IMG/VR virus record: IMGVR_UViG_3300025809_000078
Location: 1-30,709 of that record
DNA length: 30,709 nucleotides
Strand: one strand, 5' to 3'
Source of the DNA: a virus
A model generated the notes under the pieces. That model was not told the origin of the DNA. It ran no database searches and was given only the letters and a program-made list of their open reading frames with translations. The position numbers and the translations under genes are program-made. Positions within the stretch are counted from its first letter, which is position 1. Each line of letters begins with the position of its first letter. Shown piece by piece: positions 1-30,709 of this stretch.

Positions 1-222
1 GACGCAATTTTTACCCAAACAACGGGAAGCGTTGCGCAAGCACAAGCCCTTTATAATGGGGGTGACGGGGCAGACCCTGTTGCTGTTTTTGGAACAACGC
101 CCGATTATTGGTATAAGTTTAATGTGGTAGACGGCACAACGACAATTCCAAATAGCGGAAGCGCAGGTTCAAATGACTTGACGCTTTCAAACTTTGTCAC
201 ACCATACATATTTCCACATTAA
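1..222 (+). CDS. LamG/concanavalin-like phage protein, C-terminal part (5' truncated by window edge)
   Basis: Frame 1 is open from the first base and ends at TAA 220-222, giving 73 residues with no start codon. It contains a segment like the end of LamG domains (QAQALYNGGDGADPVAVFG, then DYWYKFN and SNDLTLSNF), in which a '...A.ALYN.G' helix follows the beta sandwich. Such domains in phages are usually on tail fibres or decoration proteins that bind host glycans. The window ends with the N-terminal part of a LamG-type protein, so the two pieces are probably halves of one gene in a circular genome. They do not join in frame when placed end to end, so some sequence is missing between them. The LamG assignment is by pattern only. 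Confidence 0.6.
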   Translation, partial: DAIFTQTTGSVAQAQALYNGGDGADPVAVFGTTPDYWYKFNVVDGTTTIPNSGSAGSNDLTLSNFVTPYIFPH

Positions 223-223
223 T

Positions 224-436
224 ATGAATAAATACGGATACATAACAGACAATACCTACGAGGTCGCAGATACAGCGATAACTTGGAATTTCATTTACTT
301 CAACGAGGACGAAAGCACAACCGAACACGTTGGAATTGAAAGCACGGTTTCGATTGATTCCGCAAAAGTCACAATGTTTGAATCAGCTTCAGCATTCAAC
401 GCTTGGAGATACGAATTTAATAACGAAGGAATATAA
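224..436 (+). CDS. Hypothetical protein, 70 aa
   Basis: ATG 224 lies one base after the stop of the LamG-like gene. An upstream TTG in the same frame overlaps that gene and is less likely to be the start. The product is acidic, rich in aromatic and beta-forming residues, with no signal peptide, membrane segment or motif I recognise. Its stop touches the next ATG at 437, so the two small genes are probably translated together. Its place between a fibre-like gene and the scaffold/capsid genes suggests a minor structural or accessory role, but that is only positional inference. Confidence 0.6.
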   Translation: MNKYGYITDNTYEVADTAITWNFIYFNEDESTTEHVGIESTVSIDSAKVTMFESASAFNAWRYEFNNEGI

Positions 437-568
437 ATGGCAAACATAACCGAAGAAGGCAACGCATTTGAAGAGATGATGAAAGCGGCCCAAGACCTTG
501 ACAGAAGAACAAAAATAAAACCACAAGAATGCAGCCTTGACGAGGATTGCGAGGCTTGTGGAAGTTGA
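437..568 (+). CDS. Small Cys-containing acidic protein, 43 aa
   Basis: ATG 437 directly follows the preceding TAA; the frame closes at TGA 566-568. The product starts MANITEEGNAFEEMMKAAQ, is helical and charged in its first half, and ends with a short cluster containing three cysteines (C32, C38, C41, in ECSLDEDCEAC). The cysteines could bind a metal, but three alone do not define a known zinc finger. I do not recognise the family. The tight coupling to the upstream gene and the absence of a competing frame support it as a real small gene. Confidence 0.5.
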   Translation: MANITEEGNAFEEMMKAAQDLDRRTKIKPQECSLDEDCEACGS

Positions 569-590
569 AAATGTAACACTTTATAAAATA

Positions 591-598
591 AACGTTTA
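591..598 (+). promoter_or_regulatory. AACGTTTA box six bases before an ATG
   Basis: AACGTTTA ends exactly six bases (TTGAAT) before ATG 605. The same box, as TACGTTTA, stands six bases before the ATGs at 2893, 19968 and 28305. It resembles the Bacteroidota -7 element TAnnTTTG with the last base changed. A TTG 23 bases upstream is a loose -33 candidate. If it is a promoter, the mRNA would begin at or next to the start codon. Confidence 0.4.
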
Positions 599-604
599 TT
601 GAAT

Positions 605-1153
605 ATGGAAAAAACTGTAATTAACAAAATCAAGACGCTCCTCAAAATGGAAATCCAGCTTGAGCGAATGACACTTGAAAATGGAACTGTGATCGAAGCG
701 GATGCTTTCGAGACAGGGGCATCAGTTTTCATCGTTACGGAAGATGGTCAAGTTCCGCTTCCAATCGGTGAGTACGAATTGCCAGAATCTATGAAGTTGA
801 TTGTCGCTGAAGACGGCGTAATCAGCGAAGTCAAAGCGATGGAAGAAGAAGCCGTTGCTGAAGAAGAGGCTGTTGAAACTTCAGAGGTTGAAGTTGAGGC
901 AAGCGAAGAGCCAAGTTATGTTACGAAGGAAGACTTCGAAGCTGCTATTGGTGAGATAAAGTCGATGCTTTCTGCGACACAAAAAGAAGAAGTAAAAGAA
1001 GAGGTTGCTCTATCGTCTGACGATATGCCAGCAGCAAAGGCAATCAAGCCGAATCCTGAAAAGGAATCAAAGAAATCATTCAAGTTTAATTCAACAAAGT
1101 TCGGAACGACTGAAACCAGAGTTTTGAGCAAAATAGCTAAAATCCAAAAATAA
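605..1153 (+). CDS. Scaffold-like head assembly protein
   Basis: The 182-residue product lies directly before the major capsid gene, the usual place of a scaffold. It starts at ATG 605, after an AACGTTTA box; a TTG at 599 is an unlikely alternative. The N-terminal ~75 residues form a compact part with alternating charged and hydrophobic residues (ENGTVIEADAFETGASVF). Then comes a strongly acidic Glu/Val/Ala stretch (about residues 80-105), a probable helix (YVTKEDFEAAIGEIKSMLSA) and a basic Lys/Ser-rich tail. An acidic coil followed by a basic C-terminus that could bind capsid protein is typical of scaffolds. I did not recognise a catalytic motif; the maturation protease is probably the XkdF-like gene at 28305. 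The role is inferred from position and composition. Confidence 0.6.
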   Translation: MEKTVINKIKTLLKMEIQLERMTLENGTVIEADAFETGASVFIVTEDGQVPLPIGEYELPESMKLIVAEDGVISEVKAMEEEAVAEEEAVETSEVEVEASEEPSYVTKEDFEAAIGEIKSMLSATQKEEVKEEVALSSDDMPAAKAIKPNPEKESKKSFKFNSTKFGTTETRVLSKIAKIQK

Positions 1154-1155
1154 AA

Positions 1156-2085
1156 ATGGCTACAACTACTAACATAACGACTACATACGCTGGCGAGTTT
1201 GCTGGTGAATACATCAGCGCAGCTTTATTAAGCGCGTCAACAATTGAAAACGGAGGCATCACGGTTCGACCGAATGTTCTTCAGAAAGAAGTAATACAAC
1301 GCATCGACGTTGACGCTATCGTCAAAGACGCTACCTGCGACTTTACCCCGACATCTACTGTTGATTTGACTGAGCGAATCTTGACAGTCGAAGAGGCTCA
1401 AGTAAACCTTCAACTTTGCAAAAAAGACTTCGTATCTACTTGGCAGGTCGCAACAATGGGCGCAAATCAAGGCGATGTTCCTTCAACATTAGCTGATTAT
1501 ATGATCGGACACATCGGATCAAAGGTTGCTCAGAAAATTGAGCAGACAATCTGGTCGGGTGTTGCCGCCAATCAAGGCGAGTTTGATGGATTGGTAGTTC
1601 AGCTTGCTGCTGACGCTGCACTTCCAGCAGCGCAAGATATCGTCGCTGTTGCTATCACACCCGCTAACGTTGCGGCTCAAATGGCGCTTGTAGTCGCAAA
1701 CATTCCACCAGCAGTTTACGGCAAGGAGGATCTAAAATTATATGTTTCGCAAAATGTCTATAAGGCATACGTTGAGCATTTGGCTGGATACGCTGCTGCT
1801 GGAGTAGGTGGAGCAGGTTACGAGAACAGAGGATCAAATCAGCGTTTAATTGACCTATTCTTCAATGGAGTACCTGTATTCGTTGCAGAAGGAATGACCG
1901 CCAACAAAATGGTAGCTGCTCAAACCAGCAACCTTTTCTTCGGAACGTCATTACTTAGCGCGTCTCAGGAAGTAAGATTACTTGATATGGCTGATCTTGA
2001 CGGATCAAACAACTTCAGATTCATTGCTCGCTTTTTTCAAGGTGCAACGTACGGAGTCGTACAGGACATTGTACTCTATTCTTAA
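1156..2085 (+). CDS. Major capsid protein (probable HK97-type fold)
   Basis: This 309-residue protein begins two bases after the scaffold-like gene and is followed by a strong terminator, as expected for the most abundant virion protein. Features seen are an Ala-rich N-terminus (TTYAGEFAGEYISAALLSAS), a central helix typical of the capsid spine (TLADYMIGHIGSKVAQKIEQTIW), a Gly-rich loop (GYAAAGVGGAGYENRGSNQ) and a C-terminal beta segment (FRFIARFFQGATYGVVQDIVLY). Two cysteines occur near the middle. Length and gene order match capsid proteins of Bacteroidota siphoviruses. Fold assignment is inference because HK97 capsids share little sequence. There is no obvious N-terminal delta domain, so scaffolding is probably done by the separate upstream protein. 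Confidence 0.8.
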   Translation: MATTTNITTTYAGEFAGEYISAALLSASTIENGGITVRPNVLQKEVIQRIDVDAIVKDATCDFTPTSTVDLTERILTVEEAQVNLQLCKKDFVSTWQVATMGANQGDVPSTLADYMIGHIGSKVAQKIEQTIWSGVAANQGEFDGLVVQLAADAALPAAQDIVAVAITPANVAAQMALVVANIPPAVYGKEDLKLYVSQNVYKAYVEHLAGYAAAGVGGAGYENRGSNQRLIDLFFNGVPVFVAEGMTANKMVAAQTSNLFFGTSLLSASQEVRLLDMADLDGSNNFRFIARFFQGATYGVVQDIVLYS

Positions 2086-2104
2086 TTAATACTAACCTAA
2101 ATTG

Positions 2105-2142
2105 GGGCAGGTGAGCAATTGCTTGCTTGCCCTTTTTTTTTT
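2105..2142 (+). terminator. Strong intrinsic terminator after the major capsid gene
   Basis: A 28-base hairpin at 2105-2132 (GGGCAGGTGAGC / GCTTGCTTGCCC, some G-T pairs, loop AATT) is followed by ten T residues at 2133-2142. This is a textbook rho-independent terminator, 20 bases after the capsid stop and only 14 bases before the next ATG. Confidence 0.9.
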
Positions 2143-2156
2143 AAAAATAAAAATCA

Positions 2157-2717
2157 ATGAGTTGCGATATTACAGCAGGCCGAATAGAGCCTTGCAAAGA
2201 TGCAATTGGTGGCATCAATAACATCTACATTTTTAACTACGACACGCTACCTGTTTCAGGCATCACATACGATACGACAGATACCGATGTGATTGACGTT
2301 TTAGGTACAGCGTTAACAGCGTATAAGTATGAATTGAAGGCTACAACCAACACGTTGGAGCAGACAATTAATGCGAGCCGAGATAACGGCACTACTTTCT
2401 TTGAGACCGCTTTAAACATCACCTTGAAAAAGATGACGAAGGAAGCAAACAAGGAATTGAAGTTACTATGTTATGGCCGTCCGAAAATCTTGGTTGAAGA
2501 CAATCAAGGAAATCTGTTGCTTTGCGGCTTAGATCACGGATGTGACGTAACGGGCGGAACTTTCGCGACAGGTGGCGGAATGGGCGATTTGAATGGTTAC
2601 ACTCTAACGTTTTCAGCAACGGAGAAAATACCTGCGAACTTTTGTATTCCTGCGACAGGAACTTCTATTGCAGATCAGTTGACAGCGTTGGGTGTTACGA
2701 CCATCGTCACTAGCTAA
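2157..2717 (+). CDS. Probable major tail (tube) or virion protein
   Basis: The product has 186 residues. It starts MSCDITAGRIEPCKDAIGG and is mainly beta-forming, with a central part (TNTLEQTINASRDNGTTFFE, then LNITLKKMTKEANKELKLL) and a Gly-rich turn before a final strand (GYTLTFSATEKIPANFC). Tail tube proteins have this size and beta character, and in flavobacterial phages a protein with an N-terminal Cys and 'GRIEPCKD' style start often lies near the capsid gene. The gene sits between two terminators (2105-2142 and 2741-2765) with no room for a normal promoter, so it must rely on read-through from the capsid unit. It could instead be a capsid decoration protein. Confidence 0.55.
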   Translation: MSCDITAGRIEPCKDAIGGINNIYIFNYDTLPVSGITYDTTDTDVIDVLGTALTAYKYELKATTNTLEQTINASRDNGTTFFETALNITLKKMTKEANKELKLLCYGRPKILVEDNQGNLLLCGLDHGCDVTGGTFATGGGMGDLNGYTLTFSATEKIPANFCIPATGTSIADQLTALGVTTIVTS

Positions 2718-2740
2718 TCTATCTACATATTAAAAAAAGA

Positions 2741-2765
2741 GGCTGCTCAATGGGCGGCCTTTTTT
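2741..2765 (+). terminator. Intrinsic terminator closing the capsid region
   Basis: Stem GGCTGC (2741-2746) pairs with GCGGCC (2754-2759) with one T-G pair around a 7-base loop, followed by T6 (2760-2765). An A-rich tract just before the stem could extend pairing with the T run. It lies 24 bases after the stop of the tail-tube-like gene. Confidence 0.85.
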
Positions 2766-2792
2766 ATGCGCACAACCTACATTTCGAATCAT

Positions 2793-2834
2793 ATCGTGTT
2801 ATTTAAAACACGGAATCGTGTTATTTAAAACACG
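2793..2834 (+). repeat. Tandem palindromic repeat, possible operator
   Basis: The 20-base sequence ATCGTGTTATTTAAAACACG occurs twice (2793-2812 and 2815-2834), separated by GA. Each copy contains an inverted repeat, CGTGTT/AACACG, so each could bind a dimeric regulator or form a small hairpin. The spacing between equivalent positions is 22 bases, about two helical turns, which would put both sites on one face of DNA. They lie just upstream of the promoter-like element at 2851-2886 that precedes the portal operon. Binding is inferred. Confidence 0.6.
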
Positions 2835-2850
2835 TTATAACATCGGTTAC

Positions 2851-2886
2851 TTTTTTGTTTGAAACAAAATCTGAGTTTTACGTTTA
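2851..2886 (+). promoter_or_regulatory. Promoter-like element TTTTTTG-N21-TACGTTTA
   Basis: TTTTTTG at 2851-2857 and TACGTTTA at 2879-2886 are 21 bases apart, and the box ends six bases before ATG 2893. The arrangement matches the Bacteroidota -33/-7 layout except for the final A of the -7 element. The same spacing and box recur at 28265-28298. It follows a terminator and a tandem palindrome, so a fresh transcription start here is sensible. Confidence 0.55.
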
Positions 2887-2892
2887 TAGTGT

Positions 2893-3237
2893 ATGGTAAT
2901 TTTAACCACATCAGCAGCATCGCAGACCTTCACGATCATTCCTAGATTTGAACCGACGGGAAATGTAGACGTCACGTTTACAAGTGAGCAGCAGAATAAG
3001 CTGACACACACATTCAACCTTGCAGCTACATATTTGAACGGCTACTTGACGATAACAAACACATTTTCTCCGCTTCTGGTGGACGCGCAGAATTACATCA
3101 TCGAAGTAATGGACGGCTCTGAACTTTGCTTTCGCGGAAAGTCCTTTATTACCGATCAAACCGACTTTCCTAAATTTAGCATCAACGAAGATGTGTTCAC
3201 AGGACAGCCATCTAACAACGAATTCGTAATCATATGA
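2893..3237 (+). CDS. Hypothetical virion-region protein, 114 aa
   Basis: ATG 2893 is six bases after the TACGTTTA box, and the stop overlaps the portal ATG (ATGA, 3234-3237), so it is the first gene of the portal operon. The product is almost all beta-forming (TFTIIPRFEPTGNVDVTFTS, then YLNGYLTITNTFSPLLVDAQ) and ends with an acidic/Phe-rich segment (FPKFSINEDVFTGQPSNNEF). Proteins of this size and type precede portal genes in several Bacteroidota phages, with no assigned function that I know. It could be a small head decoration or connector-associated protein; that is inference from position. Confidence 0.65.
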   Translation: MVILTTSAASQTFTIIPRFEPTGNVDVTFTSEQQNKLTHTFNLAATYLNGYLTITNTFSPLLVDAQNYIIEVMDGSELCFRGKSFITDQTDFPKFSINEDVFTGQPSNNEFVII

Positions 3238-4970
3238 GCAGTAACATCAGCTTAGTAGAGTTAGGCAAGTACACAACGCCTCAGATTAGCGAGGACAAGC
3301 GCGAGAAGTTCGTTGCTTACGGCGCAGATAACAACTATTATCAGACGTTGATTGACGCAAAAGAATCACCAACCAACAGCGCGTTAATCAATGGCATAGC
3401 GGATATGATTTACGGGCGTGGATTATATGCTACAAACGCCGCTCGCAAGCCTGACGAGTACGCAATGATGGTGCAGCTATTCACAGAAGACTGTATGCGG
3501 AAAATCTGTGATGATTTTTACACATTTGGTCAGGCAGCATACCAAGTTATTTATGATACTTCTCACACCAAAGTAATGGAGGTGGCGCATATGCCTATTC
3601 AGAACCTTCGTCCTGAGAAGATGAACGATGAGGGCTATATTGAGGCTTACTATTATTGTGACGATTGGGCCAACGCGAGGCGCAATGATGAGCATCAAAG
3701 AATACCTTGCTTTGGGAAATCAAAAGAAGGTCTTGAGGTTATGGTGATAAAGCCGTACAAAGCAGGATTCCATTATTTTTCCCCTGTCGAATATCAAAGC
3801 GGATTAGATTATGCATTCGTTGAAATTGAACTTGCGAAATTCCACCTAAACAACATCTACAATAGATTTTCTTCAAATCTCATACTCAATTTTAATAACG
3901 GAGTGCCTGAAGAAGATCAGCAGCGGATGATCGAAACCAAGATAAAAGACAAGTTCACAGGCACAGAAGGAGATAGCGTAATCGTTGCTTTTAACGACAG
4001 TCAAGAAACTGCCGCAAGCATAGAATCGATAAGTTTACCAGACGCACATAATCAATACCAATTTATCGCGGAAGAAGCAAGTAGGAAAATAATGGTATCG
4101 CATCGCGTAGTTTCACCTTTGCTTTTTGGGTTGCCGCACAACGGCGGACTAGGATCAAACGCAGACGAAATTAAAATGGCCGCTTTGCTATTTGACAACA
4201 CGGTGATTAAGCCAATGCAGCGAGTAATCATTGAATCCGTTAACGCGATTCTATCTTTCAACGGAGCAAGCCTAAACACTTTCTTCTTAACTAGCCAGCC
4301 GCTTGAGTTCAGCGAGATGGAAATCGAAGAAGTAGATGTTGATACAGCGCAAGAAAAGACAGGTATTGAATTGTCAAAAGACAACCTTGACGAAGTAGCT
4401 GAACTACTCATTGAAAAAGGCGAAGAACTTGGCGATGGCTGGGAATTGATAGAAGAGAGCGAAGTTGATTATGACGAAGACGAGAAAGAGCCTAACCTAT
4501 TATCTAAGGTCTACAACTTTGTCAGCACAGGAACGGCAAGACCAAACGCAAAGAGCGAGCAAGATAGAGTGATTGATGGAGTTGCATACAAGACGCGATA
4601 CGTTTACGCACCTAACGCGGTTCAAGCCAACAGCAGACCTTTTTGCAAGAAGATGGTTGCAGCAAATAAACTATACAGAAAGGAAGATATCATTGCAATG
4701 GGAGATAAAGCAGTCAACGCAGGTTGGGGATTGAATGGTGCTTCAACTTATTCGATTTGGAAATGGAAAGGCGGTGGTGCTTGTCATCACAAATGGATGC
4801 GCAGAGTATTCCGCAAGCCCGTAATTGATGGGAACATCGACACAAAAAGTCCACTTGCACCAACTGTAAGCACTAATAAAAGCGAAAAAGAAGGTTATCG
4901 AGTTCGTAATCCAAAAGAGGTTGCTATGCGACCAATAGACAGAGGTGATAAAGGCTTCGTAAACAAGTAA
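3234..4970 (+). CDS. Portal protein with a C-terminal Cys/His domain
   Basis: At 578 residues this is the best portal candidate. The N-terminal ~370 residues carry portal-like features: ISEDKREKFVAYGADNNYY, then NSALINGIADMIYGRGL, FYTFGQAAYQVIYD, HMPIQNLRPEKM, and a long helix around EEASRKIMVSHRVVSPLLFG. Portals form the 12-subunit ring through which DNA enters the head. After an acidic linker (about 370-420), residues ~440-530 form a separate domain, RPFCKKMVAANKLYRKEDI, then WKWKGGGACHHKW, with Cys and His that might bind a metal. That part resembles C-terminal modules of phage head minor proteins. It overlaps the preceding gene by 4 bases and is followed by the connector gene. Confidence 0.8.
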   Translation: MSSNISLVELGKYTTPQISEDKREKFVAYGADNNYYQTLIDAKESPTNSALINGIADMIYGRGLYATNAARKPDEYAMMVQLFTEDCMRKICDDFYTFGQAAYQVIYDTSHTKVMEVAHMPIQNLRPEKMNDEGYIEAYYYCDDWANARRNDEHQRIPCFGKSKEGLEVMVIKPYKAGFHYFSPVEYQSGLDYAFVEIELAKFHLNNIYNRFSSNLILNFNNGVPEEDQQRMIETKIKDKFTGTEGDSVIVAFNDSQETAASIESISLPDAHNQYQFIAEEASRKIMVSHRVVSPLLFGLPHNGGLGSNADEIKMAALLFDNTVIKPMQRVIIESVNAILSFNGASLNTFFLTSQPLEFSEMEIEEVDVDTAQEKTGIELSKDNLDEVAELLIEKGEELGDGWELIEESEVDYDEDEKEPNLLSKVYNFVSTGTARPNAKSEQDRVIDGVAYKTRYVYAPNAVQANSRPFCKKMVAANKLYRKEDIIAMGDKAVNAGWGLNGASTYSIWKWKGGGACHHKWMRRVFRKPVIDGNIDTKSPLAPTVSTNKSEKEGYRVRNPKEVAMRPIDRGDKGFVNK

Positions 4971-4974
4971 AGAA

Positions 4975-5475
4975 ATGGCAAAAGCACTATTAATAAAAGC
5001 CGAAGATGTACTCAGATACTCCAACCTATCCGCAAATGTTGACTCTGACAAGTTCGTGCAATATATAAGCATCTCGCAAGATATGCACATCCAGCGATTA
5101 CTTGGAACTGACCTACTTGAGAAGATACAGGCCGACATTATTGCTGGAACGCTTGCAGGTAACTATCTAAGCCTTGTCACGGATTGGGTAAAGCCAGCTT
5201 TGATACATTGGTCATTGGTTGAGTTCTTACCGATGGGTAGCGTCACCATCGGCAACGGAGGTATTTACAGACATCAACCTGAGAATGCTACGGCATTAGA
5301 CAAGTCAGACGTTGATAGCTTAGTTTCGCAGGAGCGCGACTTTGCGGTCTATTATTCAAATAGGTTAGTCGATTATCTTTGCAGCAATTCTAACTTATTC
5401 CCTGAATATTCAAGCAACACAAATAGCGATGTCAACCCTGCAACTGATAACAACTTCTGTGGATGGGTGCTGTGA
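4975..5475 (+). CDS. Probable head-tail connector (DUF6712-like)
   Basis: The 166-residue product starts four bases after the portal stop. It begins AKALLIKAEDVLRYSNLSAN, followed by helical segments (DKFVQYISISQDMHIQRLLG, LVTDWVKPALIHWSLVEFLP) and a later helix (SQERDFAVYYSNRLVDYLCS). Connector proteins of the gp6/gp15 type are helical, of this length, and sit directly after the portal. I recall similar flavobacterial phage proteins being grouped as DUF6712, but cannot verify that here. Its role would be to extend the portal ring and dock the tail. The C-terminus is polar and low in complexity. Confidence 0.65.
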   Translation: MAKALLIKAEDVLRYSNLSANVDSDKFVQYISISQDMHIQRLLGTDLLEKIQADIIAGTLAGNYLSLVTDWVKPALIHWSLVEFLPMGSVTIGNGGIYRHQPENATALDKSDVDSLVSQERDFAVYYSNRLVDYLCSNSNLFPEYSSNTNSDVNPATDNNFCGWVL

Positions 5476-5544
5476 AACAAACGTATGAGCCAAAGAAACG
5501 CAACATAATAAAGTTGCGCAGATTTATTAAAAAAATTCAAAAAA

Positions 5545-5871
5545 GTGGAAGTGATCGAAGGAGTGGCCGAGTTGATCGGTGAATATGGAATAGTCACGGT
5601 GATGATGGCAATATCATTGGGTGGGTTGATATGGAAGGGCAAGAGCATCGGGGCGTTTATCGTTCAGACTTTGCAAGCGTCCGCAATTGTCAAGAAGAAT
5701 GAAGAAATCATTGAGGGATTGCGCGTTGAAATTCAAGAGTTGCGAACACAACTTGAAAAGATGAACGGCATCTTGATGACGCAATCGGCTACAATCGCTC
5801 GACTTGAGGAGCGCATCGTTCATACAGCAAAGAAACGAGTTTCAAAACGAAATCCGTCGAATGAAGATTAG
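5545..5871 (+). CDS. Holin-like membrane protein with C-terminal coiled coil
   Basis: The likely start is GTG 5545; no ATG is available until residue ~20. The product has 108 residues. Residues ~15-30 form one hydrophobic segment (GIVTVMMAISLGGLIW), followed by a possible weaker one (IGAFIVQTLQASAIV) and then a charged coiled coil (EEIIEGLRVEIQELRTQLEK). A short N-terminal membrane segment with a cytoplasmic coil is common in phage holins and holin-associated proteins. The next gene, overlapping by 11 bases, is a cell-wall peptidase, which strongly supports a lysis role. It would open or prime the inner membrane for the endolysin. I did not see an N-terminal signal peptide. Confidence 0.65.
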   Translation: MEVIEGVAELIGEYGIVTVMMAISLGGLIWKGKSIGAFIVQTLQASAIVKKNEEIIEGLRVEIQELRTQLEKMNGILMTQSATIARLEERIVHTAKKRVSKRNPSNED

Positions 5872-6331
5872 CCCAAATCTTACGCTTGCAGAAGTCAGCA
5901 AAAGCCAAACGGCCCAGCGCAGAGGATTCAACAATGAGCCTGAAGGCGAACACCTTTCAAATCTAATCACTTTAGCCAACAATGTATTCCAGCCAATGCG
6001 CGAGCATTTCGGCAAGCCTATCTTCGTAAGCAGCGGGTATCGGAGCGATAAACTGAATAAGGCAATAGGCGGCAGCAAAACTTCACAGCATTGCAAAGGT
6101 GAAGCACTTGATCTGGACAACGACGGCAGAGGTTACCCATCAAACGCAGATATATTTTGGTACATATATGACCATCTAGACTTCGACCAACTGATATTTG
6201 AATTTGGATCAATCGAAAATCCAAGTTGGGTTCACGTTAGCTATAAATCTGAGGGCAACAGAAAGCAGGTTCTAAGGGCTTCAAAATCGAATGGTAGAAC
6301 TATCTATACCAACTTCAAAGATAACCGATGA
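5861..6331 (+). CDS. M15-family peptidase endolysin
   Basis: ATG 5861 gives 156 residues; upstream starts would lie deep in the holin-like gene. The zinc peptidase motifs are complete: SGYR (58-61), SQHCKGEALDLD with zinc ligands H77 and D84, and WVHVS with the third ligand H125. These match the M15_3 group (D-Ala-D-Ala carboxypeptidase / L-Ala-D-Glu endopeptidase type), which cuts peptidoglycan stem peptides. There is no signal peptide or wall-binding domain, so export would depend on the holin. It overlaps the holin-like gene by 11 bases and the next gene by 4 (ATGA), forming a holin, endolysin, spanin cassette. Confidence 0.9.
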   Translation: MKISPNLTLAEVSKSQTAQRRGFNNEPEGEHLSNLITLANNVFQPMREHFGKPIFVSSGYRSDKLNKAIGGSKTSQHCKGEALDLDNDGRGYPSNADIFWYIYDHLDFDQLIFEFGSIENPSWVHVSYKSEGNRKQVLRASKSNGRTIYTNFKDNR

Positions 6332-6795
6332 GAGGGCTTCTAATTGCCTTGATATTGGTTCTAAGCAGTTGCTCGTTGGAACATCGAATGGAAAAGAAGT
6401 TTCGAAGGGCTGAGCGCAAGATTGAAAAGCTGACGATTCTGTATCCAAAACTAATCCAAAACGACACTTTATATGACACAATTCAGGTTACAACGGAAGC
6501 TATCGAAGTTGATACAGCATTCAAAGCTGAAGATGGTGATACTATTACTATATTTAAAGATCGGCTTCGAATCCAATACTATCGTCAAAACGACACGGTA
6601 TATCTCAGCGGAACTTGCGCGGCTGACACGATTTATAAAACTGTATCTGTACCTTATCAGCAGATCATTGTAAGAAAAGAAACGATTTTAGAGCAAATTC
6701 AGAAGCAGTCAAAACGCATAATTTGGTTTTTGGTTATATTAGCAATTCTTTACATCGCTATACGCGTAATTTGGAAGTTTATCAAACCACTATAA
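6328..6795 (+). CDS. Lipoprotein with C-terminal membrane anchor, candidate unimolecular spanin
   Basis: The 155-residue product begins MRGLLIALILVLSSCS. That is a lipoprotein signal with lipobox LSSC, so Cys15 would be lipidated. After a basic helical part (EHRMEKKFRRAERKIEK) and a Thr/Asp-rich periplasmic-type middle, a C-terminal membrane segment follows (about 130-150, IIWFLVILAILYIAIRVIW). An outer-membrane lipoprotein signal plus a C-terminal inner-membrane anchor on one chain is the layout of u-spanins such as T1 gp11, which fuse the two membranes in the last step of lysis. Its place right after the endolysin fits. The spanin role is inferred. The final 25 bases overlap the RusA gene. 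Confidence 0.6.
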   Translation: MRGLLIALILVLSSCSLEHRMEKKFRRAERKIEKLTILYPKLIQNDTLYDTIQVTTEAIEVDTAFKAEDGDTITIFKDRLRIQYYRQNDTVYLSGTCAADTIYKTVSVPYQQIIVRKETILEQIQKQSKRIIWFLVILAILYIAIRVIWKFIKPL

Positions 6796-7145
6796 AAGGC
6801 AATGTTCCTAGCAAGTCAAATTGCTACCGAATTATACGTTTAGGAAGCCGTTGCAGCCTTGCGAAAGGCAAAGACCTAAAAGCATACGAGGCGGCGTTTG
6901 CGATGCAGTACAAAGCGTCTGAGATGATCGACTGTGAGTTTGGTATAAACTTGACTGTGTACTATCCGTCGCGCAGAGCAGACCTTGACAACAGTTTGAA
7001 AGTGATACTTGACTGCCTCCAGAAAGCAGGAGCGATCAAGAACGATAACAAATGCGTTGAGATAGTTGCCCATCGCAAATTAGATAAAGACAATCCTCGC
7101 ATAGAATTTAATCTTTATGAATACAAACAGACCACGTCTGAGTAA
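6771..7145 (+). CDS. rusA: RusA-family Holliday junction resolvase
   Basis: The RusA signature is clear: YPSRRADLDNSLKVILDCLQ followed by KAGAIKNDNKCVEI. Its aspartates (in ADLDN, ILD and KND) correspond to the metal-binding Asp cluster of RusA, which cuts Holliday junctions. No ATG is available at the N-terminus. TTG 6771 gives LEVYQTTIKGNVPSKSN, which has the expected first strand and PSKSN motif and a normal length of 124 residues. A TTG at 6723 would add 16 residues translated mostly from the spanin-like gene's membrane segment and looks wrong. It probably resolves branched replication or recombination intermediates before packaging, together with the ERF protein. Confidence 0.85.
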   Translation: MEVYQTTIKGNVPSKSNCYRIIRLGSRCSLAKGKDLKAYEAAFAMQYKASEMIDCEFGINLTVYYPSRRADLDNSLKVILDCLQKAGAIKNDNKCVEIVAHRKLDKDNPRIEFNLYEYKQTTSE

Positions 7146-7833
7146 TGGCTTAAACAAGCTAATAAGCAATTTAAAGTCAAAAGATAATCGCGTCTTGGTT
7201 ATCGGTGACCTGCACGAACCTTTTTGCTTAAATGGCTACTTAGATTTTTGCATTGAGCAATCCGAGAAATTTAACACCAACCGAACTATCTTCATAGGTG
7301 ACTGCATCGACAACCATTATTCAAGCTATCACGAAACATCCGCAGACGGAATGGGAGGAGGTCAGGAACTTGACCTTGCAATTAAAAAGATAGCTAAGTG
7401 GAGGGATGCTTTTCCTGTTGCAGATGTTATTATAGGCAATCACGACCGATTAATTATGCGCAAGGCGCAGACTTCAGCGATACCAAGCAAATGGATTAAG
7501 TCATATAGGGAAGTTTTAGACGTACCTGATTGGAATTTCGTTGAAAGGTTGGTTATTGACGATGTGCAGTATATACACGGTGAAGGCGGAACAGCGCGAA
7601 CCAAGTGCAAGGCAGATTTGATGTCAACAGTGCAAGGACATCTTCACACGCAGGCATATACTGAATACGTTGTCGGGCAAAACTTTCGTATATTTGGAGC
7701 GCAAACAGGATGCGGCATAAACCACAAAGCATACGCAATGGCATACGCGAAATATGGAAAGAAGCCTGCGATCGGATGTATGGTAGTGCTAGATAATGGT
7801 AACACGCCAATAAACTTGTTAATGAATCTATGA
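7117..7833 (+). CDS. Calcineurin-like metallophosphoesterase
   Basis: The 238-residue protein has all the metallophosphoesterase motifs in order: GDLH (30-33), GDCIDNH (61-67), GNHD (107-110), a late HGEGG (His154) and GHLH (174-177). These ligands hold two metal ions for phosphoester hydrolysis. Related phage enzymes act on phosphoproteins, nucleotides or nucleic acid ends; the substrate here cannot be told. The ATG at 7117 overlaps RusA by 29 bases, and its stop overlaps the next gene (ATGA at 7830). Being next to a resolvase suggests a nucleic acid role, but this is only context. Confidence 0.85.
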   Translation: MNTNRPRLSNGLNKLISNLKSKDNRVLVIGDLHEPFCLNGYLDFCIEQSEKFNTNRTIFIGDCIDNHYSSYHETSADGMGGGQELDLAIKKIAKWRDAFPVADVIIGNHDRLIMRKAQTSAIPSKWIKSYREVLDVPDWNFVERLVIDDVQYIHGEGGTARTKCKADLMSTVQGHLHTQAYTEYVVGQNFRIFGAQTGCGINHKAYAMAYAKYGKKPAIGCMVVLDNGNTPINLLMNL

Positions 7834-8012
7834 AATACACCGTTGAAGAATGGAAGGAGATCGTAAAAGATTACTTGCTGGAAATGAATGCAAAGGTCAA
7901 CGCAGGGAAAGGCGCGACAGAAGATAAGATAATGCTTCAGCGGATTAAAAAAGAGAACTTGCGGTTTTTAAACCGTATGATAAAAGACTTTCTGCCTACG
8001 CTGGCAGATTAA
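7830..8012 (+). CDS. Hypothetical small helical protein, 60 aa
   Basis: ATG 7830 overlaps the stop of the phosphoesterase gene. The product is short, charged and helical throughout (YTVEEWKEIVKDYLLEMNAK, then KIMLQRIKKENLRFLNRMIK) and has no membrane segment. It is the last gene before the terminator at 8039-8068. I do not recognise it. Translational coupling suggests a role connected with the phosphoesterase or resolvase. Confidence 0.65.
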   Translation: MKYTVEEWKEIVKDYLLEMNAKVNAGKGATEDKIMLQRIKKENLRFLNRMIKDFLPTLAD

Positions 8013-8038
8013 AGACCGTTCATTTGTTTGTTTGTTTG

Positions 8039-8068
8039 GGGCAGTTCGAAAGGATTGCCCTTTTTTTT
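8039..8068 (+). terminator. Strong intrinsic terminator at the end of the head/lysis block
   Basis: The stem GGGCAGTTC (8039-8047) pairs with GGATTGCCC (8052-8060) around a GAAA tetraloop, with G-T pairs, and is followed by T8 (8061-8068). It separates the preceding block from the early promoter at 8088. Confidence 0.92.
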
Positions 8069-8087
8069 GTCTTTTTTGTAAAAGTTG

Positions 8088-8118
8088 TTTGGTTTATTAA
8101 CATTTTATGTTATATTTG
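8088..8118 (+). promoter_or_regulatory. Bacteroidota-type early promoter
   Basis: TTTG (8088-8091), a 19-base spacer, and TATATTTG (8111-8118) match the Bacteroidota housekeeping consensus TTTG-N19/21-TAnnTTTG exactly. It lies just after a terminator and opens the replication operon, so it is likely an early promoter read by host RNA polymerase. Transcription should start within a few bases of 8123-8126. Confidence 0.8.
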
Positions 8119-8143
8119 TCAAATGAAACAAACACGAACAGAT

Positions 8144-8440
8144 ATGACAGAAACAGCAAAGGCTTGGAATCGATTAGATTCCAGCGATCAATTAGAAATC
8201 ATCGCGCAAGGACTTGAATATTGCGATGTAAGCGAAGGGAGTCTATTCATTAGGCTTTACAGAGGTGGATGCATCACAGCTAACATTCAAAAAACACCTG
8301 ACAATCACCTAACGAAAGAAGCAGTAAGCAATGAAACGCTTACAACTTTATTCAGCGAATCATTTGAATTCGGTGACGATGATGAACTTCTTGAGCAACA
8401 CGCTCAAACTATATTAACTTGGATGAACGCACAAGACTAA
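8144..8440 (+). CDS. Hypothetical early protein, 98 aa
   Basis: This is the first gene after the early promoter. Two ATGs are possible. ATG 8123 lies only four bases after the -7 element and would need a leaderless mRNA; ATG 8144 leaves a short leader. I chose 8144 because its context, ACAGATATGA, is identical to that of the next gene's ATG 8447. The product is acidic (AKAWNRLDSSDQLEIIAQGL, FEFGDDDELLEQHAQTI) with no recognised domain. First genes of early phage operons often encode takeover or anti-host proteins, but nothing in the sequence shows this. Confidence 0.65.
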   Translation: MTETAKAWNRLDSSDQLEIIAQGLEYCDVSEGSLFIRLYRGGCITANIQKTPDNHLTKEAVSNETLTTLFSESFEFGDDDELLEQHAQTILTWMNAQD

Positions 8441-8446
8441 ACAGAT

Positions 8447-8719
8447 ATGAAAATCACTAAAATTTACTACGGCCTCAGCGATAGCTGCCGATGCGGATGC
8501 AACGGCGCTTACTACACAGAAGATGACCAAGACTTTAACTATTGGATCGGCCAATTCAACCGACTGCGAGATGAACAACCTGACCACTACGTCAGCGAAA
8601 CCGTAAAGACACGAATTGAAGAGGTCACAGCCAATGAGCATCTAGATACTGTTCTTTGCGCTTATCGCGAAAAAGACCATTCAAATTCTTTAATGACCAA
8701 ACTAGCAAATTGGAAATAA
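8447..8719 (+). CDS. Hypothetical early protein with CRCGCNGAYY motif, 90 aa
   Basis: The 90-residue product starts six bases after the previous stop, with the same ACAGATATGA start context. A cysteine group near the N-terminus (DSCRCGCNGAYYTEDDQ) could bind a metal or form disulphides. The rest is charged, with aromatic residues (DFNYWIGQFNRLRDEQ). I recognise no family. The stop overlaps the ATG of a tiny membrane protein (TAATG). Confidence 0.6.
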   Translation: MKITKIYYGLSDSCRCGCNGAYYTEDDQDFNYWIGQFNRLRDEQPDHYVSETVKTRIEEVTANEHLDTVLCAYREKDHSNSLMTKLANWK

Positions 8720-8802
8720 TGAGAGACGACGGACTTGAACACGAATTGGTGATCAACGCGATAATCATAGCAGTATTACTTTTAGCGCTATTCATACTAT
8801 GA
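8719..8802 (+). CDS. 27-residue single-pass membrane peptide
   Basis: ATG 8719 overlaps the preceding TAA and the TGA overlaps the next ATG (ATGA, 8799-8802), so it is coupled on both sides. The product is nine mostly polar residues (RDDGLEHEL) followed by one membrane segment, VINAIIIAVLLLALFIL, running to the C-terminus. It resembles other tiny early phage membrane peptides of unknown function. The coupling at both ends is the main support. Confidence 0.5.
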   Translation: MRDDGLEHELVINAIIIAVLLLALFIL

Positions 8803-9002
8803 AGTTAGAAGAGCGCATCGCTAAAATGCTCAAGAAGCATACTCACCTGCAACACGACGACAACCTGTTGGTAGCCAACGTGTACTCCGAACTGTATCCG
8901 AACAGATATGCGTTCAATCAATTTCTTTATAACTTAGCGGAGGGCAAAGTGCCTACGCATTCACAAATCGTAAACATTAAACATCAAATTCAAAATGGAT
9001 AA
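8799..9002 (+). CDS. Hypothetical protein, 67 aa
   Basis: The ATG overlaps the stop of the membrane peptide, and the end overlaps the next gene by eight bases. The product is helical and basic (MKLEERIAKMLKKHTHLQHD, then YAFNQFLYNLAEGKVPTHSQ). I do not recognise a domain. It belongs to a run of short overlapping early genes. Confidence 0.6.
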   Translation: MKLEERIAKMLKKHTHLQHDDNLLVANVYSELYPNRYAFNQFLYNLAEGKVPTHSQIVNIKHQIQNG

Positions 9003-9204
9003 ACCAACAATGTATTTTTATGACATTCAGACAATCTGGGCGTCAGACGGAGAACTTCATATGGAGGGAACAAACGGCACGGTCACATTTAATATGCACA
9101 CGATGGTCGATGACCTACCAATTATAATCGATTATTGTCTCAAAAATATTGACCAGAGAAAAGGGCACATTTTCGAAGCAATCGACAAACTTAAAAACAA
9201 ATAA
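8995..9204 (+). CDS. Hypothetical protein, 69 aa
   Basis: ATG 8995 lies within the last codons of the previous gene. The product is acidic, with beta-forming segments (MYFYDIQTIWASDGELHMEG, TVTFNMHTMVDDLPIIIDYC) and a C-terminal helix. It ends three bases before the ERF gene. No family was recognised; it is probably part of the early/recombination operon. Confidence 0.6.
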   Translation: MDKPTMYFYDIQTIWASDGELHMEGTNGTVTFNMHTMVDDLPIIIDYCLKNIDQRKGHIFEAIDKLKNK

Positions 9205-9207
9205 AAA

Positions 9208-9765
9208 ATGAAAAATCTATTTAAATCATTGGCAGCGTTTCAGCAGGAATGCCCCACAATCCACAAAGCAACGCAAGGCTACGGCTACACATACGCCGAC
9301 TTGCCTGCGATATTCAAAGTTATTAATCCGCTGATGAAAAAGCACGGGCTTGGGTTTATGCAGGAACTTCACAACGACAGTATAATCACTACAATCTTTC
9401 ACGTTGAAAGCGGAGAGATGCGGGAGTCAAAAGCCAGCATCCCACAAGGCGTTCAGCTAAAAGGTATGAACGACTTTCAGGTCTTAGGATCGGCGATAAC
9501 CTACATCCGCAGATACGCATTAAGTAGCGCACTTGGATTAGTCACCGACAAAGACATAGACGCAGCAGGCGAGCAGATTCCTCAACCCAAAGTAAAGGCG
9601 GCGAAGCCTAAACTACTCAGAGATGTTATTAGGGACGGATATCCCGTTCCTTCAGAGGAATGGATCAAGGCGCGAGAGTTCGTAATGGACGGCGGCGACA
9701 TTGCCAAAATCACAGCTAAGTATGACGTATCGCCTACATTAATTCAAAAACTAAAAGCACTTTAA
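9208..9765 (+). CDS. ERF-family single-strand annealing recombinase
   Basis: The N-terminal ~140 residues match the ERF pattern: HKATQGYGYTYADLPAIFKV, INPLMKKHGLGFMQE, an ESGE motif (HVESGEMRES) and the conserved FQVLGSAITYIRRYALSSAL followed by GLVTDKDIDA. ERF proteins anneal complementary single strands and drive phage recombination and genome circularisation. Residues ~150-185 form a short helical tail (EWIKAREFVMDGGDIAKITA) that may be a small helix-turn-helix. The length (185) is normal. The SSB-like gene 270 bases downstream fits a working pair. Confidence 0.9.
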   Translation: MKNLFKSLAAFQQECPTIHKATQGYGYTYADLPAIFKVINPLMKKHGLGFMQELHNDSIITTIFHVESGEMRESKASIPQGVQLKGMNDFQVLGSAITYIRRYALSSALGLVTDKDIDAAGEQIPQPKVKAAKPKLLRDVIRDGYPVPSEEWIKAREFVMDGGDIAKITAKYDVSPTLIQKLKAL

Positions 9766-9766
9766 A

Positions 9767-10018
9767 ATGGGAAGCCAAACATATAACGGATGGACAAATT
9801 ACGCTACTTGGCGAATTTCACTAGAACTCTTTGACGGATGGGTAATTGAAGGAGATTCACCAATAACACCCGAAGAGGTTGAACAGGCAATTGAAGAAAT
9901 TGTCTTCGAAGAAACAGAAGATCAAGTAAACCAATTAGCAAAAAGCTACGCACGAGCATTTCTACACGATGTCAATCATCACGAAATTGCAGCACATATA
10001 AACGAAGATCGTAATTAA
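9767..10018 (+). CDS. DUF7249-like small protein, 83 aa
   Basis: The start, NGWTNYATWRISLELFDG, is a conserved motif of a small protein family common in phages, which I recall as DUF7249. The rest is acidic and helical (EEVEQAIEEIVFEETEDQVN). It lies one base after the ERF stop. No activity is known to me. Its frequent place among replication and recombination genes suggests an accessory role, but no motif shows this. Confidence 0.7.
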   Translation: MGSQTYNGWTNYATWRISLELFDGWVIEGDSPITPEEVEQAIEEIVFEETEDQVNQLAKSYARAFLHDVNHHEIAAHINEDRN

Positions 10019-10033
10019 TTAAAATCAGTAAAA

Positions 10034-10297
10034 ATGGAAAATGAAAAAGTATTCTTAGGCAGAATCAAAACAGTCGAAACTCAGTATGGTAAAATGACCA
10101 AGATCAGCTTTGGGCCGAAGGACTTAGAGGTCTTGCAAAAGGCAGCCTCAGAAACAGGGTGGTCAAATTGGACGCTCAAAGAATCCAAAAGTGGAGGTCA
10201 CTATATGGAGCAAGATACTTGGAAACCTGAACGTCAGGAGGTCAAGCCAGCAGCCGCTAACGCCGAAAATAAGCCAGCCGATGACTTACCATTCTGA
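10034..10297 (+). CDS. SSB-like single-stranded DNA-binding protein
   Basis: The 87-residue product starts with beta-forming segments (EKVFLGRIKTVETQYGKMTK, ISFGPKDLEVLQ) and ends with a Pro/Ala-rich linker and the acidic-aromatic tip DDLPF. That tip is the hallmark by which SSB proteins recruit partners, so a role in coating single-stranded DNA is likely. The domain is shorter than a full bacterial SSB OB fold (~110 residues), so this is a reduced or phage-specific version. The last 17 bases overlap the DnaA-like gene. Confidence 0.65.
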   Translation: MENEKVFLGRIKTVETQYGKMTKISFGPKDLEVLQKAASETGWSNWTLKESKSGGHYMEQDTWKPERQEVKPAAANAENKPADDLPF

Positions 10298-10778
10298 TGA
10301 AATAGTCGAACTACGCATCCAGCTTCCGCAATTCGCGGAGGCTTTGCGGCAGGCGAGGCTAAATTACGACGCGGTTGTTGAGCAGCTTGAAAAGCTAACG
10401 CACACCAAAGTAATATATGATGACGTTGTCAGCGACGAGGTGAAAGCAGATCGAATATTGCGAACTGTTTCAGACCTTTCAGGCGTTCCAATGTCAACAA
10501 TGTTGAGCGCGAACAGGCACAGATCAGTTGTAATTGCGCGGCAAGTTGCAACGTATCTAATTAAAGAAAACACGCAATACTCCTTAGGTCGAATTGGTCA
10601 GATTATCGCCACAGGTAAGCCCAAAAATCACGCAACAGTAATTCACAGCGTTAAAATAGTTCTTGATTCGTATTGGCAAGCCAAACACACCAACACCGAA
10701 ACCGAAATCTACAAGCTGACTGAGCAGTCGAAGGATTTGATAACTAGCGATTACAAGTCTCAAGTCATAATTGATTAA
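10281..10778 (+). CDS. DnaA domain IV-like replication protein
   Basis: ATG 10281 lies inside the end of the SSB-like gene and gives 165 residues. The N-terminal ~50 residues form a helical coil (AEALRQARLNYDAVVEQLEK). Residues ~60-130 match the DNA-binding domain IV of DnaA: DLSGVPMSTMLSANRHRSVV, IARQVATYLIKENTQYSLGR, IGQIIATGKPKNHATVIHSV. KNHATVIHS corresponds to the 'DHTTVLHA' signature of DnaA. The AAA+ domain is absent. It probably binds origin sequences; the iterons at 11122-11165 in the next gene are the obvious candidate target. Confidence 0.8.
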   Translation: MTYHSDEIVELRIQLPQFAEALRQARLNYDAVVEQLEKLTHTKVIYDDVVSDEVKADRILRTVSDLSGVPMSTMLSANRHRSVVIARQVATYLIKENTQYSLGRIGQIIATGKPKNHATVIHSVKIVLDSYWQAKHTNTETEIYKLTEQSKDLITSDYKSQVIID

Positions 10779-10802
10779 TTTTGAACAAAACAAACAAACG
10801 AA

Positions 10803-11429
10803 ATGGCGAAGGAATTACCTTATTTTAAATTTGAGCCCAGCGAATGGGATAACGGCAACATTCAAATGTGCAGCTTCAACACACGGGCAATGTTCATTGA
10901 GTTGTGCTGCATTTATTGGATTCGAGTCGGAGATCTGCCCTATGCTTTAGCTTTACAAAAAGTATGTGGCGGCAATCAAGGACCGTTAATCGAACTAAAA
11001 AAACACCAAATAATCAAGGTTGAGGATGATTTGATAAGTATTAAGTTCCTTGACGAGCAGCTTGAAAGCTTCACCGAAACAAGGGCGAAAAACTCAGCGG
11101 CAGCGCGAAAAAGATGGGGTGGCAATGCGAGCGCAATGCGAGCGCATAGCGAAGGCAATGCCATAAGAGAAGAGAAGAAGAGAGAAGAGAAGAAGATAAT
11201 ACCATCAGTTGAGGAGTTTGTTGATTATTGCGTTTCAAAGCAGGCAAACGTTGATCCATCTCACGCCAAACTAAAATTCGATCAATGGGTAGAGAACGGT
11301 TGGAAGGACGGCTATAATAAACCGATTAAGGTTTGGAAGTCAAAAGCCAATGGAGTAATTCCTCACTTAAAAACAATCCAGCCGAAAGGCAAGTATCAAT
11401 TAGATAAATCTCAATCTAAAGACTTTTGA
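10803..11429 (+). CDS. Replisome organiser-like protein (DUF1376/Lin1244 type N-terminus)
   Basis: The 208-residue product begins ELPYFKFEPSEWDNGNIQMC, typical of phage replication proteins with a winged-helix N-terminal domain (FNTRAMFIELCCIYWIRVGD). Residues ~100-135 form a polar linker (GGNASAMRAHSEGNAIREEK, then Lys/Glu repeats), and the C-terminal ~70 residues are another small domain (FVDYCVSKQANVDPSHAKLK). The linker is encoded by an iteron array and purine tract, as in lambda O, where the origin lies inside the initiator gene. A TAATTTTG at 10776-10783 and the leader ACAAAACAAACAAACGAA precede ATG 10803. It probably recruits the helicase encoded at 13247. Confidence 0.75.
   Translation: MAKELPYFKFEPSEWDNGNIQMCSFNTRAMFIELCCIYWIRVGDLPYALALQKVCGGNQGPLIELKKHQIIKVEDDLISIKFLDEQLESFTETRAKNSAAARKRWGGNASAMRAHSEGNAIREEKKREEKKIIPSVEEFVDYCVSKQANVDPSHAKLKFDQWVENGWKDGYNKPIKVWKSKANGVIPHLKTIQPKGKYQLDKSQSKDF
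11122..11200 (+). repeat. Iteron array with purine tract, candidate replication origin
   Basis: Four 11-base units follow one another: GCAATGCGAGC (11122), GCAATGCGAGC (11133), GCATAGCGAAG (11144) and GCAATGCCATA (11155). A tract made almost only of A and G (AGAGAAGAGAAGAAG...) continues to about 11200. The array lies inside the replisome organiser gene and downstream of the DnaA-like gene. Iterons plus an easily opened asymmetric tract within the initiator gene is the lambda-type origin layout. Because 11 is not a multiple of 3, the repeat is not a codon repeat. A related copy lies at 23721-23792. Confidence 0.6.
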
Positions 11430-11473
11430 AGCAAAGCAAAATAGATATTATTGAAATTATTAATATAAAGAAT

Positions 11474-12655
11474 ATGAAAATAAAAGAAGAATTTAAACAG
11501 TTAATACCACCATTAACAACTGAAGAATTTAAGCAATTAGAAGATAACTGTTTAGCTGAAGGTATAAGAGAAAAAATACTAACTTGGAACGGTTTTATTA
11601 TAGATGGACATAATAGGTTTGAAATTTCTGAACGATGGAATTTAGACTATCAAACCGAAAGCAAACATTTTGATAATGAAGAAGCAGTTAAAGAGTGGAT
11701 GATACTAAACCAATTTGGTAGAAGAAATTTAAGTGCTTACCAAAGAAGTGTTTTAGCATTAGAACTTGAAGATGTTTTTAGTAAAAAGGCTAAAGAAAAA
11801 CAACAAGAAGCTGGTGGAGCGGTTCGTCAGAAATCTGACAAAGCGGTAATAGATACTAAAAAAGAACTTTCTAAAGTTGCATCAGTTTCACACGATACAA
11901 TATCTAAAGTAAAAAAGATACAAGAAAAAGCACCAGAAGAAGTAAAAGCAAAATTAAGAACTGGCGAAGTAAGTATTAATGCTGCTTATAAAGAAATAAA
12001 GAAAGAAGAAAAGAAAGCTGAAAAAGAAAGTGAAAGAGATAGATTAGCTGAACTTGGAAGTAAAAAAGAAATAGAAATAGATTTTAGGCTCGGTGATTTT
12101 GAGGAGGTATTTAAAGACATACCTGATGGAAGTATAGATTGTATTATAACAGACCCACCATATCCAAAAGAGTTTATTGAAGTTTGGAGTAAACTTTCAA
12201 GAGTTGCTAAAAGAGTTTTAAAACCAAACGGATATTGTGTTGCTTATTCAGGTCAAATGTATTTACCAGAGGTTATAAGCCGAATGAGTGATAACTTGGA
12301 TTACTATTGGACTTTTGCAGTTTATCACGAGGGACAAACACAAATAGTTAACGGAATAAATTTAATGTGTAGATGGAAGCCTGTTTTAATATTTCAAAAT
12401 GGTAAAAAGAAAATAGAGAATACATTCCAAGATTATTTTATTTCAGAACAAAGAGAGAAACAAGGTCACGATTGGCAGCAAAGCAAGAGTGGAGTAGGTT
12501 ACTTAATAGAAATGTTTACTAAACCAAATGATTTAATATTAGAGCCTTTTGCAGGAAGTGGTACAACGATAATAGCAGCAAAAGAAAAAGGTAGAAGAGT
12601 TATAGCTGCTGAGATTGATGAACAAACTTATAATATAGCAAAAGCATTAATATGA
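11474..12655 (+). CDS. ParB-like domain fused to a DNA methyltransferase
   Basis: ATG 11474 gives 393 residues and a typical ParB-like N-terminus (KIKEEFKQLIPPLTTEEFKQ, then GFIIDGHNRFEI); an in-frame TTG at 11426 is less likely. Residues 80-195 form a helical, Lys/Glu-rich middle. The C-terminal half is an amino-methyltransferase: DPPY catalytic motif at 227-230 and SAM-binding FAGSG at 359-363. The order DPPY then FAGSG indicates the beta class (N6-adenine or N4-cytosine). It would methylate phage DNA, perhaps to avoid restriction. The gene is visibly more A+T-rich than its upstream neighbours, as is the next gene, suggesting that both were acquired together. Confidence 0.85.
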   Translation: MKIKEEFKQLIPPLTTEEFKQLEDNCLAEGIREKILTWNGFIIDGHNRFEISERWNLDYQTESKHFDNEEAVKEWMILNQFGRRNLSAYQRSVLALELEDVFSKKAKEKQQEAGGAVRQKSDKAVIDTKKELSKVASVSHDTISKVKKIQEKAPEEVKAKLRTGEVSINAAYKEIKKEEKKAEKESERDRLAELGSKKEIEIDFRLGDFEEVFKDIPDGSIDCIITDPPYPKEFIEVWSKLSRVAKRVLKPNGYCVAYSGQMYLPEVISRMSDNLDYYWTFAVYHEGQTQIVNGINLMCRWKPVLIFQNGKKKIENTFQDYFISEQREKQGHDWQQSKSGVGYLIEMFTKPNDLILEPFAGSGTTIIAAKEKGRRVIAAEIDEQTYNIAKALI

Positions 12656-13017
12656 CAAGGAAAGAAATAACAGGTGTAAGAGACCTTACATTTAGTGGTT
12701 GGGTTCGAAGAAAACTACCAGATTCAAGTACAGGTTTTTCAGCAAGCGATTTAGATTTTATCTTATGGAATTGGAAAACCAAAAAAGTAATGATGTTAGA
12801 AATTAAAACAAGAAATAGCGAACCAAAAATTGGTCAGAAAATTATGTGGCAAAATTTAAACAAATGGATGAGAAGAGGTATTGATGATGGATGGACATAT
12901 TTAGGTTTTAATTTAATAGTGTTTGAGAAAACAGATTTTGATGATGGCAAGTGCTATTTAAATAATGAAGAAATAACTGAAGAAAAATTAATTACTCTTT
13001 TATCTTTAGAAGATTAA
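12652..13017 (+). CDS. PD-(D/E)XK-like nuclease candidate
   Basis: ATG 12652 overlaps the methyltransferase stop (ATGA). The 121-residue product has a candidate nuclease core: SASDLDFILWNWKTKKVMML followed by EIKTRN, giving Asp, then Glu-x-Lys as in the PD-(D/E)XK fold. Later helices (KIMWQNLNKWMRRGIDDGW) and a strand (YLGFNLIVFE) fit the small endonuclease core. Known members of the fold include restriction enzymes, resolvases and VRR-NUC proteins. Coupling to the methyltransferase suggests a restriction partner or a nuclease that cuts unmodified host DNA, but this is inference. It shares the A+T-rich composition of its upstream partner. Confidence 0.6.
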   Translation: MTRKEITGVRDLTFSGWVRRKLPDSSTGFSASDLDFILWNWKTKKVMMLEIKTRNSEPKIGQKIMWQNLNKWMRRGIDDGWTYLGFNLIVFEKTDFDDGKCYLNNEEITEEKLITLLSLED

Positions 13018-13026
13018 CTAAAACCT

Positions 13027-13320
13027 ATGAAGAATCCAATAATAACCGCAAGGCTCAAGCGAAGAGCATTAGCCCAGCAGCTGAGCGAGGCAGACAACTA
13101 CATCATCATAATGGCGAAAGCTAATAAGCTGATATGTAATTCGCTCAACAAACAAGGGTTGAGCTTGATTGGAGCATTTCTTTGCGAGAACGATTACGCA
13201 AAAGAATTTATATTTGAGTACATTAAACAATACAAACAAATCACGAATGAACAAAGCAATGACGACAGCGCCGCTTCAGGTGCTGACAGAAATCAAGCAA
13301 CGACGGATAACCAACCGTAA
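13027..13320 (+). CDS. Hypothetical helical protein, 97 aa
   Basis: The product is helical in its first ~75 residues (ARLKRRALAQQLSEADNYII, then YAKEFIFEYIKQYKQIT) and ends in a polar Ser/Asp/Asn-rich tail. The base composition returns to that of the main replication block, so the preceding A+T-rich pair ends here. The last 74 bases also encode the start of the helicase in another frame. No family recognised. Confidence 0.6.
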   Translation: MKNPIITARLKRRALAQQLSEADNYIIIMAKANKLICNSLNKQGLSLIGAFLCENDYAKEFIFEYIKQYKQITNEQSNDDSAASGADRNQATTDNQP

Positions 13321-14245
13321 ACGAGGACTTGACACAGCTTGGCCAAACGCCAACGAATACATCAGCCTGAAAAAAGGTTATCCCATAATGATAGCAGGTG
13401 TAGGCGGCGCAGGAAAGACAGAGTTTACATTTGACCTTATTTTGAACGCATCGCTAATGCACGGCTGGAGGTGGTTGATACTCTCGCCCGAAACAGGCGA
13501 CAAATATGAGATCATTGAAATGATGGTTGAGAAACTTGCGGCAGGTGAAACGCTGGAACACGACAGCGAAAATCCAATGTCGGAAGACCGACTTGATAAG
13601 ATTATGTTTTGGCTCAACCAGCACTTTCGAATCCTTGATCCAACTGAGCATTGGAAGGAGAACTTAAACGATCTTCAAATGAATATCACCAACTTCTTCG
13701 ATGCAGTCAACTACGAAGAGAATCGATTAGGCGGCCAATTTGACGGCGTTCTAATTGATCCATTTAACGAACTAGACATCGAAATCGGCGGCAGCAAAAC
13801 AGCCAACATCGTAAAGAACGAACTTGATGTGTTAATTGCTTGGACAAAGAAAAAGAACTATCTGACGATACTAACAAATCACGCAAACGACAAGCAAGAA
13901 ATCCGCGAAAAAGATGATGACGGAGAATGGTATCTATGGACGCCACCAAACAAAAAGGACGAATGGGCATATGGTCAGCAGTTCGGACGTAAGGGATATC
14001 AGATGATATTACTTTATGAGCCGCATCAAACAAAGCAAGTGCAGATGGCAAACGCAGGAGATAAAGAAATGGAACACAGCGTTCAGAATTATTACAACGT
14101 TAGAGATGTTTACGTCCAAAAGACGAAGCCTAAGGGAGTTGGTAAGACAGGTAAGTTTCGATTGTTTTACGACAGAAAGCAACAGCGTTATTACAACATA
14201 GATTCGCTTGGAATGAAAGAAGGATTAATTCAAATTAAGAAATGA
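13247..14245 (+). CDS. RecA-fold replicative helicase/ATPase (DnaB-like)
   Basis: ATG 13247 gives 332 residues; ATG 13259 is an alternative. After a leader of ~40 residues comes the Walker A motif GVGGAGKT (51-58), a SPETG segment (RWLILSPETGDKYEIIEM) like the 'SLEM' region of DnaB helicases, and Walker B FDGVLIDPF with D171. Later segments (LTILTNHAND, WAYGQQFGRKGYQMILLYEP) correspond to sensor and DNA-binding parts of RecA/DnaB-type ATPases. It most likely unwinds DNA at the fork, loaded by the replisome organiser. It overlaps the upstream gene by 74 bases and the next by 4 (ATGA). Confidence 0.8.
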   Translation: MNKAMTTAPLQVLTEIKQRRITNRKRGLDTAWPNANEYISLKKGYPIMIAGVGGAGKTEFTFDLILNASLMHGWRWLILSPETGDKYEIIEMMVEKLAAGETLEHDSENPMSEDRLDKIMFWLNQHFRILDPTEHWKENLNDLQMNITNFFDAVNYEENRLGGQFDGVLIDPFNELDIEIGGSKTANIVKNELDVLIAWTKKKNYLTILTNHANDKQEIREKDDDGEWYLWTPPNKKDEWAYGQQFGRKGYQMILLYEPHQTKQVQMANAGDKEMEHSVQNYYNVRDVYVQKTKPKGVGKTGKFRLFYDRKQQRYYNIDSLGMKEGLIQIKK

Positions 14246-15078
14246 AGACAGTCAACAGTTTAAGCGGTGGTAAAACATCAAGTTACATTGCTGCTAATTA
14301 CCCAGCAGATTACAATGTGTTTAGTTTAGTGAGAACTGATGATAAAAATTGTTTATTTCCCGACTCCAAGATAAGGCAAGAAGTATCTGATCGATTAGGC
14401 ACAGAGTTTATAGGAACGCTGGAAGAAGATATGATTATCTATACAATGCTCGATTTGGAGCAGTTTATAGGTTCAAAAATAGATTGGGTAACAGGTAAGA
14501 CGTTTGATAAGATAATTGACAAAAAAGGAGGTTATCTGCCCAACAAGATAGCAAGGTATTGCACGACTGAACTGAAGACAATGCCTATAATATATTGGAT
14601 GTATGACATAATCAAAGAACCTGTTATTATGCGTTTTGGATATCGAGCCAACGAAACAAGGAGAGCAGTTAAGATGATGGAGAAAACAGACGATGAAGGA
14701 TTTACAAAGGTTAAAGCTACATTTACAACCTTAAAAGATGGTCGGAATTCGTGGGCAGAATATCGTTATTGCAAACCTGAGTTTCCTTTAATAACCGACA
14801 ATATATATAAAGATACTATCGAAGAGTTTTGGAAGGGTAATGATGTTAGATTTGCTTATATGAATAACTGCGTAGGCTGCTGGTGGCGAAGTCCATTACT
14901 TCTAAAAAAGATGAGCGATAAGCATCCAAATAAAATGCAATGGTTTGCAGACAAAGAAACTGATAAAAGCAAATGGAGAAGTGACATTCGTTATAAAGAT
15001 ATTCTGAAATGGAAATCACAAATAGAATTATTTGATGATGATTTTAACGAGTGCGATAGCGGCAGTTGCGGATTATAA
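14242..15078 (+). CDS. PP-loop ATPase, PAPS reductase-like enzyme
   Basis: The 278-residue protein starts with an N-type ATP pyrophosphatase loop, LSGGKTSSYIA (SGGKTSS at 8-14). This fold adenylates substrates and includes PAPS reductases, TilS, and DndC/SspD-like phosphorothioation proteins. It has a conserved RYCTTELK (Cys107), then a NNCVGCWWRSPLL pair (Cys210, Cys213), and a C-terminal CDSGSCGL. Several cysteines could hold an iron-sulfur cluster or act as sulfur carriers. In a phage such an enzyme may help modify DNA bases, sulfur or cofactors; the substrate cannot be told. It is coupled to the helicase gene (ATGA) and is A+T-richer than it. Confidence 0.8.
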   Translation: MKTVNSLSGGKTSSYIAANYPADYNVFSLVRTDDKNCLFPDSKIRQEVSDRLGTEFIGTLEEDMIIYTMLDLEQFIGSKIDWVTGKTFDKIIDKKGGYLPNKIARYCTTELKTMPIIYWMYDIIKEPVIMRFGYRANETRRAVKMMEKTDDEGFTKVKATFTTLKDGRNSWAEYRYCKPEFPLITDNIYKDTIEEFWKGNDVRFAYMNNCVGCWWRSPLLLKKMSDKHPNKMQWFADKETDKSKWRSDIRYKDILKWKSQIELFDDDFNECDSGSCGL

Positions 15079-15090
15079 AAACAAACAAAA

Positions 15091-15408
15091 ATGAAAATGA
15101 TAGATTTAGAATTTGATCCTGTCAAGGCGTTGATGCAGGTAACCATAATGAGAAACCAAACGCTGACAAACAAGCCCGATCATAAGTTCATCGAATACTT
15201 TGACAACATAGAGGTGACGCTCCGCAAGATGCGCGAGAAGAATCTTAAGTTGCTGGGCCGCGTTGAAGCAGCAGAAAGGCAGATCGACAAATTTAGCAAA
15301 ATGGGTAACGCTGATATTGAGTTTGATTATCAGGAAGATGTCAAAAAGGAAGACAAGCTAACGGATGAGGCGTGGATTAATATAAATCCGCAATCACAAT
15401 TGTTTTGA
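15091..15408 (+). CDS. Coiled-coil protein, 105 aa
   Basis: The start ATG 15091 follows an ACAAACAAAA leader. The central part is a charged coil (YFDNIEVTLRKMREKNLKLL, then RVEAAERQIDKFSKMG), followed by an acidic region and the ending ININPQSQLF. No catalytic motif is visible. It is the last clear gene of the replication operon before the small overlapping ORFs. Confidence 0.6.
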   Translation: MKMIDLEFDPVKALMQVTIMRNQTLTNKPDHKFIEYFDNIEVTLRKMREKNLKLLGRVEAAERQIDKFSKMGNADIEFDYQEDVKKEDKLTDEAWININPQSQLF

Positions 15409-15428
15409 GGCAGAGCAAATACACAAGA

Positions 15429-15563
15429 ATGGCAGCAGAGTTGGGTTTGAAGTACGGAATCCATTTAAGCCGTTCTAAGGAGTTCAATGCTCTTGAGCCA
15501 TATGAACAGACAAAGGTTCGAAATTACGCCTTTAAAATACTGCGCAACGCAACTATCGAATGA
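15429..15563 (+). CDS. Hypothetical small protein, 44 aa
   Basis: ATG 15429 opens a frame to TGA 15561-15563: MAAELGLKYGIHLSRSKEF, followed by YEQTKVRNYAFKIL. A TTG at 15405 in the same frame overlaps the stop of the preceding gene (TTGA) and would add eight residues, RQSKYTR before the Met. The product is basic and helical. The reading is plausible but short, and its last 62 bases overlap the next ORF in another frame. Confidence 0.45.
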   Translation: MAAELGLKYGIHLSRSKEFNALEPYEQTKVRNYAFKILRNATIE

Positions 15564-15729
15564 TTTTTTTCGTAGTATTGCCAAAATGATAGTTTCAATT
15601 GGACTTATATACGGCTTAATTTTCGGCGTTAATTACTTTCACTTTGAAACGGACGAGGGATTTAGGGCCACCTTTCAAATATTTATTGGCGTTATTTCAA
15701 TCGAAATGACTTGGAATGAACTTACTTGA
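15502..15729 (+). CDS. Small membrane protein, two predicted membrane segments
   Basis: From ATG 15502 the product has 75 residues; ATG 15586 would give 47 residues and avoid the overlap with the preceding small ORF. Two hydrophobic segments are seen (MIVSIGLIYGLIFGVNYF and FQIFIGVISIEMTW). Both starts keep these, so the protein is membrane-bound either way. The stop overlaps the sigma factor start by 14 bases, so it may be coupled to it. No family recognised. Confidence 0.5.
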   Translation: MNRQRFEITPLKYCATQLSNDFFRSIAKMIVSIGLIYGLIFGVNYFHFETDEGFRATFQIFIGVISIEMTWNELT

Positions 15730-16237
15730 TATTCCATACACAACCAGCCGCCATAACGATTGGATTGTAATGGCAAAAAATCTAGGTGCTGGACATTATT
15801 CGGAAGACATTGTTCAGGAAATGTATATAAAGCTGTCTCAAATCAAGGATCCTGAACGGATTATTGATAAAGAAAATCCAAATCAAATCGTTGGTTTTTA
15901 CGTTTATACAATAATTCGCAGCCTTATAGTTGACCTTCAGCGCATACAGAAAAGAACTCAGATGGTTTCAATCGAATCAATTCAAGCATTGAAAGCGTCA
16001 GATATTGACCTTGAATTTGAATTAGAATACGCCAAGAAATTGGAGGTGATCGATCAAGCAAAAGACCAAATGAATTGGTATGACCTGAAGCTTTTTGAAC
16101 TGTATCACGACGAAGACCTGTCGATTAGAAAACTCGCCAAAGAAACGCGCATCAGCGCATCTTCAATATTTAACACTTTGAGAAATGCCAAGAGCAAAAT
16201 CAACGAAGCCTACAAGGAAAAGAAAAGCACCGAGTAA
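15716..16237 (+). CDS. Phage sigma-70-family (ECF-like) RNA polymerase sigma factor
   Basis: The 173-residue product has the two-domain layout of short sigma factors. Region 2 spans about residues 10-80 (HYSEDIVQEMYIKLSQIKD, then GFYVYTIIRSLIVDLQRIQK), with aromatic/basic residues where the -10 element is recognised. Region 4 is a C-terminal helix-turn-helix (~115-165, DEDLSIRKLAKETRISASSI, FNTLRNAKSKINEAY). It would redirect host polymerase to phage promoters. Its position between the early/replication genes and the packaging/structural genes suits a middle-to-late switch. The ACGTTTA box before structural genes is a candidate target. It overlaps the next gene by 53 bases. Confidence 0.75.
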   Translation: MNLLDIPYTTSRHNDWIVMAKNLGAGHYSEDIVQEMYIKLSQIKDPERIIDKENPNQIVGFYVYTIIRSLIVDLQRIQKRTQMVSIESIQALKASDIDLEFELEYAKKLEVIDQAKDQMNWYDLKLFELYHDEDLSIRKLAKETRISASSIFNTLRNAKSKINEAYKEKKSTE

Positions 16238-16613
16238 AGGACTTGGTGACACGATTGAAAAGATAACTGAAGCCACAGGAATTAAGAAGGCGGTCAAATG
16301 GCTTGCTGGTGAGGACTGCGGATGTGACGCTCGAAAGGAAAAGCTGAATGAGATGTTTCCAAACGATCGGCATAAGCCAACTAAGTGTATGTCCGAAGGG
16401 CAATATAACCAATGGACAAAATTGAAGGATATCACCAAGCAGGATAAGAATCGATACTTGACTGAGGTCTACCCAGCGATTGCTCAGATTCACGCTGTCG
16501 TTTTTGGTCATAGATATCACGAGCCTTGCACTTGCACACCAAGACAATGGGAGCAATGGCGAAACGATTTAGATCAAGTTTATTCAACATACGAAGCAGA
16601 TGCAAAAAGTTAA
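16185..16613 (+). CDS. Conserved phage protein with Cys pairs, 142 aa
   Basis: After a basic Lys/Arg-rich start (PRAKSTKPTRKRKAPSKG), the product has GLGDTIEKITEATGIKKAV, then WLAGEDCGCDARKEKLNEMF, and a later Cys pair with His (HRYHEPCTCTPRQWEQW). Two CxC pairs plus histidines could bind zinc. I recall the 'GLGDTIEKIT...GEDCGCD' pattern from flavobacterial phages, near terminase genes, without known function. It overlaps the sigma gene by 53 bases and the ParB-like gene by 14. It could be a DNA-binding packaging or regulatory factor. Confidence 0.65.
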   Translation: MPRAKSTKPTRKRKAPSKGLGDTIEKITEATGIKKAVKWLAGEDCGCDARKEKLNEMFPNDRHKPTKCMSEGQYNQWTKLKDITKQDKNRYLTEVYPAIAQIHAVVFGHRYHEPCTCTPRQWEQWRNDLDQVYSTYEADAKS

Positions 16614-17202
16614 GATAGCAGAAGTCAAGACCAATCCGAATAATCCGCGATTGATAAAGGATGACAAGTTTAAGAAGCTGGTCAAGTCAATAAAAGAGTT
16701 CCCTCAGATGCTTGAGTTGCGCCCGATTGTAGTCAACGATGATATGATTGTTCTTGGCGGCAATATGCGTTTAAAGGCTTGCAAGGAAGCAGGATTAAAA
16801 GAAGTGCCTATCATAAAGGCAAGCGATTTAACTGACGAGCAACAGAACGAGTTCATAGTAAAAGACAATGTAGGTTTCGGAGAATGGGATTGGGATGTGT
16901 TGGCAAACGAATGGGATGTAGTTCAACTTGAGGATTGGGGATTAGATGGTTTTCCTTTTGAGGATAACATTAATTTAAGCGATGAGTTTGGTGAAGATTT
17001 CAATTTAAAAGATGGAGACAAAGAACCATTTCAACAAATGACCTTTACTCTTGCAGATGAACAAGTTGAGCAGATTAAAAACGCAATAGCGGATATAAAG
17101 CAAACAGAAGAGTATAAGTACTGCGAAACAATGGGCAACGAGAATAGTAACGGCAACTCTTTATATTTAATAGTAATGCAATGGGCAGAGCAAAGGAGAT
17201 AA
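16600..17202 (+). CDS. ParB-like (sulfiredoxin-fold) protein
   Basis: The 200-residue product begins KVKIAEVKTNPNNPRLIKDD, then LRPIVVNDDMIVLGGNMRLK and ACKEAGLKEVPIIKASDL, the N-terminal pattern of ParB/Spo0J-type domains (a fold now known to bind CTP in ParB). No helix-turn-helix or methyltransferase follows; the C-terminal half is acidic and ends in LYLIVMQWAEQRR. In phages such proteins often sit beside DNA modification or terminase genes. The composition turns A+T-richer at about 16,980, within the C-terminal half. It overlaps the Mom-like gene by 22 bases. Confidence 0.75.
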   Translation: MQKVKIAEVKTNPNNPRLIKDDKFKKLVKSIKEFPQMLELRPIVVNDDMIVLGGNMRLKACKEAGLKEVPIIKASDLTDEQQNEFIVKDNVGFGEWDWDVLANEWDVVQLEDWGLDGFPFEDNINLSDEFGEDFNLKDGDKEPFQQMTFTLADEQVEQIKNAIADIKQTEEYKYCETMGNENSNGNSLYLIVMQWAEQRR

Positions 17203-17879
17203 TAGTAAAGGTAATACCGAGTAAGATTGCTAATGCTTTTGTAAAGAAACATCACTATTCTGAAAAGGTTGTAAATATGAGTAGTCTGCACTTTGGATGC
17301 TTTCTGAATCAGCAACTGCACGGAGTTATGAGTTATGGAAGCCCAATGGATAAAAGAAACGTTCTTCCTTTGGTTGATTCTGGGGAAACAGATATAAACA
17401 AAAGATGGAATGAGATGCTGGAGTTGAATAGAATGGCTTTTGATGACTATCTTCCAAAGTATTCAGAAAGTAGATGTATAGCAATCAGTATAAGATTGAT
17501 TAAGAAAAACGCACCACAAATTAAATGGATATTAAGCTACTCTGACGCTACTCAATGCGGAGACGGAACAATATACAGGGCAAGCGGATTTAAGCTTACA
17601 CAAATAAATAAAAACGGAACTATTTATAAGTTAGCTAATGGAGACGTAGTAGCAAAAAGAGGTGATAGTAAATACAATTTTACTGGTGCAACTGCATTAA
17701 AAGGTTTTCAAAACAGATATATTTACTTAATAGATAAGTCTTGTGCATTAACAGTACAAGACATACCATTTAGTGAAATAGACAAAAAAGGTGCAGGAAT
17801 GTATAAAGGAAAAAAAATAACCCTCCAAGAGAGGAGGGCTAATTTGAGCGAGAAGGTCGATTCGAACGCCACCTCTTAA
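17181..17879 (+). CDS. Mom-like DNA adenine modification enzyme (GNAT-related)
   Basis: The 232-residue protein matches the Mom pattern: FVKKHHYSEKVV (H25-Y26), SLHFGCFLNQQLHGVMSYGS, and ILSYSDATQCGDGTIYRASG (S119, D122, Y132). Phage Mu Mom (231 residues) converts adenine to a carbamoylmethyl form that blocks restriction; its HY, Ser, Asp and Tyr active residues have plausible counterparts here. It probably modifies phage DNA before packaging, as the terminase genes follow directly. The gene is A+T-rich. The last ~26 codons are odd: they run through the antisense terminator and tRNA-like gene. Losing one A from the run at 17811-17817 would stop translation after MYKGKK. Confidence 0.75.
   Translation: MGRAKEIIVKVIPSKIANAFVKKHHYSEKVVNMSSLHFGCFLNQQLHGVMSYGSPMDKRNVLPLVDSGETDINKRWNEMLELNRMAFDDYLPKYSESRCIAISIRLIKKNAPQIKWILSYSDATQCGDGTIYRASGFKLTQINKNGTIYKLANGDVVAKRGDSKYNFTGATALKGFQNRYIYLIDKSCALTVQDIPFSEIDKKGAGMYKGKKITLQERRANLSEKVDSNATS
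17810..17838 (-). terminator. Intrinsic terminator of the minus-strand tRNA-like gene
   Basis: Read on the minus strand, a perfect CCCTCC/GGAGGG stem (17821-17826 with 17833-17838) with a six-base loop is followed by TTATTTTTTT. There is no T tract on the + side, so this serves minus-strand transcription, 9 bases after the tRNA-like 3' end. Confidence 0.8.
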
Positions 17880-17917
17880 TTGGAATATCAAGTATGCAAC
17901 CATTACACTACTCTCGC
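17848..17917 (-). tRNA. tRNA-Gly(UCC)-like gene, unusual or degenerate
   Basis: The minus strand folds as a 70-base tRNA. The acceptor stem GCGAGAG pairs with TTCTCGC in all seven positions (one G-T). The D arm is GTGT-AATGGTT-GCAT. The anticodon stem CTTGA/TTAAG encloses TATTCCAA, where TCC precedes AA, so it would read GGA codons. The T loop TTCGAAT is canonical. Oddities: the anticodon loop has eight bases instead of seven, the T stem (TGGCG/CGACC) has two mismatches, the variable loop is short, and no CCA is encoded. The unit has its own promoter (17926-17957) and terminator, which argues for expression. It overlaps the annotated 3' end of the Mom-like gene by 32 bases. Confidence 0.6.
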
Positions 17918-17925
17918 ATAAAACA

Positions 17926-17957
17926 CGAATATAATACTTTATTTTGAATGAACAAAA
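17926..17957 (-). promoter_or_regulatory. Minus-strand Bacteroidota-type promoter for the tRNA-like gene
   Basis: On the minus strand, TTTTG (17957-17953), a 19-base spacer and TATATTCG (17933-17926) match TTTG-N19-TAnnTTTG with one mismatch. The element ends eight bases before the tRNA-like 5' end, so the transcript would start almost at the mature end. Its -33 part overlaps the first codons of the terminase small subunit. Confidence 0.6.
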
Positions 17958-18301
17958 CCGAACAACATAAAAAGGCAGTTCTTGAAGCCCTTGAACATTC
18001 GCTTGGCGTTGTAACAACCGCCTGCAAAAATCAAGGTGTTGGGCGCACGACCTTCTACGGCTGGCTTAAAGATGACCAAGACTTTGCCGAACAAGTTAGA
18101 GACATTGAAAACGTAGCTTTGGACTTTGCAGAATCACAACTGCACAAGCAGATAAAAGACGGCTCGGCTGCTGCCACAATTTTCTACCTAAAAACCAAAG
18201 GTAAGAAACGAGGTTACATTGAACGTCAGGAGATATCGCACGAAGGTATTCAGACCTTCCAAATAGTTGAGGATGGCGAATGGTCAGATTCGGACAAATA
18301 A
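17948..18301 (+). CDS. terS: Terminase small subunit
   Basis: The 117-residue product has an N-terminal helix-turn-helix (EQHKKAVLEALEHSLGVVTT, ACKNQGVGRTTFYGWLKDDQ) like phBC6A51/PBSX-type small terminases, then a helical oligomerisation part (DFAEQVRDIENVALDFAESQ) and the usual KTKGKKRGYIERQEISHEG motif before a short acidic tail. Small subunits bind packaging sites and feed DNA to the large subunit. The end overlaps the large subunit gene by 29 bases. ATG 17948 lies right after the divergent tRNA unit; the start context is TATTTTGAATG. Confidence 0.85.
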   Translation: MNKTEQHKKAVLEALEHSLGVVTTACKNQGVGRTTFYGWLKDDQDFAEQVRDIENVALDFAESQLHKQIKDGSAAATIFYLKTKGKKRGYIERQEISHEGIQTFQIVEDGEWSDSDK

Positions 18302-19433
18302 AGTCTTTACGCATCTGCGGAAGTCGCCTAAAAAGATAATCGTTGAGCAGGGTGGCACGAGGTCTGGCAAGACTTACAATATTCTACTTTGGATAATATT
18401 TGACTATTGCTATCGCAACAAGGGCAAGACCATAACGATTGCAAGAAAGACCTTCCCAGCAGTTCGCTCATCTGTTATGCGTGACTTCTTTGACATCTTG
18501 CGCAAACACAATCTATACAGCGAGCAGTATCACAACAAGTCAAACAGCGAATACCATCTGAACGGAAACCTGATCGAGTTTATTAGTTTAGACCAGCCGC
18601 AAAAGATACGAGGACGCAAACGAGATTTAGCCTTTCTAAACGAGGCAAATGAATTGTATTGGGAAGATTGGCAACAGATACTATTCAGGACAACAGGACG
18701 CATTATAATCGATTATAATCCATCTGACAGCTTTCATTGGATATACGACAAGGTAGTGCCGCGAGAAGATTGCTCGTTCCTGCAAACTACATACCTTGAC
18801 AATCCATATCTTGACGCTGGAATCATTCAAGAGATCGAACGCCTGAAAGAAACAGACGAGGACTATTGGCGCATCTACGGACTTGGAGAACGTGGAATGA
18901 GCAGGGCGACCATCTTTCAGTTTGGAATCGTGCAAGAGGTATCAGGTCAGCTACTATCCACAGGAATGGACTTCGGGTTCACCAATGATCCGACAGCACT
19001 TGTCAAGGTCTACAAGAAAGGCAACCAGCTTATCCTTGATGAACTGCTCTACCATACCAACCTAACGAACCAAGACATCGCTCAGAAGTTTGAAGAGTTA
19101 GAACTGAACAGGCTGGATGTTATCTATGCTGATTCGGCAGAACCAAAGTCAATCGAAGAACTGCACAGGCTACGTTGGAACGTGAAGCCAACAGCAAAAG
19201 GCGCTGATTCAATAATGGCAGGCATTGATATGCTGAAGCGTTACGAACTAAAGGTCACAGCCAACAGTTTGAACCTAATCAAAGAACTGCAAAACTACAA
19301 ATGGACGGAGGATAAGAACGGCAACCTGCTTAACAAACCTGTGGACAATTTTAATCACGCGATTGATGCGGTTAGGTATGCTGTTTGGAATCGATTAGCA
19401 AATCCGAACTATGGAAGTTACAGCATCCGATAA
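18273..19433 (+). CDS. terL: Terminase large subunit (PBSX-type)
   Basis: ATG 18273 gives 386 residues (a TTG two codons earlier is possible). The ATPase domain shows Walker A GGTRSGKT (27-34) and Walker B LAFLNE (119-124, catalytic Glu). The RNase H-like nuclease domain has MDFGFTNDP (D233), YADSAEPKSI (D287) and DNFNHAIDAVRYA (D358/D365). This is a complete DNA packaging motor and headful or site cutter of the PBSX family. Length is near normal though slightly short. It overlaps the small subunit gene, as usual. Confidence 0.95.
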   Translation: MANGQIRTNKVFTHLRKSPKKIIVEQGGTRSGKTYNILLWIIFDYCYRNKGKTITIARKTFPAVRSSVMRDFFDILRKHNLYSEQYHNKSNSEYHLNGNLIEFISLDQPQKIRGRKRDLAFLNEANELYWEDWQQILFRTTGRIIIDYNPSDSFHWIYDKVVPREDCSFLQTTYLDNPYLDAGIIQEIERLKETDEDYWRIYGLGERGMSRATIFQFGIVQEVSGQLLSTGMDFGFTNDPTALVKVYKKGNQLILDELLYHTNLTNQDIAQKFEELELNRLDVIYADSAEPKSIEELHRLRWNVKPTAKGADSIMAGIDMLKRYELKVTANSLNLIKELQNYKWTEDKNGNLLNKPVDNFNHAIDAVRYAVWNRLANPNYGSYSIR

Positions 19434-19455
19434 ATTTATATTTTAGCAATTAGCT

Positions 19456-19653
19456 ATGAAAAAATGTACAAAATGTAAGGAGGTTAAGCAACTGACTGAT
19501 TTTAGTAAATCTAAAAATCATAAGGACGGATTACAATATGAGTGTAAATCTTGCAAAGCAGAGTATGCTAAACATTTCTACGAGCGAATGAAATTTGATA
19601 GTTTGTATAAGTTATATATACAATTTAAGAACTCGGATAAATCAAGCGTTTAA
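19456..19653 (+). CDS. HNH endonuclease, N-terminal zinc-ribbon part (frame 1 of a split gene)
   Basis: The 65-residue frame encodes MKKCTKCKEVKQLTDFSKSK followed by YECKSCKAEYAKHFYERMKF, a treble-clef or zinc-ribbon start with two CxxC pairs (C4/C7, C30/C33). This is the usual N-terminus of a group of phage HNH nucleases. The expected continuation, 'NLRTRINQAF...', is in the +1 frame from about 19615. So this ORF and the one at 19595-19930 are two parts of one gene, broken near the TATATATA tract at 19614-19621. It follows the terminase gene, a normal place for HNH proteins that assist packaging or are free-standing homing nucleases. Confidence 0.65.
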   Translation: MKKCTKCKEVKQLTDFSKSKNHKDGLQYECKSCKAEYAKHFYERMKFDSLYKLYIQFKNSDKSSV

Positions 19654-19930
19654 ATCGCAAACAAACTACAAGAAACCTGATACATTGCGAGCGATTGGTG
19701 TAGATTGGAAAATTGCGAAATCACATATTGAACGTCAGTTTGAAAAAGGTATGTCTTGGAGTAATTACGGAGAATGGCATATCGACCACATCATACCATT
19801 AGCATCAGCCAAAACAGAAGCTGAGTTGATTAAGCTATGCCACTATCGAAACCTGCAACCACTTTGGGCAGAAGAGAATCGAAGAAAACACGCAACAATA
19901 CAAGAATCACAGACATACTTGAGGATATAA
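19595..19930 (+). CDS. HNH endonuclease, catalytic part (frame 2 of a split gene)
   Basis: The frame holds the core of an HNH nuclease: NLRTRINQAFKSQ, then FEKGMSWSNYGEWHIDHIIP with the catalytic HIDH, and LCHYRNLQPLWAEENRRK. These match HNH enzymes in which the His-Asp-His group binds a metal and cuts DNA. The start given (TTG 19595) is nominal; translation probably begins at ATG 19456 and needs a +1 shift to reach this frame. If the shift does not occur, the gene is inactive. The DNA is A+T-rich compared with the terminase gene, as with mobile homing endonucleases. Confidence 0.65.
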   Translation: MIVCISYIYNLRTRINQAFKSQTNYKKPDTLRAIGVDWKIAKSHIERQFEKGMSWSNYGEWHIDHIIPLASAKTEAELIKLCHYRNLQPLWAEENRRKHATIQESQTYLRI

Positions 19931-19953
19931 CCTGAGGTACAAATCAAACCAAA

Positions 19954-19961
19954 TACGTTTA
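19954..19961 (+). promoter_or_regulatory. TACGTTTA box six bases before ATG 19968
   Basis: TACGTTTA is followed by TTCATT and then the ATG of the tail chaperone gene. Box and spacing are the same as before 2893 and 28305. No TTTG lies at the expected -33 distance here, so if it is a promoter it depends on other contacts or on an activator. An A/C-rich run, AAATCAAACCAAA, precedes it, similar to that before 28291. Confidence 0.4.
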
Positions 19962-19967
19962 TTCATT

Positions 19968-20663
19968 ATGAAAGTCAAATTTCAAGTTCCAGCCAGCCTT
20001 GCAGATATTCCTTTAAAGGACTATATCTCGTATCAAAAGATACTAGAAGCAAACAAAGGTGCAGAGGATAGCGAGTTCGTAACGATGAAGATGGTCAGCA
20101 TATTCTGCAATGTCAGTTATGACGAACTGCAAAAACTTAGCCTGACGCAATACGATGTTGTGGTTCAGATGCTGCAAGATGTGTTCGGTGAGAAGCCAAC
20201 ATTCAGAAACAAAATTAAGATTGGTGACACAGAGTTTGGATTCATTCCGAAGCTGGATGACATCAGCTTGGGTGAGTATGTAGACCTTGAGAACTATATG
20301 AAGTCACCAACTACCTATCACAAGGCAATGGCTGTTCTTTACAGACCTATCACGCTTAAGGTAAAGGAAACCTATCTGATCGAAGATTACGAGGGATCAG
20401 ATAAATACGCTGAGTTCTTCCTTGATTGCGATTTAGAAACGGCACTTGGTGCAATGCTTTTTTTTTGGAATTTAGGAAGCGAGTTGTTAATCAGTATGAA
20501 GGACTCTTTTCGGGAGGAATTGACGACAACGAACACGGAGAGCGATCACAATTTGGACAACGATGGGGATGGTATCAATCAATCGTTCATCTCGCAGATG
20601 GAAACATCCTTAGAATTAATGAAGTCACAAAGCTGGATCTCCATCAATGTCTGCTTAAACTGA
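19968..20663 (+). CDS. Tail assembly chaperone (G-like), frame 0 product
   Basis: The 231-residue product begins KVKFQVPASLADIPLKDYIS, followed by helical parts (VTMKMVSIFCNVSYDELQKL) and the segment ETALGAMLFFWNLGSELLIS common in Bacteroidota phage tail chaperones. It lies upstream of the tail completion and tape measure genes, as in lambda G/GT. A T9 run at 20458-20466 within ALGAMLFF allows a -1 shift into the frame of 20426-20722. After the run both frames stay open for ~200 bases and both look protein-like. The frame 0 end is NDGDGINQSFISQMETSL followed by ELMKSQSWISINVCLN. It would guide tail tube polymerisation on the tape measure. Confidence 0.7.
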   Translation: MKVKFQVPASLADIPLKDYISYQKILEANKGAEDSEFVTMKMVSIFCNVSYDELQKLSLTQYDVVVQMLQDVFGEKPTFRNKIKIGDTEFGFIPKLDDISLGEYVDLENYMKSPTTYHKAMAVLYRPITLKVKETYLIEDYEGSDKYAEFFLDCDLETALGAMLFFWNLGSELLISMKDSFREELTTTNTESDHNLDNDGDGINQSFISQMETSLELMKSQSWISINVCLN

Positions 20664-20722
20664 CATTTGACAAGCAGAAAAACGAAATTGAAAGCAACGA
20701 AATAAAGCGCAAGAAAAGATGA
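20426..20722 (+). CDS. Tail assembly chaperone T-like extension (reached by -1 frameshift)
   Basis: This frame overlaps the 3' part of the G-like gene and continues 59 bases beyond it. Its distinctive part is QRWGWYQSIVHLADGNILRI, NEVTKLDLHQCLLKLTFDKQ and a Lys/Glu-rich tail, a pattern seen in T-type tail chaperones ('W..i..LA..d...i..l.l...L..L.f.k'). The nominal TTG/ATG start inside frame 0 is not well supported. Entry through a -1 slip at T9 (20458-20466) makes the fused GT product. The coordinates therefore describe the open frame, not a separate start. Its end overlaps the next ATG (ATGA, 20719-20722). Confidence 0.6.
   Translation: MRFRNGTWCNAFFLEFRKRVVNQYEGLFSGGIDDNEHGERSQFGQRWGWYQSIVHLADGNILRINEVTKLDLHQCLLKLTFDKQKNEIESNEIKRKKR
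20458..20466 (+). other. T9 slippery run, probable -1 programmed frameshift site
   Basis: Frame 0 reads CTT TTT TTT TGG across nine Ts. A shift of -1 gives TTG GAA and enters the downstream chaperone frame. U-UUU-UUU is an efficient slippery heptamer. Location and the two overlapping frames match the conserved G/GT frameshift of tailed phages. Confidence 0.6.
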
Positions 20723-21183
20723 GGCAATTTTACACAGTTACGCAGAAGTTACACGATTTATTGATAGCAGACAACAACGTCAACGTGGTCACAATAGGCG
20801 AGGTTTCAGAGAGTGATTTGGCGAAGCAGAGCATTTTCCCGTTGTCGCATATTATCGTGGGAGATACGGCCTTAAATGGCTCGACGATGACAATGAACTT
20901 CACAGTTATCTGTATGGATGTCGTCGATATCAATAAAGACCAACTCAGAAGTGAAGCACAACCGTTCTATGGTATGAACAATCTCCAAGATATATACAAC
21001 ACTCAGCTTCAGGTTTGCAACAGGTTGGTTGAACAGCTGCGGAGAGGAGATGCGTTTAGTAATAACTTCCAAATCAACGAAACAATCACGGCAACACCAT
21101 TTCAAGATAGGTTTGAAAACCTACTTGCTGGCTGGGCCATTGACATATCAATCGACGTTCCTAATACCGAAATCTGTATCTGA
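20719..21183 (+). CDS. Hypothetical tail protein, 154 aa
   Basis: The product begins RQFYTVTQKLHDLLIADNNV, with later beta-forming parts (HIIVGDTALNGSTMTMNFTV, ICMDVVDINKD) and a C-terminal DRFENLLAGWAIDISIDVPN. Proteins of this pattern and length lie next to HK97 gp10-like proteins in flavobacterial phages and probably serve as tail terminator or completion proteins. The 'WAIDISIDVPN' end is typical of that group in my recollection. It is coupled to both neighbours: ATGA at the start, and TGATG at the end, where 21183 is shared. Confidence 0.6.
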   Translation: MRQFYTVTQKLHDLLIADNNVNVVTIGEVSESDLAKQSIFPLSHIIVGDTALNGSTMTMNFTVICMDVVDINKDQLRSEAQPFYGMNNLQDIYNTQLQVCNRLVEQLRRGDAFSNNFQINETITATPFQDRFENLLAGWAIDISIDVPNTEICI

Positions 21184-21776
21184 TGGCTGGCAGGGTTAAA
21201 GGCAATAGAGATAAAGTTCTAGCTGACTTCGCGGACAACGTAGTTCGATTAGCGAAGATCAACGTAGGCAAAACATACACGGCCAAAAACTCAAGAGGTA
21301 AAAGCTATAAGAAGCGCATTGATGCTTCTGGTAATCTTCGAAAGTCAATCACATCTGAACTTAAGACCAAGACCAAAGATGGTAGGTTCAGCAAAGGATT
21401 TATCATATTCAAGATGTTGGAGTATGGATTCAATGTAGATAAAGGAAGAAAAGCAGGCACAGGAGTTAGTAGAGAAGGTCAACAATCAATAATGAAGTGG
21501 ATTCGCAAGAAGCCATTAAAAATGCGCGACACCAGAGAAGGCAAGAAAGGTCAGTTTTTGAAAATGACTGAGTCACGAGTGAAAGGTTTGGCGTTTGTCA
21601 TTAGCCGAAACATCAAGAAGCGCGGATTAAAACCAACCAACTTCTTCACAGATGCTTACGAAAGCCAAGAGGAAAAACTATTCAGTCAGCTTCAAGAAGC
21701 CATTGCGCAAGATAATATAGATTATATTGAATCACAAATAGACACAATCGATGCCAACCGCACTCAAAAATCATAG
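21183..21776 (+). CDS. HK97 gp10-like tail completion/neck protein
   Basis: The 197-residue product is basic, with ADFADNVVRLAKINVGKTYT, a region DASGNLRKSITSELKTKTKD, LEYGFNVDKGRKAGTGVSRE, and KRGLKPTNFFTDAYESQEEK. This layout (helix, beta domain with 'LEYG..', and a C-terminal 'PTNFFTDAY' helix) matches HK97 gp10-type proteins at the head-tail interface. The last 26 bases overlap the next gene. The role, completing the tail or neck, is inferred from family resemblance and place. Confidence 0.7.
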   Translation: MAGRVKGNRDKVLADFADNVVRLAKINVGKTYTAKNSRGKSYKKRIDASGNLRKSITSELKTKTKDGRFSKGFIIFKMLEYGFNVDKGRKAGTGVSREGQQSIMKWIRKKPLKMRDTREGKKGQFLKMTESRVKGLAFVISRNIKKRGLKPTNFFTDAYESQEEKLFSQLQEAIAQDNIDYIESQIDTIDANRTQKS

Positions 21777-23697
21777 ACCTGTAAGAACGAGATCACCGTT
21801 CTTTATCAACTGCGTTCCAACGACAGGGGAGACAATTACAAGCGCGTCTTTAACTGTGAGAATTAAGAACGGAAATCGCTCTGCGGCTTTAGCAGGCACG
21901 ACATTAAAAACTTACACGCTTTCAAAGAGCAACGCTGTTGATGGCATAATTGTGTTTGATATAGCACCGCTTGCCTCTGACTATATTCAGCACAACGTAA
22001 CTGATCGAATCATTGGAGTTAATTACGACATCGCCACAAACGCAAGCCTTAATAGTAATGACAATGGATCAGAGATTACGACAACAGTAGACACAACAAC
22101 TTTCTGTAACCTGAAGGTAGGCGATAAGTTTACAATTCAAACGCCTGCGTTTACAGGTATAGCCGCAACGCCTTGTAATGCAAGTTTTTCGGCAAGCGTT
22201 TGGTATGCAACTGTACTTTCATTTAACGCCACATCCATTACATTCGATTTGGGGGCGTCTATCGACAAAGCATATTGCATCTCAAATACAACGGTTGCAT
22301 TAAGTTACGCGGCAAAAGTCAGAGCAGACAATCACGCGGAAGCGAATGAAGTTTTATTTGTGGAAATTGACAAGGAGGTAGTTGATTCAGGAGGGACAAC
22401 CGAAACACTTGATATTTACCATACTGCAAACTTTGGTTATAGCGGATTCAAAGATGGCGTAAACTTCTTACCGACAACAGGAGCGACGGGAAACTACGGC
22501 ACACCTGATTGGTCACCTGCGGTTGCAAAAGGAACAGATGTTACAATAATGGCAACAAATTGCTATCGGCAAATGGGCCAAGACAGCTACACAATTCTGC
22601 CAATATTCACGGGTGAGTTCGATCGTAATAATCCTGACATCAAAACTTTCGGTCGGATTAAATGGGGGGCAGGCACAAATTGGCTGACAAGAACAAACGA
22701 TGACTATACGCCGATTACAAACGTCTACGACATTGAGATTATGCCGTCCGACTTTGCGATTGAACAAGTGGAATATTCAGTAACATATTTACCGTTAGGC
22801 AAAAAGAACCTTTGCTCTAATTTTGTGACAGGTAAAGACTATTTGCGAGTCGGTCACTTTATAAACAGAAACGACGCAGGAAGCCCGCAAACAACAACGG
22901 TATCGGTTTCAATTACATTCACATCTCAAAGCGAATTTAGCGTAACAGCAGGCCAAGACTTAACGTTGATAGTTGCTAATGATGCCGCAGTCAACGATGT
23001 TATCAACATACTTGGAATTGGTTTTGACGCAGGAGGCGGAACTATATATCCAAGCTTCGATGAGGAATTAACAGTTATTGGTGCGTCAGCTACTCAAATA
23101 CAACTAGACATCAGCGGCCTGTCAACGTATCTGCAAGGATACTTGTTGGAATTATCTACAACTCAGGAGCAATTAGCTTGGTATCTAATCGGCGATAACA
23201 TCCCAAGATTCACAGGCGAAAATACTATTGCCGCAGTCAACGATCAATCTGTGCTTAGATATGAAATTGTATGCGAGCCAAAATACAACGTGGTCGATTG
23301 CTTGTTTGTAAACAAGTTCGGTTTTTGGGATTCATTCAGCTTCATTAAGAAGTCAATGAGCCAGATGGTAACAACGGAAAGCAAGTTTCAGCGAAACATA
23401 GGTGAGGTTGTCAATAACGAATACACTTACAGCGTCAATGCTGCACAAAAGCAGAGATACAACGTCAACGGATCTAAATCTATTATCGTCAATACAGGGT
23501 TTGTAAATGAGTCGTTTAGCCAACTACTTGAGGAAATTCTTTTAAGCGAAAGCATCGTGCTAATTATTGACGACGTTTTCACCCCTGTAACGATTCAAAC
23601 CAACCAAGTTGACTTAAAGAAATCTGTGAACGATAATCTTATAAACTACAGCTTGACGTTTGACTTTGCTTATAACGAATTGAATAACGTCGTATAA
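21751..23697 (+). CDS. Large tail-tip/baseplate-type protein, 648 aa
   Basis: ATG 21751 lies within the preceding gene. The protein is long and almost entirely beta-forming, starting RPVRTRSPFFINCVPTTGET, followed by ITSASLTVRIKNGN. It has no membrane segment or enzyme motif I can see. Its middle is Thr/Asn-rich and hydrophilic, as in receptor-binding or baseplate proteins, and the C-terminal ~150 residues (NVVDCLFVNKFGFWDSFSF, then SQMVTTESKFQRNIGEV) look like a conserved assembly domain. Its position before the largest tail gene suggests a tail tip component. In flavobacterial phages similar genes are annotated only as structural. Confidence 0.6.
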   Translation: MPTALKNHRPVRTRSPFFINCVPTTGETITSASLTVRIKNGNRSAALAGTTLKTYTLSKSNAVDGIIVFDIAPLASDYIQHNVTDRIIGVNYDIATNASLNSNDNGSEITTTVDTTTFCNLKVGDKFTIQTPAFTGIAATPCNASFSASVWYATVLSFNATSITFDLGASIDKAYCISNTTVALSYAAKVRADNHAEANEVLFVEIDKEVVDSGGTTETLDIYHTANFGYSGFKDGVNFLPTTGATGNYGTPDWSPAVAKGTDVTIMATNCYRQMGQDSYTILPIFTGEFDRNNPDIKTFGRIKWGAGTNWLTRTNDDYTPITNVYDIEIMPSDFAIEQVEYSVTYLPLGKKNLCSNFVTGKDYLRVGHFINRNDAGSPQTTTVSVSITFTSQSEFSVTAGQDLTLIVANDAAVNDVINILGIGFDAGGGTIYPSFDEELTVIGASATQIQLDISGLSTYLQGYLLELSTTQEQLAWYLIGDNIPRFTGENTIAAVNDQSVLRYEIVCEPKYNVVDCLFVNKFGFWDSFSFIKKSMSQMVTTESKFQRNIGEVVNNEYTYSVNAAQKQRYNVNGSKSIIVNTGFVNESFSQLLEEILLSESIVLIIDDVFTPVTIQTNQVDLKKSVNDNLINYSLTFDFAYNELNNVV

Positions 23698-23720
23698 ATG
23701 AGGTAGTTGCAAATAAAAGT

Positions 23721-23792
23721 ATGCGCTCGCATTGCGCTCGCATTGCCATCGCAATGCCATAAGAGAAGATAAGAGAAGATAAGATAAGAGAA
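23721..23792 (+). repeat. Second iteron/purine-tract element in the 23.7-kb intergenic gap
   Basis: The gap 23698-23799 holds no gene. 23721-23746 is the exact reverse complement of 26 bases at 11122-11147 (two GCAATGCGAGC units plus GCAT). 23751-23769 repeats 19 bases of 11155-11173 in the same direction (GCAATGCCATAAGAGAAGA). A tract of TAAGAGAAGA repeats then runs to about 23792. At the junction GCATTGC (23740-23746) and GCAATGC (23751-23757) form a 7-bp hairpin with loop CATC. It may be a second origin, a binding site for the replication proteins, or a recombination scar. It lies just upstream of ATG 23800. Confidence 0.7.
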
Positions 23793-23799
23793 AACACCT

Positions 23800-26325
23800 A
23801 TGAGGTTAATTGTTGAAGTTTATATTGATGACCAGCGTCTGGATTTATTCACAGACGAATCGATTGAGATCAATCGAACGATTAAAGACTTCCGTGAATT
23901 GGATAAAGTCTTTACCGATTACACGCAATCGTTCACGATTCCTGCGAGCAAGAATAATAATATTGCGATGTCGCATTGGTACGATGAAAGCATTGCAACA
24001 GGATTCAACCCTGCAACAAAGAAGGCCGCAAGAATTGACATAAACACCTTACCATTCCGATTTGGATATATGTGGCTCAACAGGGCTGTATTAAAAAATG
24101 GTAGTGTTGATTATTACGAAGTAGCTTTTTTTAGCCAAATCACAAATCTTTCTGATTTTTTTGGAAAAGACACTCTATCACAGCTAGGTAGCGTTTCAGG
24201 CGCGCATATGGGCTATAATGATTTTTCAGACGCGATAAAAGGTACGGTTGGCACAGATCACATAATACCAATGGCAACGTCGCAAAGGAATTGGAATTTG
24301 CAAGGCAGAGGCAACGGAATTTACAATTCAATAAACAACAATCCATATAAGTCATCGGTAGGCGTAAACAACGATCGTACGTTACAAGCTTATGAGGTAA
24401 ACACCGAACACGAAAATTATGATTTCGCGAACAATTGGTTTATTCAAGATGGAAACACAGGGGGCGGTGCTGATACATTTTTGATTTACATTGTTGTTGC
24501 AAACCAAGCTGTCGATTGGACTATCAAAGCATACGACGCTTATGATGGTTTTGCGTATTTAGATGGAACGCAGGATAGCGGAACGGGTAATGATGTTTTA
24601 TCTATTCAAGTTACTCGATCAATCACCGCCGCGCAGGCTATTGCTTGGCAATTTTCAGATGTGCCTCAATGTGATTTTAAAGTTTACATTTCAGTAGCGT
24701 TGAATGCTGCGAATGAGTTGGTGACGGCAAAGTATCAATACGCTTCACAGGGCGGCCTTATGTACGAATTAAAGCCTGCGCTAAAAGCGGATAGAATTTT
24801 GACTGAAATTGAGAATAAATATTCAATTTCTTTTACGGGAGGTTTTTGGTCAAAGGACGCTTGGCAAGATTTATTTGTTTGGAGTAATCGCGCTGAAGGA
24901 TTTGGTGATCATTACACAATGGAGTACACCCAAATCATTAATGGTACTCAAGTATCTCCGCAAAGTGGAAGCACTCAGTATAATCCAACCACAGGCGTTT
25001 TGACTGTTCCTGCAAACTCAGGTACAAAAACAGTTACAGTTGCGTTAACTGTTCAGCAAAGTATAATTGATCAAGTTAATGATAGTTTGCCAACACCAAA
25101 GCTGAAGCTAGTGGCTTACGACATTATATCAAGCAGCGTCTTTCAAATAGTATATTTTCCCGAAGGACGAGAAGGCGTTATTGAGTTTTCATTTCCCGAC
25201 TCTGCCGCACAAAGACAAATTAAGTTTTACGTCAAATCCAATTTTCCTGAGAAATTCAATTGGACAATTGCAAGCGCAACGTCTCAATTCAATTTTATAT
25301 ACCAAGACGAATTGGTTGAATTAGACACATCGTCCACTTGCGAGTTTCGTTATTTCAATCATTCATATACGGATAGCTTGACAGGCGAAACGCTTACGGT
25401 TGAGGGTGGGATTCCTGACCAAAATATATTCGAATGGTTAAGTGGCATCATAAAAATGTTCAACCTAATTATATTACCGATAGATTCGACAACGTTTCAG
25501 GTTGAAACTTTTGACGATTGGAAGGCGTTAGGAAATGATGTTGATATAACTAAACACGTTGATCTGGACAACGTGGAAGTGCAACCTGCCGAACTATTTA
25601 AGCAGCTAAAATTCGCATACCAACCAACCGAATCTGTGATTGGTCAAAATTTTTCACAACAAAACGGCGGCATTGGCTATGGCGATTCAGTTACAGAAAT
25701 TAGAGACGCTTATGGAGATGCCATCAGTTCAAATAATTTTGAGTTGACAACTATTTTTGAAAATCCTTCGTGGTCACGCCTAACGAATTTTGCGCCTGAA
25801 ACATCAAACAACGAAATACTCAGCAAGCTGATGGTTTGCCATTACATTGATAAAGACCTTTCAACAATAGGCGGCGCGCCTGTTATGTTTTATAAGGCAG
25901 GGGTTCAGGATTTGTTGCCCGACGATGAAACGCTATTTTCGTTTAGGAATTTTTACACATCAGAAGTCACAAGTGGAGCAAACGCTTTTAATAGATACAA
26001 TGTTTGTTTTCAATATAACGGAATGGGGAGCAGCTTTACGAACAGCTTAAACTTTGGCGCAGAAGTTAATCCGTTCACGCTAGTCACCGACACGCCCACC
26101 AGCCCAAGTATATACAAATACTTTTGGGAAGATTGGATATCAGAACTTTACGATTTATCGATGAGGCGAACTATGCTTCGCGCAATTTTGCCATTGCATT
26201 TGATGCTTGAAATAAAAGTAAATGATGTGCTGATAATTCGCACAAATAGATACACCATAAATAATATGCGTTTAAACCTGACAACAGGCGAAGCAAACTT
26301 TGAACTTTTAACACTTGTAGACTAA
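23800..26325 (+). CDS. Large tail/baseplate protein, 841 aa
   Basis: The start, RLIVEVYIDDQRLDLFTDES, followed by DFRELDKVFTDYTQSFTIPA and SKNNNIAMSHWY, is a conserved beginning of a large tail protein in Bacteroidota phages. The middle is beta-rich with Ser/Thr/Gly stretches (VSPQSGSTQYNPTTGVLTVP). The C-terminal third contains GGIPDQNIFEWLSGIIKMFN and a final RTNRYTINNMRLNLTTGEAN. It probably forms the distal tail or baseplate hub. No lysozyme or peptidase motif is visible. It follows the iteron-like gap. The TAA overlaps the next ATG (TAATG). Confidence 0.65.
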   Translation: MRLIVEVYIDDQRLDLFTDESIEINRTIKDFRELDKVFTDYTQSFTIPASKNNNIAMSHWYDESIATGFNPATKKAARIDINTLPFRFGYMWLNRAVLKNGSVDYYEVAFFSQITNLSDFFGKDTLSQLGSVSGAHMGYNDFSDAIKGTVGTDHIIPMATSQRNWNLQGRGNGIYNSINNNPYKSSVGVNNDRTLQAYEVNTEHENYDFANNWFIQDGNTGGGADTFLIYIVVANQAVDWTIKAYDAYDGFAYLDGTQDSGTGNDVLSIQVTRSITAAQAIAWQFSDVPQCDFKVYISVALNAANELVTAKYQYASQGGLMYELKPALKADRILTEIENKYSISFTGGFWSKDAWQDLFVWSNRAEGFGDHYTMEYTQIINGTQVSPQSGSTQYNPTTGVLTVPANSGTKTVTVALTVQQSIIDQVNDSLPTPKLKLVAYDIISSSVFQIVYFPEGREGVIEFSFPDSAAQRQIKFYVKSNFPEKFNWTIASATSQFNFIYQDELVELDTSSTCEFRYFNHSYTDSLTGETLTVEGGIPDQNIFEWLSGIIKMFNLIILPIDSTTFQVETFDDWKALGNDVDITKHVDLDNVEVQPAELFKQLKFAYQPTESVIGQNFSQQNGGIGYGDSVTEIRDAYGDAISSNNFELTTIFENPSWSRLTNFAPETSNNEILSKLMVCHYIDKDLSTIGGAPVMFYKAGVQDLLPDDETLFSFRNFYTSEVTSGANAFNRYNVCFQYNGMGSSFTNSLNFGAEVNPFTLVTDTPTSPSIYKYFWEDWISELYDLSMRRTMLRAILPLHLMLEIKVNDVLIIRTNRYTINNMRLNLTTGEANFELLTLVD

Positions 26326-26468
26326 TGATAAAAGACATTATAGAATTACTCAAGAGCGATGATTGGCACGATGGCGGCCAGCTTACGCAGATGGCAAAAG
26401 GCAAATACAAAGTGCCTCAGAATTTAACCGAATTTAAGAACTACTTCAAACTACAAGACAATGGCTGA
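26325..26468 (+). CDS. Small protein, 47 aa, before the tape measure
   Basis: ATG 26325 overlaps the preceding TAA; the frame closes at TGA 26466-26468, overlapping the next ATG at 26461. The product, IKDIIELLKSDDWHDGGQLT followed by AKGKYKVPQNLTEFKNYFKL, is amphipathic and helical, with no membrane segment. Tight coupling on both sides supports it as a real gene. Its place between a large tail gene and the tape measure gene suggests a small tail assembly factor, but this is only position. Confidence 0.55.
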   Translation: MIKDIIELLKSDDWHDGGQLTQMAKGKYKVPQNLTEFKNYFKLQDNG

Positions 26469-26619
26469 AACAATAAAAAAAGTAGTTGAGATTGAGGTTG
26501 ATGTTGATAGCGGTGATATTAATCAGTTAAATACTGAGTTAAAAAAGACTACCAAAACCGTTAAAGAAACCAAAAAAGAAAGTGGTGGTTTTGGTGAAAA
26601 ACTTATTAAAGGTTGGTGA
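26461..26619 (+). CDS. Tape measure protein, N-terminal part (frame 1 of a broken gene)
   Basis: The 52-residue frame reads AETIKKVVEIEVDVDSGDIN, QLNTELKKTTKTVKETKKES, GGFGEKLIKGW and stops at TGA 26617-26619. The start is typical of tape measure proteins of Bacteroidota phages, and the natural continuation (VGDAIKGLGIGLAIAG) is in the +1 frame. Both frames are open from 26543 to 26619. An ancestral GGTGTTGGTGAT that lost two bases would give the present GGTTGGTGAT exactly, restoring KGVGDAI. A programmed +1 shift at GGT TGG TGA is an alternative. It is listed apart from the main part because the frame is broken here. Confidence 0.6.
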   Translation: MAETIKKVVEIEVDVDSGDINQLNTELKKTTKTVKETKKESGGFGEKLIKGW

Positions 26620-28270
26620 TGCTATAAAAGGTCTTGGAATTGGTCTTGCGATAGCTGGATTAGCTAAGTTAGGTGATGCTTTTCGTAAAAATCAAAAGAT
26701 TGCAGATGCTACTGAAAACACAATGAATAGTTTAGATGTTGCGTTTTCAAGATTTACAAACACAATCGCTGAATCTGAAGCGGTACAAAGTTCAACGTGG
26801 CGAGATTGGTTATCTACATTAGCTATTATTGACCCAACTCAAACATTAAAGTTAGTTGATGGATTGGTTAACGGAACAAAAGCTGGTCGTGAATATACAG
26901 AAGAATTAGAAAGAATAGGTAAGCAGATTACGGCAAATAATAAAAAGTTAGTATTGCTTGAAGTTAAGCAAAGAAAGCTTCAACTATTAAATCAGCAAGA
27001 AGCTGAACTGCAAAGGCAAATACGCGATGACTCTACACTAACATTTGAAGAAAGATTTGCAGCAAATGACGAGCTAGCAATTCAGCTAGATGAGTCAATT
27101 AAAAAAGAAAAAGAAGTTGTAAATCTTAGAATAGCAAACGTTGAATTTTTACAAAATAATTTAACTTACTCATTTGAAAGAGAAGTTGAAATTTTAAACT
27201 TACGTAATGAATTACTGGATATTGAAGAAAGAATTACTGGTGTAAAATCTGAACAGCAAGCGGCAGAGCGTTCTTTGTATGCCGAACAGAAAGCCTTAAG
27301 AGAGCAAGCTAATAAAGATGCAGAAGATGCTTTGAAAGAAAGCGAAGAAGCATTTCAAGAATGGTGGAATAATCTTAATGAAATAGCAGCTGCAGAAGCA
27401 GAAAAAAACTATCAGAAACGTATGGGACGATTGCATCGTGAATTAGATGCAATACAAGCGCAAAACGAAGCGCAAGAAGATGAGAAAAAAGAATATTTCA
27501 AAGAAATTGAAGATTTAGATGAAGCTAATTTTCAGAAAACTTTGTCATTTCAAGAATTAGAATTAAGGTCAGTACGAGACCAATATTTTAGCTTAATTGA
27601 GTTGGCTGAAATATATGGTGCTGACAAAATTAAACTAGAGGAAGATTTAGCTATACAAGAAGCAAACATTAAAAAGAAATACGAAGAGGCTGCCGCCGAT
27701 GATGCGATAGCCAAAGCTGAACAAGTCAGACAAGATAAAATTGAAGCAACGCAAGCAAGTCTTGACGTTGCACAGTCGGCTACAACATCTTTAATGATGA
27801 TGAATGACGCTCTCGTTGATCACGGATTAATCACCGCAAAAAAAGGTTTTCAAATTGCAAAAGGCATTGCGATTTCAGAGGCGGTAATATCAACGGCAAA
27901 CGCGGCAATCTCCGCCTATAAGTCAGTCGCGGGAGTTCCTTACGTTGGCCCTATCCTTGCGCCTATTGCGGCAGGGGTTGCCGTTGCGGCAGGCGCCGCG
28001 CAAATTGCAGTGATCTCAGCGCAGACATTTGACGGTGGAGGAGGTGGCGCAGTTTCATCTCCATCAGTCGGTGGCGGAGGAGCATCAACACCATCAGTAG
28101 GCGGAGGAGGTGCGCCACAATTTAACACCGTAGGAACAAGCGGATTCAATCAAGTGGCTGGAAGTATTGCAAATCAGAATCAGGAGCCAATTAAAGCGTA
28201 TGTTGTAGCAAACGATGTAACAAGTCAGCAAAGCCTTGACCGAAACAGCAGGGACAAGTCGTCATTTTGA
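26582..28270 (+). CDS. Tail tape measure protein, main part
   Basis: The nominal GTG 26582 start is probably not used; entry is likely from the frame at 26461. The open frame gives 562 residues. It starts GDAIKGLGIGLAIAGLAKLG, followed by long coiled coils (about 95-400, EVKQRKLQLLNQQEAELQRQ), then a hydrophobic C-terminal part (AVISTANAAISAYKSVAGVP, GPILAPIAAGVAVAAGAAQI) and a Gly-rich tail. Tape measures set tail length and later form a channel for DNA. About 600 residues fits a short siphovirus tail. The first ~1.2 kb is A+T-rich; from about 27,690 the composition returns to that of neighbouring genes, so the gene looks mosaic. Confidence 0.75.
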   Translation: MVVLVKNLLKVGDAIKGLGIGLAIAGLAKLGDAFRKNQKIADATENTMNSLDVAFSRFTNTIAESEAVQSSTWRDWLSTLAIIDPTQTLKLVDGLVNGTKAGREYTEELERIGKQITANNKKLVLLEVKQRKLQLLNQQEAELQRQIRDDSTLTFEERFAANDELAIQLDESIKKEKEVVNLRIANVEFLQNNLTYSFEREVEILNLRNELLDIEERITGVKSEQQAAERSLYAEQKALREQANKDAEDALKESEEAFQEWWNNLNEIAAAEAEKNYQKRMGRLHRELDAIQAQNEAQEDEKKEYFKEIEDLDEANFQKTLSFQELELRSVRDQYFSLIELAEIYGADKIKLEEDLAIQEANIKKKYEEAAADDAIAKAEQVRQDKIEATQASLDVAQSATTSLMMMNDALVDHGLITAKKGFQIAKGIAISEAVISTANAAISAYKSVAGVPYVGPILAPIAAGVAVAAGAAQIAVISAQTFDGGGGGAVSSPSVGGGGASTPSVGGGGAPQFNTVGTSGFNQVAGSIANQNQEPIKAYVVANDVTSQQSLDRNSRDKSSF

Positions 28271-28298
28271 TAAAAACAAAACCAAAAAATTACGTTTA
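28265..28298 (+). promoter_or_regulatory. Promoter-like element TTTTG-N21-TACGTTTA
   Basis: TTTTG (28265-28269), a 21-base spacer and TACGTTTA (28291-28298) precede ATG 28305 by six bases. Spacing and box are the same as at 2851-2886. The -33 part overlaps the tape measure stop codon. It would start a transcript for the protease, fibre and (past the window ends) scaffold and capsid block. Confidence 0.5.
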
Positions 28299-28304
28299 TT
28301 AGCT

Positions 28305-28892
28305 ATGAAGATCATCGAATTAATCCTTGACGAGGACAGTATTGATGCTGGAGTAAACGCTATCAGCATCGTCGAGTCGCCAGCAATTGAATCAGACTTT
28401 ATTGCCTTAAGCAAGGATCAAGAAATCAAGCTGGCAGAAGTGGATCAGCAGAAGCGAATATTGATGGGCGCGGCGCTCATTCCAAATCGAACGATTTTCA
28501 GGAAGAACGGCGATGATGAGTTCTATGTTTACTTTTCAAAAGACACGATCGCAAGGGCATCTCAGTTATTCTTGAAGCAAGGGAATCAAGGCAAAAGTAC
28601 GCTGGAACACGCGATGAAATTAAACGACTTGACGGTTGTAGAATCGTGGATTGTCGACCATTCAGAAAAAGACAAGTCAGCGCACTACGACCTATCTATG
28701 CCCGTTGGCACTTGGATGGTTAGCGTCAAAGTTGACAACGATGAGGTATGGAATGATTTTGTGAAGACAGGAAAGGTTAAAGGTTTCAGCATCGAAGGCT
28801 ACTTCGCCGACAAGACGGAGATGAAAGCGGCAGAGATAAACGAAGAGGATGCTTTAATTGACGCGATAAAAGACATCATTTCCAATGCGTAA
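28305..28892 (+). CDS. XkdF-like prohead maturation protease
   Basis: ATG 28305 gives 195 residues. The N-terminus (KIIELILDEDSIDAGVNAIS, IVESPAIESDF) and core match XkdF-type phage proteases (S78-related): GAALIPNRTIFRKNGDDEFY, then TLEHAMKLND with the likely catalytic His, VVESWIVDHSEKDKS, PVGTWMVSVKVDNDEVWNDF, and KGFSIEGYF with the likely nucleophile Ser. Such proteases clip scaffold and capsid during head maturation. Closing the circle places it upstream of scaffold and capsid, the usual order. It overlaps the next gene by eight bases. Confidence 0.8.
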   Translation: MKIIELILDEDSIDAGVNAISIVESPAIESDFIALSKDQEIKLAEVDQQKRILMGAALIPNRTIFRKNGDDEFYVYFSKDTIARASQLFLKQGNQGKSTLEHAMKLNDLTVVESWIVDHSEKDKSAHYDLSMPVGTWMVSVKVDNDEVWNDFVKTGKVKGFSIEGYFADKTEMKAAEINEEDALIDAIKDIISNA

Positions 28893-29121
28893 AGACAAAT
28901 TACGCTATTACAACGCCACATCTTCTAGGCGCGGTGGTCGAAGAGGCTGTTTATGCCCAAACAACACATATTCAATTAGGTGCTGCGATGGCTCGCTTTG
29001 GGCGCAGGGCATTGGAAACATAACAGGAACACCGCCTGTAACGATAAACTACATATATGTGACAACGGATGACTTCATTTACGTCACTTCGAACAACGAA
29101 ATTTACCTAACAGTCAACTAA
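28885..29121 (+). CDS. Small Cys-rich virion-region protein, 78 aa
   Basis: The product has a basic start (RKDKLRYYNATSSRRGGRRG), a cysteine cluster (CLCPNNTYSIRCCDGSLWAQ) and a beta-forming end with two similar segments (TTDDFIYVTS and TSNNEIYLTV). The CLCP...CC pattern recurs in flavobacterial phage proteins near fibre genes, in my recollection. Four cysteines may make disulphides or bind metal. It overlaps the protease gene by eight bases and shares one base with the fibre start (TAATG). Confidence 0.65.
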   Translation: MRKDKLRYYNATSSRRGGRRGCLCPNNTYSIRCCDGSLWAQGIGNITGTPPVTINYIYVTTDDFIYVTSNNEIYLTVN

Positions 29122-30419
29122 TGGCAACAGAAAGAGTCGGCATACACAGCTTCGCAGAACTTGAAGCATCTATTGGAAACGCGAAAACAGCAGCCGATGT
29201 TAAAACAGCATACGAAAGCAACGCGAACACGAATGAGTTTAGCGATTCAGAACAGACCAAGCTGCTAGGAGTTGAAGCTGGAGCAGAGGTAAACCCAACG
29301 GATGCGGAGATAAAAACAGCATACGAAAACAATGCAAACACAAACGCGTTTACTGATGCCGAGCAAACCAAGCTGTCAGGTATATCGACAGGCGCGGAGG
29401 TTAACGCTGTTGATTCTGTATTCGGAAGGACAGGAGCAGTAACTGCTCAAAGCGGTGACTATACAAAGTCAGATGTTGGACTTGCAAACGTAGACAACAC
29501 CAGCGATGCGGATAAGCCAATCAGCACGGCAACGCAAACAGCGTTAGATGCAAAGCAAGGAGACATTACCTTAACTACCACAGGCACATCAGGTGCAGCT
29601 ACATTGGTAGGTGACACGCTAAATATTCCAGAATACGCTGGTGGTGGTGGTGGTGGTGTAGACACATTCAACACTTTAACAGGAGACGTAACAATCTCAG
29701 AGGGTACAAACATCACATTCAATACTGTCGGTAATGACATTGAAATTAGCGCATCAGGTGGTGGTGGTAGTGGAACAGTAACTGAAGTGACAACTAACGC
29801 ACCTTTATCGGTTACAAGCGGCACTACAACCCCTGACTTGACAATAACACAAGCAACAACGTCAGTAGATGGGTACTTAACTTCAACTGATTGGAACACA
29901 TTTAACAACGGAGCAGGATTAGCAGCTACGGCAAATCAAGATTCAACAGCGACAATTTTAGCAGGCGATTTAACAGGTCAAGTCAACAGCGTGGCGGTTG
30001 CCACAGTAACATCAGGCGCAGCTTTAGGCGCAACATCAAATCAAGATTCAAACGCTACAATATTAAGCGGAGACCTTACAGGCACAGTTAATTCAGTAGC
30101 AGTTGCCACAGTAACGTCAGGAGCAGCACTTGGAGCAACATCCAATCAAGACTCAACAGCGACCATATTAAGCGGTAATTTAACAGGTCAAGTAAATTCA
30201 GTTGCCGTTGCAACAGTTACAAGTGGCGCGGCATTGGGGGCAACATCAACGCAGCCAAGCGACAACGTTTCAACGCTGACAAATGACGCGGCATATCTAC
30301 CATCTGATCCATCAGCGGTTACGGGAGCAGATGCAATTACCAACATTATGAGTTTGACGCAAGCGGAATATGACGCGATCACAACGCCGAACGCAACGAC
30401 ACTTTATATCATAGCATAG
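29121..30419 (+). CDS. Tail fibre/appendage protein with repeats, 432 aa
   Basis: The protein is built of repeats. Near the N-terminus two ~37-residue units share KTAYExNANTNxFxDxEQTK followed by GAEVN, as in trimeric tail fibres. Next come VFGRTGAVTAQSGDYTKSDV and GLANVDNTSDADKPISTATQ, another known fibre motif. Two Gly runs (AGGGGGGVD, SGGGGSGT) act as flexible joints. Residues ~269-373 hold three nearly identical 35-residue units (TILSGDLTGQVNSVAVATVT). The end, AITTPNATTLYIIA, is typical of phage appendage proteins. It probably forms a trimeric fibre contacting the host surface together with the LamG-like protein, which starts at its stop codon. Confidence 0.75.
   Translation: MATERVGIHSFAELEASIGNAKTAADVKTAYESNANTNEFSDSEQTKLLGVEAGAEVNPTDAEIKTAYENNANTNAFTDAEQTKLSGISTGAEVNAVDSVFGRTGAVTAQSGDYTKSDVGLANVDNTSDADKPISTATQTALDAKQGDITLTTTGTSGAATLVGDTLNIPEYAGGGGGGVDTFNTLTGDVTISEGTNITFNTVGNDIEISASGGGGSGTVTEVTTNAPLSVTSGTTTPDLTITQATTSVDGYLTSTDWNTFNNGAGLAATANQDSTATILAGDLTGQVNSVAVATVTSGAALGATSNQDSNATILSGDLTGTVNSVAVATVTSGAALGATSNQDSTATILSGNLTGQVNSVAVATVTSGAALGATSTQPSDNVSTLTNDAAYLPSDPSAVTGADAITNIMSLTQAEYDAITTPNATTLYIIA
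29925..30239 (+). repeat. Three tandem 105-base coding repeats in the fibre gene
   Basis: Units begin at 29925, 30030 and 30135, each 105 bases (35 codons), encoding A-T-x-N-Q-D-S ... SGAALG. A fourth, diverging copy starts at 30240 (ATSTQPSD). Protein identity is high while many third codon positions differ, so the repeats are under protein-level selection or old, not a recent DNA duplication. Unit number may vary between relatives. Confidence 0.85.
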
Positions 30420-30709
30420 ATGGCGATTAAATTAGGGGCAATAGATACATCGACTTTAAAGGTTGGAAGCGCGGCAGTTAGCCAAGCATATCTTGGCACT
30501 ACTCCGCTTTTATCAACGGCGTATGACTTTGGTAATGCTATATTCCCCGATGGTGTTAATGATGAGGGAACTACTGCATCTCTCATAACTATTAGTTCGT
30601 CAACAGATTGGGTGGTATCATTTTGGTTTAAAGGATCAGGTAGCAGTAATGCTACAAGTATGATATTATCTTTAGCCTCAAGCAGCCAATATTATTGGTA
30701 TATTAGACA
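30420..30709 (+). CDS. LamG-like phage protein, N-terminal part (3' truncated by window edge)
   Basis: ATG 30420 overlaps the fibre stop (TAGATG). The frame runs open to the window end (96 codons plus two bases). It starts AIKLGAIDTSTLKVGSAAVS, with YLGTTPL, a short N-terminal motif of Bacteroidota phage appendage proteins, then YDFGNAIFPDGVNDEG and WVVSFWFKGSGSSNATSMIL, which match the beginning of LamG/concanavalin-like domains. Its missing end is probably the fragment at 1-222. A LamG domain would need roughly 60-80 more residues between the two pieces. It is likely a host glycan-binding tail component. Confidence 0.7.
   Translation, partial: MAIKLGAIDTSTLKVGSAAVSQAYLGTTPLLSTAYDFGNAIFPDGVNDEGTTASLITISSSTDWVVSFWFKGSGSSNATSMILSLASSSQYYWYIR

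Follow-up and report, generated by a model that had tools for sequence, protein, structure and literature searches.

A predicted ECF sigma factor as the probable reader of a two-part late promoter element in a phage genome from IMG/VR

Phage sigma factors of the ECF type have been described in phiEco32 (gp36) and phage 7-11, in which early genes depend on the host sigma factor and the phage protein then serves the phage's own middle and late promoters (PMC4331800). The promoters known for these phage ECF sigma factors have an extended -10 element (core TGATGT in 7-11) without a recognisable -35 element (PMC5333181). In bacteria, the pair AAC (-35) and CGT (-10) is a hallmark of ECF promoters, and the current ECF classification excludes the ECF sigma factors of viral genomes (PMC8103513). 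More generally, gp55 of T4 and gp28 and gp34 of SPO1 are phage sigma factors that turn the host core polymerase to later genes (PMC9429907).

The locus described here lies in the window, that is, the whole stretch of 30,709 nucleotides that was analysed. As in phiEco32 and 7-11 (Kuravirus type), it has a phage-encoded ECF-type sigma factor that would serve later promoters; unlike the promoters of those phages, its promoter element has both halves clear, a fixed spacing and CGT at -10. It also shares with the bacterial ECF sigma factors SigL, sigma-E and EcfG the sigma2 and sigma4 architecture and promoters of the AAC/CGT(T) form. The proteins of T4 and SPO1 belong to other sigma types with other promoter forms. 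Kinship with gp36 is not apparent: this protein scores 4.5 bits against the profile of the window family (the window protein itself, 202), and blastp aligns the two in region 2 only (E 0.006), which places gp36 outside the family. The first-pass annotation knew of no description of such a pair of sigma factor and promoter for this phage type; a late ECF sigma factor of a phage was in fact already known from phiEco32, and what differs is the form of the promoter. A literature search, mostly without subscription journals, found no description of this promoter class in Bacteroidota phages.

The window is a nearly complete, circularly permuted genome, since in relatives L161 to L167 its end (30709) continues into its start (1), with a few hundred bases in between. 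The host is probably a flavobacterium; when GTDB was scanned for copies of the sigma factor in hosts or prophages, only two weak alphaproteobacterial matches (25% identity) came up. Other genes of the window include a PAPS reductase-like gene in the early block (14242-15078, phrog_424) and a gene for a Mom-type DNA modification protein (17181-17879; Pfam Mom E 5e-43, PHROG Mom-like), which adjoins a ParB/methyltransferase-like gene at 16600 and suggests that the phage DNA is modified. Repeats are found within the tail-fibre gene (29905-30244), where a single stretch is matched by several parts of one relative. The proposed early promoter and the genes of the sigma locus are the following:

8088-8118, plus strand: predicted early promoter of host type, TTTG-N19-TATATTTG, ahead of the replication genes and of the sigma gene, which lie on the same strand
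15716-16237, plus strand: predicted ECF-type sigma factor, 173 aa; sigma2 at about 7-80 (loop 42-59, helix 60-80), linker 81-98, sigma4 at about 99-172
16185-16613, plus strand: Cys-rich protein, 142 aa, with the pattern GLGD...DCGCD.RK.KLN...C...C

A short sigma-70-type protein had been annotated at 15716-16237, and the closer analysis bears this out. The protein scores 47.9 bits against TIGR02937 (sigma70-ECF, NCBIfam; curated cut-off 42.9), a profile that is also matched by 68 of the 68 aligned members of its family, and EDIVQEMY, the signature of region 2, is conserved in the family alignment together with a helix-turn-helix in region 4; the Pfam matches to regions 2 and 4 of the window protein are weak and under the cut-off. 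The AlphaFold2 model (pLDDT 87) consists of two confident helical domains and a short linker of about 18 residues, in keeping with the architecture that defines ECF sigma factors (sigma2 and sigma4 only, with a linker of fewer than 50 residues). The best Foldseek matches of this model in the PDB are the ECF factor SigL (6dv9_F, E 8e-5) and sigma-E (1or7_A), and its region 4, with a recognition helix that starts at residue 148, superposes on the -35-bound region 4 of sigma-E (Z 10.6, 1.9 Å, 69 aa). Taken together, the profile score, the two-domain model and the fold matches to SigL and sigma-E indicate that the 173-aa protein is an ECF (group 4) sigma factor. Unlike SigL, sigma-E and EcfG, it is borne by a phage, its neighbour is not a recognised anti-sigma factor and its own gene lacks the box, no ACA-N13-CGTTTA element having been found upstream of it. 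Positive autoregulation, which is associated with the ECF sigma factors studied early on, and a cotranscribed anti-sigma factor are both optional for membership.

The consensus of the host primary sigma factor is TTTG/TAnnTTTG (PMC7366714), and the early promoter at 8088 fits it, as first annotated: TTTG-N19-TATATTTG is the window's sole strict match of this type, and the close relatives L001 and L003 retain it. The second promoter class, with which the structural operons begin, comprises four sites of the form ACA(A/C)-N13-CGTTTA-N6-ATG:

575-598, plus strand: candidate late promoter P1, AACAC (575-579) and CGTTTA (593-598), ATG 605 after 6 nt
605-1153, plus strand: first gene behind P1, 182 aa, C-terminal half of phrog_24921
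2863-2886, plus strand: candidate late promoter P2, AACAAA (2863-2868) and CGTTTA (2881-2886), ATG 2893 after 6 nt
2893-4970, plus strand: start of the P2 operon, a 114-aa gene followed by the portal gene (3234-4970, phrog_33693)
19939-19961, plus strand: candidate late promoter P3, (T)ACAAA (19939-19943) and CGTTTA (19956-19961), ATG 19968 after 6 nt
19968-20663, plus strand: first gene of the P3 operon, 231 aa, directly behind the terminase/endonuclease block
28275-28298, plus strand: candidate late promoter P4, AACAAA (28275-28280) and CGTTTA (28293-28298), ATG 28305 after 6 nt
28305-28892, plus strand: first gene of the P4 operon, head maturation protease-like, 195 aa

Each of the four sites lies in front of an operon for head, portal or tail. 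The 8-mer TACGTTTA at 2879, 19954 and 28291 stands before late ATGs, as the first-pass annotation had reported for the structural operons; it had overlooked a fourth box, AACGTTTA at 591-598, whose gene is taken to start at ATG 605 in preference to TTG 599 and whose element (P1) is also present in relatives L161, L163 and L164. The protease-like gene behind P4 is shorter (195 aa) than its counterpart in L164, L166, L167 and L088 (315-317 aa), the C-terminal PHROG half of which matches the separate window gene at 605-1153. As a bare motif the 8-mer was rejected, given that it occurs at chance level (35 matches against 30 expected, one mismatch allowed), and its further exact copies at 4599, 6835 and 15899 are all intragenic. 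It is the N6-ATG context that makes the late box non-random: CGTTTA-N6-ATG is seen four times in the window against 0.34 expected, and ACAAA-N12-CGTTTA-N6-ATG three times against none in 300 dinucleotide shuffles.

The upstream half of the element was originally taken to be TTTG with a 21-base spacer. This proposal was abandoned, as TTTG stands at that distance only from the boxes at 2879 and 28291, the other two boxes (19954 and 591) lack it, and close relatives have not retained it; the half common to the four sites is ACA(A/C), 13 nt before CGTT. With AACAAA (twice), TACAAA and AACAC, each followed by CGTTTA, the sites have the AAC and CGT of ECF promoters. Considering that TACGTTTA is one letter away from TAnnTTTG and that TTTG does lie 21 bp upstream at two sites, it could be argued that the host primary sigma factor itself reads the late boxes, the phage sigma factor acting elsewhere. 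We regard this as highly unlikely, for apart from the two sites without TTTG, relatives retain ACA..GTT and lose TA..TTTG (boxes AAGTTATA, GGTTAAC and TATTATA), and boxes that are lineage-specific throughout a genome and associated with the phage sigma factor, as described below, would be unexpected under host recognition unless the sigma factors of the hosts differed in step.

The relatives were collected by four IMG/VR scans (sigma factor, gene 19968, gene 28305 and portal), which gave 318 loci, so the comparative tests all draw on sequences gathered through homology with the window. Among these loci the late element is conserved at a fixed distance upstream of orthologous late genes: GTT lies at exactly -11 from the ATG in 181 cases, as compared with 37-60 at other distances, and GTT at -11 together with an upstream ACA(A/C/T) in 81, as compared with 0-8. 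A weight matrix trained on part of the sites it recovered found 128 of them, and none in reversed sequence. Trained on window-like sites, it detects an element in only 35 of the 76 sigma loci longer than 10 kb, the shortfall being due to the different letters of many lineages or to partial loci. An unfiltered search for k-mers enriched at a fixed distance from the ATG of sigma loci was discarded, since it was dominated by coding homology.

Such a fixed position could also belong to a translation-start signal, either a ribosome or a leader element, particularly as these bacteria seldom use Shine-Dalgarno sites. That reading accounts for a GTT fixed exactly 11 nt from the ATG; it does not account for a second half lying 13-17 nt further upstream with a lineage-specific spacing, for the occurrence of the element at operon starts and not at internal genes, or for box letters that track a sigma factor, and it is considered extremely improbable. 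The element looks, instead, like a promoter with letters of its own in each lineage: CGTTTAT in the window lineage, CGTTATA (with a spacer 3 bases longer), AGTTATA, GGTTAAC, TATTATA and CTATATA in others. Strongly altered boxes (TATTATA, CTATATA) occur in lineages L306, L232 and L283, and among the 50 long contigs it is L306 that has the most divergent sigma factor (E 3e-30). Within a genome the operons agree in 6.88 of 8 letters, in a register-corrected test, as opposed to 5.81 after random reassignment of operons to genomes (the observed value was reached in 0 of 1000 permutations). A box that is the same within a genome and different between lineages implies one trans-acting reader per phage.

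The first-pass annotation had suggested that this reader is the phage sigma factor and that the idea could be judged by the covariation of its residues with the box, and by relatives that keep the box and lack the gene. As regards the latter, among the 50 contigs of 24-43 kb that one or another of the four genes had retrieved, 48 have exactly one copy of the sigma gene. The remaining two are L158 (24 kb) and L122 (28 kb), contigs that may be incomplete; L122 carries the box AGTTATA without a sigma gene in its sequence and is thus a possible exception. As for covariation, among sigma factors less than 70% identical the box has 5.72 of 7 letters in common with the box of the nearest sigma factor, as compared with 4.39 for a random one (0 of 5000 permutations). 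Of all the columns, residue 76 in region 2.4, which by analogy falls in the helix with which sigma factors recognise the upstream portion of the -10 element, is the most associated with the base preceding GTT: C goes with Arg (15 of 17), A with Lys (9 of 13) and T mostly with Asn or Gln. In addition, loop 58-61 associates with the choice of GTT or GTA, and the recognition helix associates with the length of the spacer; the sigma2 and sigma4 columns show no overall difference in box association. Related sequences are not independent, and a tree-aware test of residue 76 reduces the sample to just three supported independent pairs (2.6 agreeing, 0.0 opposing, p 0.25), while the Mantel correlation of whole-sigma distance with box distance is weak (r 0.10, p 0.067; r 0.09, p 0.089 given terminase).

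The sigma factor is accompanied by a Cys-rich gene, a homolog of which is found 0.1-1.2 kb downstream in 136 of 136 sigma loci. This constancy, the presence of the gene in the cultured phage P12024S and the invariance of its Cys pairs raise the question of whether another phage factor such as this neighbour recognises the boxes, or is needed by a sigma factor that alone would be insufficient. The protein has no known domain and no DNA-binding or anti-sigma match in Pfam, its mostly helical model (pLDDT only 72) has no significant match in the PDB, and the element is already of canonical ECF form, all of which makes either possibility very unlikely. Sequence matches of the Cys-rich protein to designed proteins were set aside as uninformative.

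It was through this neighbour that the Nonlabens (Persicivirga) phages P12024S and P12024L (Inhavirus) were reached; of three family sigma factors compared with cultured phages by tblastn, two gave no match and the third a weak one to a faecal contig (E 2e-3). In P12024S, gp33 is recorded as a hypothetical protein with a note on sigma-70 region 2, and no promoters are annotated. This protein is a member of the sigma family (profile E 5e-15) that is only 26% identical to the window sigma factor, and the two share profile kinship, promoter form and gene order, gp33 lying two genes ahead of the same Cys-rich gene (gp35) and just upstream of terminase. Seven gene starts of P12024S (gp01, gp05, gp08, gp35, gp41, gp44 and gp45) carry ACA(A/C)...CGTTA, the late operons having AAAACAAA...CGTTAAT just before the ATG where the window has CGTTTAT; the box CGTTAAT agrees across the operons, and host-type promoters are found at opposite-strand genes.

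The early claim that a phage sigma factor reads a second, late class of promoters is thus favoured by the ECF fold and profile, the element itself, the agreement between boxes, the covariation and P12024S, and the link between sigma factor and late box is well supported by sequence evidence. In all likelihood, as far as sequences and models can tell, the phage ECF sigma factor directs the late operons through ACA(A/C)/CGTTTA promoters once early transcription by the host sigma factor has taken place. From the promoter at 8088 the host primary sigma factor would transcribe the replication block, of which the sigma gene is part, and the phage sigma factor would then join the host core polymerase; judging by fold, position and covariation, its sigma4 helix would read the ACA(A/C) half and sigma2 would read CGTTTA. 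Because the gap to the ATG is 6 nt, the four late operons may start a few bases before the ATG or at it, giving leaderless or nearly leaderless mRNAs. When the switch occurs, whether the late mRNAs start without leaders and whether the Cys-rich partner is required are matters of inference. A sigma factor of its own, of the ECF type, and at least four matching promoters at particle genes mean that the virus can probably redirect the host polymerase late in infection.

The phage ECF sigma factors studied to date are outliers that work without a -35 element, whereas here a broad phage lineage appears to use canonical two-part promoters, with more than 590 relatives of the sigma factor in IMG/VR. 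A wider and more tentative proposal, which we put forward as possible and hold with some doubt, is that a large clade of Bacteroidota phages, almost none of them in culture, expresses its late genes through ECF sigma factors of its own, with a promoter code that changes sigma by sigma, an obligatory Cys-rich partner and leaderless late mRNAs. In a two-gene late switch of this kind the partner would be a co-activator, an anti-sigma factor or an appropriator of the host sigma factor. Leaderless late mRNAs would be of interest in this phylum, which has few short leaders; in B. thetaiotaomicron, 3.7% of the 5' UTRs are under 10 nt (PMC7366714). P12024S and its Nonlabens host form a cultured pair in which the link between sigma factor and promoter is directly testable, the natural covariation of the two could be used to read the specificity code, and late-gene expression could be predicted for hundreds of uncultured phages.

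What the first reader, a model, noticed from the sequence alone, without database searches (positions are those of the whole stretch)
17810..17957. Self-contained minus-strand tRNA-Gly-like unit with an apparent 8-base anticodon loop
The only minus-strand gene in the window is a 70-base tRNA-like sequence with its own promoter (TTTTG-N19-TATATTCG) and terminator, in the gap between the Mom-like and terminase genes. Its loop TATTCCAA has eight bases around TCC; eight-base loops occur in +1 frameshift suppressor tRNAs. The T stem has two mismatches, so it may be a decoy, a regulatory RNA, or a decaying tRNA.
Basis: partly seen in the sequence, partly recalled or inferred. Interest (0 to 1): 0.7.

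Follow-up and report, generated by a model that had tools for sequence, protein, structure and literature searches.

The report
Phage glycine tRNA partnered with Mom
The odd tRNA is a conserved, apparently non-decoding glycine tRNA that sits beside the gene of the phage DNA-modifying enzyme Mom across many phages, which suggests that Mom takes the glycine-like group it puts on DNA from a charged tRNA, a donor that was not known.

Summary
Window 17917-17847 (-) is a 71-nt tRNA-Gly-like gene (Rfam tRNA 35.9 bits) with an 8-nt anticodon loop, its own promoter-like site and a terminator. It is not decaying. Close relatives lie directly 3' of mom, on either strand, in 79/79, 72/79 and 72/78 viral loci fetched with three different Mom queries, and in none of 72 loci with the same terminase but no Mom. 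In reverse, 112 contigs pulled by the RNA motif alone gave 108 with mom within 1 kb, 3 at contig ends and 1 without. Stems covary strongly. Glycine-charging identity bases (G1-C72, C2-G71, U73, C35, C36) are invariant in 96 distinct sequences, whereas decoding and EF-Tu features erode: 7- or 8-nt loops, U33 often A, a bulged A in the T stem, D arm lost in some lineages. parB-mom-tRNA is absent as one block from a sister phage; in another pair Mom was swapped for a distant Mom while the tRNA stayed. Mom's product adds exactly one glycyl residue in mass, and its donor is unsettled. Best reading: a dedicated glycyl-tRNA that feeds Mom. Frameshift-suppressor, decoy and relic readings are not supported. 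Charging and transfer are inferred, not shown.

The parts
17847..17917 (-). tRNA-Gly-like gene, 71 nt: acceptor 17917-17911 / 17854-17848, discriminator U 17847, D arm, anticodon arm with 8-nt loop UAUUCCAA (17887-17880, UCC at 17884-17882), T arm of 4 bp with bulged A at 17857; no encoded CCA
   Evidence: Rfam RF00005 35.9 bits; family model 80.8 bits; covariation
17926..17957 (-). Bacteroidota-type promoter-like site: TTTTG (17957-17953), N19, TATATTCG (17933-17926), 8 nt upstream of the tRNA
   Evidence: strict pattern in 6 of 44 minus-strand relatives, 0.75 expected by shuffling
17809..17841 (-). intrinsic terminator of the tRNA unit (CCCTCC-loop-GGAGGG plus T run), antisense to the end of mom
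   Evidence: T run downstream in 41 of 44 minus-strand relatives, 12 expected
17181..17879 (+). mom, DNA adenine modification enzyme (GNAT fold), partner gene; S97 = S124 of Mu Mom
   Evidence: Pfam PF25680 147.5 bits; AF2 model closest to Mu Mom 8bv8, Z 20.7
16600..17202 (+). ParB_N-domain gene, first gene of the parB-mom-tRNA cassette
   Evidence: PF02195 34.7 bits; lost together with mom and tRNA in sister phage L002
16601..17946 (.). extent of the parB-mom-tRNA cassette, as defined by the empty site in L002 (joins window 16600 to 17947)

Best explanation
The RNA is a dedicated glycyl-tRNA of a phage DNA-modification cassette (parB-mom-tRNA). Proposed steps: (1) the unit is transcribed, alone on the minus strand here, or together with mom in other phages (promoter-like and terminator sites seen); (2) it is processed, given CCA, and charged with glycine by the host GlyRS (inferred from invariant identity bases); (3) its altered T arm and anticodon loop keep the Gly-tRNA out of EF-Tu and the ribosome (inferred); (4) Mom, a GNAT-fold enzyme with an essential serine, takes the glycyl group from this tRNA and puts it on N6 of adenine in phage DNA. 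Glycylation adds C2H3NO, the same composition as the known N6-carbamoylmethyl (glycinamide) mark, so a rearrangement in which the glycine amine displaces the original N6, or attack of that amine on C6, would give the known product without radical chemistry (inferred). Mom enzymes without a tRNA gene nearby, such as Mu's, would use host Gly-tRNA.
For: Association: unit directly 3' of mom in 79/79, 72/79 for a distant Mom family and 72/78 loci; 0 hits in 72 terminase-matched loci without Mom. Reverse: the T-arm pattern alone pulled 112 contigs, 108 with mom within 1 kb, tRNA at the 3' side in 108/108, 3 at contig ends, 1 without. Cassette behaviour: parB-mom-tRNA cleanly absent in L002; Mom swapped to the other family with tRNA and flanks kept (L160/L219). 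Breadth: Psychrobacter phage (two units), Chitinophagaceae, Oscillospiraceae, Clostridium, Salinibacter, Arthrobacter and Microbacterium phages; two carry a deposited 'tRNA-Gly' 33 nt from Mom. Every such unit is Gly-type. GlyRS identity G1-C72, C2-G71, U73 is 96/96 and CC is kept in all anticodon loops (identity set from PMC9976931). T stem altered at the EF-Tu contact region that S. aureus non-proteinogenic tRNA-Gly also lost. CCA is encoded or not as in the host's own tRNA-Gly genes, 3/3 genomes. A GNAT (TacT) is known to read U73/G71 of Gly-tRNA. Mu's essential S124 is invariant.
Against: No biochemistry: charging, EF-Tu exclusion and transfer are all inferred. Mu Mom works with no tRNA gene beside it, and Mom loci of several other phages and hosts (L163, L165, L168-L179, L308 and others) lack one. 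A published study of Mu Mom proposed acetyl-CoA plus iron (own knowledge; cited in PMC8072286), and PMC7824862 suggests glycyl-CoA. Units in Microbacterium Appa and Arthrobacter Zartrosa have ordinary paired T stems, and Appa's anticodon loop is canonical.
Confidence: 0.8

Rival explanations
1. The RNA is a regulator of mom: an antisense RNA or 3' structure that controls mom expression, with tRNA shape kept for stability.
For: It abuts or overlaps the end of mom (median gap 6 and -3 nt), and in the window it is antisense to the last codons; Mu mom is tightly regulated (own knowledge; PMC6483171).
Against: It occurs on both strands (53-/26+ and 18-/52+), so no common antisense or 3'-UTR action; it stayed when Mom was swapped for a distant family; regulation does not explain conservation of GlyRS identity bases and CC.
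Confidence: 0.08
2. A tRNA-Gly used in translation of phage genes, kept near mom by chance or linkage.
For: It is a cloverleaf with a UCC anticodon; phages often carry tRNAs; near-canonical members exist (Appa).
Against: Loops of 7 and 8 nt, base 33 is A in 47/96, bulged T stem, D arm lost in several lineages; 108 of 112 contigs found by the RNA motif carry mom; absent from relatives without Mom.
Confidence: 0.04
3. A decoy or resistance element against host enzymes that attack or acetylate tRNA-Gly.
For: GNAT toxins such as TacT act on Gly-tRNA.
Against: Does not explain the near-exclusive tie to mom in both directions.
Confidence: 0.04
4. +1 frameshift suppressor tRNA with a four-base UUCC anticodon.
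For: 8-nt loop in the window and 51/96 relatives.
Against: 44/96 relatives have 7-nt loops at the same locus; some have 5-nt loops; the extra base varies (T, A or C) and is not a conserved fourth anticodon base.
Confidence: 0.02

Closest known systems
Non-proteinogenic tRNA-Gly of Staphylococcus aureus (pentaglycine bridge of peptidoglycan; FemX/A/B)
   Same: Gly-type identity kept, translation features altered, T-stem region read by EF-Tu changed (PMC9976931); the user is a non-ribosomal transferase
   Different: Here the RNA is phage-encoded, tied to a DNA-modifying enzyme, and the T-stem change is a bulged A in a 4-bp stem rather than substituted pairs 49-65 and 51-63; no sequence kinship was tested
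Mom DNA modification of phage Mu (N6-carbamoylmethyl-adenine)
   Same: Same protein family (PF25680), same fold (8bv8, Z 20.7), essential serine conserved
   Different: No tRNA gene beside mom in Mu; Mu has com, whereas here a ParB-domain gene precedes mom
TacT-type GNAT toxins acting on glycyl-tRNA
   Same: GNAT fold; reads U73 and G71 of Gly-tRNA (PMC9976931)
   Different: They acetylate the glycine; Mom would take the glycine as donor
CmoX/CmoY glycine hypermodification of phage DNA (PMC12783734)
   Same: Glycine ends up on a phage DNA base; ParB-domain genes are found nearby in both
   Different: CmoY uses free glycine and ATP on carboxymethylcytosine; no tRNA

Membership tests
tRNA (Rfam RF00005) | covariance score at or above the gathering cut-off | tested here: met
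   35.9 bits against 29
Elongator tRNA-Gly | GlyRS identity: G1-C72, C2-G71, U73, C35, C36 | tested here: met
   all present; 96/96 in the family for the acceptor and discriminator; set from PMC9976931
Elongator tRNA-Gly | 7-nt anticodon loop with U33 | tested here: not met
   8-nt loop in the window; base 5' of the anticodon is not U in 51/96; host controls 11/12 U33
Elongator tRNA-Gly | 5-bp paired T stem | tested here: not met
   51:63 pairs in 0/43 and 0/56; 4 bp plus bulged A fits 98% and 94%; host controls 10/12 fully paired
Non-proteinogenic tRNA-Gly (S. aureus type) | EF-Tu elements of the T stem lost while Gly identity is kept | tested here: met
   sequence level only
Non-proteinogenic tRNA-Gly (S. 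aureus type) | charged with glycine, used by a non-ribosomal enzyme, not by EF-Tu | not testable with these tools
   needs biochemistry
+1 frameshift suppressor tRNA | extended anticodon loop as a conserved functional feature | tested here: not met
   8-nt in 51/96, 7-nt in 44/96
Mom protein family (neighbour gene) | PF25680 match, Mu Mom fold, catalytic serine | tested here: met
Phage integration-site tRNA | tRNA copy at an att site next to an integrase | not tested
   no integrase was noticed among the genes named, but the window was not fully annotated and no host tRNA match was searched; location always 3' of mom on either strand argues against it

The most novel reading that the evidence does not exclude
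Mom enzymes are aminoacyl-tRNA:DNA transferases. The glycinamide mark of phage DNA comes from glycyl-tRNA, and many phages carry their own non-decoding Gly-tRNA for it, in some lineages reduced to a D-arm-less tRNA.
Probability: 0.78. Interest if true: 0.95.

Novelty: categorically new. Interest (0 to 1): 0.92.

Why it matters
The donor of Mom's adenine modification, known since the 1980s, is not settled; acetyl-CoA with iron and glycyl-CoA have been suggested. A charged tRNA as donor would be the first tRNA-dependent DNA base modification that I know of, would turn an odd radical proposal into ordinary acyl-transfer chemistry, and is testable with simple assays. It also adds a class of phage tRNAs that do not translate, including D-arm-less tRNAs, which standard tRNA finders miss, and shows that 'phage tRNA' need not mean codon supply. 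The held paper library has no report of a Mom-tRNA link, but it lacks most subscription journals and bioRxiv.

Tried and rejected
ARAGORN on the window: no gene; its calls on relatives were patchy. Nearest INPHARED DNA hit was one short match in a Psychrobacter phage, which turned out to carry the same module. First reading of the T arm as conserved mismatches 49:65 and 51:63 was replaced by a bulged A after comparing pair counts (against 116, 117). Single-sequence folding of the window RNA does not favour the cloverleaf (z -1.1); the cloverleaf rests on covariation, and two relatives fold into it. The apparent ~680-nt 'insert' between mom and tRNA in L154 and L099 is a second tandem mom. Model R1 is not specific against ordinary tRNA-Gly (24-54 bits in host genomes), so outside the Bacteroidota phages position next to mom, not score alone, carries the argument. 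No common promoter pattern in all relatives: the strict -33/-7 pattern fits only 6 of 44. Fold search gave GNAT enzymes only below Mu Mom; no Fem-type hit was listed, which proves nothing. Mu Mom donor paper not held.

Full report
What is there. The window is a 30,709-base virus record. On its minus strand 17917-17847 reads GCGAGAG TA GTGT AATGGTT GCAT A CTTGA TATTCCAA TTAAG AGGT GG CG TTCGAAT CG A CC TTCTCGC T. Rfam's tRNA model matches end to end at 35.9 bits, while ARAGORN finds nothing. TTTTG-N19-TATATTCG lies 8 nt upstream and a strong hairpin with a U-run lies downstream. The upstream gene is Mom (PF25680, 147.5 bits). The tRNA lies partly antisense to the last 11 codons of the mom ORF.

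Relatives. Scans of viral contigs with the small terminase and with Mom gave 159 loci. A homologous unit was found beside mom in nearly all Mom loci and in none of the terminase loci without Mom. An alignment of 43 distinct units gave a model, R1, which finds one unit in each of the 79 further Mom loci (many of these units had supplied the model). Among the 80 terminase-query loci it finds only seven with a Mom and one whose mom side is cut off by the contig end, so 0 of 72 Mom-less loci. Queried with a distant Mom family (about 25% identical to the window Mom; also PF25680), 79 further loci were fetched. R1 finds the unit in 70, the acceptor scan adds two, one locus ends in the contig edge and six lack it. 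A third scan with the Psychrobacter-phage Mom gave 72 of 78. Some contigs recur between scans, so these counts are not fully independent. In the reverse direction a T-arm pattern alone pulled 112 contigs; 108 have mom within 1 kb, always with the unit on mom's 3' side, 3 sit at contig ends and 1 has no Mom in view.

Breadth. Beyond the viral contigs, the unit lies 3' of mom in Psychrobacter phage Y8A (two tandem D-arm-less units with encoded CCA), in Chitinophagaceae, Oscillospiraceae and Clostridium contigs, in Salinibacter phage B2_17 and Microbacterium phage Appa (both annotated tRNA-Gly, 33 nt from Mom), and in Arthrobacter phage Zartrosa (unannotated). It is absent beside Mom in Mu, Enterococcus phage phiSHEF2, Polaribacter phage P12002L and others. 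The association is therefore not universal to Mom, but wherever a tRNA gene abuts Mom in the loci examined it is glycine-type.

Structure. Acceptor, D and anticodon stems are 100, 99.4 and 99.1% paired with many two-sided changes. The T arm first looked like two universal mismatches, 49:65 and 51:63 (0/43 paired each). A 4-bp stem with an invariant bulged A fits 98.3% of cells, with compensatory G-C/A-U changes, and raises the covariation score from 0.74 to 0.81. The same holds for units beside the other Mom family. Invariant or nearly so are G1-C72, C2-G71, G3-C70, U73 and the CC of the anticodon. A review gives G1-C72, C2-G71, U73, C35 and C36 as the bacterial glycine identity set, and says that S. 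aureus non-proteinogenic tRNA-Gly lost EF-Tu elements at 49-65 and 51-63 (PMC9976931). Loop length is 8 nt in 51 and 7 nt in 44 of 96; the base before the anticodon is A in 47 and U in 45. D-arm-less members keep CC in loops as short as 5 nt. Host tRNA-Gly controls are regular. What is kept is what GlyRS reads; what is lost is what EF-Tu and the ribosome read.

Natural experiments. Sister phage L002, 85-88% identical in DNA, lacks exactly the block 16601-17946, that is parB, mom and the tRNA together. L003 has other genes there and no tRNA. L160 and L219 are 93% identical from the tRNA on and 89% identical upstream, but carry Mom proteins of different families, so the tRNA goes with Mom function, not with one mom allele. 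In tandem-mom loci (L099, L154) the unit follows the last mom.

Mechanism. Mom's mark is N6-carbamoylmethyl-adenine, a glycinamide (established knowledge). Its added mass equals one glycyl residue, and N6-glycyl-adenine is its isomer (from the formulae). A published idea is transfer from an acyl-CoA 'such as glycyl coA' (PMC7824862); another is acetyl-CoA with iron (own knowledge). Glycyl-tRNA as donor is the simplest reading of the genetics: a glycine-identity RNA, barred from translation, tied to a GNAT-fold enzyme that places a glycine-derived group. Mu's essential serine S124 (the S124A mutant is called inactive in the title of 8bv8) is S97 here and is invariant. Shown: the RNA gene, its covariation, the association, the cassette behaviour. 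Inferred: transcription, charging, EF-Tu exclusion, transfer and rearrangement.

Verdict. The frameshift-suppressor, relic, decoy and att-site readings are not supported. I say that it works like a non-proteinogenic glycyl-tRNA, and do not claim kinship with the S. aureus ones.

Noticed in passing
L161:3662-3726 and 3734-3799; L245, L247, L255, L258, L260, L292, L293, L297, L310 next to mom: D-arm-less tRNA-Gly-like genes of about 65 nt with encoded CCA and very short anticodon loops, unusual for bacteria or phages.
   Followed up: partly
window 16600-17202: A ParB_N-domain gene precedes mom in nearly all Mom loci and is lost with it; ParB-domain genes are also reported near CmoX/CmoY DNA hypermodification genes, so it may be a general DNA-modification helper.
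   Followed up: partly
L099:843-2178; L154:4001-5352; L321: Two tandem, diverged mom genes followed by a single tRNA unit.
   Followed up: partly
L182:3154-3225 (Microbacterium phage Appa) and L180:3095-3165 (Arthrobacter phage Zartrosa): Units beside Mom with ordinary T stems, possibly separate recruitments of a tRNA-Gly.
   Followed up: no
L163:5249-5320: A normal tRNA-Gln (68 bits) upstream of mom in a Clostridia contig whose mom has no Gly unit.
   Followed up: no
L454:4259: The only contig found by the T-arm pattern, away from an immediate contig end, with no Mom in view; the tRNA lies 253 nt from the end.
   Followed up: no
window 11426-12652: ParB-like plus N6/N4 methyltransferase fusion upstream, a second possible DNA-modifying gene.
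   Followed up: no
L003:3938-5220: In a sister phage the mom-tRNA slot holds a ParB-domain gene, a glycosyltransferase-like ORF and a third ORF, perhaps another DNA-modification cassette in the same place.
   Followed up: no

Follow-up and report, generated by a model that had tools for sequence, protein, structure and literature searches.

The noncoding gap between two tail genes at 23698-23799 of the window (the whole 30,709-nt stretch of viral DNA analysed here) raised the question of why a DNA element from inside a replication gene should recur there, partly inverted. The first-pass annotation had reported that 26 bases at 23721-23746 were the exact reverse complement of 11122-11147, that a 19-base block at 23751-23769 matched 11155-11173 in the direct sense, and that a purine tract followed both copies. 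All three observations were confirmed, and the inverted match was found to extend to 29 nt (23720-23748 versus 11120-11148); in random sequence of the window's length, about 1e-7 exact matches of at least 26 nt are expected by chance. Direct alignment of the gene and gap copies over the whole element gave 80% identity over 69 nt. The inverted and direct matches coexist because the iterons are near-palindromes (GC-NNNN-GC cores at 11-bp spacing) of which only the centres were turned round. Apart from these reversed centres, the second element in the gap is complete and in direct register. The mixed orientation was rightly judged to be no simple duplication, and another clade shows it too. Thus, the element of the initiator gene (10803-11429) is present a second time, in full, in the gap. 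Each copy is built of iterons in 11-bp phase (GCNNNNGC), a junction (GCAATGCCAT), and an AAGAN tract of 5-bp period, with the iterons preceding the junction by 9, 20, 31, and 42 nt in each. The gap copy is laid out as follows.

23722-23731, + strand: gap iteron 1, TGCGCTCGCA, with the GCGCTCGC core in reverse polarity, matching the gene iteron exactly in reverse complement
23733-23742, + strand: gap iteron 2, TGCGCTCGCA, 11 bp from gap iteron 1
23744-23753, + strand: gap iteron 3, degenerate, TGCCATCGCA
23754-23760, + strand: gap junction ATGCCAT, the boundary between iterons and tract, in the same register and sense as in the gene copy
23761-23790, + strand: gap purine tract (AAGAN)x6, 5-bp period, 70% A+T, a candidate unwinding region

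The segment was uninterrupted in L015 and L035, contigs from two other metagenomes that are 95% identical to the window. Since both contigs read through it, the suspicion of a chimeric assembly join was refuted. Gap iteron 3 was doubled in these two relatives (one 11-bp unit more), so that the array evolves by gain and loss of units, and AAGAC/AAGAT repeats were retained in the gap purine tracts of relatives. In the window, the top score for a second site was 32; across 8 shuffled genomes it did not exceed 15. The + strand of the gap is noncoding, its longest frame being 24-31 codons, and an Rfam search of the gap returned no match. The hairpin proposed at 23740-23757 does exist in the window, but it is a by-product of the layout and is not conserved, because relatives gave different predicted folds; as a functional unit it was ruled out for the same reason. 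Cumulative GC skew rose steadily along the window and marked no origin. Elsewhere in the window, a 20-nt palindrome-like unit, ATCGTGTTATTTAAAACACG, occurred twice exactly, 22 nt apart, at 2793-2834, in noncoding DNA ahead of gene 2893. Gene 29121-30419, which has a tail-tip domain, contains tandem repeats of 105 nt and 111 nt (29910-30249 and 29186-29405) in a region that differs from that of L035, and a ParB-like nuclease/methyltransferase-type gene was located at 16600-17202 in the interval between replication and packaging genes.

The gene copy and its surroundings were then described in the same manner.

10803-11429, + strand: initiator-like gene, with a DUF1376-like winged-helix N-domain, an element-coded linker, and a variable C-domain
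11091-11093, + strand: codon of initiator Asn97; residue 97 varies in step with the iteron half-site
11126-11157, + strand: gene iterons in forward polarity, encoding NASAMRAHSEG
11126-11135 and 11137-11146, + strand: TGCGAGCGCA gene iterons
11148-11157, + strand: degenerate gene iteron AGCGAAGGCA
11158-11164, + strand: gene-copy junction ATGCCAT
11165-11197, + strand: gene-copy purine tract, encoding REEKKREEKK
10191-10778, + strand: DnaA domain-IV-like gene (Pfam Bac_DnaA_C, 4.6e-17) adjoining the initiator gene, an alternative or accessory reader
9208-9765, + strand: ERF-family recombinase gene (Pfam ERF, 3.5e-24), which fits recombination-dependent replication

Comparison of the window with L048 revealed synonymous changes in 0 of 20 shared codons within the element versus 63 of 148 elsewhere, and comparison with L050 gave 0 of 18 versus 62 of 147. 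The lack of synonymous change in the gene copy indicates that it is a DNA signal. In an AlphaFold (AF2) model of modest confidence, the initiator consisted of a winged-helix fold (25-80), a long helix (81-105), and a disordered linker (104-130), and it is this linker that the element encodes. PDB sequence and fold searches with the initiator produced no strong structural match. The window initiator had no match to Pfam DUF1376 (PF07120); 4 of 13 relatives matched this family, all below the cut-off (best E 0.0015), and a weak PHROG match carried the name 'primosomal protein'. The C-domains of the initiators were unrelated among phages and the N-domains were conserved (alignment A1), making the element a domain-swap point.

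The identity of the protein reading the iterons was addressed by comparing 58 initiators, and of all N-domain columns, column 97 best predicted the class of half-site. Asn at this position accompanied TGCG in 35/35 cases and Arg accompanied TGCA in 18/18, with Ala mixed, these counts not being independent because the genomes are related. Column 97 lies upstream of the element, outside the element-coded part. On the tree the half-site class changed five times with residue 97 following, and since only two of these changes sit on well-supported branches, the residue-97 case is strong, not proven. G005 branches from within the window clade and had switched residue 97, its gene iterons, and its gap iterons together; judged from this joint switch, the initiator very likely reads both the gene and the gap sites. 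Cultured phages outside the 58-initiator analysis agreed (Arctus_1, R/TGCA; morran9-1, N/TGCG). A DnaA-like neighbour was found beside only 10 of the 58 initiators and was rejected as the sole reader on that account. The most likely reader is the DUF1376-like initiator. Co-evolution with the initiator supports the earlier suggestion that preservation of the gap element points to function, and it likewise supports two of the functions suggested, a second origin or a titration site.

Relatives were checked for loss of the element from the gap, and all eight contigs whose tail gene was at least 52% identical (L040-L045, L230, and the window) kept it; the interpretation thus withstood the refuting condition set in the first-pass annotation. 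The element was absent from L231, a distant tail-gene relative (24%), and Nonlabens phage P12024L had a distantly related tail gene, but its gap was without the element and no initiator relative was detected. The twin arrangement was also sought, and the full relatives G001, G003 (circular), and G005 each had exactly two elements, 9.4-11 kb apart. A second clade, that of G037, had its own noncoding twin behind the terminase gene in 19 of the 20 contigs reaching that far, and both copies were on one contig in 5 contigs, 7.6-8.8 kb apart. The initiator of this clade is diverged but homologous to that of the window (profile comparison probability 99.6%), with the element at the same place. On one contig (L161, also listed as L232) the whole element and the late genes lay on opposite strands, and one terminase relative, L245, lacked the element.

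Beyond these clades, the element was common among viral contigs. A strict pattern gave 7 exact matches in 84,980 cellular genomes, 0 of them with iterons, and no match was found in 72,556 plasmids. Neither near nor distant BLAST searches with the window and the gap matched any cultured phage. Most other phages with this initiator had the gene copy only, twins being limited to certain clades, and the twin genomes were drawn from few lineages. Fisher p values were given no weight, since they take no account of relatedness. Among gene-only phages (L041/L042-type and others), many had a second iteron array inside the initiator gene, 223 bp upstream of the gene element (for example at G041 7320 and G042 28308), which encodes GNATALNSLCD and has units of both polarities. 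A pattern designed to pick out noncoding copies alone, by requiring stops in all frames, matched only two copies, both in G028. This 43.7-kb phage had three intergenic elements (L086 208-264, - strand; L171 8619-8677, + strand; L171 1432-1475, - strand), and no gene copy was found in it. At L077 150-240 an element came right after a frame ending in SRWNR-stop, the usual point of transition from N-domain to linker, as in a split or truncated initiator. Initiator-like genes with CATGA/CATCATG-type iterons about 11 bp apart were seen at L128 4388, L141 3591, and L168 6199; an AAGAG tract followed these differing iterons, so that the tract is shared and the iterons change.

The polarity of the iterons differed between the two sites. 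In genomes with both copies, position 4 of GCNNNNGC was A in 23/24 gene units, whereas among the gap units, further clade-2 gaps included, position 5 was T in 44/49 and position 4 was A in 1/49, counts that again are not independent among related genomes. The gap iterons were thus inverted relative to the tract in both clades. Within one genome no unit was shared between gene and gap in the direct sense, and reverse-complement units were common to both in 5/9 genome pairs. Coding constraint may fix the polarity of the gene copy: clade-2 units turned round would introduce TAG stops in the gene, and clade-1 units turned round would encode hydrophobic residues. Such constraint does not explain the uniform opposite polarity of the unconstrained gap copies. 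Since the gap iterons are inverted, the two sites may differ in job. We tentatively raise the possibility, which we consider rather doubtful, that the inverted polarity is itself functional, with the initiator bound forward in its own gene starting forks and bound backward at the late site stopping them.

A similar layout is known from phage SPP1, in which oriL lies inside gene 38 and oriR is late and intergenic, 12-13 kb away; gp38 (G38P) is thought to read both, and fork stalling at oriR has been proposed as the switch from theta replication to concatemers (PMC6316719, PMC3485210). The present phage resembles SPP1 in having one site in the initiator gene (here 11126-11197, under synonymous-site constraint), a second late intergenic site (here 23720-23790, 12.6 kb away), and the same organisation at both. 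It differs in host, which is Bacillus for SPP1 and, judged by cultured relatives, Flavobacteriia here, and in repeats and tract, the gap iterons here being inverted relative to the tract. In phage lambda, ori lies inside gene O, in the linker between the DNA-binding N-domain and the C-domain, and consists of dyad-symmetric iterons beside an opening region (PMC6022878). Here too, palindromic half-sites fall in a linker, the one joining the N- and C-domains of the initiator; however, lambda has a single origin of 18-bp iterons and an AT-rich region, in contrast to two complete elements with 8-10-bp units, 11-bp spacing, and a 5-bp purine tract. In iteron plasmids, a winged-helix initiator reads phased repeats (PMC10797057 for iterons), which resembles the phased repeats and predicted winged-helix initiator here, except that a tract is present here besides the repeats. 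The arrangement also recalls the DnaA-trio and DnaA oriC, in which a box array is followed by a short-period single-strand motif, and a DnaA domain-IV-like gene adjoins the initiator here, but the period is 5 (AAGAN) rather than 3 and the iterons are not DnaA boxes.

Together, these comparisons suggest that the gap is probably a second origin-type binding site of the phage's own initiator, oriR-like, with the gene copy being the primary, oriL-like site. The initiator N-domain would bind the iterons at both sites, and the AAGAN tract would be the part that opens. Once bound by the initiator, the gap site might serve, late in infection, as a second start, as a stop for forks coming from the gene copy, or as both. 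ERF-dependent recombination would then turn theta replication into packaging concatemers, as proposed for SPP1 oriL/oriR.

Co-evolution of residue 97 with both copies of the element would equally be expected if the gap only titrated the initiator, or paired with the gene copy by handcuffing, and so limited initiation with no fork starting or stopping there. In iteron plasmids, inc repeats outside the origin can control initiation, and the inverted polarity could make the gap a binding-only site. We nevertheless consider this unlikely, in that both clades kept, along with the iterons, the junction and AAGAN tract that titration alone would not require. The exact 29-nt complement in the window, along with the reverse-complement units also common to gene and gap in G001, G005, L222, and L224, would suit a late gap transcript that pairs with the initiator mRNA and shuts off initiator synthesis. 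Yet 4 of the 9 genome pairs shared no complementary unit (G003, L221, L228, and L229), antisense pairing does not require the conserved same-sense junction, tract, and 11-bp phase, and the element of L161/L232, lying opposite to the late genes, argues against any fixed sense of transcription, making such control highly improbable.

The same reversed orientation bears on a suggested link to transcription of the tail gene at 23800, by which the gap-bound initiator would act on an operator. In the window the tract ends 9 nt from the start codon, as an operator might; however, the downstream gene differed in each clade and the distance from element to gene ranged from ~10 nt to hundreds of nt, and the proposed link was abandoned as very unlikely. 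Least credible of all was a functionless product of neutral template switching or of faulty assembly. The juxtaposed inverted and direct pieces do resemble a template switch, but near-palindromic iterons can flip polarity in place, only a palindromic iteron centre being required, and the scar proposed by the first-pass annotation was therefore unneeded. Moreover, independent contigs contained the element, and divergent relatives have preserved it, its bases changing in a coordinated way.

A second origin-type site read by the initiator, as favoured here, would suggest that the twin-origin layout of SPP1 recurs in Bacteroidota phages and is not a Bacillus oddity. The noncoding twins serve as natural controls, indicating that the odd NASAMR...REEKREEK linkers are DNA signals and not protein only. 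With so compact a signal, 11-bp iterons plus an AAGAN tract, candidate origins can be spotted by visual inspection in dozens of phages. Testable predictions on how a phage distinguishes the start site from the second late site follow from the residue-97/half-site code and from the recurrent inversion of polarity. If the polarity does prove functional, one protein would be both initiator and polar terminator, programming the switch from theta replication to concatemers.
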